Below, piece after piece: positions 1 through 64,000 of a DNA stretch of 64,000 bases (positions are counted from its first letter, which is position 1; each line of letters starts with the position of its first letter). The DNA is from Belliella buryatensis. Its GTDB lineage: Bacteria; Bacteroidota; Bacteroidia; Cytophagales; Cyclobacteriaceae. The translations under genes were made by a program, and so were the position numbers. The stretch is taken from NCBI RefSeq assembly GCF_900188245.1, contig NZ_FZOK01000009.1, forward strand, positions 1-64,000, given 5' to 3'. The notes under the pieces were generated by a model, which saw nothing but the letters and a program-made list of their open reading frames with translations, ran no database searches and was not told where the DNA came from.

Positions 1-404
1 TCTTCAGAAAATCTCCTTTGGGAATTAATCCTTTTTCCAGTCTTTAACATCTAATTTAAGGGTTAAAAACGGTCAACCTATTTCAGGGAATGACATAAAA
101 GGGAAACCACAAATTACACGAATTGAACTAATTAAATAAACTATTTTAGGTTTGGGGGGAAAGAGTTAATTGACGAAGTTCAAATTAGCTTGAGGTTTTT
201 TTATTTGTAGCGCTGAAGCGCTGGGATTGACACGAATGGATCTCGCAGAACTTGTCCTGATACGGGAGGGCGCGGAGGGGCAAAGAATTAAGAGGGTAAA
301 GGGTAAAGGGTACGAAGTACAAAGTACAATGAACCAAGTAAAGGAGGAAGGGGGAATGAGGGGAAGGAATTTGATTTACAAGCTATAGCTTTTAACTTGT
401 GAAT
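1..404. other. Intergenic, no gene recognised
   Basis: No reading frame here looks like a protein. Bases 240-370 are purine-rich and low in complexity, with repeated GGGTAAAGGGTA and GTACGAAGTACAAAGTAC runs. This looks like slowly decaying spacer. No RNA gene or convincing promoter was seen. Confidence 0.5.
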
Positions 405-767
405 ATGAAGATCAACCTAGAAGAGAAATATTCCAAAATTGCAGGTTACTGGCATCCGCATATCATTGGAGCATTGAATGACAATTATGTCAAACTTGCC
501 AAGCTAAAAGGGGATTTGGTGTGGCATAGTCATCAGGAGGAAGATGAGATGTTTGTGGTGATTAGTGGTACTTTGATGATGGATTTCAGAGATGGAAAGA
601 CGATTGCGACAAAACCTGGAGAAATCCTGATTGTCGCCAAAGGGGTAGAACACCGACCTTGGACCCAAGACGAGGAGGTACGGGTGATGCTTATCGAACC
701 CAAATCAACCTTACACACAGGGGATATCAAAGTTGCCCAAACAGTGGAGAATTTGAAGTGGATTTGA
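405..767 (+). CDS. Small cupin-domain protein
   Basis: A single-domain cupin of about 120 residues. The first cupin motif is visible as VWHSHQEEDEMFVVISGTL (His-x-His, then Glu and a Gly) and the second as PGEILIVAKGVEHRPWT. Together these give the usual His/His/Glu/His metal site of a six-stranded beta barrel. Proteins of this size are found as isomerases, dioxygenase-like enzymes or small-molecule binding proteins, so the substrate cannot be named. A GTG lies six bases upstream, but the ATG at 405 is preferred. The gene stands alone, with no close neighbour on the same strand. Confidence 0.85.
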   Translation: MKINLEEKYSKIAGYWHPHIIGALNDNYVKLAKLKGDLVWHSHQEEDEMFVVISGTLMMDFRDGKTIATKPGEILIVAKGVEHRPWTQDEEVRVMLIEPKSTLHTGDIKVAQTVENLKWI

Positions 768-1405
768 GTCTCACCCGAATCCTCCCCCCGCAATTCTACG
801 GGACACGACTAACGGGAGTCAAGTGCACAGATTTTTCAGACTTTATTTTTACCACAGAACCTGTCCCGTGACCATCAAGATGAACATGGTGAATTTTAGA
901 TTTTAGATGGTAGAATTCAGATTTAGGGGTATTGTAGTTTTATGGGGTTTGGTTGAATTGATTACTTTTCTGAGACAGTAGGTTTTAGGGGTTCCACAGA
1001 GTTTCGCTGAGGAGTCGCTGAGGTTCACAGAGTTTTTTTTTGATTTGGGGAAATTGGATTTGCTTAATGTAAGTCTTTTTGGGAAAGGGTTGAAATCATC
1101 TTTACAGCATAGTATGGTGTGGTCTTGTGCGAGATTCGTATAAATTTTTTCTTGGGTTTGAATAGCTAGGATTCAATTAGTATGTATGTTTGATATGGTT
1201 TTAATACAAAGTAAATATGGAGATGATACGGAGTAGATTCCAATGGATCTCCGATTATCTATGCTTAGAAGTCCAATTAAGGGTAAGTTTAAGATCAAGG
1301 GTTTGTAAGGTTCGGACTGTGAATATTGTACATAGCTAAGGAGTAATTTCGTCTTATTCCTTATTAATTGGGTTGTATATTTATTTTCTGAAAAACAGCA
1401 GTGTA
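768..1405. other. Intergenic, no gene recognised
   Basis: Over 600 bases hold no plausible gene. A short palindrome, CCCGCAATTCTACGGG, sits at 787-802; a close relative occurs near 8027. Around 980-1040 there are short repeats of the type GTTCACAGAG and GCTGAGGAGTCGCTGAGG. The last 50 bases contain AAGGAG at 1338-1343, too far from the next start codon to be its ribosome binding site. Confidence 0.5.
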
Positions 1406-2266
1406 ATGGACTTAGAGGAACTGAATCGGCAGATAGCCAAGTTAATGGAAGAACAAAACAGGCGCGCTATTCCTGAATTTGAGGGTTATTCTCCTTATGA
1501 GATGAATAATATCTTGCATGATACATTTGGTGTAAATAGTCCTATTCAATTACAAAAGCTGAGTTCTGAGGATTATAATCAGATTCCGATGCTTCAGCAG
1601 GTCAAATACTTGTGCAGGATCATTGAAAAGGCGGGTTCCTTAAAACTCACTTCAAAGGGTTTTTTGCCAACAAAGGTTGTAGCTGAGCTTTATGCACAAG
1701 GGTTTATCAAAGATGATTTTATCGATGAGGGCCATTACAAGCTCTATAAGGAGACAGATTCTAATTCCATTCACTTGACGAGGATATTGATTGAGCTGAC
1801 GGGGATTGCCAAGAAGCGTTTGGGAAAATTATCCCTTACAAAAAATGGTCAGAAGGTGTTGAAAGACGATTTTGAGTTATTCAAACTTCTGCTTGATACT
1901 TTTAGGAATAAGTATAATTGGGGTTATTTTGATGGATATGATGAAAGGCCGATTGGTCCTTTGGGGTTTGGATTTACTTTGATTCTATTGTCCAAGTATG
2001 GAGGAAAGCCACGCTCTGATGTTTTCTATGCGGAGAAATATTTGAAAGCTTTTCCCGCTTTGCTCGATGGATTAAATCCGGGTTACACTACCGTGGAGAA
2101 ATATGCTGCAAATTGTTATTCGATTAGAACTTTTGATCGCTTTATGAATTATTTTGGTTTGGTAGCGCTTGAAAAGGAAGGTGCCATCATCAAGAGGATA
2201 GCCACTATCCAAAAAACCCCACTGCTGGATAAGTTATTTAAGATTAAGGCGCCAGAAGGGAGGTAG
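1406..2266 (+). CDS. Uncharacterised protein, about 286 aa
   Basis: A soluble protein without signal peptide or membrane segment. I do not recognise a catalytic motif. The N-terminus is charged and helical (MDLEELNRQIAKLMEEQNRR), followed by a region beginning YSPYEMNNILHDTFG. An in-frame TTG lies 33 bases upstream of the ATG at 1406; the ATG was chosen because the upstream codons look unlike a protein start. It is followed after a few bases by a second unknown gene, so the two are probably cotranscribed. The pair converges on the restriction operon and may belong to the same accessory island. Function unknown. Confidence 0.7.
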   Translation: MDLEELNRQIAKLMEEQNRRAIPEFEGYSPYEMNNILHDTFGVNSPIQLQKLSSEDYNQIPMLQQVKYLCRIIEKAGSLKLTSKGFLPTKVVAELYAQGFIKDDFIDEGHYKLYKETDSNSIHLTRILIELTGIAKKRLGKLSLTKNGQKVLKDDFELFKLLLDTFRNKYNWGYFDGYDERPIGPLGFGFTLILLSKYGGKPRSDVFYAEKYLKAFPALLDGLNPGYTTVEKYAANCYSIRTFDRFMNYFGLVALEKEGAIIKRIATIQKTPLLDKLFKIKAPEGR

Positions 2267-2275
2267 TAGGTGGGT

Positions 2276-2542
2276 ATGAATAAGCAAGAAAAAATCACTT
2301 ACCTGAAAGCTTATTTGGATAAGCCTGAAGAATCGTATGCTGAAAGTTTTAAATGGGAAATCGGGATGATCCTTGGAGATTTTGACGAATCCAATCCCAA
2401 CTTAAGATTTTTGGAAAACTTATCAGACGAAGCTGCCATTAATGCATTTGTAGACCGGTTGACATCTCGAATTGTGATGAAGTACGATCCGGAATGGGAA
2501 AGCTTGGGAGATTTTTTCTGGGATTATGTGGCGAATGGGTAA
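2276..2542 (+). CDS. Small acidic protein of unknown function
   Basis: About 88 residues, acidic, with no signal peptide, membrane segment or recognised motif. A GTG start six bases upstream is possible. It begins within 10 bases of the preceding stop, suggesting one transcript with the gene at 1406. Its 3' end overlaps the end of the convergent mcrC-like gene by about 19 bases. That tight convergent packing suggests they have been neighbours for some time. No function is proposed. Confidence 0.6.
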   Translation: MNKQEKITYLKAYLDKPEESYAESFKWEIGMILGDFDESNPNLRFLENLSDEAAINAFVDRLTSRIVMKYDPEWESLGDFFWDYVANG

Positions 2543-3900
2543 GCCGAAGCTATCTTTTCAAACTTTTCAATAATGGCTTCTTTTGCTTTTGGTATAGCTT
2601 CTTTTTTAAATGGAACTCCTACCATAACAACCATATTTGAAAAATTCATTTGAGAGAAAGAATAATCAATATGCGAAACTTCTATTTTATTGGAAGGATA
2701 ACACAAAAAACCAACTTTCTGATTTGCATTATTAAATGAACTGTATGCAAGAATCTGATGTAGGTCTTTTCTATGTTCTTCTTTCAAATTTTCATTATGG
2801 TCAAATTTATTGTAGAAATGTGACTTGTATTTCGCATCTATAAAAATCACTTGGTCATCCTTTATCAATACTCCGTCTGGCTCTAAGTTATTTAAGTTCC
2901 ATTGGAATCTCTTCTTAGTATTAGAGTAGATCTTTAGGTTCGTAATAAATTTACCTCCTATCGATTTGGCAACTTCTTTAAAGATATACTGAATAAACTT
3001 TTCAAAAACATCAGCAAAGTCTACCCTCCATGCTGTTCCATCGATTAAATTGAAACTTAGAATTCTATTAGCAATTTGCTTTGCTTCTTTTATCGTCACA
3101 CCATCCACATTCTTTACTTGGATTTTTGAGGTGATTTTAGGCTTGTGGAAATATAACCTTTCATCCAAAAATGAAATTCTTTTTGAAATTGCAGTCCTAA
3201 TACTTATAGGTGTATTGGAGCTTAATAATTCTGATTTGCACAAATCGTAAACAAACCTGATTTCACTAAATTCCAAGTGGAATTCGCTTAAAAAATTTTT
3301 TCTTATCGGGTAAACTAGACTCTGTTCAACTTTAAAACTATGGTTTGCATATTTATTCCAGTTTACTTGACCACTTGGTTGGGATGATTGAGTTTCCTTA
3401 TTGTCAAATTTTCTCCAGTGCTGTTTAACTAGTTTTTCTAAAGCTGATATAAATTTTACAGCTTCTAAATATAGAGGTGGTCTAAAAGCTCTTTTAGAAG
3501 CCAAAGGGAGACTATCTATGAATTCAGGACTAATTTCATCACCCAGTAAGTCCAAAATTTCGACATACTCCTCAAATCGGTTAGTTCCCGTAAACCGAGG
3601 GGAAACAACAAAATCACCTATCTGTTTTCCTGTATCAGGGGCTCTAAGTGGGATAGTACCAATGAATTTAGAAGTTTTAAAAAAAATAGAAGCATTTAGA
3701 TCCGATCCTTCAATATGGGCCTCTATTCCCAAAAAGCTGAATAGTTCTAAATTGTATTGGATAAATTTTTGCAAATAAAGACCAATGATCCTTTTATCGG
3801 CTCCTTTAAATACCTTTTTCTGTAATTCCCTACCGCTGATAGTTGAAGATCTTTCAGTTAAACAAGGAATTTCATGAAATAAGCCTTGGTCTTTTGTCAT
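2524..3900 (-). CDS. mcrC: McrC-like subunit of a methyl-directed restriction system
   Basis: A 458-residue protein of the McrBC 5-methylcytosine restriction family, the nuclease partner of the GTP-driven McrB motor. The C-terminal third carries the PD-(D/E)xK signature: LEPDGVLI followed by VIFIDAKYK, giving catalytic Asp, Asp and Lys. The N-terminal half has the beta-rich McrC layout (FIGTIPLRAP, GDFVVSPRF). Its ATG overlaps the mcrB stop as ATGA, which implies translational coupling. The reading frame is intact although the upstream mcrB is interrupted by a stop codon, so the protein may be made without a working motor. Confidence 0.88.
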   Translation of the reverse strand: MTKDQGLFHEIPCLTERSSTISGRELQKKVFKGADKRIIGLYLQKFIQYNLELFSFLGIEAHIEGSDLNASIFFKTSKFIGTIPLRAPDTGKQIGDFVVSPRFTGTNRFEEYVEILDLLGDEISPEFIDSLPLASKRAFRPPLYLEAVKFISALEKLVKQHWRKFDNKETQSSQPSGQVNWNKYANHSFKVEQSLVYPIRKNFLSEFHLEFSEIRFVYDLCKSELLSSNTPISIRTAISKRISFLDERLYFHKPKITSKIQVKNVDGVTIKEAKQIANRILSFNLIDGTAWRVDFADVFEKFIQYIFKEVAKSIGGKFITNLKIYSNTKKRFQWNLNNLEPDGVLIKDDQVIFIDAKYKSHFYNKFDHNENLKEEHRKDLHQILAYSSFNNANQKVGFLCYPSNKIEVSHIDYSFSQMNFSNMVVMVGVPFKKEAIPKAKEAIIEKFEKIASAYPFAT

Positions 3901-5282
3901 TCGAAAAGTGGTTGATTGATCCTATCCATAAAATAACTATTGAATTCTTCAATAGCAGAAGTCAACAACCCTTCTTGAAGGTACTCTCTGATCAAAGGGA
4001 AAATTTCATACCTGATTCTGTTCACCATTTCCTTATCAGAATCAGCAAGAAAATATCCTTGACCTGGCTGAAGGTTCAACTCATTAGATGTTGCATGCCA
4101 GTCAAAAATTTCAGCTATTTTGTTAAAGTCATTTTTGTAAAAATTTGAAGCTGAAATAGGTTTTGGCTTGACAGTATACCACGCAAAACGTCTCCTTAGA
4201 GCAAAATCAACTACTGCTAGGCTTCTGTCAGCAGTATTCATGGTAGCAATCACGTAGAAATTTGAGGGTAGCTCTTTTATTTCTAATTCCGGGGTAATCT
4301 GAATAGATACATCGGCATTTTTCATTTTATGTTCAAAGAGATAAAAAACTGGACCTAATACATTGGAAAGGTTTGCCCTATTTATTTCATCAATTATAAG
4401 AACTACTTTTTCACCGGGATTTTCTTTTGAATACAATACCGCCTCAGCAAGATTTCCCATCCTACCTTCATAAGTTAGGTCATCGCTGTTAAGGCTAGGT
4501 CATATGCCATAAATGAAATCAGAATATGTGGTCTCAGCATGAAATTGGGTGAAGAAACTCTTTGCCGATGATTTGGTCGCTATTTCTTTGGAAATTGTGG
4601 TCTTGCCTGTTCCGGGAGGGCCTTGAAGGATTACAAATCTTCTTTCTTTCAATAATTCGAAAATTAAATCTCGGTCATCCTCTAACTTTTCATTTTGAAA
4701 TGGTTTTAAGGCTTTAGATATCGCATTTCTGTGATTTTGATTTGAAGGCCAATCTCTCACTTTTGCATAAGCTGCTAAAAAAGCCTTGATTCTTGATTTT
4801 CCACTTTCGCTAAGCGGGTTATGTATTACTTGACAAACAGGTAATACTTTGGTATAGGTCTTGATCGTTTTTTTTAAATGCTGAAGGTTTGGATTGGAAG
4901 TAATGCTTTTTGGTAATCCGGATTCAATATCACTAAAGTCATTTTTATAATATCCTTCATTATCAATAAGTTGAGAAAATAGTCTTCTCATTCCAGGTTT
5001 ATTGGCGAGCTCAAGATCTTTTTTAAAACCGTTAGAGCCGATACCTAAACAAAGTAACCAAGGCTTTTCTTGGTCGGTAGGGAAGAGTGTGAATGAAAAA
5101 TCATGAAATACACCTCTTTCTTCTTCATCTGGATGAAGAAAACCAAAAAAAGCTCCATTATCTTTCAATGCCTCTGATCCAGTGTTGTTTCTATACACAT
5201 AAGATTTTGAGAATTCATTTTCATTATTTGCACCAAATTCAAGTGCCCATTCTTTAATAAGACTTACTACTTCTTCAATCAT
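3897..5282 (-). pseudogene. mcrB: McrB-like AAA+ motor with an in-frame TGA
   Basis: The AAA+ motor of the McrBC pair, GTP-dependent in characterised systems. One continuous frame encodes an N-terminal domain resembling DUF3578, then Walker A GPPGTGKTT (about residue 225) and FHAETTYSDFIYGI. A TGA at 4502-4500 follows, and the same frame continues PSLNSDDLTYEGRMGNL with Walker B VVLIIDEINRAN, a sensor TMNTADRS and an arginine-rich ALRRRF. Relatives normally have Gly-Ile-Arg-Pro at the stop, so a CGA-to-TGA change is the simplest reading. The truncated 260-residue product has Walker A but lacks Walker B. A sequencing error or rare readthrough cannot be excluded. Confidence 0.85.
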
Positions 5283-5296
5283 GCTTTTATAAAAAT

Positions 5297-5503
5297 TTAG
5301 AATTCAAAAAAACTAACCATTGGCTTATCTAGTGCTTTAGCGATTTTGAAGACTGTTTCGATTGAAACATTCCTCTTACCATTTTCAATGTCAGAAATGT
5401 AGGTCCGGTCCAACTCAGCCAGTTCAGCGAGCTTTTCCTGAGAAACATTCTGACTTTTTCTGATGGCCTTTACTTTTTCACCGTAGGCAACTTTAATGTC
5501 CAT
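5297..5503 (-). CDS. XRE-family regulator, controller (C) protein-like
   Basis: A 68-residue protein that is essentially one helix-turn-helix domain: VKAIRKSQNVSQEKLAELAELDRTYISDIENGKRNVSIETV matches the Cro/C1 fold, with recognition helix RTYISDIENG. This size and the motif TYISDIE are typical of controller proteins that time restriction-modification expression. It sits 14 bases upstream of mcrB and is first in the operon. The start is the ATG at 5503; a GTG three bases upstream is less likely. A 33-bp inverted repeat of C-box type begins 17 bases upstream, so the protein probably regulates itself and the genes behind it. Confidence 0.85.
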   Translation of the reverse strand: MDIKVAYGEKVKAIRKSQNVSQEKLAELAELDRTYISDIENGKRNVSIETVFKIAKALDKPMVSFFEF

Positions 5504-5520
5504 CACGCAATTTGAAAAAA

Positions 5521-5553
5521 TGTAGTCTATTGTACCACGGACTATAGTCTACA
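5521..5553. promoter_or_regulatory. C-box-like operator between divergent genes
   Basis: On the minus strand this reads TGTAGACTATAGTCC, then GTG, then GTACAATAGACTACA. The two 15-base arms are inverted copies with 12 of 15 positions matching. The left arm contains the perfect palindrome GACTATAGTC followed by CGTG, which closely resembles the classical controller-protein C-box GACTTATAGTCCGTG. It lies 17 bases from the controller start codon. For the divergent gene it covers the place where a -33 element would be. Confidence 0.75.
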
Positions 5554-5569
5554 AAAAGAAGGGGTTTTA

Positions 5570-5577
5570 TATATTTG
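5570..5577 (+). promoter_or_regulatory. -7 element TATATTTG for the divergent small gene
   Basis: TATATTTG is an exact match to the Bacteroidota -7 consensus TAnnTTTG and lies 16 bases before the ATG at 5594. No TTG is present 17-23 bases upstream. Instead the C-box arm occupies that space, as expected for a promoter that needs the controller protein as activator. The activation is inference. Confidence 0.5.
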
Positions 5578-5593
5578 TAAAATAATTTGTACT

Positions 5594-5854
5594 ATGATAA
5601 ACAAAATAACTCCTATTACAACTGAATACCTCACACCTTCAAAATCAATTGAGGTCCTTGAAGTGCTAAATTCGGGAAAAACTAAATTGGTGTTTATTTA
5701 CAATTATGAAGGAAATCATTTCAGGTATTTTGATAGTTTAATTGGGTTGTTGCAGTTCTTTGAATTGGGTGTAGAACCAAAAATTGCTTTTGAAACAGAA
5801 AATGAAATGATTGATTATTTAAAGGATAATACTTATAATGTCCAATCCAAATAA
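5594..5854 (+). CDS. Small protein of unknown function, divergent to the restriction operon
   Basis: An 86-residue acidic protein without signal peptide or membrane helix; the core is VFIYNYEGNHFRYFDSLIGLLQFF. I do not recognise a family. It is transcribed away from the controller gene with the C-box in between, and it is closed by a terminator. That layout would suit an accessory or antagonist of the restriction system, but nothing in the sequence proves a link. Confidence 0.65.
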   Translation: MINKITPITTEYLTPSKSIEVLEVLNSGKTKLVFIYNYEGNHFRYFDSLIGLLQFFELGVEPKIAFETENEMIDYLKDNTYNVQSK

Positions 5855-5859
5855 AAAAA

Positions 5860-5897
5860 CACCCACAGACTATCTTTTGCAAGATTTCCTGTGGGTG
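5860..5897. terminator. Bidirectional terminator, stem CACCCACAG/CTGTGGGTG
   Basis: A 9-bp perfect stem (5860-5868 with 5889-5897) separates two convergent genes. An A-run precedes the left arm, giving a T-run on the minus strand, and CTTTAAA follows on the plus strand. It can serve both the 86-residue gene and the CHRD lipoprotein gene. Confidence 0.8.
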
Positions 5898-5938
5898 CTT
5901 TAAACGTTCTTGTTTAGTTTAGAAATTCAGAATTTTAA

Positions 5939-7180
5939 TTATTCAAAGTTAACACCTATGTCTCCTTGTGCCACAATGGTTGCTAGTTCGGTAGCGCTCA
6001 AGTGCACATTGACATAGCCATCTACTGTAAGTATCTGGGCATAGTTGTAAGATGCTTCTCCATCCATCATGCCTTGTCTGGTATCGCTGATGCTCACTCC
6101 AGTAGCACCATTGACAGGATTGAAGGTGTACAAAATACCTCCACCTACAGCAGCACTGTTTTCATGGATATGTGCTGGGTGACTGCCATCAACAGGCGTT
6201 CCAACCAAAGTAATGGTTGCCAAGGCAAAGCCATTGATTCTTTCTTGGAAGGTAATCTCTCCAGAAATCCCCGCCACTGCTACCGCTGCAAGTGGGTAAG
6301 TCTGAGACACACCAGTCAGCTCGTTGGAACCAATATCCCCTTGGGCAACGATAGTCGCTAGCGCTTCTGCACTAAGGTGAACATTGACATAGCCATCTAC
6401 TTCTAAGATTTCATCATAAGTATAACCTTCTTCACCATCCATCATGCCTTCACGCGTATCAGTCATACTCATACCTGTAGTGCCGTTTACTGGATTGAAA
6501 GTAAATAGAATTCCGCCACCGATGGCAGCTGAGTTGGCATGGATGTGTGCAGGATGCACGCCACCATCAGGTGTACCAGTCAAGCTGATCGTAGCCAACG
6601 CAAAGCCATTTCTTCTTTCTTCAAAGATAATCTCTCCAGAAATCCCATCTACATCTGCCTCATTGAGGGTATAGGTCTTGGTTTCACCAGTCAGTTCATT
6701 GGAGCCAATATCTCCTTGGGCTACGATAGTACCCAGATCATCGGCACTCAAATGCACATTGATATATCCATCAAAATCCAATAACTGATTGTAAGTCAAT
6801 GAAGAGCCATCATCTTGTCTGGAAATGATGGTTTCGCTGATGCCAGTTGTACCATTCACAGGCGTTAGGGAAACTGCAATACCTCCGCCAGTTGCCGCGG
6901 AATTAAAATGAATATGTGCAGGATGCTGACCTCCATCAGGAGTACCTGAAAGTGTGATCGTTAGTTTGGTGCTACCTGTGGAGGTTTCTTCTAGTACGGC
7001 TGTGCCACTGATTCCAGGAACTGCCACTTCATCAAGGTCATAGGATTTAGACTGACCTGTCAATACTTCATCTGGATCTAATGCAGGCATGTCATCCTCC
7101 GTACAGGCTACAAAAATCAAGGCGGACATTAAGAGTAATGCACCTTGCTTGATTCGATTAATGATTAAACTATTTTTCAT
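5939..7180 (-). CDS. Lipoprotein with three CHRD domains
   Basis: A 413-residue exported lipoprotein. The signal ends LMSALIFVAC, with Cys at about residue 26 as lipidation site. Three consecutive CHRD (chordin-type) domains of about 118 residues follow, each with the pattern HPAHIH-N-SAA-GGGI, then NPVNGTTG, then DGYVNVHLSA, and ending IVAQGDIGSNELTG or a variant. CHRD domains occur in bacterial extracellular proteins; their ligand is not established. The three copies are also similar at DNA level, pointing to internal duplication. It is probably anchored in the outer membrane or periplasm. Confidence 0.9.
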   Translation of the reverse strand: MKNSLIINRIKQGALLLMSALIFVACTEDDMPALDPDEVLTGQSKSYDLDEVAVPGISGTAVLEETSTGSTKLTITLSGTPDGGQHPAHIHFNSAATGGGIAVSLTPVNGTTGISETIISRQDDGSSLTYNQLLDFDGYINVHLSADDLGTIVAQGDIGSNELTGETKTYTLNEADVDGISGEIIFEERRNGFALATISLTGTPDGGVHPAHIHANSAAIGGGILFTFNPVNGTTGMSMTDTREGMMDGEEGYTYDEILEVDGYVNVHLSAEALATIVAQGDIGSNELTGVSQTYPLAAVAVAGISGEITFQERINGFALATITLVGTPVDGSHPAHIHENSAAVGGGILYTFNPVNGATGVSISDTRQGMMDGEASYNYAQILTVDGYVNVHLSATELATIVAQGDIGVNFE

Positions 7181-7408
7181 AATATATTTAGTTGGTTTGT
7201 AAAACTAACAGCACAAAAAGTTTATTGTTTGCGCTACTCGGAAAGAGGTACGAAGCAGATTGGCCATTTGGATTGATTAGGTCAAAAATTAAAATATGAT
7301 TATACACAATGACACTAGGACGTAATTATAGCACAAAGAATTTTTTTTATTCAAAAACAACTCAGGACATTGCTGATAAATTTCTCGTCTTCTTCATGTA
7401 AATTTGAG

Positions 7409-7822
7409 ATGAATATGAAAGCGATCAAAATATTTTCAATTGTTGGAATGATATGGGGCTTGACGGCCTGTGGAATTATGGGAGGATTTAATGAAGAAGG
7501 GCTAAAAGGGCGCTATGAGGGCACTTTTCAGCGAACCATAGATGGTAATTCGGAAGGCGAGGCTGAGGTTTGGATTGTCTTGGAAGGCGGCAATTTCAAT
7601 GGTAGCAGCGAGCAACGCAACTTTCCAGCCATCTGTGCTGGCAGCTACAGCATCAGCCGAAGCACGATCAAGTTTTCGAATACCTGCTTTTTTACCGCTG
7701 ATTTTGACTGGACTTTGATTTTGGCTGGTGACTTCAGGGTAGAGCGCTCTGGTGAGGAATTGATTCTCAGCAAAAGTGATGGGGTGACGGTGGATCGGTA
7801 TAGGTTGGTGAGGAAGGATTGA
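7409..7822 (+). CDS. Small putative lipoprotein
   Basis: About 137 residues. The N-terminus has a lysine-containing start, a hydrophobic stretch (IFSIVGMIWGLTAC) and a Cys at about residue 20, fitting a lipoprotein signal. The mature part is beta-rich (GRYEGTFQRTIDG, EAEVWIVLEGG, RSGEELILSKSDG) with two further Cys that could form a disulfide. No family is recognised. ATG at 7409 is taken as start; a second ATG six bases later is possible. It stands alone. Confidence 0.7.
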   Translation: MNMKAIKIFSIVGMIWGLTACGIMGGFNEEGLKGRYEGTFQRTIDGNSEGEAEVWIVLEGGNFNGSSEQRNFPAICAGSYSISRSTIKFSNTCFFTADFDWTLILAGDFRVERSGEELILSKSDGVTVDRYRLVRKD

Positions 7823-8196
7823 AGGAGGTATGAAGGATGAGGGGAAAGAAAATGTTTAACTGCCCCGAAGGGTTGGGGATGCTTAACTGTTTAGGGTTAA
7901 TTGTTAAACGTTAAGGGTTAAAGCGTTAATCGTGGGGGAATTGTGAATTTACTGGGTCCCTTCGTTGAACGGTTAACATTGAACGTTTAACGGAAAGAGC
8001 GTTGGGGGAGAGGAACAATTTAGCATCCCGTAATTCTTCGGGACAAGCCGAAGTGAGGCAGGCACGAAGCAGGCTCAAAGTAGATATACAGATTCATTTT
8101 TTTAATAATGGATTTTATTCGCTAATTTTCGAACTAGTTTAAATTTCAAAAAACTCTTTTGCCGTTGATTTTGCTTCTTCGGTTTGACCCACAGCT
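7823..8196. other. Intergenic, repetitive spacer
   Basis: No gene is seen. Bases 7850-7995 are full of imperfect GTTTAAC/GTTAAAC repeats (for example GTTAAACGTTAAGGGTTAA). A palindrome CCCGTAATTCTTCGGG at 8027-8042 resembles the one near 787. The final 90 bases are AT-rich and presumably hold the promoter of the helicase gene, but no clear -7 element stands out. Confidence 0.45.
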
Positions 8197-11127
8197 ATGA
8201 AAGTTTCTGCAGAGCAGCCATTTGAGATCGTATATTCTCTTTTTAGTCATGAGTTCCTTGGGCTCCTATTTGAATCTTTTGTGATTCAATTGGATGAAAA
8301 GGGCAGGCTTTCGCTGGCCAATCAGAATATTTCCTCTGTCAATGCCAAGGAATTTGAAGCCGGACTGGACGAAACCGATTATCAGCTGATCAAAATGATG
8401 GATGAAATGCAGCAAGATGCCATCACCAAAAAGCTGAACACCAAAAAACTCAAAGCCAAGGAATACCTCCGTAAAATCTACGATCCCAAAACTGGAAATA
8501 AAGCTGCTCAGGAAATGTTGGAGCTCAAACTTGAGGGTTTGAGGTCAAAAATCCTTCCCAAACTCAAGGGCAAGCGACTTTTTGAAATGGCCAATGATGG
8601 CAATCCTATCTGGAAGGAAATCTGCGTAATGCCAGAGCCTGCCACCGTACTTTTTCACTTTAGGAGGAATGAAGAAAACACCCATTACTTCCCCACCCTC
8701 AAATACCGAGGAGAGAAACTGGAATGGCAGTATAAAAACGCCTATTTGGTCTGTCATGAGCCTGCTTGGCTGGTGGCTGATGGTGCACTATACCATTTTG
8801 CTAAGGGTGTAGATGGAAAAAAACTCAGCCCTTTTCTCAACAAGAAATTTATTGTCATCCCCAAAAAGGTGGAGCAGCAATATTATGAGAAGTTTGTCAC
8901 CCAGCTAGTAGCTTCCTTTGATGTCTACGCCAAAGGCTTTGAGATCAAGGTAGAGCGCAATATTCCCGAACCTGTTCTCAGCCTGAGTGATTTGCCTGGC
9001 AGCCCTTCTATAGATCTATTTGGGAATAAGGAGGGAGATGGTGATGAGGATAAGATTGTCTTTGACCTGAAATTTCAATATGGAAATTATGCTTTCCGCT
9101 CAGATGACACTGCTCCCAATAATGTCAAACTGGAGCAAAATGGAGACGATTATACTTTCTACAAAGTAGTCCGTGATGGTGTCAAAGAAAAATCTTACGG
9201 AGATTACCTCAAGGACCTCGGTCTTCCTGTCAGGTCTTCTCGTTTTGCGCTGGAAAAGTCCAAGGCATTTGGCTGGATCAATTCCAATAGAGAAAAATTG
9301 GAAGAACAGGGCATTCGCATACAGCAGGCTACCAATGGTAAGGGAAAAAAATACTTTATCGGACATGCAGAAATATCCGTGGAAGTCACTGAAAACATCG
9401 ACTGGTTTGATGTAAATGCCCTGATCAAGTTCGGGTCCTACAAAATCCCTTTTGCCAAAATCCGAAAACTACTCTTACAGGGTAAGTCTGAGTTTGAGTT
9501 GCCCAATGGAGAGATTGCGGTAATTCCAGATTCTTGGTTTGTGAATTATACGGAGATTTTCGCTTTTCTAGAAGACAATGAAAAAGTCCATGAAGAGGCT
9601 TTGATGCTGAAGAAGCACCATATTGCTTTGGCACAGGAATTACAATCGAGCAACTTGGTTCAACTCACCATGAGTCGCAAGTTGGAGAAATTGAGGGATT
9701 TTTCACAAATAGAAGACTTTGACTTGCCAAGTACTTTCCATGGAGAGCTTCGTCCTTATCAAAAAGCTGGTTACAATTGGTTGAGATTTTTGAATGAATA
9801 CAGGTTTGGCGGTTGCTTGGCCGATGATATGGGTCTGGGTAAAACCGTGCAGACGCTGGCACTATTGGCTCACGAAAAAGAAGTGAACCCTGGAGCAACT
9901 TCCCTATTGGTCATGCCAACCTCCCTGATCTATAACTGGGAATTGGAGGCAAAGAAATTCACTCCTAACTTAAAAGTCCTTGTGTACACTGGCACGCAAA
10001 GAATCAAGGACAATACACGCTTTGCAAAATATGATTTGGTCTTGACTTCCTATGGAATCACCCGACTAGATGTGGATATCTTCAAAGGCTTTTATTTCAA
10101 CTATGTGATTCTCGACGAATCTCAAGCCATCAAGAATCCGGGTAGCATCATTGCTAAAGCTGTCTGCGAACTCAACTGCCGCCATAAATTAATTTTGACT
10201 GGTACTCCTGTAGAAAACGGCACCATGGATCTATGGTCTCAGATGAATTTTATCAACACGGGACTTTTGGGCAATCAAAACATGTTCAAGAAACAGTTTT
10301 TGCTTCCTATAGAAAAGAAAAATGACATGGATAAGGCGGCAAAGCTGCACGCCATGATCAAGCCTTTTATCATGCGAAGGTTAAAAACCCAAGTGGCTAC
10401 AGATCTACCTGAGAAGGTTATCAACGTAAAGTATTCATCCATGACAGAGTCTCAGGAAAAGGCTTACGAAGAGATTAAGAGTTATTACAGAGAGAAGATC
10501 GTCAGTGAGCTTTCTGTACCAGGGCTGAAAAATCAGCAGTTTACCCTACTGAGAGGCTTGACTCAGCTGAGACAAATCGCCAACCACCCTAGGCTGACCA
10601 ATAAGGATTATGTAGGGGATTCTGGGAAGCTAGAGGATGTGATTCACATGCTTCACGAGACTGCGAGTGAGGGGCACAAGGTGCTGGTGTTTAGCCAATT
10701 TGTGAGGCATTTGGGAATTGTGCGGGAATTTCTCGATCAAGAAGGAATCAAGTATGCCTACCTTGATGGTTCTACCAAGGACAGGCAAGCGCAGGTAAAA
10801 TCCTTCCAAGAAGATGAATCTGTTAAGATTTTCTTGATCTCCTTGAAGGCTGGAGGTGTCGGCTTGAACTTGACCAAGGCGGAATATGTATTCCTGCTTG
10901 ACCCCTGGTGGAATCCTGCCGTGGAAGCTCAAGCTATAGATCGAGCACATAGAATAGGTCAAGAAAATAAAGTGATCATCTATAAGTTTATCACCCGCAA
11001 TAGTGTAGAAGAAAAAATCATGGCTTTGCAAGAGCGAAAAATGGCGCTGGCAGGAGAACTGATCAGCACGGAAGAGAGCTTTATGAAGAGCCTCAACAAG
11101 GAAGATATTGAGGCATTGTTGGCATAG
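8197..11127 (+). CDS. SNF2-family DNA-dependent ATPase/helicase
   Basis: A 976-residue Swi2/Snf2-type protein. After a long N-terminal region of about 520 residues typical of bacterial SNF2 proteins, the ATPase core begins RPYQKAGYNWLRFL. It carries Walker A DDMGLGKTVQT (about residue 545), the Walker B variant VILDESQAIKN, LTGTPVENG (motif III) and the C-terminal RecA domain with YLDGSTKDRQAQV, SLKAGGVGLNLT and AHRIGQ (motif VI). Such proteins translocate on DNA and remodel protein-DNA complexes, for example RNA polymerase recycling by RapA. The specific target here is unknown. All helicase motifs look intact. Confidence 0.93.
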   Translation: MKVSAEQPFEIVYSLFSHEFLGLLFESFVIQLDEKGRLSLANQNISSVNAKEFEAGLDETDYQLIKMMDEMQQDAITKKLNTKKLKAKEYLRKIYDPKTGNKAAQEMLELKLEGLRSKILPKLKGKRLFEMANDGNPIWKEICVMPEPATVLFHFRRNEENTHYFPTLKYRGEKLEWQYKNAYLVCHEPAWLVADGALYHFAKGVDGKKLSPFLNKKFIVIPKKVEQQYYEKFVTQLVASFDVYAKGFEIKVERNIPEPVLSLSDLPGSPSIDLFGNKEGDGDEDKIVFDLKFQYGNYAFRSDDTAPNNVKLEQNGDDYTFYKVVRDGVKEKSYGDYLKDLGLPVRSSRFALEKSKAFGWINSNREKLEEQGIRIQQATNGKGKKYFIGHAEISVEVTENIDWFDVNALIKFGSYKIPFAKIRKLLLQGKSEFELPNGEIAVIPDSWFVNYTEIFAFLEDNEKVHEEALMLKKHHIALAQELQSSNLVQLTMSRKLEKLRDFSQIEDFDLPSTFHGELRPYQKAGYNWLRFLNEYRFGGCLADDMGLGKTVQTLALLAHEKEVNPGATSLLVMPTSLIYNWELEAKKFTPNLKVLVYTGTQRIKDNTRFAKYDLVLTSYGITRLDVDIFKGFYFNYVILDESQAIKNPGSIIAKAVCELNCRHKLILTGTPVENGTMDLWSQMNFINTGLLGNQNMFKKQFLLPIEKKNDMDKAAKLHAMIKPFIMRRLKTQVATDLPEKVINVKYSSMTESQEKAYEEIKSYYREKIVSELSVPGLKNQQFTLLRGLTQLRQIANHPRLTNKDYVGDSGKLEDVIHMLHETASEGHKVLVFSQFVRHLGIVREFLDQEGIKYAYLDGSTKDRQAQVKSFQEDESVKIFLISLKAGGVGLNLTKAEYVFLLDPWWNPAVEAQAIDRAHRIGQENKVIIYKFITRNSVEEKIMALQERKMALAGELISTEESFMKSLNKEDIEALLA

Positions 11128-11142
11128 AATGCTTTATTAATT

Positions 11143-11982
11143 GTGGATAAGTTTGCCAAAATATACCATTATTTCAATGTCTTATCCTTAGATGTAGTCT
11201 TGGGTGCTTTGGCTGGCATGTACTTTTTTGCCCATCTGCTTGGCGTCAAATTGAATCAGGAAGTTTACTTGTTGCTAGCGTTGACGGTGTGGATTATCTA
11301 CACCTTAGATCATTTGATGGATGCTATGAAAGCCAAAGGAGGTCCAAGTTCATTGAGACATGCTTTTCATTTAAAGCATAGAAGAGTCATTCAATCCTTC
11401 CTGATTTTAGCTTTTGTGTTTGTAGTTATCCTGCTCTTTTGGAAAAAAGACCTACATATCTTGATTAAGCCAGGTTTGATCTTAGCTTTCAGTTTGGCAC
11501 TTGTGTTGGGTTTGGTCATTATGTTGAAAAAGCGTCTGGCATTCTTGAAAGAATTTTTGATTGCTACCTTTTATGTGTTGGGAATAGCGCTGGCTCCATT
11601 TGTCTATGTGGATAAGTTGATACCTGTAGAAACCTACTACATAGCTGGCTTTTACTTTCTTATCGCCTATATCAATTTGCTGGTTCTATCCCAAATGGAT
11701 AGGGCTATAGATCAAAAAGATGGGTATGGGTCAGTAAGCATGTGGCTCAATGAAAAAATGCTCAGCCGTATGATTCTTCTATTGATTGGTGTTGCTTTAC
11801 TGTATGGATTGATGCTATTAGTTTTCCTCCGTTCCTACTATCACATTTACACTGGGATCTTGCTGATGATACTTTTTATCCATTTGGAATCTTTTTTAAA
11901 GTCCAGCAGCAATGAATTGAGCAAAAGGAGGATGATGGAGTTGAGTTTTGTATTGCCCTTTTTGCTTGTACTTTTCTTGTAA
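11143..11982 (+). CDS. Multi-pass membrane protein, UbiA-like
   Basis: About 279 residues with seven to nine hydrophobic helices. The segment IIYTLDHLMDAMKAKG early in the protein has the Asp-x-x-x-Asp spacing seen in the first conserved loop of UbiA prenyltransferases, and MDRAIDQKDGYGS could be the second Asp-rich loop. That makes a distant UbiA-type enzyme plausible but not proven. It starts with GTG 16 bases after the helicase stop, so they may share a transcript. Its substrate cannot be named. Confidence 0.65.
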   Translation: MDKFAKIYHYFNVLSLDVVLGALAGMYFFAHLLGVKLNQEVYLLLALTVWIIYTLDHLMDAMKAKGGPSSLRHAFHLKHRRVIQSFLILAFVFVVILLFWKKDLHILIKPGLILAFSLALVLGLVIMLKKRLAFLKEFLIATFYVLGIALAPFVYVDKLIPVETYYIAGFYFLIAYINLLVLSQMDRAIDQKDGYGSVSMWLNEKMLSRMILLLIGVALLYGLMLLVFLRSYYHIYTGILLMILFIHLESFLKSSSNELSKRRMMELSFVLPFLLVLFL

Positions 11983-12030
11983 CATTTGAGATATTCACTA
12001 CATTTATAAGTATAGACTAATCTCAAAAAC

Positions 12031-12174
12031 ATGAAACAACTCTTCCTACTATTAGGCATCAAGTCTGTAATTTTTCATGAGGACTATTATGTTGAAATGA
12101 CTGCAACTAAGATTGAGCCTAAGAAGTTGGAACAAGCCCTGTTTGATATTGAAAAAATCTTAGAAATCAACTAA
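12031..12174 (+). CDS. 47-residue small protein before the ABC cluster
   Basis: A short frame from ATG at 12031 with a hydrophobic N-terminus (MKQLFLLLGIKSVIF) followed by an acidic/basic helical tail ending KKLEQALFDIEKILEIN. It lies four bases before the next gene and shares its direction, which supports it being translated. It could be a small cytoplasmic partner, a peptide substrate or a regulator of the ABC unit. No family is recognised. Confidence 0.5.
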   Translation: MKQLFLLLGIKSVIFHEDYYVEMTATKIEPKKLEQALFDIEKILEIN

Positions 12175-12177
12175 ACT

Positions 12178-12498
12178 ATGACGAGTACCAAGTCAGTATA
12201 CAAGCAATTTAGAGTCCTCAAAACGTTTTATAGTTTTTTTGCGCCAGCAAGTCTTACTTTGACTGTGGTTTGTTGGTCAGTTATTTATTTCTCTGGCCTT
12301 GCTGCATTTGGACTGCTTTTTTGGCTGAAGGTACTGACTTTAGGTTTGATCTATTTTTTCGTAAATGAAGACATTAGTAGACATTTTTATTATTTCCAAA
12401 ATCTTGGTTATAGTAGAAAGCAATTGTGGGCTTGGAGCCTAGGTTTTGACTTTGGGCTTTTCATCATTGGCTATTTGATCATACTATGGATAGGATAA
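12178..12498 (+). CDS. Small membrane protein with the ABC ATPase
   Basis: A 106-residue protein with about three transmembrane helices (roughly 22-40, 45-62 and 85-105). The basic loop between helices two and three contains the stretch NEDISRHFYYFQNLGYSRKQLW. The 3' end overlaps the ABC ATPase gene by 13 bases, so the products are probably coupled. It is too short for a normal ABC permease and would have to oligomerise or play an accessory role. The NLGYSRKQLW segment resembles coupling regions of ABC-2 type permeases, but this is only an impression. Confidence 0.7.
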   Translation: MTSTKSVYKQFRVLKTFYSFFAPASLTLTVVCWSVIYFSGLAAFGLLFWLKVLTLGLIYFFVNEDISRHFYYFQNLGYSRKQLWAWSLGFDFGLFIIGYLIILWIG

Positions 12499-13154
12499 AT
12501 CACGTCTTAGAAGTAGATGGCGTATTGCTGAATTACGGAACAAATAGGGTATTACAAAACATTTACTTGAAATGTCAAACAGGACAGGTAACTGGACTAC
12601 TTGGTAGAAATGGTTGCGGCAAATCTTCTCTCATGAGGATCATGTTTGGTGAACCAATAGCTATGGATAAGTCAGTAAGAATTGATGGAATGAGCCTCTT
12701 AGGTGAATATAGGCATCCTAGTGACATGAGATATCTCCCACAACAGAAATTTATCCCCAATAAACTATCCCTTGATCGGGTATTAGCAGACTTTGAGTTG
12801 GAAAAATCTGAGTTGATTGCCTACTTTCCTGAGTTTGGGAATTTCCCAAATTTGACAATCAACCAGCTATCGGGTGGTTGGCAAAGAATATTAGAGGTGT
12901 ATCTTATACTAAGATCAAAAAGTAAGTTTGTCTTATTGGACGAGCCTTTTACGCATATTATGCCACTCCATGTAGAGACAATCAAAGATTTGATCCTACA
13001 AGAAAAACCCAATAAGGGTATTTTGATCTCTGACCATTTGTATCAACATACCATGGATATCTCTGACCAAGTTTATATGATCAATAATGGTAGGTCATTC
13101 CCTATCAAAAGTGTCGAAGAACTTCATGATCAAGGATACATTAGGGCGTGCTGA
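12486..13154 (+). CDS. ABC transporter ATP-binding protein
   Basis: A 222-residue nucleotide-binding subunit: Walker A GRNGCGKSS, signature QLSGGWQRI, Walker B KFVLLDEPF, and His switch near LISDHLYQHTM. After Walker B the usual Glu is present (DEPF). It overlaps the small membrane protein gene and no full-length permease lies nearby. The last codons (RAC, stop) are supplied by a MITE-like insertion. Without the insert the frame would read through the duplicated target TACATTA to end QGYIRLG. The catalytic domain is unaffected. Confidence 0.9.
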   Translation: MDRINHVLEVDGVLLNYGTNRVLQNIYLKCQTGQVTGLLGRNGCGKSSLMRIMFGEPIAMDKSVRIDGMSLLGEYRHPSDMRYLPQQKFIPNKLSLDRVLADFELEKSELIAYFPEFGNFPNLTINQLSGGWQRILEVYLILRSKSKFVLLDEPFTHIMPLHVETIKDLILQEKPNKGILISDHLYQHTMDISDQVYMINNGRSFPIKSVEELHDQGYIRAC

Positions 13155-13407
13155 AAAACGCCAAATAGAGCATAAATTCTTAAAATTGTCAAGAATATCT
13201 CAATTAACAAGTATTATCTTTTTAAGCGGGTGCAAGCTTAATCAACGATCTAGCTTGATTTCCGTGCTCCTTAAAATTTCAAAACTCGAAATTTTAAGGC
13301 TAGCCTCAGGCATACCATCTTCTTCATTGGGCTCATTCGAAGTATAAGCATACATCTTCATTCGCCCGCTTTGAACCTGGCATACCTGAGACTTTTTCAG
13401 CAAGCCC
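13144..13407. mobile_element. 264-bp MITE-like element with 7-bp target duplication
   Basis: The left end is GGGCGTGCTGAAAAAC and the inverted right end GGGCTTGCTGAAAAAG, matching at 14 of the first 15 positions. The element is flanked by perfect direct repeats TACATTA at 13137-13143 and 13408-13414. Inside is a 12-bp stem, CCTTAAAATTTC/GAAATTTTAAGG, at 13269-13299. No transposase is encoded; the longest inner frame is about 54 codons on the minus strand. Size, inverted ends and target duplication fit a non-autonomous element moved by a transposase elsewhere. Confidence 0.85.
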
Positions 13408-13449
13408 TACATTAGGTTGGGCTAGGGTTATTGTCACCCTCCAAGCTCC

Positions 13450-14793
13450 TCAATATTGCCTATTCTTTACAATCAAACCTTGAATGATTGTGTCAAAATA
13501 AGCTCCATTTCCTGGACCAAACCAATTCATGGCACTGACTTCATGATAGTCATAATCGTAATATTCATCTGGAGTAATGTATCCTATATATGAGCCATTG
13601 AATGTTGTGACCATCAAATTTAATCCGTGACTTTTTGCCAAAACTTCCCAACCTGCCATCCATACGCCTGATATTTCTCCACTACTACTGATCAATAGTG
13701 TATTCCCAATCAAGACCACATCAAAATGTGGCTTGATCTCTCCAAATGCAAAGTTGAACAAGGCTGGCTTCAATTTTATATTTTTCCCAAGGCGATATTG
13801 AGGCTTACGCAATTCAATTGGAAGCAATGTAAATGACAGGCGATTCGAATTGACTAAAGTCAATCTTTTTACATGCTTCAAAGATTGTTGATAAAGTGCA
13901 TCGGCGTAAGCCTTCGTGTCTTCAGGCAAATTTCCAGGTCTATTTGGTCCATGACTACCAACAGTACCAGCAGCAAACAATGCAAAATCATAGATTTGAC
14001 TTTCTAGGTTTTCCATCAAGTAATGTGGATAATCTCCGGAAAGCCCCATAAAGTTCCTTGCCAATGTGGTGGAGTGGGCACTAAAAGTTAGAAATGTACC
14101 TCTTTTTCCGTCTTTTTTCTGAAAGATCAATTGTCGTACATAAGGGTCTACAGGGTCTTCCCTGACAAATCTATTGTAAACAAGCGTGTCAGTCTCTGCG
14201 ATTTGGAAGTTGATAAAGGCTGTATCTTGTTCCACCAAAGCCATCTGTAAACCTTCCAAGGTCTGCTCAGTTAAAAAATCCACAATTTCCTGATCAAAAC
14301 CACCAAAGGCAAGTTTGCCCATCAAACCTGGAATATATCCTCCAATTCCACTATGCGTGTGGGTAGCTGTGAAATACAAGTTATCCACAGGAAGCTTTGA
14401 TTTATTGACAGCCTCTCTGATACTCGCTGCCAAATAGGGGTGAATAATTAAAAGTTCATAATTGAGAAATGCGATGTTTTGCTCACCATTTCCTATAATT
14501 AGAGACCGAATGAAACTGCTATCTTGAACAAATTCATAATTCCCTCTTGGTGCATACCCAACCAAGGAAGCCCCTTTCTCTGGGGTAGCATTGACTTTTG
14601 ACCAGCCTACAAACCAAGTGGTACCATCGCTGATATCAGGTGTCAGACTATCTAGTTGAGCAAGCGTGTTGATATAAAACCTCTGATGCTCAATAGGACT
14701 TCTGTCTATGCTATCTGTCAGGCTAATTGCCAGGAGCAAGACGATAAAAATCGCTATAAAAACACCTGAAACAGCTTTTTGGAATTTTGCCAT
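13450..14793 (-). CDS. Neutral/alkaline ceramidase-like protein
   Basis: About 447 residues with an N-terminal membrane anchor or uncleaved signal (VSGVFIAIFIVLLLAISLT). The body resembles the N-terminal catalytic domain of neutral/non-lysosomal ceramidases: FTATHTHSGIGGYIPG gives the His-x-His metal ligands, with a further LTFSAHSTTL and LSGDYP in the expected order. These zinc amidases cleave N-acyl sphingoids. A role on sphingolipid- or sulfonolipid-like amides is possible in Bacteroidota but is inference. The ATG at 14793 is preferred over a GTG 12 bases upstream. The next gene on the strand, purM, ends about 30 bases upstream. Confidence 0.8.
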   Translation of the reverse strand: MAKFQKAVSGVFIAIFIVLLLAISLTDSIDRSPIEHQRFYINTLAQLDSLTPDISDGTTWFVGWSKVNATPEKGASLVGYAPRGNYEFVQDSSFIRSLIIGNGEQNIAFLNYELLIIHPYLAASIREAVNKSKLPVDNLYFTATHTHSGIGGYIPGLMGKLAFGGFDQEIVDFLTEQTLEGLQMALVEQDTAFINFQIAETDTLVYNRFVREDPVDPYVRQLIFQKKDGKRGTFLTFSAHSTTLARNFMGLSGDYPHYLMENLESQIYDFALFAAGTVGSHGPNRPGNLPEDTKAYADALYQQSLKHVKRLTLVNSNRLSFTLLPIELRKPQYRLGKNIKLKPALFNFAFGEIKPHFDVVLIGNTLLISSSGEISGVWMAGWEVLAKSHGLNLMVTTFNGSYIGYITPDEYYDYDYHEVSAMNWFGPGNGAYFDTIIQGLIVKNRQY

Positions 14794-14824
14794 AGACTTA
14801 TCCACATCTCCATTTCAGAAGATT

Positions 14825-15991
14825 TTATTCGTATTCATAAGTCCCGTGTGCACCTTGCACAGTTACTTTCTTCCCTTCATGAGGAGTAACTCTACCTATG
14901 ATTTTAGCTTCTACGCCAAAGCCCTCAGCAATATCAATGATCTCTTCCGCATAGCGCTCTTCTAGATAGATTTCCATACGATGTCCCATATTGAAGACCT
15001 TATACATTTCCTTCCAGTCAGTTTTACTTTCTTCTTGGATTATTTTGAATAAAGGCGGCGTTTCAAAAAGATTATCCTTCATCACATGTACATTATCCAC
15101 AAAATGAAGCACTTTGGTCTGTGCGCCTCCACTACAATGAACGATTCCGTGAATCTGCGGTCTAAGGTACTTGAGGACATCAACCATGATCGGCGCATAA
15201 GTTCGTGTAGGTGAAAGCACTAGTTTGCCGATATCCACAGCAGTGCCAGGAGCAGGGTCCGTAAGGTTGTATTTCCCTGAATACACCAAGTCATCTGGAA
15301 CTGCGGGATCAAAGCTTTCAGGATAATTAGTTTTCAAGACTTTTGAAAACACATCATGGCGCGCAGAAGTGAGGCCATTGCTGCCCATACCGCCATTGTA
15401 TTCAGTTTCATAGGTAGCTTGTCCATAGGAGGAAAGTCCTACGATGACATCTCCGCCCCGAATTTTGTCATTGGAGATTACTTCGTCCCTTCGCATTCTA
15501 CAAGTGACCGTACTATCCACGATGATGGTTCTCACCAAATCACCCACATCGGCTGTTTCACCACCAGTAAGTACCACATTTACACCATTATCTCTGAGCA
15601 TTTGGAGCACTTCTTCTGTGCCATTGATGATGGCTGATATCACTTCCCCAGGTACAAGGTTTTTATTTCTACCGATGGTTGATGAAACGAGGATATTGTT
15701 GATCGCCCCGACGCAAAGCAAGTCATCTGTATTCATGATGATCGCGTCTTGGGCAATACCTTTCCATACGCTCAGGTCGCCTGTTTCCTTCCAATACATG
15801 TATGCAAGAGCGGATTTTGTTCCGGCTCCATCTGCGTGCATGATGTTACAGAATTCGGGGTCATTCCCTAAAGTGTCTTCGACGATTTTACAGAAAGCTT
15901 TCGGATAAAGGCCTTTGTCAAGCTTGGAAATTGCTTGGTGTACATCTTCTTTGGAGGCAGAAACACCACGCTGCATATACCTTTCGTTCAT
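14825..15991 (-). CDS. purM: Phosphoribosylformylglycinamidine cyclo-ligase (PurM)
   Basis: A 388-residue AIR synthase-family enzyme that converts FGAM to AIR in purine synthesis. The start MNERYMQRGVSASKEDVHQA leads into the PurM N-terminal domain with IMHADGAGTKSALAY, DDLLCVGA and VVLTGGETADVGD, the ATP and substrate loops. It is longer than the enterobacterial enzyme (about 345), as is usual in Bacteroidota. Two further purine genes, purK and purE, lie 2 kb away on the other strand, so the region is a loose purine neighbourhood and not an operon. Confidence 0.9.
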   Translation of the reverse strand: MNERYMQRGVSASKEDVHQAISKLDKGLYPKAFCKIVEDTLGNDPEFCNIMHADGAGTKSALAYMYWKETGDLSVWKGIAQDAIIMNTDDLLCVGAINNILVSSTIGRNKNLVPGEVISAIINGTEEVLQMLRDNGVNVVLTGGETADVGDLVRTIIVDSTVTCRMRRDEVISNDKIRGGDVIVGLSSYGQATYETEYNGGMGSNGLTSARHDVFSKVLKTNYPESFDPAVPDDLVYSGKYNLTDPAPGTAVDIGKLVLSPTRTYAPIMVDVLKYLRPQIHGIVHCSGGAQTKVLHFVDNVHVMKDNLFETPPLFKIIQEESKTDWKEMYKVFNMGHRMEIYLEERYAEEIIDIAEGFGVEAKIIGRVTPHEGKKVTVQGAHGTYEYE

Positions 15992-16104
15992 TGGGGCTAA
16001 TGGGGTTGGTTATATGGAAGACAAAGGTAAGGAATATCAAGGGGAAAGGAATGAAATTTTTGATCAGAAGGACACAAATGGATTATAAAGTCTAATTTTA
16101 CAAG

Positions 16105-17865
16105 ATGATTACAGAGATTGATTTTGAATTACTACAAAAAGAGCTTGCTCAGGCAAAGAAGAAAGCTACTGCCTTATCCTTGATCCGCTTGTTCCTATTT
16201 TTTCTGATTTTGGCGATTGCAATTGTTGGATTGAGCGAAATCAGACTCTTGCTTTTGAGCCTACCAGTTGCTTTAGGATTTTTTGTGTTTTTGATCATTC
16301 AGTTTAATCAACAAAAAGACAAGGAAGCCTTCATCAAACAATTGATGCAAATGGAGCTTGAAGCAAAGAAAAGAAAGGCTCGTGACCTCAATCTTTTCCG
16401 CTCTGGCGAGCGATATCAAGACAAAAACCACCCTTTTGCTAACGACTTAGATCTATTTGGAGAGCATTCTCTATTTCAATTGCTAAATCATACCGTCAAT
16501 CAGGAAGGGGAATCCCTATTGGTGGATTGGATGAAAAGTCCCATCAATTCGGTCAAGGCCAAAGTAAGATTTGAGGCGATCAAAGAGTTAAGTGAAAAGC
16601 AACAATTTTTGAAAAAATTTGAGGCTTTGGGACGAGCATTTATTGGAAAAGAAAAATCAAAAAAGGACTTTTACCATTGGTTGGAAAAACCACAGATATG
16701 GAAATCTTGGCAATTCCTTCCCATGATTCTTGGCCCAATTGGGGGTCTAGGTATACTGGCAGGAACATTGTTTTTTGAGTTGCCTTATGGTTGGATTGGG
16801 GTTTGGATCATCCTAGGCATGGTATTTTTGGGTTTGGTTTTTCAATCGCTTCAAGAAGCTGCGCAAGTCATGCCTAACGAAGGGGATGTTAAAACTTTCG
16901 GACTTTGGTCCGCTATTTTGGTAAATGAAAAGTTTGAGGGTGCTTATCTAAAGCGCTTACAGCATGATTTCAAAAATCAAGAAGTAGCAGCACCAGAGGT
17001 TTTGAAGTCGCTAGAACAAAAGACCTTTATGATCCAAAACAGGTTCAATTTGGTCTATCTGATATTTAATCTACTTTTTTGGACAGACTTTTTTTTGTGG
17101 TGGAGGCTGCTGGTTTGGAAAAATAAGAATGCACAATACTTACAAACTTGGGAAGGCTCCCTTACAGAATGGCAGGTATTGATTTCCTTAGGAGCTTTTA
17201 CTTCAGAAGAGGGCTTGGTTCAAACCATTGACTGGACAAATGAAGACTTGATTGAGGTAAAAAACATCAAACACCCGCTACTTCATCCAGAGAAAGCTGT
17301 TGGAAATGATTTTAGTATGGATGCTAAAAACCAGATTGTCCTTCTAACGGGAGCCAATATGTCGGGAAAAACCACCTTTATGCGTACTTTGGGAATTAAC
17401 TTAGTCTTGGTAAACTTGGGTTTGAGTCCGTTTGCTTCATTTTTCCGTTGTGGTCATTTTCAATTATTCACCAGCATGCGCAATAGTGACAACCTAGGAG
17501 AAAGTGTAAGTTCTTTTTATGCTGAGTTGGCAAGAATAAAGTTACTTTTAGATACTGCTTCAGAGGGTATCAAAGTCTTTTTCCTGTTAGATGAAATATT
17601 GAAAGGAACCAATACTGAGGATCGCATCATGGGTTCGGAAGCTCTGATCAAACAGTTGGCGGCCGCAGGGGGGAAAGGAATTATTTCAACCCATGACATC
17701 GAATTGAGTACTTTAGAATCAAAACTTAAGTATTTGAAAAACAAAAGTTTCCACTCTGAAATCTTAGATCAAGAGATTCATTTTGACTATACGATCAAGG
17801 ATGGACCCTGTCCAAGTTTCAATGCTCACAAATTAATGGAGCTAATGGGTATAAGGTTCAGTTGA
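16105..17865 (+). CDS. Membrane-anchored MutS-like ATPase
   Basis: A 586-residue protein whose C-terminal half is a MutS domain V ATPase: Walker A GANMSGKTTFMR (about residue 415), SVSSFYAELARIK, Walker B FFLLDEILKGTN and STHDIELS. The N-terminus has two hydrophobic helices (about 24-65) and another pair lies near 200-245 with another near 315-335. The mismatch-recognition domain of MutS is absent. Such proteins are common in Bacteroidota and their role in DNA repair is unproven. It is transcribed alone. Confidence 0.85.
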   Translation: MITEIDFELLQKELAQAKKKATALSLIRLFLFFLILAIAIVGLSEIRLLLLSLPVALGFFVFLIIQFNQQKDKEAFIKQLMQMELEAKKRKARDLNLFRSGERYQDKNHPFANDLDLFGEHSLFQLLNHTVNQEGESLLVDWMKSPINSVKAKVRFEAIKELSEKQQFLKKFEALGRAFIGKEKSKKDFYHWLEKPQIWKSWQFLPMILGPIGGLGILAGTLFFELPYGWIGVWIILGMVFLGLVFQSLQEAAQVMPNEGDVKTFGLWSAILVNEKFEGAYLKRLQHDFKNQEVAAPEVLKSLEQKTFMIQNRFNLVYLIFNLLFWTDFFLWWRLLVWKNKNAQYLQTWEGSLTEWQVLISLGAFTSEEGLVQTIDWTNEDLIEVKNIKHPLLHPEKAVGNDFSMDAKNQIVLLTGANMSGKTTFMRTLGINLVLVNLGLSPFASFFRCGHFQLFTSMRNSDNLGESVSSFYAELARIKLLLDTASEGIKVFFLLDEILKGTNTEDRIMGSEALIKQLAAAGGKGIISTHDIELSTLESKLKYLKNKSFHSEILDQEIHFDYTIKDGPCPSFNAHKLMELMGIRFS

Positions 17866-17933
17866 TTTGTAGGTGTTGGCATAGTAGTTGTTTAACCATA
17901 AGAAAATCAATTATTTACTTAAACCAACTAGCT

Positions 17934-18086
17934 ATGAATTCTTTATTGTATTTGATCGCACTGATCTTGTTTATCGGATGGATCTTCGGTTTCTTTGTTT
18001 ATAGTATCGGTGGCCTGATTCACATTTTACTGGTATTGGCGGTCGTTTCGGTACTGCTGAGGTTGATCGGCGGTCGTTCTGTATAG
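17934..18086 (+). CDS. Small membrane protein of the lmo0937 type
   Basis: A 50-residue protein made of two hydrophobic helices (LLYLIALILFIGWIFGFFVY and HILLVLAVVSVLLRLI) joined by SIGGLI. It matches the short lmo0937-family pattern of unknown function, often seen as stress-related two-helix proteins. The start is the ATG at 17934. A factor-independent terminator follows 26 bases after the stop, so it is an independent unit or the tail of the MutS-like transcript. Confidence 0.75.
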   Translation: MNSLLYLIALILFIGWIFGFFVYSIGGLIHILLVLAVVSVLLRLIGGRSV

Positions 18087-18112
18087 ATAATCGCACATTG
18101 ATTCATTATATC

Positions 18113-18136
18113 AAGCCCCACTTAGGGGCTTTTTTT
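18113..18136 (+). terminator. Terminator AAGCCCC/GGGGCTT with T-run
   Basis: A 7-bp perfect stem (18113-18119 with 18125-18131) and loop ACTTA, followed by a T-run. It closes the small membrane protein unit and insulates purK. Confidence 0.85.
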
Positions 18137-18195
18137 GTAAAGGTTATCATGCCTGTTCTTTTTTCCTTATTTTTGAGCATCAAAACCAAATCAAA

Positions 18196-19335
18196 GTGCA
18201 GGAAAACTATCAGCAAAAAACATTAGGAATCTTAGGTGGTGGTCAATTGGGCCGTATGCTCATCCAATCTGCCATCAATTATAATATTGATATTCACATC
18301 TTGGATCCAGACGCCAACGCACCCTGCAAGGCTATTGCACATCAATTTACTCAAGGGTCATTGACTGATTTTGATACGGTTTATAGTTTTGGCCAAGCTT
18401 GTGATGTGATTACCATAGAGATTGAAAATGTCAACACTGATGCACTACAAAAATTAGCTGATGAAGGTAAGGAAGTGTTTCCTCAACCACACTTGATCAA
18501 GCTGATACAAGACAAAAGAGAACAAAAGCAATTTTATAAAGAAAAAGGCATACCTACGGCGAAATTTATCCTCACCGCCAATAAGGATGAGGTAATTGCC
18601 AATGCAGATTTTTTACCTGCTGTGAACAAACTAGGAAGGGAAGGCTATGATGGTCGAGGAGTCCAGTTATTAAGAACAACAGCAGATTTAGAGAAGGCCT
18701 TTGAAGCACCAGGCCTATTGGAAAAATTGATTGATTTTGATAAAGAACTTGCTGTGATTGTAGCGAGAAACAAGCGGGGTGAATTGATCGCTTATCCAGC
18801 AGTAGAATGTGCCTTTCATCCGACAGCCAATTTAGTAGAATTTCTTTTTGCTCCTGCCACGGTCAGCTCAGAGATTGAAGCAAGTGCCAAGCAAGTAGCT
18901 TTACGAGTGATTGAATCATTGGACTTGGTGGGTATTTTGGCAGTAGAGTTATTCGTGACCAAAGGAGGGGATATTCTTGTCAACGAGATTGCACCTCGAC
19001 CACACAACTCAGGCCATCATACCATAGAAGCGAATTTCACTTCTCAATTTGAGCAACACATAAGGGCTGTGATGAACATGCCACTAGGAAATACAGAGTT
19101 GAGGAGTGCTGCTGCGATGGTCAATCTCTTGGGAGAGGAAGGTTACACTGGTGATGCTATTGTCGAAGGGCTCGATGATGCGCTGGCAGAAAAGGGCGTG
19201 TATGTACATCTCTATGGAAAGAAAACGACCAAACCCTTTAGGAAAATGGGGCATGTGACATTATTGGATGAAGACCTAGGCCAATTGAAGCGCCGAGCGA
19301 TGGAAATCAAGGAAAAAATCAAGATAAAAGCATAA
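18196..19335 (+). CDS. purK: 5-(carboxyamino)imidazole ribonucleotide synthase (PurK)
   Basis: A 379-residue ATP-grasp enzyme that carboxylates AIR to N5-CAIR. Visible features are the N-terminal [17 protein letters not shown] dinucleotide-like motif, the ATP-grasp segment [51 protein letters not shown] and the family-typical end. The start is GTG at 18196; no ATG lies in a better place. It is followed two bases later by purE, so they form a bicistronic purine unit. Confidence 0.93.
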
Positions 19336-19337
19336 CA

Positions 19338-19853
19338 ATGAGTAAGCAAGTAGGAATCATCATGGGCAGCAAATCAGACCTGCCAATCATGTCAGAAGCA
19401 GCTAAAGCTCTGGAAGAGCTGGGCGTTGGCTATGAACTGACTGTAGTCTCAGCCCATAGAACCCCGCATAGAATGATAGAATACGCTGAAAATGCCAGAC
19501 AAAGAGGTATCAAGGTCATCATCGCTGGTGCTGGAGGTGCAGCGCACTTGCCTGGGATGGTTGCTTCTCTGACTTCTTTGCCAGTGATAGGCGTTCCTAT
19601 TTTGTCAAGCAATTCAATCGACGGATGGGATAGTATTTTATCGATCTTACAAATGCCAGGAGGTATTCCTGTAGCTACCGTTGCATTGAATGGGGCCAAA
19701 AATGCAGGGATTCTTGCTGCCTCTATCGTCGGGGCATTTGACGCCAAGGTAGCCGAAAGCCTGGATAATTTCAAAAAAGATCTCAAACAAAAAGTAGAAG
19801 ATTCTGCTAGAGAGATTGAATTGAAAGGATGGAAAGAGGGCTTGGATGATTAA
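19338..19853 (+). CDS. purE: N5-CAIR mutase (PurE)
   Basis: A 171-residue class I PurE that converts N5-CAIR to [43 protein letters not shown] and [21 protein letters not shown] are the substrate-binding loops, including the conserved Ser-Asp and His. It lies directly after purK with two bases between stop and start. Confidence 0.94.
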
Positions 19854-19861
19854 TATAATTT

Positions 19862-20014
19862 ATGGACTTGAATAGAATAATTAAATTCAAACTGGGCAAA
19901 GAGGATTGGGAAATGCCGCTTGGTGTACTTCTCCTTCTAGGTGGAATAAGCCTATTGATGATTTTAGGAGGGCTTTATTTGGGTTTCAAATTTGGCGAAA
20001 GTGTGCAGCCCTAA
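19862..20014 (+). CDS. Small single-span membrane protein after purE
   Basis: A 50-residue frame starting eight bases after the purE stop: a charged head (MDLNRIIKFKLGKEDWE) and one glycine-rich hydrophobic helix (LGVLLLLGGISLLMILGGLYLG). Direction and spacing suggest it is the third gene of the purK-purE unit. It ends four bases into the convergent gene. Function unknown. Confidence 0.55.
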   Translation: MDLNRIIKFKLGKEDWEMPLGVLLLLGGISLLMILGGLYLGFKFGESVQP

Positions 20015-20466
20015 TCCAAAAATAAACCCCATCCATCATCAAAGCGCTCAGTACCATCAAAAGCAGTGACCCACTCCTTGAACAGTACTCTAAATTCCTC
20101 TATAGCATCTCTCAATAGTTGAAGATGTTCTTCTGCATGGGTTCCTTCTAAGGCAAGTTGATAGGTCATGCTTTGAAGGCTTTTGGCATGGACTTTCATG
20201 ATCACTGCATTTTCCATTTTGATGATATAGTCATCCACACTGTGAGCCCCTGAAAATTTTGCTGGCAATAATCCTGCACTTTCCAGCATCAGTCCACCAT
20301 ACAGTTCTTTTCTGGCTTCATCTAAGGAGCCTACTAAAGCATGAGTCAAATCAAAAATCTCCATGCCTTTGAGTTTTAGGGGATGGAGTTTCAATTCATC
20401 CCTTTTCCTTTGAAATTCTTCCATATCATCTTCATCAAAGTCGTTGTCATCAAAATCATCCCACAT
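20011..20466 (-). CDS. Conserved-looking cytosolic protein, unknown function
   Basis: About 151 residues, strongly acidic at the start (DDFDDNDFDEDDMEEFQRKRDE) and helical through the rest (EIFDLTHALVGSLDEARKELYG, ALEGTHAEEHLQLLRDAIEEFR). No signal peptide or membrane helix. It follows the DUF3127 gene on the same strand with a gap of about 77 bases. I do not recognise a named family. Confidence 0.7.
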   Translation of the reverse strand: MWDDFDDNDFDEDDMEEFQRKRDELKLHPLKLKGMEIFDLTHALVGSLDEARKELYGGLMLESAGLLPAKFSGAHSVDDYIIKMENAVIMKVHAKSLQSMTYQLALEGTHAEEHLQLLRDAIEEFRVLFKEWVTAFDGTERFDDGWGLFLD

Positions 20467-20543
20467 GGTTTAAAAAGGTTTTTATGTAAAAATAGTATAG
20501 CAAATAACCCTGAGCCAATCAAGCCCAGGGTCCAAAGTATCTT

Positions 20544-20906
20544 TTAGAAAGGTAATACATCCTCACCATCTTCACTTGAGAATGAGGTCACATCTGGCAT
20601 TGCAGCAGCGGTGGCACTTGATTGAGCAGGAGCGGCAGGAGCTCCTTGCTTATCTACTTTCCAAGCTTTGACATCCGTATACCACTTACCGTTAAATTCC
20701 CTACTCTCGATTTCGATTCCAGCAATCACCTCGTCTCCTACATTCATATTGAATTGATCAATTTTGTCTCCCCATACGGTTAAGGCTACTTTCTTGGGGT
20801 AATTTCCTCCTGTCTCAAGGATATAATCCCGCTTCCTCCATGTTCCATTTCTTCCGTTCCCATTTTGCTCAGCCATTACCTGAACAATTTTTCCACTGAT
20901 TTCCAT
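20544..20906 (-). CDS. DUF3127-domain protein, OB-fold-like
   Basis: A 120-residue protein with the DUF3127 pattern MEISGKIVQVM, TWRKRDYILETGGNYPKKVALTVWGDK and GDEVIAGIEIESREFNGKWYTDVKAW. An Ala/Pro/Ser-rich linker and an acidic tail ending EDGEDVLPF follow. The overall shape (OB-like fold plus acidic C-terminal tip) recalls single-stranded DNA-binding proteins. DNA binding is an inference from that shape. Confidence 0.85.
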   Translation of the reverse strand: MEISGKIVQVMAEQNGNGRNGTWRKRDYILETGGNYPKKVALTVWGDKIDQFNMNVGDEVIAGIEIESREFNGKWYTDVKAWKVDKQGAPAAPAQSSATAAAMPDVTSFSSEDGEDVLPF

Positions 20907-21382
20907 ATTGCTATTTTATTTGATTGCTGTCGAAAAACGAAGGTAATAAAATCAATGCAAAATCCCCATTGGAATCTCTTTCTGTAATTTTGATTTTATG
21001 ATTATCCGCAGTGAGACCAGTATGCATATTGGATTTTAGCATTATGAAGCATGGTGTAGTGGAAATTATAGTATTCTACTATTTCATATGGTCAATAGTA
21101 AAAAAGTAGGCCTCCCTGATTTTACTAACTTAAAAAAAGAATCGGTTTTAAAGTAGAAAAAAATAAATGGACTATTGCAAATTTTATTTCACTTTTGGAA
21201 GCCTCAACTGTAATTATTGATAGTGATATAGACTTTTACCAAGACAAATTGTTATAAAAAAATTCTTTTATCTATTGCATGATTGTTATTGAATCTATAC
21301 ATTTGATTTCGTTCGTATTTTTCTTTCAACATAAACATATACTATGGCATAAACCTCTACGTTATTCAAAAGTCAAATCAGT
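20907..21382. other. Intergenic with a lone IS1595-type end and a decayed frame
   Basis: TATGATTATCCGC at 20997-21009 equals the left end of the IS1595-derived element at 59634, but no matching right end follows within this gap. Bases 21051-21256 hold pieces of a broken coding frame (for example VNSKKVGLPDFTNLKKES and, one frame away, KNKWTIANFISLLEAST), suggesting a frameshifted relic. The last 100 bases are AT-rich and probably hold the sigma factor promoter. Confidence 0.4.
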
Positions 21383-21985
21383 ATGAGTAAAAGGATTGGT
21401 CCTAAAGACAGCGAGCTAATAGCACAATACAGGGCTGGAAGTGAAGCTGCATTTGAAATGTTGGTAGAAAAATATCAATCAAGAGTTTTCACCACCATAT
21501 ATCTGATTGTCAAAGATCAAGGAGTTGCGGAGGATTTGTTGCAGGACGTATTTGTGAAAGTAGTCCAAACATTGAATTCCGACCGCTACAACGAAGAGGG
21601 GAAATTTCAGCCATGGTTGATGCGTATAGCGCATAATCTTGCTATTGATCATTTCAGAAAAAGTAAACGCTATCCTACCATCGTCATGGAGGATGGAGAA
21701 AGTATATTTAATACCTTGAGGTTTGCTGAAAACAATGTGGAAGACCTTAAGGTCAAGGAGGACACCATTGAGATGGTTCGAAAACTGATAGACGAGCTTC
21801 CAGAAACTCAAAAGCAAGTTTTGATCATGAGACACTACATGGACTTGAGTTTTCAGGAAATTGCAGAACAGACAGGAGTAAGTATCAATACAGCCCTCGG
21901 GCGGATGAGATATGCCTTGATCAATTTGAGAAAAAAAATGAAATTAGTAAACATAGCCTATGATAAAACAATTTACCCCAAATGA
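21383..21985 (+). CDS. ECF-type RNA polymerase sigma factor
   Basis: A 200-residue sigma-70 family protein with region 2 (FEMLVEKYQSRVFTTIYLI, DLLQDVFVKV, PWLMRIAHNLAIDHFRK) and region 4 (LPETQKQVLIMRHYMDLSFQEIAEQTGVSINTALGRMRYAL). Both domains look complete. Its stop overlaps the next small gene by 26 bases, which suggests translational coupling with a partner or inhibitor. The regulon cannot be deduced. Confidence 0.93.
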   Translation: MSKRIGPKDSELIAQYRAGSEAAFEMLVEKYQSRVFTTIYLIVKDQGVAEDLLQDVFVKVVQTLNSDRYNEEGKFQPWLMRIAHNLAIDHFRKSKRYPTIVMEDGESIFNTLRFAENNVEDLKVKEDTIEMVRKLIDELPETQKQVLIMRHYMDLSFQEIAEQTGVSINTALGRMRYALINLRKKMKLVNIAYDKTIYPK

Positions 21986-22193
21986 CTTGGTCAGATATAT
22001 CTACCAAGAAATGAACGAAGGGGAGAGTGAGCTTCTAATGCAGGCCTTGCACCTAGACGAGTCTTTGATGCAAGAATATTTGGAAATGCTGAGCACAATA
22101 GAGAAGTTAGATCAAATCACACTCCAGCCTTCGGAAAAAGTAGTAAAGGCCATTTTTAAAAAAGCCAAATCTACGGGACTCGAAAGAGTATGA
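21960..22193 (+). CDS. Small protein overlapping the sigma factor gene
   Basis: A 77-residue soluble helical protein: FTPNDLVRYIYQEMNEGESELLMQALHLDESLMQEYLEML. The start resembles the cytosolic head of anti-sigma factors, but there is no membrane segment and no zinc motif. Overlap with the sigma gene and the shared terminator support a regulatory partnership, which is inference. Confidence 0.75.
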   Translation: MIKQFTPNDLVRYIYQEMNEGESELLMQALHLDESLMQEYLEMLSTIEKLDQITLQPSEKVVKAIFKKAKSTGLERV

Positions 22194-22211
22194 AAATTTC
22201 AAAACAAGGTG

Positions 22212-22244
22212 GGCCTGAGACTATTCTCAGGCCTTTGCTTTTTT
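22212..22244. terminator. Terminator GGCCTGAGA/TCTCAGGCC with T-rich tail
   Basis: A 9-bp perfect stem (22212-22220 with 22225-22233), tetraloop CTAT, then TTTGCTTTTTTA. It terminates the sigma factor unit and, in the opposite direction, lies just past the stop of the convergent esterase gene. Confidence 0.85.
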
Positions 22245-23121
22245 ATGGCACTTGTACCTTCAAAAACTCCGCTGTCTGTGCAATCATCTCTCTGTATATA
22301 GACTCTGAAAATCCATGTTGTGCACCTTGCACATACCTTTTGGTAAAAGGGACATTGTTGGCAGTGAGCTTTTCTTCTAACAAATAGCTCTGCTGAATAG
22401 GAACTACATTGTCAGCCGTGCCATGAAAAAAGGCAGTCGGGACACTGCTACTTCTTACATGGGTTGTTGGACTTGATGCGGCATAACCTTGCGGGTTAGA
22501 ACTAGGGCTTCCGCCGATCAGAGCTTCAATTAGAGCCGTGGTAATGAAATTGAATCCATGAAAAGTAGGAAAATCTGTTGGAGGAAAGAAAGCAACTGCC
22601 GCTTTGATGGTACGATTTGGGTTGTTTTTATAAGCATGTAGTAGTGCCAAATGTCCACCTGCACTACCACCAGCTAAAACTATATCATCGGAGACATCCC
22701 AGGCGCTTAGTCTAGATTTGATATAAGTGATGGCGGCTTGGACATCTTCTTCTTGATTGGGAAAGCGATTGCTGCCCGTGGTGATGTTATAGAGGCGGTA
22801 ATTCAAAGAAACAAAGGCATAATCCTCCAACTCAGCTTCAAGCCAAGGTTTGAATCTGCTGAATTCTGATTTGTCCCCATCTGTCCAAGCACCGCCATGA
22901 ATCCAAACAAATAATTTGGTGCTATTGCTAGAGCGGTTTGCAGGAAGGTATACATCCATGACCTGCCTAGGATGATTGCCGTAATCATCATCAATAATTT
23001 CTACTGCTACTGAAGGGTCAAGATTGAGTGGCGCTTCCTCTGGCTCAGCACATGAAAAAACAATAAAAATGTTCAATACACAACTTACTATAGCCCCTTT
23101 CCTGTCAATTCTTTTCAACAT
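22243..23121 (-). CDS. Alpha/beta hydrolase lipoprotein (esterase/lipase-like)
   Basis: A 292-residue hydrolase of the BD-FAE/hormone-sensitive-lipase type. The signal ends IFIVFSC, with Cys as lipidation site. The oxyanion motif is HGGAWTDGD and the nucleophile elbow GGSAGGHLAL (Ser). The catalytic Asp is in FHGTADNVVP and the His in QHGFS. It probably cleaves short-chain or carbohydrate-linked esters at the cell surface; the substrate is not known. It is transcribed alone. Confidence 0.88.
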   Translation of the reverse strand: MLKRIDRKGAIVSCVLNIFIVFSCAEPEEAPLNLDPSVAVEIIDDDYGNHPRQVMDVYLPANRSSNSTKLFVWIHGGAWTDGDKSEFSRFKPWLEAELEDYAFVSLNYRLYNITTGSNRFPNQEEDVQAAITYIKSRLSAWDVSDDIVLAGGSAGGHLALLHAYKNNPNRTIKAAVAFFPPTDFPTFHGFNFITTALIEALIGGSPSSNPQGYAASSPTTHVRSSSVPTAFFHGTADNVVPIQQSYLLEEKLTANNVPFTKRYVQGAQHGFSESIYREMIAQTAEFLKVQVP

Positions 23122-23244
23122 AATGATCTAAACTTTTTTGCTATTCCAAAAACGATTCACATTGGCTGATGTTGTAAATAAATCTATGTCAGCAAGAGAA
23201 TTCAGCATTAAGATATTATTTTTATCAATCTAAACAGCCAAATA

Positions 23245-23922
23245 ATGTTAAAAAAAGAAAGATATAAAACCTTTATTGATCATTTTGAAACTAATATGCC
23301 AATTGCTGAAACTGAATTGGAATATGACAATCCATTTCAGTTATTGGTAGCTGTGGTACTCAGTGCACAGTGTACTGACAAGCGGGTCAATATAGTTACT
23401 AAAAAGCTTTTTGAACATTTTCCAAGTCCCGAACATTTGGCAACTTCTAATTTTGATGAGCTATTCCCTTTTATCAGGAGCATCTCCTATCCCAATAATA
23501 AGACGAAACACTTGCTTGGTCTAGGGAAAATGTTGGTGGAGGACTTCGGTAGTGAGGTTCCTTCTACAGTCGAGGATTTGATCAAACTTCCGGGGGTAGG
23601 AAGAAAAACGGCTAATGTAATCACTTCCGTCGTTTGGAATCAGCCTAATATGGCAGTGGATACGCACGTTTTCAGGGTTTCCAAACGTCTTGGCTTAGTT
23701 CCGCAAAATGCCAAAACGCCTCTAGAAGTTGAAAAACAATTGGTCAAAAATATTCCTGATCGGTACATACACAAAGCGCATCACTGGCTAATTCTACATG
23801 GACGATACATTTGTTTAGCCAGAAAACCTAAATGTGAATTATGCAACATCACACATTTTTGCAGGTACTACGAAAAGGCGAACAAGGTAAAGGCTGTCAT
23901 AGAAAAATCCAATAAGGCCTAA
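23245..23922 (+). CDS. nth: Endonuclease III (Nth)
   Basis: A 225-residue DNA glycosylase/AP lyase of base-excision repair. The helix-hairpin-helix LPGVGRKTANVI is followed by the catalytic Asp in MAVDTHVFRVSKRLG. The Lys lies in the earlier segment LLVAVVLSAQCTDKRVN. The [4Fe-4S] cluster is CLARKPKCELCNITHFC (C-x6-C-x2-C-x5-C). It is followed three bases later by asnB, probably in one transcript. Confidence 0.95.
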   Translation: MLKKERYKTFIDHFETNMPIAETELEYDNPFQLLVAVVLSAQCTDKRVNIVTKKLFEHFPSPEHLATSNFDELFPFIRSISYPNNKTKHLLGLGKMLVEDFGSEVPSTVEDLIKLPGVGRKTANVITSVVWNQPNMAVDTHVFRVSKRLGLVPQNAKTPLEVEKQLVKNIPDRYIHKAHHWLILHGRYICLARKPKCELCNITHFCRYYEKANKVKAVIEKSNKA

Positions 23923-23925
23923 TTT

Positions 23926-25716
23926 ATGTGCGGCATATCCCTTCTGATTGACAACAGCCCAAAGGCGGAACAAAAAATCCGTCGTATGATGTCGGCCAAC
24001 CTTCATCGGGGTCCAGATCATTCTGAATACAATCGAGTAAGTGATAAAGTATGGGTGGCAGGGAACCGACTGAAAATTTTGGACCTGAGCGACGCCTCCA
24101 ATCAGCCCATTTGGGATGAAAAAAGACGGTGTGTGCTAGTCTGGAATGGAGCCCTTTACAATTACCAAGATTTAAGAAACCAACTTTTGGATCTGGGCTT
24201 TACTTTTAAGACAAGCTCAGACTCTGAGGTTTTTCTTAATTGGCTCAAGGCACATGGAAAAACGGGCATTCAATCGCTCAAAGGAATGTATTCTTTTGTT
24301 TTTGTGAATCTAGACTTGGAGGAAATTATCATAGCAAGAGATCCATCTGGAGAGAAGCCACTTTTTTACTATCAAAAAGATAGTCTATGGGTTTTTTCAT
24401 CGGAAGCTAGAGGCGTAAAAGCCGGTTTGGATATAGGACCAAATGTGGATGGAAATCAGTTTCTGCCTTACTTTTACTCAAGGCATAGTTTTCCAGATCA
24501 AAGTTTTTATAAAGACATTCGGCAGTTCCTTCCTGGAGAGGGGTTAAAGTTGGATTTAAAAGGAAACTACAAAGAGAAGTTTTCATGGAAACATGAAGCT
24601 ATAAATAAGGAATCTTTTTCCCAGCAACTTTTCGAATCTAAACTCAAGGATGCCGTCCTAAAAAACTTTCATACCGAGCGCAATGTGGGCGTGATTTTGA
24701 GTGGTGGAGCAGACAGCAGCCTTTTGTATCAGTTGTGGCTAGAAGAAACTGGACAGCCTATGCCAACCTTTACAGCTACTTTTGAAAAGACATTTCAAAA
24801 AAAATATCAAGATCCCATTTATGCCAGAAAGTTGACCAGTCAGCATGAAGGTTTTCATCATGAAGTTCATATCAATCTGGAAAAGGTTAAAGCAAACTGG
24901 CAGGAATACATCGAGTCTTTGGACCAACCCGTGGGAGATAGTGCAAGTTTACTGACTTGGATGATTGGTAAAGAAGCGAAGTCTGATGTGCAAGTATTGA
25001 TCTCAGGAGCAGGTGCTGACGAGCTTTTGGGAGGCTATCAGCGACATAGCGCTTATAAATTCTATTTGCGCAACAAAGACCAGCTGCTGAAGCTCAAATC
25101 TTATATCCTATGGCTACCACTACCTAGAAGAGTCCGTAAATTTTTGGCTAGTATCAAAGAAGATCCCAAACATACATTTTTGAATTTTGCTTCCTTGAGC
25201 CCAATTCCAGAAGATATTGTAAAGCAATTCTTGAGTTGGTACCCTGATGGGTCAAATACTTATAGTGCAGCACTTAATTTTGATAGGAATTATTATTTGA
25301 TCAATGATATCCTCAAAGTTCATGACAATGCCTGCATGGCTCATGGCATAGAAGGTAGAGCTCCCTATTTGGACTTTGACTTGATCGCTTGGATTACGAG
25401 TTTTTCGGATTCAGAACACTTAAACATCTGCGGAAAGCTACCTATCAAATCAGCACTTACATCTAGGGGAATGCAAATGATCGCCAAGCGCAAGAAACTT
25501 GGGTTTGGGCTTCCTTTGGAAGAATGGATTGCTAAGGATAAAACTTTTCAAAACTGGATATACCCCGAAATCAAAGCCATGTACGATAAATGGGGGCAAT
25601 ATTTTCCCTTAGAAATGCAATCGCTTTGTAAGAGTCCAGAAAAAGCCTCAAAAGATCAATTTCTATTGATCTGGAATATGTTTATCTTGGCGTCTTGGCT
25701 CAGAGTACATGCTTGA
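23926..25716 (+). CDS. asnB: Asparagine synthase, glutamine-hydrolysing
   Basis: A 596-residue class II amidotransferase. Cys2 of MCGISLLID is the glutaminase nucleophile. The synthetase domain carries the PPi loop ILSGGADSSLL (about residue 262) and SGAGADELLGGYQRH. AsnB paralogues of this type are frequent beside glycosyltransferases in surface polysaccharide loci, and a GT4 follows directly here. Its acceptor may therefore be a sugar acid or a peptide instead of free aspartate. Confidence 0.88.
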   Translation: MCGISLLIDNSPKAEQKIRRMMSANLHRGPDHSEYNRVSDKVWVAGNRLKILDLSDASNQPIWDEKRRCVLVWNGALYNYQDLRNQLLDLGFTFKTSSDSEVFLNWLKAHGKTGIQSLKGMYSFVFVNLDLEEIIIARDPSGEKPLFYYQKDSLWVFSSEARGVKAGLDIGPNVDGNQFLPYFYSRHSFPDQSFYKDIRQFLPGEGLKLDLKGNYKEKFSWKHEAINKESFSQQLFESKLKDAVLKNFHTERNVGVILSGGADSSLLYQLWLEETGQPMPTFTATFEKTFQKKYQDPIYARKLTSQHEGFHHEVHINLEKVKANWQEYIESLDQPVGDSASLLTWMIGKEAKSDVQVLISGAGADELLGGYQRHSAYKFYLRNKDQLLKLKSYILWLPLPRRVRKFLASIKEDPKHTFLNFASLSPIPEDIVKQFLSWYPDGSNTYSAALNFDRNYYLINDILKVHDNACMAHGIEGRAPYLDFDLIAWITSFSDSEHLNICGKLPIKSALTSRGMQMIAKRKKLGFGLPLEEWIAKDKTFQNWIYPEIKAMYDKWGQYFPLEMQSLCKSPEKASKDQFLLIWNMFILASWLRVHA

Positions 25717-25783
25717 TCTCCTTTTGGTCTAATCAATCAGATTTGTTCAAAGCCTATATTTGAAGATAAATCGATTTGCAAAG

Positions 25784-27004
25784 ATGAAAATCATCTACAT
25801 TCATCAATACTTTCTAACACCTGAAGAAGGTGGGGCGGTTCGCTCCTACCACCTTGCAAAAGGCATGGTTGCTGCTGGAATAGCTGTAGATATGATCACT
25901 GCCCACAATAAGGACTATTACGACCTCAGGATCATTGACGGCATTAGGGTGCATTACTTGCCCGTCAGTTACAAGCAAGAATGGGGGTTTGTAAAGAGAT
26001 CTTTGTCATTTCTGAAATTTGTAGCACAAGCCAAAAAATTGATCAAAAAACTTCCAAGACCAGATTATTTGTATGTGAGTTCCACGCCGCTCACCACCGG
26101 ATTATTAGGACTTTGGGCAAAGCGAAAATTTGCTATTCCTTATTTCTTTGAGATCCGAGATTTATGGCCTGATGCACCTATTCAAGTTGGTGCAATTCGC
26201 AATCCAGTTTTCAAAAAGTTGCTTCATCAATTAGAAAAAAGAATCTATAAGCACGCACTAAAGTGCATTGCCCTTTCCCCGGGGATAGCAAATGCAGTAC
26301 GGACTCGGACAAATTCTCCGGTAGCCATTGTCTCCAACTTTTCTGATACGGAGTTTTTTCATCCATCGATGGACAAAAATTCCTTACTCTTAGAGCAACT
26401 AGGGCTAGAGGATAGTTTGACGATCCTATATGCGGGTGCCATCGGACAAGTCAATGCAGTTGGCGAGCTCCTTGACCTTGCTAAAGCAGCGCTTGAACAA
26501 GGAAAGCCTTATCAGTTTTTGGTTGTGGGCAAAGGAAGCCATCAACAAGCTTTATTAGAGAAAGCCGCAGAATTAGGATTAAAAAACTTCAGGTTCTTTG
26601 ACTTCGGCAATAAGCAAAAGGTCAAAATGCTCTTGGACATCTCAGACATGGCATTCATTTCTTTTGAACATTTGCCTGTATTGAAGACCAACTCTCCAAA
26701 TAAGTTCTTTGATGCACTTGCTGCTGGCAAGGCTATTTTAGTCAATCACAAAGGTTGGGTATATGATTTGACTAAAAAATACCAACTTGGCATCTATCAT
26801 CATAGCAAGTCTCCAGAGAAAACATTGGCCAAGATTGATCAAATGCTAGCAGAAAATAAGCTGGCAGTGTATCAACGACATGCAAGAAAACTAGCAGAAG
26901 AGCACTTTACTAAAGAAATGGCCATCAAAAGATTACTGTCTGCTATTGATGCCAATCAATTCGGGAATGAAATTACTGACGAGGTTTATATCCTGAGCGC
27001 CTGA
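25784..27004 (+). CDS. Glycosyltransferase family 4, WbuB-like
   Basis: About 406 residues with the two-domain GT-B layout. The N-terminal domain starts MKIIYIHQYFLTPEEGGAVR and contains FFEIRDLWPDAP. The C-terminal domain has ILYAGAIGQVNAV and the donor-binding EHLPVLKTNSPNKFFDALAAGK. It uses an activated sugar; acceptor unknown. The ATG at 25784 is chosen over an upstream TTG. The 3' end overlaps the convergent gldB by 32 bases. Confidence 0.88.
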   Translation: MKIIYIHQYFLTPEEGGAVRSYHLAKGMVAAGIAVDMITAHNKDYYDLRIIDGIRVHYLPVSYKQEWGFVKRSLSFLKFVAQAKKLIKKLPRPDYLYVSSTPLTTGLLGLWAKRKFAIPYFFEIRDLWPDAPIQVGAIRNPVFKKLLHQLEKRIYKHALKCIALSPGIANAVRTRTNSPVAIVSNFSDTEFFHPSMDKNSLLLEQLGLEDSLTILYAGAIGQVNAVGELLDLAKAALEQGKPYQFLVVGKGSHQQALLEKAAELGLKNFRFFDFGNKQKVKMLLDISDMAFISFEHLPVLKTNSPNKFFDALAAGKAILVNHKGWVYDLTKKYQLGIYHHSKSPEKTLAKIDQMLAENKLAVYQRHARKLAEEHFTKEMAIKRLLSAIDANQFGNEITDEVYILSA

Positions 27005-27983
27005 AAATCTTCTCTGCATCCTTTTCGGCCATTAGTTGATCGAGTTCGAGTTCATTATTGAACCTATAGTCATCCACAATATTCCAACCCAACCATCTTC
27101 CAAGTCTACCTGGGGCATCGGGGCTGATTTCATCTGTAGAAGGGGCTTCTCCAGTATATTTCCGGATCTCAAAGGGATTTGTGACAAACAATAGGTCGTT
27201 CTCTATAAAATGTGACCAAATCAAAGCTTCATTCGCATAACTTGCTGCTATTTCTTCTGTAGTATAGCCAATGATATACTCATCGGAGATACAAGGCAAC
27301 ACTACTTTTGTAAAATGATAAGCTTTTCCATAGAAAATCATCTCTGCCAAAAGCGTATTCTGTGAAAGATCTACCTGATTGTATCGAGAAGAGATGGCTG
27401 TCACGATCATGGGCACGATAAAATCCCTTTCGTAGCGATCTGCCATGTATTGAGGCAGTTCAGGTGGCTGAAAACGATGGGTTTTAGGTAGATAATAGTC
27501 CAAGCCTATTACAATCAAATCTTCTGTAATCAAGAGATCATTTCCGAATCCAGAAAGGTAAGTGTAAACTTTGGGTACTTTAAATTCAGGAAAATAATAC
27601 TTGATGTAGGCGAAAGCATCACGTAACTGTCGCTCTATAGCTTGGAAATCAGAAAATTCTTGCTTTACTTCTTGAAAAAGCTCCTGCATCAAGGAGTCCT
27701 GATTGATTTCCAACAAAGCTTCTGCTAATTCAGCTTTGGAATCATACAATTCTACTTGTAGGTATTTATCGGTAAAATCGGGATATTCTTCTAAAAGGTA
27801 ATTGATCTCCTCAATAGCACTGGCTGTGTAAAATCTGTCTTCCAGTCTTTCTATATTAAAATCGATAGGCACAGCTAAAATCTTCTCGTCCAATTGACAT
27901 TCCTCTTCTTGACTTTTGCAAGCCAAAGTCAAAGTCAGAGCCAGTAGTAAAAATCCTTGTCGATAATTAAATAGAATCTTCAT
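26973..27983 (-). CDS. gldB: Gliding motility lipoprotein GldB-like
   Basis: About 336 residues. The signal ends LLLALTLTLAC, with Cys as lipidation site. Characteristic features are PKVYTYLSGFGNDLLITEDLIVIGLDYYL, ERDFIVPMIVTAI and PGRLGRWLGWNIVDDY near the end. GldB is a periplasm-facing lipoprotein needed for gliding and linked to the type IX secretion machinery in Flavobacterium. An upstream TTG was rejected in favour of the ATG at 27983. Confidence 0.85.
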   Translation of the reverse strand: MKILFNYRQGFLLLALTLTLACKSQEEECQLDEKILAVPIDFNIERLEDRFYTASAIEEINYLLEEYPDFTDKYLQVELYDSKAELAEALLEINQDSLMQELFQEVKQEFSDFQAIERQLRDAFAYIKYYFPEFKVPKVYTYLSGFGNDLLITEDLIVIGLDYYLPKTHRFQPPELPQYMADRYERDFIVPMIVTAISSRYNQVDLSQNTLLAEMIFYGKAYHFTKVVLPCISDEYIIGYTTEEIAASYANEALIWSHFIENDLLFVTNPFEIRKYTGEAPSTDEISPDAPGRLGRWLGWNIVDDYRFNNELELDQLMAEKDAEKIFRRSGYKPRQ

Positions 27984-28242
27984 GTACAAATGATTTGAGT
28001 CCAAATCTACTAGAAACTATTTTTAATCTTTGGTATAAAGTTGAAATTTCTGAGCGATAATAAAGTTTTTATATGGATGATATATAATTATTTTAACAAA
28101 AATTGTACTGTAAAAAAACAACAACCATCATTTTTTTCATAAACTGGAATAATATTAGTTTACACATTTTGTTTTTTTATGTACGTTTTTTATTCGTTTA
28201 AATACATTTTAACAATTAATTAAATAGATTCCGTAACATTAA

Positions 28243-28276
28243 TTGCCATTCAAAGGTTTGAATCTGTGTACTTTTA
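28243..28276 (+). promoter_or_regulatory. Possible promoter TTG-N23-TACTTTTA
   Basis: TTG at 28243 and TACTTTTA at 28269-28276 fit the Bacteroidota pattern TTG-N17-23-TAnnTTTG with the last base deviating. It lies 24 bases upstream of the ATG at 28300. The remainder of the 316-base gap from 27984 is very AT-rich and shows no gene. Confidence 0.4.
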
Positions 28277-28299
28277 TTTTAACTAAACCAACAAAAATT

Positions 28300-29259
28300 A
28301 TGAAAAAGCACAGTAGATTAAATTGGGATTTCAAAACCACCGCATTAGCGCTTGCGCTTGGCATTGGTTTGGTGGCATGTAGTGATGATGATGATCAACC
28401 ACCAATTGTAGAAAGCAATACCATTGTGGACGTTGCCAGTGATAACACACAATTTTCAACTCTTGTAGCAGCGGTAGATCAGGCAGGCTTAGTAGCAACT
28501 TTATCAAGCGATGGTCCATTTACAGTATTCGCACCTACCAATGACGCATTTGTTGAGTTTTTGTCTGACAATGGTCTTTCTGCAGAACAACTTCTTGGCG
28601 ATCCTAATCTTGAATTGATCCTGACCTATCATGTTGTAGGTTCATCCGTAAGTTCTTCAGAAGTCTCTCCTGGAAGAGTGAATACGGTAGCTGATTTTCC
28701 ATTTTTTGTAAGCGAAAGTCCTAATGGTACACTTTGGATAAATGGATCTGCTCAAATCATCAATACTGATATTCAAGCCTCAAATGGAATTATCCACGTG
28801 CTAGATTATGTCATTACGCCTCCGACACAAAACATCGCAGAAATTGCTACTGGTTTTGCTGAGGGAGATGAGCCAGAGTTTACACAATTGGTAGCAGCTT
28901 TGGTGAGAGCAGATTTGGTAGAAGCATTTATTGGTGGGTTTGATGATAATTTGACTGTCTTTGCTCCAACCGATGCAGCATTTGAAGCACTTTATGAAGC
29001 TTTAGAAGTGAATGGAGTTGATGAAATTGAGCTGGAGTTACTCACCAATGTCCTTTTATATCACGTAGTCCCTTCGAGAGAATTCTCTCAAGATTTGAGA
29101 GAGGGTGCATCTTTGCCTACGCTATTAGAAGGACAAAACTTGACAGTGGATTTGGCTAATTTGAGAATCAATGAATCTGCATTAGTTCCTTCATTGTTGA
29201 ATGTTCATGCTACAAACGGTGTGATTCACGTGATTGATAGTGTATTGTTACCAGAATAA
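28300..29259 (+). CDS. Lipoprotein with two fasciclin (FAS1) domains
   Basis: About 319 residues. The signal ends LALGIGLVAC, with a following DDDD that in many Bacteroidota lipoproteins favours export to the outer surface. FAS1 domain one runs about residues 36-165 (FTVFAPTNDAFVEFL, GIIHVLDYVITPP) and domain two about 170-319 (LTVFAPTDAAFEALY, GVIHVIDSVLLPE). FAS1 domains mediate adhesion. A three-domain paralogue follows 150 bases downstream behind a terminator. Confidence 0.9.
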   Translation: MKKHSRLNWDFKTTALALALGIGLVACSDDDDQPPIVESNTIVDVASDNTQFSTLVAAVDQAGLVATLSSDGPFTVFAPTNDAFVEFLSDNGLSAEQLLGDPNLELILTYHVVGSSVSSSEVSPGRVNTVADFPFFVSESPNGTLWINGSAQIINTDIQASNGIIHVLDYVITPPTQNIAEIATGFAEGDEPEFTQLVAALVRADLVEAFIGGFDDNLTVFAPTDAAFEALYEALEVNGVDEIELELLTNVLLYHVVPSREFSQDLREGASLPTLLEGQNLTVDLANLRINESALVPSLLNVHATNGVIHVIDSVLLPE

Positions 29260-29290
29260 GGAAATTTTTTCCTAAGTTCATAAATGTTGG

Positions 29291-29320
29291 AAAAGGGGTG
29301 TCTGTGGGCATCCCTTTTTT
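29291..29320 (+). terminator. Terminator after the two-FAS1 gene
   Basis: The stem AAAAGGGGTG (29291-29300) pairs with CATCCCTTTT (29309-29318) with one wobble or mismatch and ends in a T-run. It separates the two FAS1 genes into different transcripts. Confidence 0.75.
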
Positions 29321-29409
29321 GCATTTTAATAATTTTTTTCATTCCATCTCCATACTTTGTATCTTCCCGTCGTTTTTAACAACAACAGCAAGCATTCAAT
29401 TTTAAAAAC

Positions 29410-30750
29410 ATGCAATCAAAGATTAAATACTTGTCAATTTTCATTCTCTTTGCTTTATCTGGACTTTTTGCATGCAACAATTATGACCTTCCTCCACAGC
29501 AAGAATTACTGCTTGTGGAAACGGCGGATCGCGAAGGCTTGAGCTTGTTTGTAGAGGCAGTCAATAGGGCTGGACTGAGAGAAGCTTTGTCGGATCAAGG
29601 ACCATTTACCGTATTTGCTCCCAGTGATGAGGCCTTTACCTCAGCCTTACAAAGTTTAGGAATTAGTAGTTTGGCCGCTATTCCGCAGGAAAGTTTAGCT
29701 GCAATACTTTCATACCATGTGATTCCAGGCAGAAACATCAGTAGCTTATTGCGTACAGGTGAAGTAGACACTTTTTTAGATAATGCAGTAATCACCATAG
29801 AAAAATCGAGCAGTAGGATTATCCTCAATGATTCTATTCAAGTAATCCAGAGAGACCGAGAGGCACTCAATGGCGTGATTCATGTCATTGACCAATTGAT
29901 GCTTCCTCCATCCAATACTATTTTGGATGTGGCCGACCGCAATAATTTCACCACTTTTCTCAACGTGGTCAATGCAGCAGACTTGACAGAACTATTCAAC
30001 AATACCGGTCCCTACACGACCTTCATACCTACTAATGCCGCTTTTACTCGATACTTGAATGACCAAGGTCTAAGTGCTTCGGAATTTTTGAGTGCTGACT
30101 CACTTCCAGCTATCCTGAGAGGTCACGCGATCGATGGGGTGATTCCGGCAGCTGCATTTGAGTCAGCAGGTCTACCTTCACTCACTGGACAACCCATATT
30201 CATCAGCATTGCTCCAAATGGTGCCATTTGGGTAAATGGGACTGCTAGGGTTACTGCAACGAATTTACAGGCCGACAATGGCATCGTGCATGTCATAGAC
30301 TATGTCATCGAAAGACCTCAAATAAGTATACTTGAGAAGCTCAACTTGAAAAATGAAGAGGAAGGAGGCGTGTTTTCTATTTTGGCACAGGCAGTAGAAA
30401 GAGCTGGATTGGACAACCTGCTCAATAGGGGCTATGAAGAAAACATTACCCTTTTTGCTCCTACTGATGAGGCTTTTGAAGAATTTATGGCAAGCAAAGG
30501 TATTTCAAGTCTCAATGATTTAAGTCTTGAAGATCTAGTTGCAATATTAAACTACCACATCGTCACATTAAGAGCCTTTAGCCAAGACTTGAGAGAGGGT
30601 GCGAATCTTCCCACATTAATTTCTGGAGAAACGCTTTCCGTGAATCTTACCAATCAAGAAATCAACGATGCGCCCTTGCTTTCCAACTTATCCAATATCC
30701 ATGGTAAAAATGGCGTCATTCATGGCATTGGAAAAGTACTTGAACCATGA
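29410..30750 (+). CDS. Lipoprotein with three fasciclin (FAS1) domains
   Basis: A 446-residue paralogue of the preceding protein. The signal ends FALSGLFAC. FAS1 domains lie at about 35-160 (FTVFAPSDEAFTSAL, GVIHVIDQLMLPP), 165-298 (YTTFIPTNAAFTRYL, GIVHVIDYVIERP) and 300-446 (ITLFAPTDEAFEEFM, GVIHGIGKVLEP). The last domain shares AFSQDLREGANLPTL with the neighbour, showing recent duplication. A surface adhesin role is the family expectation. Confidence 0.9.
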   Translation: MQSKIKYLSIFILFALSGLFACNNYDLPPQQELLLVETADREGLSLFVEAVNRAGLREALSDQGPFTVFAPSDEAFTSALQSLGISSLAAIPQESLAAILSYHVIPGRNISSLLRTGEVDTFLDNAVITIEKSSSRIILNDSIQVIQRDREALNGVIHVIDQLMLPPSNTILDVADRNNFTTFLNVVNAADLTELFNNTGPYTTFIPTNAAFTRYLNDQGLSASEFLSADSLPAILRGHAIDGVIPAAAFESAGLPSLTGQPIFISIAPNGAIWVNGTARVTATNLQADNGIVHVIDYVIERPQISILEKLNLKNEEEGGVFSILAQAVERAGLDNLLNRGYEENITLFAPTDEAFEEFMASKGISSLNDLSLEDLVAILNYHIVTLRAFSQDLREGANLPTLISGETLSVNLTNQEINDAPLLSNLSNIHGKNGVIHGIGKVLEP

Positions 30751-30798
30751 TAATAATATTTGTTATTGGTTGATAAGGAGACTAGCAGCAAGTATTTG

Positions 30799-31134
30799 TT
30801 AAAATTGTGCCATAATATCTGCATAGCTGATTCCCATGTGGCTATTGTCATAGATGGCTACCCCATCTTTGATCAAGATGACTTGGGGGCTTTCATGATC
30901 TATGGCAAAAGTCGAAGCAATAGCATTAGAAATATCTCTGTAACTGATCAAGTCTAGATAGTAGGGCGTGACTTTATGAGTATCCTCATGCCTCCAGTTT
31001 CTTCTCAAGCGATCATAAGCCATGCTACTGATAGAGCATCTAGTAGAATGCTTAAAAATCAGCACAGGTTTTTCTTTGCTGCTCTCTTTGATCTCTTCTA
31101 GTTGCGTGATATTATTCAGTGTTAACCAATCCAT
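30799..31134 (-). CDS. ytxJ: Bacillithiol system redox protein YtxJ-like
   Basis: A 111-residue thioredoxin-fold protein. The active-site segment IFKHSTRCSISSMA contains a single Cys, as in the YtxJ (monothiol bacilliredoxin-like, DUF2847) family, and the cis-Pro segment is HESPQVILIKDG. It would act on bacillithiol mixed disulfides in the cytosol. It is convergent with the FAS1 gene and transcribed alone. Confidence 0.88.
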   Translation of the reverse strand: MDWLTLNNITQLEEIKESSKEKPVLIFKHSTRCSISSMAYDRLRRNWRHEDTHKVTPYYLDLISYRDISNAIASTFAIDHESPQVILIKDGVAIYDNSHMGISYADIMAQF

Positions 31135-31251
31135 AATCTTAAATTATCTTAATCTAATACCTCGATCAATTAATTCTTCGTTGAATTAGTTCCTTACTAA
31201 AATTAGAAATTATAGCTGGCAGGCTATTTGACCAAAAAACACAAAATTTTA

Positions 31252-32658
31252 ATGCAATATCCTCTTATGCAAAACTTCGCCAGGCTTGTTATTTTAATCA
31301 TACTCTTTTCTTCTTGTAAAAGTATCAATCCAAACAAGCCCACCTATTCAGGTGAACGCATCATATTACCGAGAGCAACATCTGAGATTAATATTCCTAT
31401 AGAAATTCCGCTTTCACAGTTGGAACAAATGCTGAACAACTCCCTTACATCTAGGCTCTTTGCTGAAAGAGGATTGGATCTCGGAGGAGGGTTTTTTACA
31501 GATATTGATGTCAACAAAACTGGTCGGGCTAGATTAGTAACCAAAAACTCGGAAAAAGTTGCTCTTATCCTTCCTATGAGCATGTCTGGAAATCTGAAAT
31601 TTGAAAAGCGGATTTTTGGACAAAATCTAAACACAGCTATTCCCTTTGATGAAAACCTGATGCCTGAGATCAGTTTTTTGCCAAAAATTGGAGCTGACTG
31701 GAATTTTTCATTGCAAAATATTCAAATCGAAAACTACGGTCGGTCCATGAAGTACAATTTGCTAGGCTTCGAGATCGATCTAGATCCTATGATTCGCAAG
31801 CAACTTCAAAAAATGCTAAACGAGCAGTTGGGAAACTCAGGCTTGACGCAGTTTGATTTTCGAAGCATTGCCGAGGAAGCATGGACGACATTTGCGAAGC
31901 CGTTGGCTATCGCTCAGGATGGTGTGGCAGCATATATTTACACGCAACCCAGTAGATTGAAAGTAACAGAAGAGGTCACCAATGACCAAAAAATTAAGCT
32001 ATACCTCGGAATTGAAGGCGAGGTGTTCTCTCAAGTGGGTCAAGTCCCACAGATTCAACCCAAGCCATTGCCTAGGCTACAAGCGAATGACAACAAGGAA
32101 AATATGCTGGATATCATGATACCTCTGGCTATTAGCTATGATAAGCTGGATGAATATCTTAATGAGAGTTTATCTGGTCAAAGATTCCGAACGGACAAAA
32201 ACACCTTAATTGAAGTATCCAACTTGATGTCTCAAAGCTTTGGAGATAGAATTCTACTCAAGATGGACTTTTTGGCCATCCGGAGAAATCGCAGACAGAT
32301 TGATGGGGAAATGTACTTGGTAGGAAAACCAACGTTCGATCCCGAGACAGAGGCTATACGCTTTGAGGAAATTGAATTTGATATCCATACAAAGAATCTC
32401 TTAGCCCGTAGTGCTACCTGGATGAAGCAAGGACAAGTGCTCAATCAAATCAAAAAAATGGCCTACTATCCTATTGGCGAATATCTAGATGCAGCACGTT
32501 TTGAGTTACAGCGTCAGGGAAATATTCATACTGAATTGGCAGATTTCAGGTTGATCCAGCCAAGCTTGGATGTGGAAGGAATCTACAGCACCGAATCCGA
32601 TATTAGGATCTATATCAGGTCTAGGGGAAAAATGGATGTTAGATTGCGTAATTTTTAG
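31252..32658 (+). CDS. DUF4403-family exported lipoprotein
   Basis: About 468 residues with a signal ending ILIILFSSC. The body shows the DUF4403 layout of paired lipid-binding-like beta domains: IPIEIPLSQLEQMLNNSL near the start and a second copy PLAISYDKLDEYLNESLSGQRF near residue 290. The two halves therefore look duplicated. Function is unknown; relatives are predicted periplasmic lipid-binding proteins. ATG at 31252 is used; a TTG 24 bases upstream and an ATG 15 bases downstream are alternatives. Confidence 0.8.
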   Translation: MQYPLMQNFARLVILIILFSSCKSINPNKPTYSGERIILPRATSEINIPIEIPLSQLEQMLNNSLTSRLFAERGLDLGGGFFTDIDVNKTGRARLVTKNSEKVALILPMSMSGNLKFEKRIFGQNLNTAIPFDENLMPEISFLPKIGADWNFSLQNIQIENYGRSMKYNLLGFEIDLDPMIRKQLQKMLNEQLGNSGLTQFDFRSIAEEAWTTFAKPLAIAQDGVAAYIYTQPSRLKVTEEVTNDQKIKLYLGIEGEVFSQVGQVPQIQPKPLPRLQANDNKENMLDIMIPLAISYDKLDEYLNESLSGQRFRTDKNTLIEVSNLMSQSFGDRILLKMDFLAIRRNRRQIDGEMYLVGKPTFDPETEAIRFEEIEFDIHTKNLLARSATWMKQGQVLNQIKKMAYYPIGEYLDAARFELQRQGNIHTELADFRLIQPSLDVEGIYSTESDIRIYIRSRGKMDVRLRNF

Positions 32659-32949
32659 TGAAAATACCGAAAATTTCAAATCATCAATTTTGCAACTAGC
32701 GTAAAATATTTTGCTTTGTGCATTTTTTGCAAAATTTTTTATGGATAATTTTAATAATTTAAACTGACTATTTAAAGTTTAAAACAGTGTTTAATAAGCA
32801 ATTAATGTTTATAAATTTTCTATTTCCATTTTTTTATTGTCTTATTTCTATTTTGTGGCAGATTTGCTAAAGTGTTCAAAATCAGCTTGTTTTGAAGTGT
32901 CGAAAACAGTGAAAATTAATTAATCATGAATCTGACTTTGTTCCATAGC

Positions 32950-33085
32950 ACAACAAAAAGCTCGCTTTTCTTCCCTACTCGAGGAGGAAATACAGGCTGG
33001 GGATTACCCCAAGAGGTATGGCTCAAAAGCCAGAGACAATCCGGTAAGTCTTTACTAAAAACCACCTTTCGAGGTGGTTTTTTTA
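32950..33085 (+). ncRNA. Structured leader or small RNA ending in a terminator
   Basis: A GC-richer island in an otherwise AT-rich gap (32659-33171). It holds small hairpins in a row, GGGG-ATTA-CCCC (32999-33010) and GGCT-CAAA-AGCC (33020-33031), and a strong terminator, AAACCACC TTTC GAGGTGGTTT with T-run (about 33057-33084). The subtilase gene starts 87 bases later. It could be a riboswitch-like attenuator or an independent small RNA. I could not match it to a known class. A 63-codon frame across it does not look like a protein. Confidence 0.5.
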
Positions 33086-33171
33086 TGGCCAAAAATGAAG
33101 TGCAAATTCCTGATTAAAAAGAGTTTAAAACTGTCTAGAAAAAATTACACCTATAAAAACACACAAATGCT

Positions 33172-34587
33172 ATGAAAACTTTGAGAAAGAGAATTACGAA
33201 GGGTTTGACGTTAGGAATCGTAGCGGCCCTAACTATGTTGGTTTCTTGCTATGAAGCCCTAGATCAAGAAGCCCCCTTCAACCAAGAGCTAATCACCCAA
33301 GATTTCAGCTCAGAATTTATCCCCGGTGAGTATATCGTAGAGCTTCATCCTTCTGCGGTCAACTTTAGAAAATCTGACAAATATGAAGATGTACAAGCTG
33401 GTATGAGAAAGCTATCTTCTGAGATCCTTTTTAGAAACAAGATCAGTCCTGAAAATCTTCGAATGGTGTATGGACATGCGATGGATGGATTTTCGGTTCA
33501 GTTATCAGACCAAGAGTTTGAAGCGCTCAGAAAAGACCCTCGTATCAAGCATATAGAACAAGATCAAGTAATCACCTTGTCCAGACCCAATGATTCAACG
33601 GTCAATAACCGTGGTGGTGGCAATGGTGGCGGAAACGGAGGAAATAATGGTGGTGGACCAAAGAAAAATAACACCACTGAACCTGCTCCTTCTGATCCTG
33701 AACCGACACCAACTGAGCCTACCCCGGAAAATCCTGAGTCAACAGAACCAGAGCCTACTCCTACTGAACCAGAGCCAAGTCCTGAGCCAGAGCCTGTAGT
33801 TTCAGGACCTTCCACTCAGGAAGTTCCATGGGGAATCAAACGTATTGGTGGATTCACAAGATATACAGGTACCAATGTAGCCTTTATTTTAGATACTGGG
33901 ATTGAATTAGATCATCCAGATTTGAATGTATTTGTTTCATTAGGAATAAAAATAGTACCAGATGACATCAGTACAACGCTTTCTGACTTACACTCACATG
34001 GTACACACGTTGCTGGGATTGTGGGCGCTATAGATAACAGCTTTGGCGTAGTCGGTGTAGCAGCAGGCGCACCAGTAGTTCCAGTGAAAATCATGGGAGA
34101 TGATGGCAGAGGTAGAGTTTCTTGGGCCATTGCAGGGGTGGATTATGTCGCATCTGTAGGTAAGCCTGGAGACGTAGCCAACCTAAGCATCGGAGCTTCT
34201 GCGAGTACAACTTTTGACAATGCTGTCATCAATGCTTCCAACAAAGGGATTTGGTTTGTAACCTCAGCAGGTAACAGTGCGGATGATGCGAATAACTATT
34301 CTCCTGCCAGAGCGAATGGTCCATTTCTCCAAACGGTTTCTTCCATGGACAGCAGTGATAGAATGGCAAGTTCGTCCAACTATGGCAACCCTCCTATTGA
34401 CTGGGCTGCTCCAGGTGTATCGATCAGATCCACAGTACTGAGAGGAGGATATGGAAGCAAGAACGGCACCTCTATGGCTGCACCGCATGTAGCAGGATTA
34501 AGGTTATTGGGTAACATTAGAGGGGATGGATTTATCAAAAACGACAAAGACTCCACACCAGATCCAATTGCACACCGAGCAAATTAA
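33172..34587 (+). CDS. Subtilisin-like serine protease (S8) with I9 propeptide
   Basis: A 471-residue exported protease. The signal ends LTMLVSC, which suggests a lipoprotein. An I9-type propeptide (GEYIVELHPSAV to IKHIEQDQVITLS) covers residues about 50-140. A Gly/Asn-rich and then Pro/Glu/Thr-rich linker of about 75 residues follows. The catalytic domain has Asp in FILDTGIELDHPDL, His in SHGTHVAGIVG, the oxyanion Asn in TSAGNS and Ser in NGTSMAAPHVAGL. There is no type IX sorting domain. The chain ends about 30 residues after the Ser motif. Confidence 0.92.
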   Translation: MKTLRKRITKGLTLGIVAALTMLVSCYEALDQEAPFNQELITQDFSSEFIPGEYIVELHPSAVNFRKSDKYEDVQAGMRKLSSEILFRNKISPENLRMVYGHAMDGFSVQLSDQEFEALRKDPRIKHIEQDQVITLSRPNDSTVNNRGGGNGGGNGGNNGGGPKKNNTTEPAPSDPEPTPTEPTPENPESTEPEPTPTEPEPSPEPEPVVSGPSTQEVPWGIKRIGGFTRYTGTNVAFILDTGIELDHPDLNVFVSLGIKIVPDDISTTLSDLHSHGTHVAGIVGAIDNSFGVVGVAAGAPVVPVKIMGDDGRGRVSWAIAGVDYVASVGKPGDVANLSIGASASTTFDNAVINASNKGIWFVTSAGNSADDANNYSPARANGPFLQTVSSMDSSDRMASSSNYGNPPIDWAAPGVSIRSTVLRGGYGSKNGTSMAAPHVAGLRLLGNIRGDGFIKNDKDSTPDPIAHRAN

Positions 34588-34704
34588 AATCTGGTACAAT
34601 TAAAAAAATGAAAAATCCACGAGAGACGTGGATTGAAAAGTAACATAGGTTAGGGAATTTTTTAATAGGTAAACAAACTCGTATTTTTCACACTCTTATC
34701 AAAT

Positions 34705-34740
34705 AAAAAAGGGGTTAGCGATATCGCTAGCCCTTTTTTA
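34705..34740. terminator. Bidirectional terminator between convergent genes
   Basis: A long stem, AAAAAAGGGGTTAGCG (34705-34720) with CGCTAGCCCTTTTTT (34725-34739), loop ATAT, with one bulged base. It is symmetric and serves the subtilase and the convergent lipoprotein gene. A weaker hairpin AATCCACG/CGTGGATT lies at 34614-34634 without a T-run. Confidence 0.85.
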
Positions 34741-34762
34741 TTATAAATCATCCTTATATCAA

Positions 34763-36208
34763 TTAATCTTCATCCACAGGGCACTCGATCAAGCGAGCCG
34801 CATCCACGTGAACTCCATAGTAATTGTTCTTTGGAACGGTAATTTCAAATGAACTTCCTTCGGCTGTGCCTTTATGAGCAAATCCACCTGGAGCAGGATT
34901 ACCTCCTGGCTTGGAAGCATAGTCTTGGATTTTCACATTATCACCCACCTCTTGGAAGGCACCATCACCATTCATTTCAATGGTAATAGTTACTGTATTG
35001 TCTCCATTATCAGCAAAGCTAACTGTACCAATCAGGTGTGTTTGTCCAGCAAAAAGATCAACTGTTTTATTGCCATCAAAGTATACCCATGTAGCCCAAT
35101 TACCTCTCATATTGTAGCGATCTAAACCAGCACCTCTGGAAGCCCAAGCGGTCTCGTCAGCATAGCAAGGATCTTCCTCGATATCAGTGTCACCACAAAC
35201 TTTCAATATTAGGACTACTTCTGTTCTTTCACCTACGCAGCCATTTTCACTGATAGGTTCTGCATAAAACTTATGTGTTCCTGCAGTAGTCACTGTGATA
35301 TTATCAGTCTCATTGCCTTCTTCATCATACCAAATAACTGTAACGCCTTCAGGAACCTCAACTGAGGCAGTTAGAGAAGGGAAAGTTTCAATACAACGCT
35401 CTTGACTATTAGGATTGGTCGGTGCTGCTGGTAAATCCCAGATTTCTAAAGTGGCAGCAGATCTGCTTGTGCTGACACATGTTCCAGAGACAGCCTCGGC
35501 ATAATAAGTTTTAGAACCAACAGTGGTGATGCTTGGATCAGCTACAGGGCTTCCTCCTTCTGCTGATTCATACCATACGACAGTGACACCATCAGGAACA
35601 TTGACTGCTTTGGCTGTTAGTTTAATACCTTCTTCATAGCAAGCTTCATCACCCATCACTTCAGGAGCATCAGGCGCTTCGGTAATATTATAGCAGAAAG
35701 TAACGTTACTAATTCCTGCACCATCAGGAGCAACAAGGCCAGTTCCAGCTGTTTGACCATCTTTGTAATAATAAACATTTGCTGATGGTCCACCTTTGAC
35801 AACGACGGCAATGTCAAAAAGACATTCATCTTCACCTGGGGTAAAGCTCCAATCCATTGTTTTTTCACTAGTAAGTGTTACTGTAAAACCTGCTGGAAAT
35901 GTTCCATTAAAGGCACCGCCAGCAGTAGCTATTCTTTCACTTGAGGAATTGAATCCATCAAGCTCAAAATAGTCAGCAACTTCGCTACATTCTACATTGC
36001 CTCCAGGGTTTGCACCAGTAATGACTACTGGATCTACATTTTGGATCATCATTCTGGCATTGATATGATCGCCAGCACCATCGCTCAGAGCCAATTCAGC
36101 TCTATCAAGTAAATTTGAATCAAGAGTTTCCATCTCCTGACAACTGAACATAAAAATTGCAAGGGCCAACACTCCCGTGGACCACATTGCGGTTGGGTTT
36201 AATCTCAT
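34763..36208 (-). CDS. Surface lipoprotein with Ig-like repeats and a shared C-terminal domain
   Basis: A 481-residue protein. The signal ends LAIFMFSC. After an N-terminal region with NPGGNVECSEVADYFELDGF come two Ig-like segments (VTVVWYESAEGGSPV and VTVIWYDEEGNETDN, each ending in TYYAEAVS or HKFYAEPIS). A C-terminal module of about 125 residues starts CYADETAWASRG and ends YYGVHVDAARLIECP. The same module closes the neighbouring protein. No enzymatic motif is seen. Pairing with the paralogue suggests a surface-exposed structural or adhesive role. Confidence 0.75.
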   Translation of the reverse strand: MRLNPTAMWSTGVLALAIFMFSCQEMETLDSNLLDRAELALSDGAGDHINARMMIQNVDPVVITGANPGGNVECSEVADYFELDGFNSSSERIATAGGAFNGTFPAGFTVTLTSEKTMDWSFTPGEDECLFDIAVVVKGGPSANVYYYKDGQTAGTGLVAPDGAGISNVTFCYNITEAPDAPEVMGDEACYEEGIKLTAKAVNVPDGVTVVWYESAEGGSPVADPSITTVGSKTYYAEAVSGTCVSTSRSAATLEIWDLPAAPTNPNSQERCIETFPSLTASVEVPEGVTVIWYDEEGNETDNITVTTAGTHKFYAEPISENGCVGERTEVVLILKVCGDTDIEEDPCYADETAWASRGAGLDRYNMRGNWATWVYFDGNKTVDLFAGQTHLIGTVSFADNGDNTVTITIEMNGDGAFQEVGDNVKIQDYASKPGGNPAPGGFAHKGTAEGSSFEITVPKNNYYGVHVDAARLIECPVDED

Positions 36209-36247
36209 AGTTTTAAATGTTTTAAATTGTTAAACAAACTCCTACCT

Positions 36248-36281
36248 CAAATATACAAATAAATGTATTTAATTATGCAAA
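36248..36281 (-). promoter_or_regulatory. Promoter TTTG-N22-TATATTTG
   Basis: On the minus strand TTTG (36281-36278) and TATATTTG (36255-36248) are separated by 22 bases, an exact match to the Bacteroidota housekeeping consensus. It lies 40 bases upstream of the ATG at 36208. The remaining gap up to 36706 is AT-rich with no gene apart from the terminator at 36643-36675. Confidence 0.7.
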
Positions 36282-36642
36282 AAATGTTTTTCAAAAAATT
36301 TTCATTGGTTTTTTATGATATTACCAAAATCATTTTTTTAAGAGTTTTTTGACTAGATAAATTATTTAAATGATTATTCTAAGAAAAAATAATATTTTCA
36401 AACCGTTAAATTTATTTGATTTTTTTTTATCAATCCTCAGATTTTCAGGGTTTTAGTATGTTTTAGCAGTATTGGACTGATCTTTGTGCGATTGGTATGT
36501 GAATCACTTTTTGCTTGTGATTGCTAGAAAAAATCACTTTCTTAGAATTCCTTTAGTAGCGTAAGCGAGGTTTTAAATGGATTGTTAAGCAAACTCCTAA
36601 TTTACTTGACACCGCTTAAATCACAGACCAACGACACGATAG

Positions 36643-36675
36643 GAAAAAAATAAGCCACCCCTCGCGGGGTGGCTT
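36643..36675 (-). terminator. Terminator GGGGTGGCTT stem with T-run on the minus strand
   Basis: A 10-bp perfect stem (36652-36661 with 36666-36675), loop TCGC, followed on the minus strand by A and seven T. It terminates the gene ending at 36707. Confidence 0.9.
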
Positions 36676-36706
36676 TCTCAGTATTAGGTTAGGGATCTAA
36701 TACTTT

Positions 36707-37723
36707 TTATTCTTCAATAGGGCATTCTACTACCCTTGCAGCATCTACGTGAACTCCGTAGAATTTAGCTGCTGGAACTGTAGCAGTAAAGGTAGATCCA
36801 GAAGCATCACCGTGGAAAGCAAACCTTCCTGGAGCCGGATTTCCTGAAGGAGCTTTATCATAACCTTGAATTTTCACATTAGATGCTACATCTTGGAAAG
36901 CACCATCAGCATTCAAAGAGATTGTGATTTCTACTTCTCCATCAACTACAGCACCAAATGATACCGTACCAATTTCATAGTGCTGACCTGCGATCAATGC
37001 TACTTCTTTTCCTGATTCATAAGCTGTGTACATTGCCCAGTTTCCTCTTTCATTGAATCTAGTACCAAATGACCAAGCAGTCTCATCTTTGTAACAAGTA
37101 TCTTCTTCTATTACTGTATCACAGCCGATTCCTGGGTAAGTTATGATACCACAAGCTGGATCATTACCACCTTTAAAAACTGAAGTGGCAGTCATGTCAA
37201 CAGAGAATGCTTTATTCAAAACCAATCTGTACGATACATTACTCGTTCCTGCATCAAACTTAAGAACATCAGTACCTTGAGCACAATCTAAGGAGGCTGA
37301 AGGACCATTGGTAACTGAGGAATCTTCTCCAAAAGTTGGATCAAAAGAAACCCACCCATTACCAATATTAAACTCAGCAGTTACTATATCTCCAAGTTCT
37401 AAACATTCAGCTGGAATTATATTCCAGTGGCTTATATCCTGAGCTCCTTCCCTATTGGCAAAATCCCAAGTCCAAGTAAATGTTCCATCATTGTTATTCT
37501 CTACATTTAAAGAAATGTCATAAGGACCAGCTTCACCTTCATTAGTGTAGCTTCCAACTCTAGCATTTAGAAAGTTTCCAGTATTGATAGGGCTGGACTT
37601 TCTCATAATTTCTGAATCCAATGTACGATCCAAATCTTCCATTTGTGCACAAGCCATCATTCCGAAGACCAGCGCTACGCTCCAAAGCGTCGCTTTGAAA
37701 TAGTTTGTAAATGTGTTTTTCAT
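36707..37723 (-). CDS. Surface lipoprotein paralogue with the shared C-terminal domain
   Basis: A 338-residue protein. The signal ends LVFGMMAC, followed by AQMEDLDRTLDSE, close to the CQEMETLDSNLLDR start of its neighbour. The middle part differs (NVENNNDGTFTWTWDF, GNGWVSFDPTFGED). The last 125 residues, from CYKDETAWSFG to FYGVHVDAARVVECP, are clearly homologous to the other protein, including GDAFQ- and PSGNPAPG-like segments. It has its own promoter and terminator, so the two are independently transcribed paralogues. Confidence 0.75.
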   Translation of the reverse strand: MKNTFTNYFKATLWSVALVFGMMACAQMEDLDRTLDSEIMRKSSPINTGNFLNARVGSYTNEGEAGPYDISLNVENNNDGTFTWTWDFANREGAQDISHWNIIPAECLELGDIVTAEFNIGNGWVSFDPTFGEDSSVTNGPSASLDCAQGTDVLKFDAGTSNVSYRLVLNKAFSVDMTATSVFKGGNDPACGIITYPGIGCDTVIEEDTCYKDETAWSFGTRFNERGNWAMYTAYESGKEVALIAGQHYEIGTVSFGAVVDGEVEITISLNADGAFQDVASNVKIQGYDKAPSGNPAPGRFAFHGDASGSTFTATVPAAKFYGVHVDAARVVECPIEE

Positions 37724-37760
37724 AATGTTAAATTGATATAAGGAGTTATCGATTAGATTA

Positions 37761-37768
37761 CAAATATA
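37761..37768 (-). promoter_or_regulatory. -7 element TATATTTG
   Basis: An exact TAnnTTTG match on the minus strand, 37 bases upstream of the ATG at 37723, identical to the -7 element of the paralogous gene. No TTG is found at the expected -33 distance. The remaining bases up to 38049 are AT-rich, with no gene recognised. Confidence 0.5.
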
Positions 37769-38049
37769 GAACGAGAAACAATTACTTGTATACGAAATAC
37801 ATTTTGATCAATATATGCTAAAATTACCTGAACCTTAAAAACTTATACCAATTCAAAATAAACTATATTTTCACTTTCCCATTGATTTGAAACAATCCTA
37901 AAGAATGATTTTATATGATAAAAGAGGGAGAAAAAAAATAAAAAATATTTGAAAATATTTTTTGCCTGAGCAAAAAGTAAATCTTTCTGAAGACAAAATT
38001 CATCTTTTCTTCATCTAAACCATACCTTCGTGGGAGAGTTTAGACCAAT

Positions 38050-39513
38050 ATGAAGCAAAAAGCAATCGTCATCGGCTCAGGAATCGCAGGAATCGCAGCA
38101 TCCATCAGACTGGCTGTTAAGGGTTTTGAGGTAACCGTCTTTGAGACCAACACTTATCCCGGGGGAAAATTAGCGGAAATCATACTCAATGGTTACCGCT
38201 TCGATGCTGGCCCTTCTCTTTTTACTTTACCAGAACAAGTGGAAGAGCTTTTTGGCTTGGCTGGAAAGAACCCAGAGGATTTTTTTCAATATCAGAAACT
38301 AGCTGTGGCTTGCCACTACTTCTGGGAAGATGGCAAGCGTGTTCATGCCTATGGTGATATAAATGCATTTGCGGAAGAAGTGGAAACCAAACTCGGAGAG
38401 CCGGCCGCTAATGTTCGAAAGGCATTGAAAAGCGCAGCCTACCTATACGAACATTTGGCGCCGTTATTTATGCATAGATCCCTGCATCAATGGAACACTT
38501 GGGTCAATCCACAGGCTTTACGATCGTACCTGAGGATGGGAAAGTTGGGGATTTTTGATACCATGAATGGCTCCAATGAAAAGCAGTTTCAGCAAGAAAA
38601 AACAGTGCAGCTATTTAATAGATATGCCACTTACAATGGATCTGACCCATACCAGACGCCTGCCACACTGAATATCATCCCGCATTTGGAATTCAATATT
38701 GGTGCGTTTTTTCCCAAAAAAGGCATGCACGACATCACTATGAGCTTGTACGAATTGTCCAAGAGCCTCGGTGTCAGCTATCACTTTGGAAAAAAAGTAG
38801 CAGAGATTCTAGTTGACAACAACAAAGCTATTGGTGTTAAAGTTAGAGAAGAAAGCTACTTTGCTGATACCATCATCAATAACATGGACATGGTCAATGC
38901 TTATAAGACCATCCTAAGCAAACAAAAACAACCTAAAAAACTCCTTGATCAGCCCAAATCAAGTTCGGCACTGATTTTCTACTGGGGCATCAAACAGGAA
39001 TTCCCTGAGCTCGACTTACACAACATCCTATTCAGCAAAGATTACAGAGCAGAGTTTGAGCATATCTTCGAGCATGGCACCATCTACCAAGACCCTACAG
39101 TCTACATCAATATCACTTCTGTCTACAAAAAAGATGATGCTCCAGAAGGTTGCATGAATTGGTTTACCATGATCAATGTGCCCAATAACAAAGGTCAAAA
39201 CTGGGATAAAATGATAATAGAAGCTAGAAAAAATATCATCGCCAAAATCAACCGAGTACTTCACACAGACCTGGAGCCATTGATCGAAATAGAAGAAGTA
39301 CTTGAACCACGCAGCATAGAAAGCAAAACATCATCTGCGCAAGGGGCACTCTATGGGAATAGCTCTAATAATAGATATGCAGCCTTCCTTCGTCACGCTA
39401 ATTTTTCTTCGGATATCAAAAACCTTTATTTCTGCGGGGGCAGCGTACATCCCGGCGGAGGGATTCCACTTTGCCTACTCTCTGCCAAAATCATGACAGA
39501 TATGATAGATTAA
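38050..39513 (+). CDS. crtD: Carotenoid desaturase, CrtI/CrtD family
   Basis: A 487-residue FAD-dependent desaturase. The dinucleotide motif is VIGSGIAGIAASIRLAVKGFEVTVFE and the family signature YPGGKLAEIILNGYRFDAGPSLFTLP. The C-terminal FAD contact is FCGGSVHPGGGIPLCLLSAKI. Sequence style matches the 1-hydroxycarotenoid 3,4-desaturase (CrtD) branch common in Bacteroidota, but phytoene desaturase cannot be excluded by eye. No crtB, crtC or cyclase is in the window. The terminator is separated from the stop by a 152-bp insertion. Confidence 0.85.
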   Translation: MKQKAIVIGSGIAGIAASIRLAVKGFEVTVFETNTYPGGKLAEIILNGYRFDAGPSLFTLPEQVEELFGLAGKNPEDFFQYQKLAVACHYFWEDGKRVHAYGDINAFAEEVETKLGEPAANVRKALKSAAYLYEHLAPLFMHRSLHQWNTWVNPQALRSYLRMGKLGIFDTMNGSNEKQFQQEKTVQLFNRYATYNGSDPYQTPATLNIIPHLEFNIGAFFPKKGMHDITMSLYELSKSLGVSYHFGKKVAEILVDNNKAIGVKVREESYFADTIINNMDMVNAYKTILSKQKQPKKLLDQPKSSSALIFYWGIKQEFPELDLHNILFSKDYRAEFEHIFEHGTIYQDPTVYINITSVYKKDDAPEGCMNWFTMINVPNNKGQNWDKMIIEARKNIIAKINRVLHTDLEPLIEIEEVLEPRSIESKTSSAQGALYGNSSNNRYAAFLRHANFSSDIKNLYFCGGSVHPGGGIPLCLLSAKIMTDMID

Positions 39514-39520
39514 AATATTA

Positions 39521-39672
39521 TATGAGTATCCGCAAAGTTGCGGGTTAAGAAAAAAGAGGCATTACAGCATGCGGATACTCGTCCACAGACAATAGTCCAC
39601 AGTCAACCGAAGGTGAAATCATACATTCTTCGATTAATTGTTCGGCTACGTGCAAGTAAGCGGATATACATG
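39521..39672. mobile_element. Putative 152-bp IS1595-related MITE
   Basis: The left end is TATGAGTATCCGC and the right end, inverted, CATGTATATCCGC, both matching the ends of the IS1595-derived element at 59634. Flanks AAATATTA (39513-39520) and AAATATAA (39673-39680) agree in seven of eight bases, the duplication length expected for that family. No transposase part remains. A nested pair, GAGTATCCGC and GCGGATACTC (39524-39533 and 39571-39580), is also present. Confidence 0.6.
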
Positions 39673-39679
39673 AAATATA

Positions 39680-39720
39680 AAGACCTGCCAGGTTCCCGAA
39701 AACCTGGCAGGTCTTTTTTT
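39680..39720 (+). terminator. Strong terminator of the crtD transcript
   Basis: A 15-bp perfect stem, AAGACCTGCCAGGTT with AACCTGGCAGGTCTT (39680-39694 and 39701-39715), loop CCCGAA and T-run. It lies 167 bases after the crtD stop only because of the insertion in between. Confidence 0.9.
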
Positions 39721-39848
39721 AAAACAACAGACCTGATATATTTTTGTTCCTATATTAATAGAAATTGGATACTCATAGATTTTGTTAGGAAGCAATCATA
39801 AATTTATCTTTCATGCAGTTGGAAAGAAACACACAATATTATTAATGT

Positions 39849-40313
39849 TTATTGAAAGTGGTAAAGGAATACCAAGACGCCTGAAAAGGCTGGTTTTTTT
39901 TGATCTTTGATTTCCAATTTCACATTGACTTCAGCTTTGACCGTACCTCGAAGGTTAACAACAGATTTGAGGTTAGCATTGAGTCTCACTTCGTTGTTAA
40001 CCAATACTGGCTGCGCAAATCTTAGAGACTCTATGCCATAATTGATCATCATCTTCAGGTTATGGACATCTACAATCTGTCCCCACAAGTAAGGCACAAT
40101 GGAAAGTGTGAGGTATCCATGTGCAATGGTATCTCCAAAAGCACCCTCAGCCTTTGCTTTTTCTGGATCGGTATGAATCCATTGATGATCCAAAGTGGCA
40201 GTAGCAAATTGATTGATCTGTTCTTGAGTGATTTGATGATAATCGGAGACTCCTAGGTCCTTTCCGATATATTGTTCGAATTCCTCGAAACTTCCAATTC
40301 TTACTAAACTCAT
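39849..40313 (-). CDS. MaoC-like hotdog hydratase
   Basis: About 154 residues of the MaoC/(R)-specific enoyl-CoA hydratase type. The catalytic segment is FATATLDHQWIHTDPEKA with the Asp and His, followed by FGDTIAHGYLTLSIVPYL. It would hydrate 2-enoyl-CoA or a related acyl thioester; the exact substrate is unknown. The ATG at 40313 is used instead of an upstream TTG. Confidence 0.88.
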   Translation of the reverse strand: MSLVRIGSFEEFEQYIGKDLGVSDYHQITQEQINQFATATLDHQWIHTDPEKAKAEGAFGDTIAHGYLTLSIVPYLWGQIVDVHNLKMMINYGIESLRFAQPVLVNNEVRLNANLKSVVNLRGTVKAEVNVKLEIKDQKKPAFSGVLVFLYHFQ

Positions 40314-40393
40314 ATTCAAATAGGTTTTAAAAAAATTAAAGGTACTAATTTTCCAATTATTTTCAGTTTAATTTGCTTGAGAATACCAATGAT

Positions 40394-41212
40394 ATGACTG
40401 AGAAGCATTCCCCAAAATATATTCATGGCTACTTAGAAGAAGAGCAAGAGCGTCTGAGACATCAAGCTCTAGTCATCGAGCGACCCATTTATGATTACAT
40501 TGATTTTTCGGAAAATAAAAATTTGCTAGAGATAGGCTCAGGTGTAGGCGCACAGACAGAAATCTTGTTGAGAAGATTCCCCCAACTACACATTACTGGC
40601 GTAGAATACGAGCCCAAACAAATCGCAAAAGCAGAAAAAAATATGCAGGATCTTGGCTATACTGCCCCTAGGGTTCAATTTATTCAACAAGACGCAAAGG
40701 ACTTACAGCTTTCAGAAAAATACGATGCTGCATTTATTTGTTGGGTATTGGAGCATATTTCAGATCCTATTCAGGTATTGCATAGCATGAAAACTTGTCT
40801 TCTTCCTGGAGCCAAAGTGGTCATAACTGAGGTTTTCAATGCTACGTTTTATACTTTTCCAGAAATGCCAACAGTAAAAAAGTACTGGCAAATCTACAAT
40901 GACTACCAAGTTCAGATCGGAGGAGACCCTCAAGTAGGCGCTAGGCTTGGTGATCTATTAGAAATTGCTGGCTACAGGGCTAAATCCTTGCGCTCTGGTG
41001 GTTTTCATTTAGATAGTCGCAATCCTGAGGACAGAAATACAGTAATGACTTATTGGAAAAACTTGATGAGTAGCGGTGCACCAGCTTTGCTAGAAGAAGG
41101 ATTGATCGACCAAAACCTATTGCTGCAAATGCAAGCAGAAATGGATCAATTGAAAGCTCAAAAAGATGCTGTGTTTTACTATAGATTTATCCAAGCTACT
41201 GCTTTTGTTTAA
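40394..41212 (+). CDS. SAM-dependent methyltransferase, class I
   Basis: About 272 residues. Motif I is NLLEIGSGVGAQTEILLRRFP, the acidic strand-2 end is TGVEYEP, the post-I segment is FIQQDAKDLQ and the strand-4 region is DAAFICWVLEHISDP. The C-terminal third includes a substrate cap. The substrate is unknown. An IS1595-type end lies right after the stop codon. Confidence 0.85.
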   Translation: MTEKHSPKYIHGYLEEEQERLRHQALVIERPIYDYIDFSENKNLLEIGSGVGAQTEILLRRFPQLHITGVEYEPKQIAKAEKNMQDLGYTAPRVQFIQQDAKDLQLSEKYDAAFICWVLEHISDPIQVLHSMKTCLLPGAKVVITEVFNATFYTFPEMPTVKKYWQIYNDYQVQIGGDPQVGARLGDLLEIAGYRAKSLRSGGFHLDSRNPEDRNTVMTYWKNLMSSGAPALLEEGLIDQNLLLQMQAEMDQLKAQKDAVFYYRFIQATAFV

Positions 41213-41219
41213 ATAGAAA

Positions 41220-41350
41220 TATGATTTTCCGAAATTGTGCATCTGAATAAACTGAAAGGCTGATAACAAAGGATAACAACGATGGTCGACAGTCCATGAC
41301 TATCTAAGTTTAGTAAAACAGATCAACTGGTATGAAAGCGGATATACATT
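41220..41350. repeat. Possible degraded IS1595-type MITE
   Basis: It starts TATGATTTTCCG right after a methyltransferase stop and ends GCGGATATACATT ten bases before the mtgA start. The right end with its flank, AAGCGGATATACAT followed by AAATATAA, is nearly identical to the right end at 39659-39680. The left end has decayed and no clean target duplication is visible. Confidence 0.45.
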
Positions 41351-41359
41351 AAATATAAT

Positions 41360-42055
41360 ATGAAAATCTTCAAATGGCTTCTTAGACTAATCGCCAAAAT
41401 AATCCTTTGGTTTTTTGTAATCACAATCGGCCTGACAGTTGTATATAAGTTTGTCCCTGTACCCGTCACGCCATTGATGCTAATCCGCGTTTGGGAGCAA
41501 ACATTTGATGACAAAAAAGAAGTTAGGCTGTACAAGGACTGGGTCCCTATGACCAAAATTTCCAGACATCTTTCTCAAGCAGTCTATGCTGCAGAAGATC
41601 AAAAATTTATGGACCATAATGGCTTTGATAGAGAGGCTATGAAAAAAGCATGGGAAAACAATCAAAAAGGACAACGAGTAAAAGGAGCTAGTACCATTTC
41701 TCAACAAACCTCCAAGAATGTTTTCTTGTGGCCAGCAAGAACTTTGGTAAGGAAAGGCTTTGAGGCTTACTTTACTGTTTTGATAGAATTTATCTGGGGC
41801 AAGGAACGTATCATGGAAGTCTACCTCAATGTGATCGAAATGGGAGAGGGAATCTATGGTGCAGAAGCAGCCGCTCAATATTATTTCAAAAAATCAGCGG
41901 CACAACTCACGCGACAAGAGGCGGCCTTGATTGCAGCGACCTTGCCAAATCCAAGACGATGGTCCCCGGCTAGACCTACACCTTATATATATGGTAGGCA
42001 AGCTTGGATCTTGAGACAGATGAATAACCTGAACCCATTAGGCTTTGGATCATAA
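41360..42055 (+). CDS. mtgA: Monofunctional peptidoglycan glycosyltransferase
   Basis: A 231-residue GT51 enzyme that polymerises glycan strands from lipid II in the inner membrane. It has one N-terminal membrane helix (LIAKIILWFFVITIGLTVVY). The catalytic Glu motif is AAEDQKFMDHNGFD and later motifs are KGASTISQQTSKNVFLW, KERIMEVYLNVIEMGEGIYGAEAAAQ and QEAALIAATLPNPRRWSP. The probable promoter region is occupied by the IS-like repeat just upstream. Confidence 0.93.
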   Translation: MKIFKWLLRLIAKIILWFFVITIGLTVVYKFVPVPVTPLMLIRVWEQTFDDKKEVRLYKDWVPMTKISRHLSQAVYAAEDQKFMDHNGFDREAMKKAWENNQKGQRVKGASTISQQTSKNVFLWPARTLVRKGFEAYFTVLIEFIWGKERIMEVYLNVIEMGEGIYGAEAAAQYYFKKSAAQLTRQEAALIAATLPNPRRWSPARPTPYIYGRQAWILRQMNNLNPLGFGS

Positions 42056-42070
42056 AGAGTATAAAATAAA

Positions 42071-42099
42071 AAAGCCGCGAAACAAAGTTTCACAGCTTT
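42071..42099 (-). terminator. Terminator of the tRNA-like unit
   Basis: On the minus strand AAAGCTGTGAAAC, loop TTT, GTTTCGCGGCTTT, followed by TTTTATTTTAT. The stem has interior mismatches but a good T-run only on the minus strand, 32 bases past the end of the second tRNA-like copy. It may also slow transcription from mtgA. Confidence 0.65.
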
Positions 42100-42130
42100 A
42101 GTCAATTAACAATAAACCCAAAATAACCAG

Positions 42131-42255
42131 CTGTAGGAGAAGGATTCGAACCTCCACGGGGCAGTTGGGCAAAAACACGAGCTCGATATTTGCTTTATCC
42201 TGTGATCCCCACCCCCGAGACAGGAGGGCTTGTCTGCCAGTTTCAACATCCTACA
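42131..42255 (-). tRNA. tRNA-like RNA with hyper-extended variable arm, copy 1
   Basis: Read from 42255 to 42131: acceptor TGTAGGA with TCCTACA, then U8 and G9. The D arm TTG-AAACTGGCAGA-CAA is like tRNA-Leu. The anticodon stem CCCTC/GGGGG holds loop CTGTCTC (anticodon GUC at 42221-42219, Asp in the code). The T arm is GGAGG-TTCGAAT-CCTTC, then G as discriminator, with no encoded CCA. Between anticodon and T arms are about 55 bases forming GGGG/CCCC, CAG/CTG and a distal GC-AAATA/TGTTT-GC stem capped by the palindrome CGAGCTCG. U follows the anticodon where a purine is normal. A role in translation is uncertain. Confidence 0.7.
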
Positions 42256-42303
42256 GTATCATATCATCAAATTTGTAACTCTGATCTTCTATCAGAATAA
42301 TGG

Positions 42304-42427
42304 CTGTAGGAGAAGGATTCGAACCTCCACGAAGCAGTTAGGCGAAACACGAGCTCGATGTTTGCTTTATGCTGTGATCTTCACCCCCGAGACAGGAGGG
42401 CTTGTCTGCCAGTTTCAACATCCTACA
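42304..42427 (-). tRNA. tRNA-like RNA with hyper-extended variable arm, copy 2
   Basis: This copy is upstream in transcription. It is identical to copy 1 in the acceptor, D, anticodon and T arms. The extra arm differs at its base, GAAG/CTTC instead of GGGG/CCCC, and further out has AAACA/TGTTT instead of AAATA/TGTTT. These are compensatory or wobble-consistent changes. The CGAGCTCG cap is kept. The discriminator is again G and CCA is not encoded. The pair is 48 bases apart. Confidence 0.7.
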
Positions 42428-42477
42428 ATTTGTCTTTATTTCAAACTCCTTTGACCTTTTGTCTTTGTTTGATATTT

Positions 42478-42485
42478 CAAAGGTA
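42478..42485 (-). promoter_or_regulatory. -7 element TACCTTTG upstream of the tRNA-like pair
   Basis: An exact TAnnTTTG match on the minus strand about 51 bases before the mature 5' end of copy 2, leaving a short 5' leader. No TTG sits at the standard distance upstream, so the -33 element is weak or absent. Confidence 0.45.
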
Positions 42486-42653
42486 ATAAAACAATCCTTT
42501 TGTTAAAATTTTTGTAACAAATAAGCTTAATTTTTACATTTTATTTATTAAAAAGCTATTTTGTTTACCATATCATCAATTCAGTAGTTAATTTTAATGT
42601 TCGAATTAGAAATTTGAAAATTAGAAGGTGCCTAAAAATCTATTGTGAGTTAA

Positions 42654-42716
42654 TATGATTATCCGCAATGACACAATTATGTGATTTTATCACAAATAAT
42701 TTTGCGGATAATAATA
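42654..42716. repeat. 63-bp palindromic element with TATGATTATCCGC ends
   Basis: TATGATTATCCGCAA at the left and TTGCGGATAATAATA at the right are inverted copies matching at 14 of 15 bases. A smaller palindrome, GTGATTTTATCAC, lies inside. The ends equal those of the IS1595-derived element at 59634. No target duplication is visible. The rest of the gap from 42486 to 42906 shows no gene. Confidence 0.55.
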
Positions 42717-42906
42717 ATCTACGCCAAGGCCTTGGAGTTATTGGTCGATTAGCTATCAGTGCTCCTATTGATCTAAATAACGGTATTTTGTTTGGCGACT
42801 GTTGTAAATGGGGATCTACATATTGAGTTAATTCTTAGAATAATGGATCAAAAAAAGAAATGAAAAGCTAAAAGTGTGATCAGGTGAATGTACTCGACGT
42901 TAGGTA

Positions 42907-44103
42907 TTAATTACAAATTCGCTGACTAGCCTCAGCAGCTTCATTCATTCCCCAGATAGCTGCTTGCTGCAGATCTGCACAGGCAGCCGTTTGATTACCT
43001 AATCGATATTGGGTAATTCCTCTGTGGTAATAGGCTTCTTTGTGATTGGGTTGATAGATGATTACCATACGATAGGCCTGAAGTGCTTCTTGGTATTTTT
43101 TGGCTTTATATAAGACACTTCCTTTAGCCATCCATGCTTGAAGGTGATCTGCTTTTTTGGTAGTCACTTGCTGAAAACAATCTGTTGCTTCCTGATAGCG
43201 ACCAAGCCCCTCTAAACTTAGACCTAAGTAAAAAGTAGCTTCAACATCTTCAGGTTCTAATTTCAATACTTTAGAGAAATCCTCAAATGCATACTCCCAC
43301 TGTTTTGAAATCAAGCGTTGATAGCCTCGTTGTTTATAGGCGGTGGGATTGTCTGGAGCATTTTCTATGCTTTGACTGAAATACTTTTCTGCTAAAAGGC
43401 TTTCTCCTGATTCCTTAGCCAACTCAGCAAGGTACTGATAAGCCATGGGGTGATATGGATTCAAAGACAAAGCCTTGGCAAAATTTTCTTCTGCGGCTTT
43501 TGTGTTGTTAAGTATCAGTAAAGACTTGCCACGACTCAAATAGTAATCTGGCTCTGTAGCATTGATCTGAATGGCTTTTGTAAAGTATTGTGTAGCCAAA
43601 TCATGTCGCCCCAAACCTTGTTCACACAGGCCAAGATGATGATAGATATAATCCTGCTGTTCATTTTGCCTGCTGAGAATCTTATCCACACCAGACTTAT
43701 AAGTAGGCCTTCGGTAAATGATTTCCACGGTTTCTCCTCTTGGAATGTCAAGCAAAACTTTAAAATCATCAATAGCTGATTCGTAATGCCCCATTTTAAA
43801 CCGCATCAATCCCCTGGCAAAATAAGCTTCTGAATGGTATGGATTGAGCTCTAGCAGGATATTGAAGTCTGTAAGCGCTGCCTCTGGATCTCCGATTTTT
43901 TCATAAACCAAAGCCCTGTAATAATAAGGCTCGGCAAAAAATGGTCGCTCTCTGATCACATCAGAAAAAACAAGCAAGGCTTCTAAATCATCCCCAGCGT
44001 CCCATTGCTTGAGCGCTTCTTCCATGCGCTTATCTATGGAAGTATATTGCGCCCAACTCTTGGGAATACAAAACAGCAATAATATAAATACTAGGATTCT
44101 CAT
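42907..44103 (-). CDS. Exported TPR-repeat protein
   Basis: A 398-residue protein with a cleavable signal (LVFILLLFCIPKSWAQ) and about ten tetratricopeptide repeats (for example PYYYRALVYEKIGDPEAALTDFNILLELNP and EATFYLGLSLEGLGRYQEATDCFQ). It ends NQTAACADLQQAAIWGMNEA with Cys residues in the last repeat, a form common in periplasmic Bacteroidota TPR proteins. It serves as a protein-interaction scaffold; the partner is unknown. Confidence 0.85.
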   Translation of the reverse strand: MRILVFILLLFCIPKSWAQYTSIDKRMEEALKQWDAGDDLEALLVFSDVIRERPFFAEPYYYRALVYEKIGDPEAALTDFNILLELNPYHSEAYFARGLMRFKMGHYESAIDDFKVLLDIPRGETVEIIYRRPTYKSGVDKILSRQNEQQDYIYHHLGLCEQGLGRHDLATQYFTKAIQINATEPDYYLSRGKSLLILNNTKAAEENFAKALSLNPYHPMAYQYLAELAKESGESLLAEKYFSQSIENAPDNPTAYKQRGYQRLISKQWEYAFEDFSKVLKLEPEDVEATFYLGLSLEGLGRYQEATDCFQQVTTKKADHLQAWMAKGSVLYKAKKYQEALQAYRMVIIYQPNHKEAYYHRGITQYRLGNQTAACADLQQAAIWGMNEAAEASQRICN

Positions 44104-44277
44104 AGAATTGACTAAAGCAGTGAAAGCTCTGACTCCACAATGATTTGCTCCAAGTCGATCAACCAGGATGATGCATTTGGGTTAATTACAAATCTAAGAA
44201 AGGGTGATTTCTCAAGATTTATACAGCAATCTAATCAATAACTTAAGAATCTGAAAGATGTTAACAAATTAGATTGG

Positions 44278-45543
44278 TTAGTTCTCACCTTCAAAACCTG
44301 ACAGATCGATGGTTTCACTTTCAAGGTAATGAGGGTACATTTTCTTATGCTCTTTTTTCACTTCCCTGACCAATGCTTCTCTAAATTCCTCCACATTCGT
44401 ACCATTCTCAGCTGCCATAAACACTGGACTGATTCCGAATTTCTTCTTGTATGCCTCGGCTAATTTTTCAAAATCAAGGAAGTTTCGTTCCTCCAATTCA
44501 ATTTCCGTCATGTTCATCTGCTCCTCTTCAGTTGGCATTTGATCTACAAGGTCAATTTTATTGAAAACCAACAAGACAGGCTTATTGCTCGCCCCTAATT
44601 CAGTGAGAGTTTGATTGACTACCGCTATATGGTCTTCAAATCCCGGATGGCTAATATCTACTACGTGAATCAATAAATCAGCCTCCCTGATCTCGTCCAA
44701 GGTGGATTTGAAAGACTCGATCAAGTGAGTTGGAAGTTTTCTGATAAAACCCACCGTGTCCGAAAGGAGAAAGGGGATATTTTCCAAAACCACCTTTCTT
44801 ACTGTAGAGTCTACTGTTGCGAAGAGCTTATTTTCAGCTAGAATATCCGTCTTGGTAATCAGGTTCATCAAGGTACTTTTGCCCACATTGGTATAGCCTA
44901 CAAGGGAAACTCTGACTATTCCTTTTCTACTTTTTCGTTGAGTCACGCCTTGTTTTTCAATGTCCCTCAGCTTCTCTTTTAAGAGGGTGATTCTTCCTCT
45001 AATATCTCTTTTATCTGTCTCGATTTCCTTTTCACCAGATCCACCCCTTGTGGTCGTACCACCTCGCTGACGCTCCAAGTGAGTCCACATTCTAGTCAAT
45101 CTTGGCAGCAAATATTGAAATCTTGCTAATTCCACCTGGGTTTTGGCTTGTGCGGTCTGCGCTCTTTGAAGGAAAATATCTAGGATCAATAGTGACCTAT
45201 CGTAAACTTTGATCTTTAATTCATTTTCCAAGTTTCTCATTTGAGAAGGAGAAAGGTCGTCGTCAAAAATCACCATATCCACTTCAAAGTGCTGCACATA
45301 AGCTTGTATCTCCTCCAGCTTTCCAGATCCTACAAAAGTCCTGACGTCTGGTTTTTCCATTCTTTGGGTGAACTTGTAGACTGTTTTAGCTCCCAAAGTC
45401 TCTGTCAAAAACGCCAACTCTTCCAAATATTCGTCCACTTGATGATCTGATTGTCCTTGTTTGATCAAGGCAACGAGTACCGCAGTATCCTGTTTGGGAG
45501 CTGTGTCGTGTAGTTTTTGTAATTTTCTGGAGTATTTGCTCAT
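44278..45543 (-). CDS. hflX: GTPase HflX
   Basis: A 421-residue ribosome-associated GTPase. The N-terminal HflX domain includes TFVGSGKLEEIQAYV and DDLSPSQMRNLENEL, then the glycine-rich linker RQRGGTTTRGGSGE. The G domain carries G1 GYTNVGKST, G3 DTVGFIRKLP and G4 NKID. HflX splits stalled ribosomes under stress. The ATG at 45543 is the family-like start; the upstream extension to 45612 lacks conservation-like features. Confidence 0.94.
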   Translation of the reverse strand: MSKYSRKLQKLHDTAPKQDTAVLVALIKQGQSDHQVDEYLEELAFLTETLGAKTVYKFTQRMEKPDVRTFVGSGKLEEIQAYVQHFEVDMVIFDDDLSPSQMRNLENELKIKVYDRSLLILDIFLQRAQTAQAKTQVELARFQYLLPRLTRMWTHLERQRGGTTTRGGSGEKEIETDKRDIRGRITLLKEKLRDIEKQGVTQRKSRKGIVRVSLVGYTNVGKSTLMNLITKTDILAENKLFATVDSTVRKVVLENIPFLLSDTVGFIRKLPTHLIESFKSTLDEIREADLLIHVVDISHPGFEDHIAVVNQTLTELGASNKPVLLVFNKIDLVDQMPTEEEQMNMTEIELEERNFLDFEKLAEAYKKKFGISPVFMAAENGTNVEEFREALVREVKKEHKKMYPHYLESETIDLSGFEGEN

Positions 45544-45786
45544 AAAATGTTTAGCCCTTTTGATAAATAAGGTAAGGTATTGATGTTTAGTTCCCTGAGG
45601 AATAAAGAGCAAAGTTACGAATCAAGCGCTAATAATAAGATGTTGAAATGGCAGAAGGGACATAAACATTAAAATTGAACTTAGGAAAAAGCACATCGCT
45701 AGAATAACTGTTATATTTGAACTCTAATCCCAAAGGAAATTGAAGGGATAATTTTGATTGCAACGCTAATTAAACCAACCATTTTC

Positions 45787-46335
45787 ATGAAAACCAATGC
45801 TACACCCATTGCGGGCTTAATCGAAATTACACCAAAAGTATTTGAAGACAGTCGCGGGTATTTTTTTGAGTCGTTTAGAAAAGAGAGCTTAGAAAAAGAA
45901 GGAGTCAAGCAAGATTGGGTGCAAGAGAATCAATCATTCTCCAAAAAAGGGACCATCCGCGGCCTTCACTTTCAAGCTGGGGATCATGCACAAGCCAAAT
46001 TGGTAAGTGTGATCCAAGGCAAGGTTTTAGATGTAGTCTTGGATTTACGAAAAGATTCTATAAGCTATGGAGCAATTTTCACAGTCATATTGGATGCAGA
46101 GAAACACAATATGCTTTACATCCCCGAAGGTTTTGCACATGGGTTTTCGGTATTAGAAGATGCAATATTCACCTATAAGTGTTCTGCCTATTATCACAAA
46201 GAAAGCGAGGGAGGAATCTTATGGAACGATCCCAAACTAATGATTGACTGGAAAGTGGAATCGCCAATTCTCTCTGAGAAGGATCAACTTTGGCCGACAT
46301 TAGAGAAATTTACAAAGGAAAAAGGAGGCTTATAA
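45787..46335 (+). CDS. rfbC: dTDP-4-dehydrorhamnose 3,5-epimerase
   Basis: A 182-residue RmlC cupin-fold enzyme for dTDP-rhamnose synthesis: TPKVFEDSRGYFFESF, the catalytic-His segment GTIRGLHFQ, LDVVLDLRKDS, YIPEGFAHGFSVL with the Tyr/His region, and the end IDWKVESPILSEKDQ. The other rml genes are outside the window. Its stop overlaps the next start as TAATG, so the two genes are coupled. It opens the polysaccharide neighbourhood. Confidence 0.92.
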   Translation: MKTNATPIAGLIEITPKVFEDSRGYFFESFRKESLEKEGVKQDWVQENQSFSKKGTIRGLHFQAGDHAQAKLVSVIQGKVLDVVLDLRKDSISYGAIFTVILDAEKHNMLYIPEGFAHGFSVLEDAIFTYKCSAYYHKESEGGILWNDPKLMIDWKVESPILSEKDQLWPTLEKFTKEKGGL

Positions 46336-47081
46336 TGGGCATATTAGATTTCTTCAAAAAAGAGCAAAAAAAATCTGGTTCATTAGATTTAACCTGGATG
46401 GGAACAGATATGCATTCTCACTTGATCCCAGGGATAGATGATGGTGCTAAGACTTTGGATCAGTCTCTAGCACTTATCAAAAGAATGCAAGGGTATGGCT
46501 TGAAGAAAATCATCACAACTCCACATATCATGGTGGAGTTCTATAAGAATACCCCTGAAATCATCCTCTCAGGACTAGAAAAGCTCCAAAAAGCACTTAT
46601 TAGTGATGGCATGCATATCTCAGTCAAGGCTGCTGCCGAATACAATATTGATGAAGCATTCTTAGAAATGGTGAGGAATGGTGAGGAGTTATTGACTATC
46701 CATGATAATCTAATCTTGGTAGAAACCAGTTTTATCAACAAACCATCCATTTTGTTAGACACCTTATTTGAGTTAGAGTTACGAGGATTCCAACCGGTCC
46801 TTGCCCACCCAGAGCGCTATTATTATTTGATGTCAGACAAAAGCCTTCAAGAAGACCTACTCGATAGAAATGTTTACTTCCAAGCCAACCTGCTTTCCTT
46901 TACTGGTTTTTATTCTAAGGATGTACAAAGATTTGCCGAGCGATTAGTAGACGAAAAAAGAATCAAGCTAGTCGGAACTGACTGCCACAATATGCGTTAT
47001 TTGGATAACATGGAGCAGCTCACCTCAAGCAAGTATTATGAAAAGCTCCAAGGCTTGAATTTGCTCAACCATACATTATGA
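46335..47081 (+). CDS. PHP-family tyrosine phosphatase, CpsB/YwqE-like
   Basis: A 248-residue metallophosphatase. The metal ligands are in MHSHLIPGIDDGAK, TTPHIM, AAEYNIDEAFL, LAHPERYYYL and GTDCHNMRY. Family members dephosphorylate the tyrosine kinase/Wzz co-polymerase of capsule export. A strong AAAGGAGG ribosome binding site lies a few bases before the ATG, unusual in this genome. The preceding and following genes both overlap it by a few bases. Confidence 0.9.
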   Translation: MGILDFFKKEQKKSGSLDLTWMGTDMHSHLIPGIDDGAKTLDQSLALIKRMQGYGLKKIITTPHIMVEFYKNTPEIILSGLEKLQKALISDGMHISVKAAAEYNIDEAFLEMVRNGEELLTIHDNLILVETSFINKPSILLDTLFELELRGFQPVLAHPERYYYLMSDKSLQEDLLDRNVYFQANLLSFTGFYSKDVQRFAERLVDEKRIKLVGTDCHNMRYLDNMEQLTSSKYYEKLQGLNLLNHTL

Positions 47082-48037
47082 AAATATTAATCACCGGTGC
47101 CACTGGTTTGGTAGGAAGATATTTAGCTCGAAGTTTTTCCGAATTAGGTGAGCTATATGGGCTCAAGAGACCAGAAAGTCGACTAGAAGACCTTCAGATT
47201 CCAGGTATTCAATGGCGAGATGGTGATATTACAGACTATCAATCATTGGAAGTTGCCTTTGAAGGTATGGATATGATCATCCACGTTGCTGCTTTGGTTT
47301 CTTATGAATCCAAAGATGCCAGTCGTATGATAAAGATCAATGTAGAAGGCACGACAAATGTGGTCAACGTTATGTTAGAACAAGGCATCAAGAAATTGAT
47401 TCATATAAGCTCAGTAGCTGCATTGGGTAGATCACCGGAGCTTACAAAACTTGACGAAACACACAAATGGATTGAATCTCCGCTCAACACACCTTATGCT
47501 ATTTCCAAATATCAAGCAGACTTAGAGGTCTGGAGAGGAGCTCAAGAAGGGCTTGATGTCATGGTATTTTATCCCTCAGTAGTTTTGGCAAAAATCGTTG
47601 ACAATCGTAGCAGTACGCAGCTGTACAATTATGTATTGGAGGAAAATATATACTATCCAAAAGGCACCATAAACTACATCGATGTAAGAGACTTGAGCGA
47701 GGCAATAGTAAAGCTCTATCAGGCAAAGCACTGGGGTGATCATTTCATTTTAAGTGCTGGGGCTGTTTCCTACAAGACTTTCTTTGGAGAAATGGCAGAA
47801 GCTTTTGGTAAAAAAGCACCTTATAAGCCTGTCACTACCATTTCTCTCAAACTACTACTATTCTTTACCAAAATTGCGAAGGCATTTGGAATCAATAAGT
47901 TACCTCTGAGCCCTCAAACAGCAATGCTTGCACAGCGTAAGTTTATTCTATCTAATAAAAAACTTCTTTCGGCCATAAGTCACGAGTTTCACCCTCTACA
48001 AAACACGCTCAAATGGGCCACGAGGAACGATTCCTAA
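47078..48037 (+). CDS. NAD-dependent epimerase/dehydratase
   Basis: A 319-residue extended short-chain dehydrogenase. The nucleotide motif is ITGATGLVGRYLARSF, with HVAALVSYES, the Ser of ISSVAALG and the active Tyr-x3-Lys in PYAISKYQAD. It acts on a nucleotide sugar or a related carbonyl compound; the exact substrate is not evident. It overlaps the phosphatase gene by four bases and belongs to the same operon. Confidence 0.88.
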   Translation: MKILITGATGLVGRYLARSFSELGELYGLKRPESRLEDLQIPGIQWRDGDITDYQSLEVAFEGMDMIIHVAALVSYESKDASRMIKINVEGTTNVVNVMLEQGIKKLIHISSVAALGRSPELTKLDETHKWIESPLNTPYAISKYQADLEVWRGAQEGLDVMVFYPSVVLAKIVDNRSSTQLYNYVLEENIYYPKGTINYIDVRDLSEAIVKLYQAKHWGDHFILSAGAVSYKTFFGEMAEAFGKKAPYKPVTTISLKLLLFFTKIAKAFGINKLPLSPQTAMLAQRKFILSNKKLLSAISHEFHPLQNTLKWATRNDS

Positions 48038-48187
48038 TAATTGGTCGTTTGTAACATTACTTTTACCAGAAACCTTCATTTGAAGTGTTGAAAAATAAAT
48101 AGGTCTTAGAGACAAAAAAATAAATCAACTGATTTTGAGACACTGAATTTATTGGTATCTTAAACACTAGAAATTAATCTGACGCCG

Positions 48188-49591
48188 ATGACCGGAGATT
48201 TTGAAAACGAATGGAACAACGATAAAGAGCTGGTTGAAAGGTATGAAAATTCACTAAAAGCCAACCTAGATCTTTATTTTGAAGAGGAAGAATTGGAAGA
48301 TATCATCCGGTTTTACTTTGACAACCAAAAATACTTGAAGGCTTTGCGGACAGCCAATCATGCATTGGAGCGATTTCCTTTCAGCATTGAGGTCAAATTG
48401 CTTAAAGCCCAATGTTTAATTTTCAATGATGAATTAGAGGAGGGTTTAGAGCTTCTAGAAAATATCAATAACATTTCACCCAACAATGAAGACATCATCT
48501 TGGCGCTAACCAATGCGATGATGCTTTCGGACAATACCAAAGAGGCAATAAGCATACTTGAGGAGTTTCTTCCTTTGGCAGAAGACAAAGCCGAGATCTA
48601 TTACTGCCTAGGTAATTTTTACAGAAGTGAAGACAACAAGGGAAAAGCCGTCTTTTATTACAAGGAATGTGTAAAGTTGAAGATCAATCACGAAGATGCC
48701 CTTTTTCAACTTGCAATGATTACGGAAGAGGAAGGCTCTTTTGATGAAATCCTGGAATTCTACCAGGAGTTTATCGATCAAGATCCATATTCAGCAGGCG
48801 CTTGGTACAACTTAGGTGTGGTCTATAATAGGCTCGGTAAATTTGAAGATGCCATCAAAGCCTATGATTATGCATTGATCATAGACGACACCTTTGCCTC
48901 AGCCTATTTCAATTTGGGCAATGCCTACATGAATACGGAGCAGTTTGAGCTAGCACTTGAAGCCTACCAAAATACGATCAATTGCGAAGGCGCAAATTCA
49001 GAAAACTGCTGTTATTTAGGAGCTGCTTATGAGAAGCTGGGACAGATAGATCAAGCTTTCAAATATTTTAAAAAATCAGCAAAACTAGATCCTGAGTATG
49101 ATGATGCTTGGTTTGGACTAGGCATGTGTATGTTGAAAAAGGAAAAATACTTTGAAGCCATACACTATTTCAAAAAAGCAATCAAAATCACCAAAGAAAA
49201 CCCTAATTATTGGGTAGGCTTAGCAGATGCAGAATATCATTTGGGCAATCTACATGCGAGTTCTGAGGCATACGAAGAAGCCATCAACCTTGAGCCAGGC
49301 ATGGTAGAAACCTACATCAACCTATCCATCATCTATTTTGATCAAAACAGGTTTGAAGAAGCCGAAGATGTGATCAAGGAAGGGATAGAAGAATTACCTG
49401 AAAACGCCGAATTATACTACAGATTAGTGGTATTTCTAATCAAATCAGGGAAATACAAGGAAGCCTTTTCATATTTAGAAAATGCATTAACTTTGGACTT
49501 CGAAAAACATGTCATTTTGTATGATTTGATGCCAGAAGTCAAACATCAAAAAGCAATTTTCAAGATTATCTCTCAATTTAAAGAAGGTTGA
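48188..49591 (+). CDS. Cytosolic TPR-repeat protein
   Basis: A 467-residue protein with about ten TPR units, without signal peptide. An acidic N-terminus (DFENEWNNDKELVERYENSLK) precedes repeats such as AGAWYNLGVVYNRLGKFEDAIKAYDYALII and ASAYFNLGNAYMNTEQFELALEAYQ. It is a protein-interaction scaffold. The stop overlaps a possible TTG start of the next gene. Confidence 0.87.
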   Translation: MTGDFENEWNNDKELVERYENSLKANLDLYFEEEELEDIIRFYFDNQKYLKALRTANHALERFPFSIEVKLLKAQCLIFNDELEEGLELLENINNISPNNEDIILALTNAMMLSDNTKEAISILEEFLPLAEDKAEIYYCLGNFYRSEDNKGKAVFYYKECVKLKINHEDALFQLAMITEEEGSFDEILEFYQEFIDQDPYSAGAWYNLGVVYNRLGKFEDAIKAYDYALIIDDTFASAYFNLGNAYMNTEQFELALEAYQNTINCEGANSENCCYLGAAYEKLGQIDQAFKYFKKSAKLDPEYDDAWFGLGMCMLKKEKYFEAIHYFKKAIKITKENPNYWVGLADAEYHLGNLHASSEAYEEAINLEPGMVETYINLSIIYFDQNRFEEAEDVIKEGIEELPENAELYYRLVVFLIKSGKYKEAFSYLENALTLDFEKHVILYDLMPEVKHQKAIFKIISQFKEG

Positions 49592-49632
49592 CACCTTCAG
49601 AAAATCTATTTACCAGCAAAAAATTTCAAAGA

Positions 49633-50403
49633 ATGAATTACGTTCTGAAGAACATCCCTGTACGTACCCAAAAGCCACGTACCTCGGGATTTACCATGGT
49701 CATGGATAAGGGCCTAAGCATAAGAGAAGTAGAAAACTTTTTGGACGGCAACTCGGATTATGTAGACATCGTCAAGTTGGGCTGGGCGACTTCTTATCTT
49801 ACCAAAAATCTCGCTGAAAAAATAAGCCTTTATCATGATGCAGGAGTACCTGTATATCTAGGAGGAACACTTTTCGAAGCCTTTGTCATCAGAGATCAAT
49901 TTGATGATTACAGAAGAGTGCTAGAAAAATATGATCTGAAATTCGCCGAGGTATCAGATGGGTCGGTAAGTATGCCACATGACATGAAGTGTGAGTTTAT
50001 TGCGACGCTAGCCAAGGATGTAACTGTACTCTCTGAAGTGGGATCCAAAGATGCGGCCAAGATAATCCCTCCTTATAAATGGATTGAACAGATGGAAAAA
50101 GAGCTTCAAGCAGGTTCTTGGAAAGTCATCGGTGAGGCACGAGAAGGGGGTACTGTTGGTCTATTTAGAGATTCTGGTGAAGTGCGACAAGGATTGGTGG
50201 AAGAGATTTTAACTAAAATTCCAGAAGAAAAAATCTTGTGGGAGGCACCACAAAAAGAGCAACAAGTTTGGTTTGTAAAATTACTTGGTGCCAATGTAAA
50301 CTTAGGTAATATTGCTCCATCGGAATTGATCCCATTGGAGACTATCCGCTTGGGGCTCAGGGGAGATACTTTCGATCACTTCCTCGGAGATATCAAATTG
50401 TAA
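49633..50403 (+). CDS. Phosphosulfolactate synthase-like protein (ComA family)
   Basis: A 256-residue TIM-barrel protein with family segments FTMVMDKGLSIREVENFL, DIVKLGWATSYL, YLGGTLFEAF, EVSDGSVSMP and IGEAREGGTVGLF. ComA adds sulfite to phosphoenolpyruvate to give phosphosulfolactate. In Bacteroidota the product could feed sulfonolipid or sulfolactate metabolism, but this is not shown. The ATG at 49633 was preferred to an upstream TTG overlapping the TPR gene. A terminator follows. Confidence 0.88.
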   Translation: MNYVLKNIPVRTQKPRTSGFTMVMDKGLSIREVENFLDGNSDYVDIVKLGWATSYLTKNLAEKISLYHDAGVPVYLGGTLFEAFVIRDQFDDYRRVLEKYDLKFAEVSDGSVSMPHDMKCEFIATLAKDVTVLSEVGSKDAAKIIPPYKWIEQMEKELQAGSWKVIGEAREGGTVGLFRDSGEVRQGLVEEILTKIPEEKILWEAPQKEQQVWFVKLLGANVNLGNIAPSELIPLETIRLGLRGDTFDHFLGDIKL

Positions 50404-50411
50404 ATTAATTT

Positions 50412-50449
50412 GGACTGTCTGATGTGATTAGGCAGTCCATTTCGTTTTT
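50412..50449 (+). terminator. Terminator after the ComA-like gene
   Basis: GGACTGTC (50412-50419) pairs with GGCAGTCC (50431-50438) with one G-U pair, followed by ATTTCGTTTTTC. It closes the transcript before the DUF368 gene. Confidence 0.75.
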
Positions 50450-50454
50450 CATTC

Positions 50455-51390
50455 ATGAACCGACTCAAAGATTACTTACTCACCTATCTCAAAGGCATGG
50501 CTATGGGAGCAGCTGATATTGTTCCTGGTGTATCGGGTGGGTCCATTGCCTTGATTACAGGTATTTACGAAAAGCTACTCGATAGCATCAAATCTTTTGA
50601 CCAAACAGCAATTAAGCATCTTTTCAAATTTGAAATTCAGGCTTTGTGGGTGCATGTCAATGGGAAATTTTTGGCAACGCTACTCTTTGGGATACTCAGC
50701 AGCATTTTTGCATTGTCAAAGATCATTACCTACTTGATAGATGAACATCCTATTCCAGTTTGGTCTTTTTTCTGTGGATTGATCATCATTTCAGCTATCA
50801 TTATTCTTAGAGATATCAAAAGGTGGAGCATTGCTGTCGTTGTAGCTATTTTATTGGGTATAGTCGGCACTTACCTATTTACCAGTATTCCGCCTGTGAA
50901 TTCACCCGATGGTCAGTGGTTCACATTTGTAGCGGGAGCCATCGCTATCTGTGCAATGATACTGCCAGGAGTGTCGGGTAGTTTTCTGCTGCTGATGCTT
51001 GGACAATATGAAAGAATACTAGCTGCGGTATCTGAAAGAGATCTTGTCATCATTGCAATATTTGGAGCTGGCTGTATCACAGGTCTCTTGGCTTTTAGTA
51101 GATTGATCTCTTGGCTATTGAAGAAATATCACGCAATTACCATTGGATTACTTTCTGGCTTTATGCTCGGCTCTATCAATAAGCTGTGGCCATGGAAGGT
51201 GGTGCTGAGCTATAGAGTCTCTTCTTCTGGTGTTCAGAAGCCTTTTGTGACGGAAAATATTCTTCCTCAACATTATCTGGAGCAAACTGGACAAGATTCT
51301 TTATTTTTACAAGCGATACTTGCATTTGCCTTCGGAGTTCTGATTGTACTTGGAATCGAAAGGCTAGCGTATTATATGAAGAGATCATGA
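50455..51390 (+). CDS. DUF368 membrane protein, PopT-type undecaprenyl-phosphate translocase
   Basis: A 311-residue polytopic membrane protein. The repeated signature GAADIVPGVSGGSIALITGIYEKLL and, at residue about 170, CAMILPGVSGSFLLLMLGQYERIL mark the DUF368 family. Members (PopT) have been reported to recycle undecaprenyl phosphate to the cytosolic face. That fits its place beside cell-wall and capsule genes, both of which use this carrier. It overlaps aroE by four bases. Confidence 0.88.
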   Translation: MNRLKDYLLTYLKGMAMGAADIVPGVSGGSIALITGIYEKLLDSIKSFDQTAIKHLFKFEIQALWVHVNGKFLATLLFGILSSIFALSKIITYLIDEHPIPVWSFFCGLIIISAIIILRDIKRWSIAVVVAILLGIVGTYLFTSIPPVNSPDGQWFTFVAGAIAICAMILPGVSGSFLLLMLGQYERILAAVSERDLVIIAIFGAGCITGLLAFSRLISWLLKKYHAITIGLLSGFMLGSINKLWPWKVVLSYRVSSSGVQKPFVTENILPQHYLEQTGQDSLFLQAILAFAFGVLIVLGIERLAYYMKRS

Positions 51391-52127
51391 GAAAATTTGG
51401 CCTGATAGGATTTCCACTAACACATTCATTTTCAAAAAAATACTTTTCGGAGAAATTTGAAAAAGAAGGTTTGTCTGATTGCCAATTTGATCTCTATGAG
51501 ATCGAGAATATCAGCCTTTTTCCACAAATACTACAAGAAAACCCAGAACTTGAAGGATTGAGTGTCACCATTCCATACAAGGAGAAAGTAATTGAATACC
51601 TAGATGGCTTAGATCCAGCTTGTGAGGCCATAGGGGCTGTGAATTGTATCAAGGTAAGGGATGGAAAGCTGATAGGGTATAATACAGATTACATTGGTTT
51701 CAAGGATTCTCTCTACAATTGGCTAGGCAAAGCGAAACCCAATGCACTTGTCCTAGGAACTGGAGGAGCATCAAAAGCCGTGATACAAGCACTCAAAGAC
51801 CTCGACATTCACTATTTGATCGTGTCTAGGTCAGCAAGCAATCAGCCAAATTGGGTAACGTATGAAGACCTCAAAACAGACAAAAAAATTATCCAACAAC
51901 ATCACTTGATCATCAATACTACCCCGCTAGGTACCTATCCCAATACCGAAGTCATGGCGGATATCAATGCAAGTTTGATTTCAAGTGAGCACAGGGTTTA
52001 CGATCTCGTCTACAATCCAGAGAAAACTTTTTTGATGCGCTCCCTCGAAGCGCGCGGTGCAGTAGTGAAAAATGGTTTGGAAATGCTTCATCTTCAGGCA
52101 GAAGCTGCTTGGAAGATTTGGAATTGA
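51387..52127 (+). CDS. aroE: Shikimate dehydrogenase
   Basis: A 246-residue NADP-dependent enzyme of aromatic amino acid synthesis. The shikimate site is GFPLTHSFSKKYF and VTIPYKEKV (catalytic Lys). AVNCIKV and YNTDYIGF follow, and the cofactor motif is VLGTGGASKAV. The ATG overlaps the DUF368 stop (ATGA), so the two genes are translated from one transcript. Confidence 0.93.
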   Translation: MRKFGLIGFPLTHSFSKKYFSEKFEKEGLSDCQFDLYEIENISLFPQILQENPELEGLSVTIPYKEKVIEYLDGLDPACEAIGAVNCIKVRDGKLIGYNTDYIGFKDSLYNWLGKAKPNALVLGTGGASKAVIQALKDLDIHYLIVSRSASNQPNWVTYEDLKTDKKIIQQHHLIINTTPLGTYPNTEVMADINASLISSEHRVYDLVYNPEKTFLMRSLEARGAVVKNGLEMLHLQAEAAWKIWN

Positions 52128-52152
52128 TCTCAACCCATTTTATATTATTAAT

Positions 52153-53418
52153 ATGTACTGGAAAAAATTATCACACGAACAAATCAAAGAAACCGTATTC
52201 AAAGCTCTTGGTGAAAATCTCGACTATAGAGGAGAGCGACCTATTTTAGGTATCCCTGGCACTTATTTAGATACTACGGAATTCTATCCTGATGCGCCTT
52301 TTCTTCAGGATGCCCCATATATGTCCGCCATGGTGCGCAACCCAAATCACATTGGGGTACATACTTTGAGTGAAAAATCCGTCTTGGAAGTCTTCGAAGG
52401 AACGCAAAAGATCGAAAGAGATCTCATCAGACTCGTAGCAGAGGAGGTTTTCAATGGAGAATCCAATGGCCAAGATGGCTATGTCGCTACAGGTGGCACA
52501 GAAGCCAACATACAAGCCATGTGGATTTACCGTAATTATTTCATCAAGGAAAAAGGTGCTCGATTGGGTGAAATTGCCTTGGTCTATTCTGAGGATTCCC
52601 ATTATAGCATGCCCAAGGGTGCCAATATCCTGAACCTTCAGAACATCATCCTTCAAGTAGACCCGGAGACAAGAGAAATTCTCCAGAGCTCCCTTGAGTC
52701 CAAGATCAAAGAAGCCAGGCAGGATGGTATCAAATACTTCATCGTCATCGCCAACTTGTCAACAACTATGTTTGGATCAGTAGATGATATAGATGCATTG
52801 GGGGACTTCTTTACAGATCAAAATGTAGATTTCAGAATACACGTTGATGCAGCTTATGGGGGATTTATTTATCCTTTTACCAATCCCACAAGCCGATTTA
52901 CTTTCCAAAATCCATATATGAGCTCCATCACAGCAGATGGTCATAAAATGCTACAAACTCCATATGGTACAGGTCTTTTCCTAATCAGAAAGGACTATAT
53001 AGAATATGTCAAAACCGACGAAGCGCAGTATATCCCAGGTAAAGACTATACCATCAGTGGAAGCCGATCAGGAGCCAATGCCATCTCTATGTGGATGATT
53101 TTGAAGATTCACGGCTCAGAAGGGTGGAAATACAAGATGGAGTCCCTCTGTGACAAGACTGAGCGAATCTGCAAAAAATTAGATAGAATGGGTGTAGAGT
53201 ATTTCCGCAATCCATATAACAATATCATCGCCATCAAAGCCAAGTACATGTCTACTGAGCTAGCGGATAAATTCTATTTGGTAGCCAATAGCTATGAATT
53301 TGAACCAGAGTGGTATAAAATCGTCGTGATGCCACATGTCAAACAAGGTACTATCGATAGCTTTCTGATCGAGCTTGAAGGGGAGCAAAAGTCAAGGCAA
53401 TCTAACCAAAAAGGGTAA
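52153..53418 (+). CDS. PLP-dependent group II decarboxylase-like enzyme
   Basis: A 421-residue fold-type I PLP enzyme: GYVATGGTEANIQAMW (phosphate binding), EDSHYSMPKGANIL, IHVDAAYGGFIYP (Asp to PLP nitrogen) and SITADGHKMLQTPYGTGLFL (Schiff-base Lys). It belongs to the group II amino-acid decarboxylase superfamily, near the glutamate/tyrosine decarboxylase-like branch. The substrate cannot be told from sequence. The ATG at 52153 gives a family-like start; the frame extends upstream over aroE without a good start. Confidence 0.85.
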   Translation: MYWKKLSHEQIKETVFKALGENLDYRGERPILGIPGTYLDTTEFYPDAPFLQDAPYMSAMVRNPNHIGVHTLSEKSVLEVFEGTQKIERDLIRLVAEEVFNGESNGQDGYVATGGTEANIQAMWIYRNYFIKEKGARLGEIALVYSEDSHYSMPKGANILNLQNIILQVDPETREILQSSLESKIKEARQDGIKYFIVIANLSTTMFGSVDDIDALGDFFTDQNVDFRIHVDAAYGGFIYPFTNPTSRFTFQNPYMSSITADGHKMLQTPYGTGLFLIRKDYIEYVKTDEAQYIPGKDYTISGSRSGANAISMWMILKIHGSEGWKYKMESLCDKTERICKKLDRMGVEYFRNPYNNIIAIKAKYMSTELADKFYLVANSYEFEPEWYKIVVMPHVKQGTIDSFLIELEGEQKSRQSNQKG

Positions 53419-53420
53419 AC

Positions 53421-54422
53421 TTGAACCAAATTATCTCGGCATATGGTTATTTGAAATTTTTGAGCTGGAGGAAGTTATTGAACTACCTCCAGCTTGTTTT
53501 ATCATTTCACTACAGCCGCTGGATCAAAAAACCGATCATCTGGGGTCGGCCCACTACGCTTTCTATTGAACCGACGACCAGCTGCAACCTCCGCTGTCCA
53601 GAGTGCCCTAGTGGTCTTAGAAGCTTTACCAGACCTACTGGAATGATACAAGAATCTCTTTTTAGAAAAATCATTGATGAAAATGGTCCATGCTTGACCT
53701 ATTTGCATTTATATTTTCAGGGAGAACCTTATTTGCATCCCAAGTTTCTCGATCTCGTAACCTATGCCAACCAAAAAGGAATCTACACTGCGACTTCCAC
53801 CAATGCGCATTATCTCAACGAAGAAAGCGTCAATAAGACTTTGGACTCAGGACTCCAACAGCTGATCATCTCAATGGATGGTATCACGCAAGAGATTTAT
53901 GAAGATTACCGCATAGGCGGTCAACTTTCGAAAGTGCAATCTGGGCTCAAATTACTTTTAGAAAAACGAGCATCACGCCAACAAAAATTCCCGCGAGTAG
54001 TAGTTCAGTTTTTGGTGACTGGAAAAAATGAACATCAAATAGAACAACTTCAGGACTGGGCAAAAGCAATGCAAGTGGACGAACTTCAGCTGAAAACAAC
54101 TCAAATTTATGATTTCGAGCATGGTTCTGAATTGATTCCTTCTGACTTAAAATACTCCCGATATATTCCCGCAGGGGATGGAAAGTGGAAACTCAAAAAG
54201 GATATTGAAAATAAATGTTGGCGAATGTGGCAAGGTGCTGTAGTCACTTGGGATGGGAGGGTAGTCCCTTGTTGTTTTGACAAGGATGGTGCTCACGTGA
54301 TGGGTCAATTGAGTTTCAAACCCATGAAAGAAATCTGGAAAAACACTGCCTATCAAACGTTTAGAAAGCAACTTTTAGAAGACAGAAAGCAAATAGACAT
54401 CTGCAAAAACTGTACAGAGTAA
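53421..54422 (+). CDS. Radical SAM protein with SPASM-type C-terminus
   Basis: A 333-residue iron-sulfur enzyme. The SAM cluster motif is CNLRCPEC (C-x3-C-x2-C, about residue 56) in PTTSCNLRCPECPSG. Additional Cys for auxiliary clusters lie in NKCWRMWQGAV, VVPCCFDKDG and DICKNCTE. It starts with TTG two bases after the decarboxylase stop, so they are coupled. The N-terminal stretch LNYLQLVLSFHYSRWIKKPIIWGRP fits this branch. The reaction is unknown. Confidence 0.88.
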   Translation: MNQIISAYGYLKFLSWRKLLNYLQLVLSFHYSRWIKKPIIWGRPTTLSIEPTTSCNLRCPECPSGLRSFTRPTGMIQESLFRKIIDENGPCLTYLHLYFQGEPYLHPKFLDLVTYANQKGIYTATSTNAHYLNEESVNKTLDSGLQQLIISMDGITQEIYEDYRIGGQLSKVQSGLKLLLEKRASRQQKFPRVVVQFLVTGKNEHQIEQLQDWAKAMQVDELQLKTTQIYDFEHGSELIPSDLKYSRYIPAGDGKWKLKKDIENKCWRMWQGAVVTWDGRVVPCCFDKDGAHVMGQLSFKPMKEIWKNTAYQTFRKQLLEDRKQIDICKNCTE

Positions 54423-54571
54423 TGACTTCCGGCTTGAAAAAGGCTACTTAGCTATTTCTTTACACCTTGGAATAATTATCTTTACGAAAGTTTTATTTTA
54501 TAATGCGATCATACTAATCAAGTTAATCAGCTCCGCAATTTTACGGATCGACTTAATCTTGGTCATAAATC

Positions 54572-57208
54572 ATGGTAATTCCTATGCATTTTCAACACAA
54601 GGCAATCCTCAGGGTCCTCACCATCGTCCTACTCTTTACTTCGACGCTGATCACCATCAACCCCACGACAGTACAAGCACAATCACTCAGCGAACTATCC
54701 AATCTAAATGTAGACGAGCTGTCTGACACACAAATCCGAGAGTTGATCAGAAGAGCTGCTGAACTTGGTCTGAGTGAAACAGAGCTCCTCCAAATGGCCA
54801 AATTGCGTGGTCTTTCTGATTTTCAAGTGGAGAAGCTCAAAAACAGGATCGAGGGTCTTGAGTCTTCATCTATGGGCTCAGCTAGGTCTGGCTCCCAAGC
54901 TGGAAAAAGGGATGCCAGAAGTCAAGGTGATTTGAATGAAATTAACCAAGGCTTTTTCAAATATCAACAAGAGCTTTTTTTCTTTGAAGAGGAGAGTTCT
55001 CCCTACTTCGGAGGTGATCTTTTTTACAATAAAAATAGAAAGCTGACTTTTGAGCCCAACATCAATATCCCTACGCCAAAAAATTACATTTTGGGCCCTG
55101 GTGATATGATCTACATTGACATCTATGGGCAATCCGAAAGATACATGGAGGTCAATATCAACCCAGATGGATTTGCGATTATTGAAAACATTGGGCCAAT
55201 CAGTTTGTCAGGAAAATCCATAGAAGAAGCTACCAACATCCTCAAAAACAGGCTTTCTAATTTTTATGAAGGCATGCGCGGGTCTAACCCAAACACCTAT
55301 TTGCAAGTGACTTTGGGAAATGTCCGATCAATCCAAGTGCATTTGGTAGGCGAACTTAGACTTCCTGGCACTTTTACTTTGAGTTCTTTCAGTACGGTGT
55401 TTAATGCGCTCTATGCTGCGGGCGGCCCAAGTGAAAACGGAACTTATAGAAACATCAAACTGATCCGTAAGAATAAGACGATATCGACAATAGACATCTA
55501 TGACTTTATCACTAATGGCAAGGCTGATCTCAACTTGCAGCTGGAAGATCAAGATGTAATCTTGGTAGAGCCTTTTGAAGGAAGGGCAACAGTGGAAGGA
55601 GAAGTCAAGAGGCCGAAAATCTTCGAAGTGAAAAATGGAGAAACCTTTGCTGACTTGCTCAGGTATACGGGTGGATTTACAGACGAGGCATTTCAAGATA
55701 GGATTGCTGTGTCAAGAATCACTGGTAAAGAACGATCTGTGTCAGATATTTTCAAGAATCAATTTGACATTTTCACGGTCAAAGGTGGTGACAAATATAC
55801 CATCAGTAAAGTCTTGAATAGATTCACCAATAGGGTACAGATCAAAGGCGCTGTCTTCAGAGAAGGTAACTATGCACTCACGGAAGGCCTGACTTTGAAA
55901 CAATTAATAGCCAATGCAGATGGTGTGCGTGGTGAAGCATATCTTGAGCGAGGCAGTATACTTCGCACCAACGAGGACTTGAGTACGGAAGTCCTGACTG
56001 TAAATGTTAGAGATATTCTCAATGGAAGTGCCGCGGACGTTCGGCTTCAAAGAGAGGATGTGATTCGCATATCCAGTATTTATGATTTGCAGGAGGAGTT
56101 TTATGTACAGGTGACAGGTGAGGTAAGAAACCCAGGTACCTATCCATTTTCAAAGCAGATGACTGTGGAAGACTTGATCATCTTAGCTGGTGGTTTGAGA
56201 GAAGCGGCAAGTACCAAGGATATAGAAATTGCAAGAAGGGTAGGAACACCTCAAGAAGGACTTTTCTCCACCTTGATTCCAGTAAATGTGGATAAATCTC
56301 TAGTACCAAGTGACAATCCTCAGGTTCTTGAGCCATTTGATAATGTAATCATCAGAAGAAAGCCAAATTTCAATTTGGAAAAAATCGTGTACATCGAGGG
56401 GCAGGTCAACTCACCGGGTGCTTTTGCGGTGCAATCTGCCCAAGAGCGCATCTCAGATGTAATCTCTCGTGCAGGAGGATTGACAGCTTTTGCTTACGCC
56501 AAAGGAGCAACGCTTATCCGCCGAACAGAGTATTTCAATACAGAATCTGAGCAACTGAGAAGGCAAAAAAATCTGATGGATCTACAGCTTAAATTGCAAG
56601 CTGACCCTAACAATACAGAAGCACAAGAATTACTACTTGAGCGACTTTTCAAAGATCTAGGCAATAAGGATGCTTCAAAAAGTGCCGCAGAAAGCGCGGC
56701 CGTTTCTGAAATCAAAAGAGAGACAGTAGCTGGTATTGCAGAAAGCAAAGGGGACTTTGGTCAGGTAAAAATCCGAGAGACTGAGGCAGTAGCCATTGAT
56801 TTGGAAAAAATTATGAGCAACCCTGGTTCTGCATTTGACCTGATATTAGAAGAAGGAGATATCATTTCAATTCCAAGACAGTTACAGACAGTACGATTGA
56901 GAGGTGATATTGTCTATCCTACTACTGTACGATTTGAAAATGCCAGAGGATTGAAACACTATATCAACAAAGCAGGAGGCTTCGACAACAGAGCCAATAG
57001 AAAACGGACTTATGTAGTCTATGCAAACGGTGATGTCACCCGCACAAGAAGCTTCTTAGGCCTGAGATCCTACCCATCTATAGAGCCTGGAGCGGAGGTT
57101 TTCGTACCAACCAAAGGGCCGAGAGTGCCGATTAGACCTGGTGAGTTGGTGGGTCTTACTACTGGCTTAGCCACTTTGGTATTGATTATTTCACAGATCA
57201 CACAATAA
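54572..57208 (+). CDS. Wza-like outer-membrane polysaccharide exporter with SLBB repeats
   Basis: An 878-residue protein with a signal peptide (VLTIVLLFTSTLITINPTTVQAQ). A short helical segment (LSNLNVDELSDTQIRELIRRAAELG) precedes the polysaccharide export domain (LGPGDMIYIDIYGQSERYMEVNINPDG). About six SLBB domains follow, each starting near V-GEV--PG, for example VEGEVKRPKIFEV, VTGEVRNPGTYPF and IEGQVNSPGAFAV. A C-terminal hydrophobic helix is GLTTGLATLVLIISQI. It would form the periplasmic and outer-membrane channel. Confidence 0.92.
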   Translation: MVIPMHFQHKAILRVLTIVLLFTSTLITINPTTVQAQSLSELSNLNVDELSDTQIRELIRRAAELGLSETELLQMAKLRGLSDFQVEKLKNRIEGLESSSMGSARSGSQAGKRDARSQGDLNEINQGFFKYQQELFFFEEESSPYFGGDLFYNKNRKLTFEPNINIPTPKNYILGPGDMIYIDIYGQSERYMEVNINPDGFAIIENIGPISLSGKSIEEATNILKNRLSNFYEGMRGSNPNTYLQVTLGNVRSIQVHLVGELRLPGTFTLSSFSTVFNALYAAGGPSENGTYRNIKLIRKNKTISTIDIYDFITNGKADLNLQLEDQDVILVEPFEGRATVEGEVKRPKIFEVKNGETFADLLRYTGGFTDEAFQDRIAVSRITGKERSVSDIFKNQFDIFTVKGGDKYTISKVLNRFTNRVQIKGAVFREGNYALTEGLTLKQLIANADGVRGEAYLERGSILRTNEDLSTEVLTVNVRDILNGSAADVRLQREDVIRISSIYDLQEEFYVQVTGEVRNPGTYPFSKQMTVEDLIILAGGLREAASTKDIEIARRVGTPQEGLFSTLIPVNVDKSLVPSDNPQVLEPFDNVIIRRKPNFNLEKIVYIEGQVNSPGAFAVQSAQERISDVISRAGGLTAFAYAKGATLIRRTEYFNTESEQLRRQKNLMDLQLKLQADPNNTEAQELLLERLFKDLGNKDASKSAAESAAVSEIKRETVAGIAESKGDFGQVKIRETEAVAIDLEKIMSNPGSAFDLILEEGDIISIPRQLQTVRLRGDIVYPTTVRFENARGLKHYINKAGGFDNRANRKRTYVVYANGDVTRTRSFLGLRSYPSIEPGAEVFVPTKGPRVPIRPGELVGLTTGLATLVLIISQITQ

Positions 57209-57213
57209 CTGCC

Positions 57214-58275
57214 ATGTCAGAAAAGCATATATTGGACGATAAGATCACTTTGAGAGAAGTTGTTTTGAGACTACGTGAGTGGATCAAGTATTTCCGTTCG
57301 AAGTGGAAGACCATCTTTATTTGGGTAGCTCTTGGGGCTGGATTAGGTGCCTTGGTATCTATTGTCAAAAAACCAGTCTACGTAGCAGAGAGCTCATTTG
57401 TATTGGAGGAATCTGATGGAGGTGGATTGGGACAAATGTCAGGTTTGGCAACTTTGGTTGGTGTAAACATCGGCTCACTTGGTGGTTCAAGCGGCCTATT
57501 TCAAGGAGACAATATCATAGAACTGTATCGATCCAATAATATGCTTAGCAAAACCCTCTTGAGCCCTTTTCAAGGAGAGGAGTTATTGATTCATAGGTAT
57601 ATTGCATTCAATGAATTGGATCAAAAATGGAAAAAAACGGTAGATCTCAATAGCTTAGATTTTACCATACCAAGGGAGAAATTCACCGTGACACAAGATT
57701 CAGTGATGCGAGAGCTGTCCAAGATCATTCGTGAACAACACCTTTCCGTAGCCAAGCCAGATCGGAAATTATCGATTATCAAAGTAGACATTTCCGGAAA
57801 AGACGAGGCTTTTGCCAAGGAATTCAATGAAAGGCTGGTAGAGAATGTCAATAATTTCTACTTCGAAACTAAAACCAAAAAGACTTCTGAAAACCTTCAA
57901 ATCCTACAATCTCAAGCTGATTCTGTGCGGAAGATTCTCGATAGAAGCTTGGAGGAACTCGCATTCCTTTCTGACAAAACACCCAATCCAAACCCGCTCT
58001 TACAGTCGGGAAATATAGATATTAGAAAGAAGCAAATCGATGTTCAGGCAAATTCTGCGATCTATTCCGAGATCGTCAAAAACCTAGAAGTAGCCAAAGT
58101 CAATCAGCGCAACAATTCTCCTCTGATTCAGATCATCGATAGCCCAAGGTATCCCTTGAATCGATATGAGATAAAATTAATATGGGGTTTATTGTATGGT
58201 TCTATTATAACATTTATACTTTGTCTTGCGATTCTTTATTTCCAAAAATCATATGGCAAATTACTGTCAAAATGA
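57214..58275 (+). CDS. Wzz-like chain-length determinant / co-polymerase
   Basis: A 353-residue inner-membrane protein with one N-terminal (TIFIWVALGAGLGALVSIVKK) and one C-terminal (LIWGLLYGSIITFILCLAILYF) helix, and a large periplasmic coiled-coil region between. The Pro-rich end SPRYPLNRYEIK before the second helix is the Wzz hallmark. No kinase domain is present. It starts five bases after the exporter gene, so both are in one operon. Confidence 0.9.
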   Translation: MSEKHILDDKITLREVVLRLREWIKYFRSKWKTIFIWVALGAGLGALVSIVKKPVYVAESSFVLEESDGGGLGQMSGLATLVGVNIGSLGGSSGLFQGDNIIELYRSNNMLSKTLLSPFQGEELLIHRYIAFNELDQKWKKTVDLNSLDFTIPREKFTVTQDSVMRELSKIIREQHLSVAKPDRKLSIIKVDISGKDEAFAKEFNERLVENVNNFYFETKTKKTSENLQILQSQADSVRKILDRSLEELAFLSDKTPNPNPLLQSGNIDIRKKQIDVQANSAIYSEIVKNLEVAKVNQRNNSPLIQIIDSPRYPLNRYEIKLIWGLLYGSIITFILCLAILYFQKSYGKLLSK

Positions 58276-58292
58276 ATTGTTTAATTTGAAAT

Positions 58293-59606
58293 ATGCTTCA
58301 AAAAATCTTGCGTTTATCTCTATTAAATTCTTTAAAAAATAAGTCATTTCAGAACTTTATATTTCTTAGTTCTATTCAAGTCTCTAATATTTTAATCAAT
58401 TTAGTTTCAATGCCTATTTTAATAACCTCTATAGGTGTTGATCAATTTGGTTTAGTTAATTTATCTTTATCTATAATAGTAATTTCAAATATTTTTGTAA
58501 GTTTTGGTTTTAACTTAAGTGGTCCAAGAGAAACAGCTATTAATCAAAAAAGCAAAAAAGAACTATCAATTCTATTATCAAGAATAACGGTTAGTAAGCT
58601 CCTATTGGCTACTGTTGTAGCTGTTCTTTTGTCAATGGGAATATTCATTTTTAACATTTTTCAGGAGTATCAGTCGATATTAGTTTTTTCGTTACTAATT
58701 CTTTACTCTGAAGCGACACTTAGTTTGTGGTTTTTTCAAGGATTAGAAAAGATGAAGTTAATATCAGTGGCAAATGTATTTAGTAAACTTTTATATTTAT
58801 TAGGTATTGTTTTGTTTATAGAGCAGCCTAATCATTCAAAGTTTGTAAATTTTTTGCTTGGGGCAAGCGGTTTAACTATTAATGTTCTTGTTATTTTTTA
58901 TGTCAAATTTAAAATGAAAATAGCATTAATATTTCCTCAAATTAAAGAGATATATGATTCTCTTAAATCAAATATTAACTTTTTCCTATCAAACTTAACC
59001 TCTTATATTTCAATAAATGGTGGATTGATAATCCTAAGCTTTTATTCTACACCTGAAACTCTAGGCAATTACAGTCTTGCAGAAAAAATAACTATGGTCA
59101 TCAGACTTTTTCCAGCTATTCTAACACAATCCATTTACCCCAATGCCGTAAAATTATTTCACAATAATTTGGATGCGTTTTTTAAATTTGCGAGAAAGGC
59201 ATACTTCTTAGGATTATCAATATCCCTAATAATTTCTATCTTCATTTACTCTTTAGCACCAATCATCATAAAAATACTTTCAAAAAATGATATACCAGAA
59301 TCTATATATTATTTGAAAATTCTATCTTTTATTCCATTTTTAGCCAGTCTAAACTTGTTAAATGTTTTAATTCTTTTAATAAAAAATGAACAGGAACTTT
59401 TTTTTAAAATCTCATCAATTGCTTGTATTTGTATGCTTTCTCTTGGAGTTTTTTTGGCTTCAAATTATGGAGCTATTGGAATTTGTATAGCTCTTTTAGC
59501 TACAGAAGTAATTTATTTCTTTTTGTTTTCATTAATATTGTTTACCAGATCAGAAGAGATTTTTTACCGGATTTATTTAAATAAAAACATAGGGAGTAAA
59601 TCCTGA
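58293..59606 (+). CDS. Wzx-like flippase of lipid-linked oligosaccharide
   Basis: A 437-residue polytopic membrane protein with about 12 helices, MATE/PST type. The N-terminal segment SLVQ-like VSNILINLVSMPILITSIGVDQFGLVNLSLSI is split by an amphipathic break. It would flip undecaprenyl-linked repeat units across the inner membrane. Its DNA is visibly richer in A/T than the exporter genes before it, suggesting separate acquisition. An IS remnant follows directly. Confidence 0.88.
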   Translation: MLQKILRLSLLNSLKNKSFQNFIFLSSIQVSNILINLVSMPILITSIGVDQFGLVNLSLSIIVISNIFVSFGFNLSGPRETAINQKSKKELSILLSRITVSKLLLATVVAVLLSMGIFIFNIFQEYQSILVFSLLILYSEATLSLWFFQGLEKMKLISVANVFSKLLYLLGIVLFIEQPNHSKFVNFLLGASGLTINVLVIFYVKFKMKIALIFPQIKEIYDSLKSNINFFLSNLTSYISINGGLIILSFYSTPETLGNYSLAEKITMVIRLFPAILTQSIYPNAVKLFHNNLDAFFKFARKAYFLGLSISLIISIFIYSLAPIIIKILSKNDIPESIYYLKILSFIPFLASLNLLNVLILLIKNEQELFFKISSIACICMLSLGVFLASNYGAIGICIALLATEVIYFFLFSLILFTRSEEIFYRIYLNKNIGSKS

Positions 59607-59633
59607 TAAAATTAAATATTACGTAATAAAAAG

Positions 59634-60018
59634 TATGATTATCCGCTTGTATACAAGTAGGGGCAAATGCTTGCAATAACTAATCTGTCAAATAGTTTTT
59701 CACCAAAGTATCTTCGGTTTAGTTTGTAACAGAATTCATTGAGATAGTTTTGAAGCATCTTTTCTGAAACCATATGGTAAGCCAGTAGTGTTCTCTGGAC
59801 TTACATTTCTTGCAAATAATGCCTTCTCTTTCTCTTTGTTCCTTAAAGAAATGCATGCAACTTGCCTCATCTGGATATCTTTCATTGAATTGTAGGATAG
59901 TCATGGCTTTTTTCTTTATTTGAAGCCAATTAAACACTTAAAATACAGCCCTGAAAGTTATTGACACGTATTGTCAAAGTATAAAATTTGCCTACTTGTA
60001 TGTAGACGGATATTCATA
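59634..60018. mobile_element. Internally deleted IS1595-family element
   Basis: 385 bp with inverted ends TATGATTATCCGCTTG and (inverted) TATGAATATCCGTCTA, about 28 bp matching at 23 positions and ending TACAAGTAGG. A perfect 8-bp target duplication, ATAAAAAG, lies at 59626-59633 and 60019-60026. Transposase start and end are both kept on the minus strand, with the catalytic middle lost. Element length, end type and target duplication all fit IS1595. Confidence 0.9.
59719..59904 (-). pseudogene. IS1595 transposase remnant
   Basis: The N-terminal about 45 residues MTILQFNERYPDEASCMHFF then KEQREREGIICKKCKS are intact and hold the first CxxC pair of the zinc ribbon. After EHYWL the frame jumps. 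Downstream, in another frame, the C-terminal codons MLQNYLNEFCYKLNRRYFGE and then DRLVIASICPYLYTSG run to the stop inside the left inverted repeat. The DDE-type catalytic core is missing, so no active transposase can be made. Confidence 0.85.
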
Positions 60019-60128
60019 ATAAAAAGTATCCACAATGTTGCATCCAAGGTAAAATAGACGTAACAATTTGTTTATATTATATCAAATCATAAAAATTCTT
60101 CCAACCAATACACAAATACTTCAACAAA

Positions 60129-61061
60129 ATGGCAGCAATTACCCAACCATCTGTAGCGATCATAATCATCAATTGGAATAATTTCAATGATACCCAAAAA
60201 TGTCTCAATTCCCTTAAAAAATGTGATTACCCAAATTTTCAATCCATAGTAGTGGATAACGACTCACAAGATGGATCAGGGAGAAAGTTAGAGGATGAAT
60301 TTAAGGATTTTGCTTACTTTATCTTTTCAGATTCCAACAGAGGGTTCACAGGTGGAAATAATTTAGGTCTGAAATATGCCTTGGATCAGGGTTTTGAATA
60401 TGTAATGGAGCTGAACAATGATACGGAAGTAGAGCCTGATTTTATCACAAAATTGATTGATTCTATTGTCGATAAGCCAGAATATGGCGCAGCCCAACCA
60501 TTGATTTATTTCAATACTCCAAATAGACATATTGTTTGGAATGCTGGTGGAAATTACATTCGTCCATTGGGTATTTCGCAGACCAAATATAAAAACGTCA
60601 AAGACTCTAGGTTTATAAAGGCTTCGGAAACTGACTGGATAACGGGTTGTGCATTTTTGATCAAGTCTGAGGTGATCAAAAAAACAGGCTTGCTGAAAGA
60701 GTTTTACTTTTTCGGATCATTTGAAGATGTGGATTTGTCAATGAGAATACGGAATCTTGGATACAAACTTTGGTTTGAACCGAGCGCGGTAATCTATCAT
60801 TCAGTAGGTGGCTCTTCAAAATCCAAAACCAAAGGGAAAGAAGGGTATCTAAACCCTAAGGTCCATTATTTGACGCAAAGAAATCAAATGATTTTTATCA
60901 ACCACCATACTCCGACTATATTTAAACCCGTCGCCGTCCTAACACAAGTTATCAAGTTGCTTGCTTATTCCTTATATTTTTTAGTTCTTTGGAGGCCTAT
61001 AAAGCTAAAGATGGTCTGGAAAGGCTTTAAAGATGGATTATTTAAAACTTACCATGATTAA
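60129..61061 (+). CDS. Glycosyltransferase family 2
   Basis: A 310-residue GT-A enzyme: VAIIIINWNNFNDTQKCLNSL, VDNDSQDGS (nucleotide site), MELNNDTEVEPDF (DxD-like), and the acceptor region TGCAFLIKSEVIKKTGLLKEFYFFGSFEDVDLSMRIRNLGYK. A C-terminal hydrophobic stretch may anchor it to the membrane. It resembles rhamnosyltransferase-like GT2 enzymes, consistent with rfbC upstream. It overlaps the next gene. Confidence 0.9.
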   Translation: MAAITQPSVAIIIINWNNFNDTQKCLNSLKKCDYPNFQSIVVDNDSQDGSGRKLEDEFKDFAYFIFSDSNRGFTGGNNLGLKYALDQGFEYVMELNNDTEVEPDFITKLIDSIVDKPEYGAAQPLIYFNTPNRHIVWNAGGNYIRPLGISQTKYKNVKDSRFIKASETDWITGCAFLIKSEVIKKTGLLKEFYFFGSFEDVDLSMRIRNLGYKLWFEPSAVIYHSVGGSSKSKTKGKEGYLNPKVHYLTQRNQMIFINHHTPTIFKPVAVLTQVIKLLAYSLYFLVLWRPIKLKMVWKGFKDGLFKTYHD

Positions 61062-61830
61062 TACTGAAATTATTAGAAATGGAATTGAGGTTTACAAAGC
61101 AGCTAAACCATTTCCGCATTTGGTTATAGATGATTTTTTGGATCTTGAACTAGCTCAAAAATTATCGAATGAATTCCCCGATATCAATGACAACAGTCTT
61201 TTCAATTATTCTAATCCGTTAGAAAAAAAATCTGCTTTGAATGATTGGAATAAGTTTCCTTCAAACACTTACAGTTTTTTTGAATTTCTTTGTTCAAATG
61301 ATTTTGTCAATCAGCTGGGAGAAATTCTAGGGATAAAATTATTCCCTGATTTTGGCCTTCATGGAGGTGGATGGCACATGCATCCAGATGGTGGCAAGCT
61401 TAACCCCCATTTGGATTATAATATACATCCCAAACTAGGGTTACAAAGAAGAATCAATCTGATTATCTATTTATCGGAGGATTGGAAACCTGAATATGGA
61501 GGCCATTTCGGTCTGTGGAGCAACAATGAAGAAACAAACAGGCCAGACAAACTTATTAAAGAAGTAGAAATCAAATTTAATAGAGCGGTGATTTTCGATA
61601 CTAGTTTACAGTCTTGGCATGGACTCAGTCGCCAGGTCACTTCTGATGGTCAAAAAATCAGAAAATCACTGGCTATATATTATCTTTGTGTGCCTCCCGC
61701 AACTTATGTTGACAGACAACGTGCGCTTTACGCACCTACTGAAGATCAGAAAAACAATCCCGAGATTGATGAACTTATCAAGAAAAGATCGGATAGTCAG
61801 CAATATAAGGATCATTATATTACAAAATAG
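61054..61830 (+). CDS. 2-oxoglutarate/Fe(II) oxygenase
   Basis: About 258 residues. The double-stranded beta-helix core shows the iron facial triad in NPHLDYNIHPK (His-x-Asp) and SLQSWHGLS (distal His), and the 2-oxoglutarate-binding Arg probably in GQKIRKSLAIYYL. RRINLIIYLSEDWKPEYGGHFGLW matches prolyl 4-hydroxylase-type proteins. Overlap with the GT2 gene (8 bases; 29 if the ATG at 61033 is used) places it firmly in the polysaccharide operon. It probably modifies the glycan or its precursor, which is inference. Confidence 0.85.
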   Translation: MINTEIIRNGIEVYKAAKPFPHLVIDDFLDLELAQKLSNEFPDINDNSLFNYSNPLEKKSALNDWNKFPSNTYSFFEFLCSNDFVNQLGEILGIKLFPDFGLHGGGWHMHPDGGKLNPHLDYNIHPKLGLQRRINLIIYLSEDWKPEYGGHFGLWSNNEETNRPDKLIKEVEIKFNRAVIFDTSLQSWHGLSRQVTSDGQKIRKSLAIYYLCVPPATYVDRQRALYAPTEDQKNNPEIDELIKKRSDSQQYKDHYITK

Positions 61831-61936
61831 TTAAGCTTTTTATTTCGATTATTTAATCAATGAAGGCTCTTCTATTCACCATTCTGTATCATGGTTGTAT
61901 TGGTGATCTTCATGATGGAAAATTAGCTCAAGCTAT

Positions 61937-63328
61937 ATGCTATTTATAATTTTCTCCGTAGCGGTATTTATTTTGTGTTTTATTACCTTCAAAAACATCG
62001 TTTTTAGAGGCAAATGGGAGTATGTTATTTTTTTTACAGTCATATTCTTCCCTTTTTATATTACAATTATCAGTACAGTATATAGTACTACGAAATCCAT
62101 CTTGATCCTTTCTATATTTCAATATATCAAGGAAATAGTCATGCTAGTTGCTTTTATAGGTTTCTTTGTATACCAGAAGAACCTATCCAATTACCCTCTT
62201 AGATTGAATGGTTTAGACTATAGCTTTATTCTTTTCTACTTATTAGTCATTTGCTTTTTAATTTTACCGATTGGTGAAGCTACGGTGTACAGCAAGTTGC
62301 TCTATTTCAAAAATGTAGCCTTGATGGGCCTCTTCTATTTCTTTGGACGAAACAGCCATTTTGGTGATCGAGAGCTAAAGAAGTTATTGCACGTCATTCT
62401 ACTAATCGCTGGTTTAGCATTGACCTTGAATATCATTGAATTCAGTATTGATACCCACTTTCAGCAGTTTACTGGATATGCAGTATTCAATGATGAAATC
62501 AATAATATAAGTCCTAAAGGTAACCATGGTTTGACATGGACTTTTGAGACTCCAACTTACGCCAAAAGGTTTGCTTCATTCTTCTCGGATCCACTTGAGT
62601 TGGCTATTTCATCAATTATGATGTTTGCAACAGCTTTGATTATGTATTTGACCACCAAAAGAGGAAAAGCTACACCTTACCTATTCATGATAGGAGCTAC
62701 TGCTGCAACATTGGTACTTTCTTATTCAAGATCATCAATCGCTGCATTGCTTGTCATGTTGGTATATATCGCCTTCTTATTTAAACTGTACAAAATCGTC
62801 TTTGCAATTATTGGCTTAGGCTTTACTGTCTTAGTATATATTCTTTTCTTTAGCTCAGACGAGTTCAGGTACTTTCTTATAGATACGATCACTTTACAAG
62901 ACTCCTCTTCTTTGGGACATCTTGTAGAATGGCTCGCAGCCATAGAATCTATGATAAGCAATCCAATGGGAATAGGACTAGCTACAAGTGGGAACATTGG
63001 TGCAGTCGATGAAGAACTCCGAGTAGGTGGAGAGAATCAATTCCTTGTCTTTGGTGTACAAATAGGTTGGATAGGGATGATCTTGTATATCCTCATGCTA
63101 TTAGGGTCAATTGTCTACTGCTACAAAGCTTTTGGCCATTTGAAAAATACTGGTGAAGCGAGGATTGCATTTATTGCAACCACCGTCAAGTTTGCAGCAA
63201 TATTTCCCCTCTTTACTTCCAATGCAGAGAAATTTTTATTTGTTTCGCTCATTACTTGGTGGATGGTAGGGTACACCGTCAATGCTATCCACAGGCAAAA
63301 GCTTAAAGAAATCATCAGCCATGGGTAA
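61937..63328 (+). CDS. O-antigen polymerase/ligase-like membrane protein (Wzy)
   Basis: A 463-residue membrane protein with about 11 helices and a large loop carrying the Wzy_C-type region (YSRSSIAALLVMLVYIAFLF, then GHLVEWLAAIESMISNPMGIGLATSGNIG and GGENQFLVFGVQIGWIGMILY). It would polymerise repeat units at the periplasmic face. The 3' end overlaps the next glycosyltransferase by eight bases. Confidence 0.88.
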   Translation: MLFIIFSVAVFILCFITFKNIVFRGKWEYVIFFTVIFFPFYITIISTVYSTTKSILILSIFQYIKEIVMLVAFIGFFVYQKNLSNYPLRLNGLDYSFILFYLLVICFLILPIGEATVYSKLLYFKNVALMGLFYFFGRNSHFGDRELKKLLHVILLIAGLALTLNIIEFSIDTHFQQFTGYAVFNDEINNISPKGNHGLTWTFETPTYAKRFASFFSDPLELAISSIMMFATALIMYLTTKRGKATPYLFMIGATAATLVLSYSRSSIAALLVMLVYIAFLFKLYKIVFAIIGLGFTVLVYILFFSSDEFRYFLIDTITLQDSSSLGHLVEWLAAIESMISNPMGIGLATSGNIGAVDEELRVGGENQFLVFGVQIGWIGMILYILMLLGSIVYCYKAFGHLKNTGEARIAFIATTVKFAAIFPLFTSNAEKFLFVSLITWWMVGYTVNAIHRQKLKEIISHG

Positions 63329-64000
63329 GATTAGAGTGGGTTTTGACTCCAGAGACTTATTTTTTGCGCAAACGGGCACAAAAACTTTTTCAGAAGAACT
63401 GATCAAAGAAATTCAGCAAGACCCAACAGTAGAATTGGTATTATTGAGTCCTAAAAATGCCAAAGCACCCAGTTCACTATGGAGTAAGGCCCTCGCACAT
63501 TTTCAATTTATCATTTGGAAACTTTGGACCTTACCAAGAAAAGCACAGCAGGCAAAAGTGGATTATCTGATCTGCCCAGATTATGTAGCACCATTTCTTT
63601 TCCTCGGCAAGGTCAAAACCCTCCCCGTTTTCCACGGTTGCAATATTTGGGAAATACCTCAAAATTATAACACCATCTGGAGGTGGTACTTCTCTGCTCT
63701 TGCAAGGGGGGGAGAAAAAAAGGCACACCGTGTATTGACAGTATCACAATTCTCCAAGTCTAAACTGATAGATGTCTTGGGCATAGCAGATTCCAAGATC
63801 AAGGTCATTCCAATAGGAGCCAAAGCAATTCAAAATTCTGTGAATAACGCTACTCAAAGACCTATCAAAAATGAATATCTCCTCCACATTGGCGTATTGG
63901 ACAAGAGAAAAAATCTGCCTCGCCTTATTCGTGCTTTTGCTTTACTTGATGACAGCTCTATTCATCTGATTTTGGGAGGAGGTAGGCCTTCGAAAATTTT
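63321..64000 (+). CDS. Glycosyltransferase family 4, truncated by the window end
   Basis: The frame is open from ATG at 63321 to the last base, giving the N-terminal about 226 residues. It has the GT-B pattern: VGFDSRDLFFAQTGTKTF, VDYLICPDYVAPF, VFHGCNIWEIPQNY, ahead of HRVLTVSQFSKSKLIDVLGI, and the start of the C-terminal domain YLLHIGVLDKRKNLPRLIRAF. The active site and the 3' end are outside. It continues the polysaccharide operon. Confidence 0.9.
   Translation, partial: MGKIRVGFDSRDLFFAQTGTKTFSEELIKEIQQDPTVELVLLSPKNAKAPSSLWSKALAHFQFIIWKLWTLPRKAQQAKVDYLICPDYVAPFLFLGKVKTLPVFHGCNIWEIPQNYNTIWRWYFSALARGGEKKAHRVLTVSQFSKSKLIDVLGIADSKIKVIPIGAKAIQNSVNNATQRPIKNEYLLHIGVLDKRKNLPRLIRAFALLDDSSIHLILGGGRPSKI

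Follow-up and report, generated by a model that had tools for sequence, protein, structure and literature searches.

The window, that is, the whole 64,000-nt stretch of DNA that was analysed, carries two tandem copies, A and B, of a tRNA-like RNA on its minus strand. The initial annotation had described tandem complete cloverleaves at 42131-42427, and we found both copies there, with all of the following parts: a 7-bp acceptor stem, TG at positions 8-9, a 3-bp D stem with the Leu-type loop AAACTGGCAGA, an anticodon stem CCCTC/GGGGG with the loop CTGTCTC, an extra region (55-56 nt) and a T arm. The features are as follows.

42478-42485, minus strand: TACCTTTG, resembling the -7 element of Bacteroidetes promoters and lying 50 nt ahead of copy A
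42427-42304, minus strand: tRNA-like RNA copy A, 124 nt (5' end 42427, G73 at 42304), 142.1 bits to covariance model R1, which was built with copy A
42421-42427, minus strand: copy A, 5' strand of the acceptor stem, UGUAGGA, which pairs with 42311-42305
42402-42418, minus strand: copy A, D arm, made of UUG, the Leu-like loop AAACUGGCAGA and CAA
42384-42400, minus strand: copy A, anticodon arm with loop CUGUCUC, the GUC anticodon at 42393-42391, U37 and C38
42329-42383, minus strand: copy A, extra (variable) region, 55 nt
42312-42328, minus strand: copy A, T arm with loop UUCGAAU
42303-42301, minus strand: CCA encoded after G73 of copy A
42256-42303, minus strand: spacer between copies A and B, 48 nt, its first three bases being the encoded CCA of copy A
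42255-42131, minus strand: tRNA-like RNA copy B, 125 nt (5' end 42255, G73 at 42131), 142.7 bits to R1, which was built with copy B
42219-42221, minus strand: copy B, anticodon GUC

CCA is not encoded in copy B. Both copies keep U33, and both have U37. A TTG element 17-23 nt from TACCTTTG was looked for before copy A and none was found. The single-sequence folding energies of the two copies were unremarkable (z of -0.41 and -0.29), so that the structural support given below is comparative; when six copies were folded singly by MFE, the full cloverleaf was not recovered.

The initial annotation knew of no standard tRNA of such a build, and had proposed an Infernal scan of 42131-42427 against Rfam and a covariance-model search of Bacteroidota genomes. 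ARAGORN found no tRNA in the window. None of the 4227 families of Rfam 15 matched the window at its gathering score, the proposed interval included, and a permissive scan of 42050-42500 gave five matches that were all below gathering score (best E 0.36). The Rfam tRNA model (RF00005) matched 39 ordinary tRNAs in the window's genome, including two tRNA-Asp(GUC), and copies A and B were not among them. A literature search of CC-licensed PMC articles found no such RNA in print.

A DNA similarity search of 59 genomes, the window's own among them, detected the RNA in 44, often in tandem. Two covariance models were built, R1 from 30 copies and R2 from 142 matches, and the Bacteroidota search placed the family in several families of one class; R1 also matched one family outside it (f66, three genomes). 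Of 198 genomes sampled evenly from the class, 35 carried the RNA (R1, E 1e-14). A pattern scan, which is biased to GUCUC, found holders in Algoriphagus, Cyclobacterium and Portibacter among the matches listed, and R2 confirmed holders in Dyadobacter, Emticicia, Flammeovirga, Fulvivirga, Marivirga and a Chitinophaga MAG. The pattern-scan loci were excluded from all identity counts, and those among the matches listed did enter both the neighbour survey (145 loci) and the flank counts (200 copies) described below. The identity counts refer to 118 distinct copies found through similarity to a window copy or through models grown from it, and very unlike copies are therefore missing from the 118.

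Two to four copies were present at 35 of 92 loci, some of which overlap. Arrays of three to five copies were seen at L144 (a Marinoscillum contig, also L170), L192 and L210 (Marinoscillum, Marivirga, Flammeovirga), and the Flammeovirga array holds five copies in equal 197-nt steps. We also considered a mobile element and rejected it, there being no match in 72,556 plasmid records or 50,697 phage records.

In the alignment of the 118 copies, which was fitted to the covariance model, 95.3% of cells held standard pairs and 24 of 32 pairs changed on both sides. The covariation score was 0.388, against 0.172 for shuffles, which ignore relatedness, and at most 0.110 for slid controls. A 30-copy MAFFT alignment agreed with it (96.7% paired, 12 pairs, covariation 0.308 against 0.153 for shuffles that likewise ignore relatedness). 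Because of the matches in 44 of the 59 genomes and the covariation above both controls, the window copies are not a chance occurrence. Acceptor pairs 4-7 covary across the family, and pairs 1-3 (U1-A72, G2-C71, U3-A70) are invariant in 117 sequences. The extra arm consists of a 4-bp base, a short bulge that in some copies becomes a hairpin (judged by eye), a 3-bp helix (85.9% paired), an AUAAA/CUAAC internal loop and an outer stem; the internal loop is conserved and the outer stem changes freely. The V stem is 98.9% paired, with two-sided changes in three of its four pairs. The paired changes that the initial annotation had pointed out between the window copies (GGGG/CCCC against GAAG/CTTC) continue throughout the family as GAGG/CCTC, GGAG/CTCC and others, and its claim that the extra arm is held by paired change was borne out by covariation above the controls in both the 30 and the 118 copies. 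Its suggestion that the self-complementary cap CGAGCTCG dimerises is unsupported, because the cap is not conserved: it occurs only in near relatives and is replaced elsewhere.

One natural variant is armless: the copy of genome G048 (L270:1501-1576) has a variable loop of about 7 nt and the anticodon loop CUAUCUC, in a genome with AsnA, and retains acceptor pairs 1-3, the Leu-type D loop, the anticodon-loop bases UCUC, G73 and C74. Three further structural candidates were rejected. An eighth acceptor pair would require base -1 to pair with G73, and that base (C, U or A) does so in only 163 of 200 copies (pattern-scan copies among the matches listed included). Pairing of AGACA in the D arm with UGUCU in the anticodon loop is contradicted by frequent change of AGACA to AGCCA with the loop unchanged. 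C74 is encoded in 199 of the 200 copies, counted in the same way, and it is encoded as well in all 39 ordinary tRNAs of the window's genome, so it is no special signal; among those 39, the full CCA is encoded in tRNA-Asn only.

Anticodon loops read CUGUCUC or some variant of that sequence; CGGUCUC (16), CAGUCUC (6) and CCGUCUC (3) are among those of the 118 copies. The determinants of AspRS are kept almost without exception: G34 in 114 of 118 copies, U35, C36 and C38 each in 118 of 118, and G73 and G2-C71 each in 117 of 117. The full set is present in 113 of 118, one of the five misses being a copy cut at its 3' end. G1-C72, which aids 3'-end positioning in E. coli AspRS, is absent, and U1-A72 stands in its place in 117 of 117 copies. 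Among the ordinary tRNAs of the window's genome, only the two known substrates of GatCAB, tRNA-Asn and tRNA-Gln, have U1. According to PMC9976931, aspartate identity comprises G73, G34, U35, C36 and C38 together with G1-C72 and G2-C71, and U1-A72 confers amidation of Asp-tRNAAsn, which G1-C72 and U20a prevent; recognition of U1-A72 by bacterial GatCAB is likewise described in PMC4206432. Both antideterminants, G1-C72 and U20a, are absent from the RNA, position 20a being read as A after G18 G19 C20 in our own numbering.

The features needed for decoding show the opposite trend. At position 37 the 118 copies have U (109) or C (9) and never a purine, against a purine in 39 of 39 ordinary tRNAs of the window's genome, and U33 is kept in 89 of 118 copies against 39 of 39. 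The body is nearest to tRNA-Leu(GAG) among those 39 tRNAs, and the discriminator is G73 in 117 of 117 copies, not the A73 of tRNA-Leu. G34 is lost in four of the 118 copies (G222, G012, G375, G055) and also in the other two g42 genomes, G442 and G048, six genomes in all; presence of AsnA was rejected as the reason, since AsnA occurs in two of the six exceptions (G222, G048) and in 10 of the 68 others. These patterns show that, as far as identity can be read from sequence, the family keeps the AspRS and GatCAB identity sets while decoding features are lost. The initial annotation had allowed for a non-translational role, which now appears probable; it had missed the AspRS set, U1-A72 and the links to GatB and AsnC.

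Because the invariant U1-A72 is the GatCAB pair, we predicted that the RNA would co-occur with GatCAB, for which GatB was the sole marker used. GatB was found in 151 of the 198 genomes of the class sample. With the prediction set beforehand, all 35 RNA-positive genomes of the sample had GatB, and none of the 47 GatB-negative genomes, which were searched with R1 only and with Infernal's stricter filters, had the RNA (Fisher 4e-5, the tree being ignored). In the phylum sample, f23 had both RNA and GatB in 11 genomes and neither in two, and f22 had both in seven and neither in three, G414 being counted by its absence from the GatB-positive list. The presence of the RNA follows clades. GatB without the RNA was common: 116 of the 151 GatB-positive genomes of the class sample lacked it (R1, E 1e-14), one of them, G048, holding the armless copy, and the same was seen in two f25 genomes and in G099. 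When 40 of the 116 were searched again with R2, the matches were 73-92 nt long and tRNA-sized except for the armless copy; matches of about 60 bits or less and of tRNA length were discarded as ordinary tRNA-Leu, by length and score.

A panel of 45 genomes was then picked by RNA and GatB status: 20 RNA-positive genomes (two from outside the class), 15 with GatB and without the RNA (out of the 116), and 10 without GatB (of which three came solely from the phylum sample). AsnRS was present in all 45. GlnRS was present in 10 of 10 GatB-negative genomes, in one of the 15 with GatB and without the RNA, and in nine of the 20 RNA-positive ones. GatB without the RNA in the panel is thus explained by missing GlnRS, as GatCAB is then needed for Gln-tRNA. 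The nine RNA-positive genomes have both AsnRS and GlnRS, so that GatCAB is dispensable for translation there; the other 11, including the window's own, lack GlnRS, and therefore need GatCAB anyway.

The one panel genome that had GatB and GlnRS and lacked the RNA, G460, encodes a GatB-AspRS fusion with the His of tRNA(Asp/Asn)-type enzymes, and this fusion is another route. At its locus (L300:4407-9124, G460:C19) gatA precedes the frame for a GatB-AspRS fusion of 1106 aa, whose anticodon-binding domain carries RDHG, a motif shared with the solved tRNA(Asp/Asn) ligases 4wj3 and 4rmf; the arrangement looks like a built-in asparagine transamidosome. The genome also encodes AsnRS, GlnRS and a separate AspRS. 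A search beside the fusion for a related RNA, with filters off, gave a best match of 9.6 bits. In five other f84 genomes, GatB matches lie in open frames of 1109-1121 aa. His at the RDHG column, which we take to mark non-discriminating AspRS, was found in none of 12 AspRS from RNA-positive genomes, which have L, K or F instead; of eight AspRS from RNA-negative genomes, most have L, K or F and one has M. Weak GatB_N matches in G501, G559, G585, G570 and G596 lie in open frames of 649-682 aa (142-151 bits in four, G501 by E-value), and are perhaps GatE-like or another GatB relative.

We also looked for other sources of asparagine. AsnA was present in 12 of 91 RNA-positive genomes, four of them of the window's genus, and in two of the 25 RNA-negative panel genomes, and so is no rarer with the RNA than without it. 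AsnB-like proteins of 592-690 aa exceeded the cut-off in 19 of the 20 RNA-positive panel genomes, and their frequency suggests that asparagine may have another source; in G450 neither AsnA nor AsnB exceeded the cut-off. The window itself encodes an AsnB-like protein at 23929-25506 on the plus strand (an open frame of 597 aa that scores 303 bits with TIGR01536). AsnB was rejected as a marker because TIGR01536 was swamped by such long AsnB-like proteins. A shorter AsnB form with a split match (549-578 aa) occurred in five of 25 RNA-negative and none of 20 RNA-positive panel genomes.

In E. coli, AsnC activates asnA, the gene opposite its own. An AsnC-like gene lies divergent from the RNA, 122-214 nt away, in 26 of 38 loci across many families. 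The 38 are those of 40 loci with covariance-model coordinates, several coming from one genome; L129 and L134, which both hold the RNA, were left out, and distances are approximate because a gene start was taken as the first start codon of the frame. AsnC was the best model for all six proteins scanned (one, and five of ten extracted): they scored 156-177 bits with it, each short of the curated cut-off of 227, while Lrp gave 43-58 and no other model exceeded 88. For the one protein tried, the top-ranking solved relative was E. coli AsnC, 2cg4. No AsnC-like gene was found beside the RNA in the window, in four f26 genomes or in G025, and none near asnA at 10 loci. Across the 145 loci of the neighbour survey (pattern-scan loci among the matches listed included), with names given mostly by eye, AsnC-like genes were the commonest neighbours (70), followed by Suf proteins (34) and then others. 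In 15 of 26 intergenic regions a promoter motif of the Bacteroidetes type, TTG-N17-23-TAnnTTTG, points toward the RNA, against a mean of 0.6 and a maximum of 4 in shuffles. In many lineages the RNA gene occupies the place that asnA has in E. coli, opposite AsnC.

Taken together, the observed structure, distribution and linkage lead us to favour, with slightly better than an even chance of being right, the reading that this RNA serves solely as an acceptor on which asparagine is made by the tRNA-dependent route, taken out of translation and controlled by AsnC. From the conserved identity elements and the gene co-occurrence we infer charging and amidation; the supply of free asparagine would be the purpose. 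A discriminating AspRS would load aspartate, reading G34-U35-C36, C38, G73 and G2-C71, and GatCAB, given U1-A72 and the absence of G1-C72 and U20a, would convert the Asp-RNA to Asn-RNA. Pyrimidine 37 and the non-kept U33 would hold the RNA off the ribosome, an exclusion that would be needed because asparagine would otherwise be inserted at Asp codons. Asparagine might then be freed by hydrolysis or, less likely, be passed to another acceptor, and the divergently linked AsnC-like regulator may tune expression of the RNA to the asparagine supply. Whether the RNA is a tRNA class that stands wholly outside translation as the carrier on which free asparagine is made seems to us evenly balanced. Such a class would join a body of Leu type to the identity set of AspRS, the pair for GatCAB and a decoding-disabled loop.

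The same identity and GatB evidence would serve an RNA that is charged and amidated and whose aminoacyl group, Asn or Asp, is moved to a lipid, peptide or cell-wall precursor, in the manner of the staphylococcal tRNA-Gly, and the multi-copy tandem genes (two to four copies at 35 of 92 loci) would suit such a bulk carrier. No transferase was recognised among the recurrent neighbours, named mostly by eye, the commonest of which is AsnC-like, and we regard this as unlikely. Less probable again is a regulatory RNA in which binding by AspRS (and GatCAB) senses the Asp/Asn supply and the charging state controls AsnC or other genes, with no metabolic intermediate. The divergent AsnC-like gene at 26 of 38 loci and the large, fast-changing extra arm would fit it; yet beyond the tRNA-like loops the AUAAA/CUAAC internal loop is the only strongly conserved unpaired stretch, and strict acceptor pairs 1-3 and G73 better suit the substrate of enzymes. 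The clade-wise presence of the RNA, and a Fisher test that ignores the tree, leave room for a tRNA-derived RNA of other function, such as a protein decoy or nuclease bait, whose links to GatB and AsnC reflect shared ancestry. Against this, RNA and GatB come and go together within f22 and f23, and the co-occurrence with GatB was predicted and then found, which makes this improbable.

We consider it more improbable still that the RNA is a serine or leucine acceptor, charged by SerRS (long arm, G73) or by LeuRS (Leu-like body), with an anticodon loop kept for another reason. Its class II shape, a body nearest to tRNA-Leu(GAG) and a G73 as in tRNA-Ser speak for this. Serine identity is independent of the anticodon, however, which would leave U35, C36 and C38 at 118 of 118 unexplained; leucine identity is also independent of the anticodon, and G73 counts among the listed antideterminants against LeuRS. 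Neither assignment accounts for U1-A72 or for GatB. Least credible to us is a role in translation, whether as an Asp isoacceptor or as a tRNA for programmed missense or frameshifting: the cloverleaf is complete and its anticodon is GUC, but all 118 copies have pyrimidine 37, 29 of them have lost U33, the loops include CGGUCUC, CAGUCUC and CCGUCUC, and two ordinary tRNA-Asp genes are present.

We rate the RNA class as new, and the enzymes and chemistry proposed for it as already known. If the reading as an acceptor for asparagine synthesis is true, the RNA would be a dedicated cofactor for making an amino acid, apart from decoding, in living bacteria, and a present-day counterpart to ideas of amino acids made on RNA. 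It would also explain why GatCAB is retained in some Bacteroidota with both AsnRS and GlnRS, would offer a non-decoding tRNA chassis of natural origin that has the identity for AspRS and GatCAB, and would put a name to a gene family that ARAGORN and Rfam currently miss.

Comparison with known systems showed that the RNA is neither an ordinary tRNA-Asp, nor a tRNA-Leu, nor a tRNA-Sec or allo-tRNA, nor a member of any Rfam family. It shares with bacterial tRNA-Asp G34, U35, C36, C38, G73 and G2-C71, and its loop CUGUCUC resembles the CUGUCAC of tRNA-Asp in the same genome; it differs in U1-A72 in place of G1-C72, in pyrimidine 37, in its Leu-type D loop and large extra arm, and in being missed by ARAGORN and the Rfam tRNA model. 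Bacterial tRNA-Leu(GAG) has the nearest body, with a 3-bp D stem, an 11-nt D loop and class II shape, whereas the RNA has G73 rather than A73, an Asp anticodon loop, U1-A72 and a complex extra arm with an internal loop. In tRNA-Sec and allo-tRNA the acceptor stem is elongated to 8 bp or more; that of the RNA has 7 bp. The staphylococcal tRNA-Gly is a non-translational tRNA for cell-wall synthesis, and the RNA would resemble it as a tRNA-shaped molecule out of decoding that serves another pathway, although the amino acid, the pathway and the partner enzymes differ and the RNA would itself be the site of amino-acid making. PMC7609411 describes allo-tRNA and selC*-tRNA, whose tRNA-like genes are likewise unusual and whose variable arm is also long, with longer acceptor and anticodon stems, unlike the 7-bp acceptor, 5-bp T and 5-bp anticodon stems of the RNA. 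Judged by its sequence features, the RNA probably works like the tRNA-Asn of the transamidation pathway: with the tRNA-Asn of that indirect route (AspRS/GatCAB, transamidosome) it shares U1-A72, G73 and an expected charging with Asp followed by amidation, and it departs from it in carrying GUC for a discriminating AspRS instead of GUU for a non-discriminating one, in its class II shape and in its lost decoding features.
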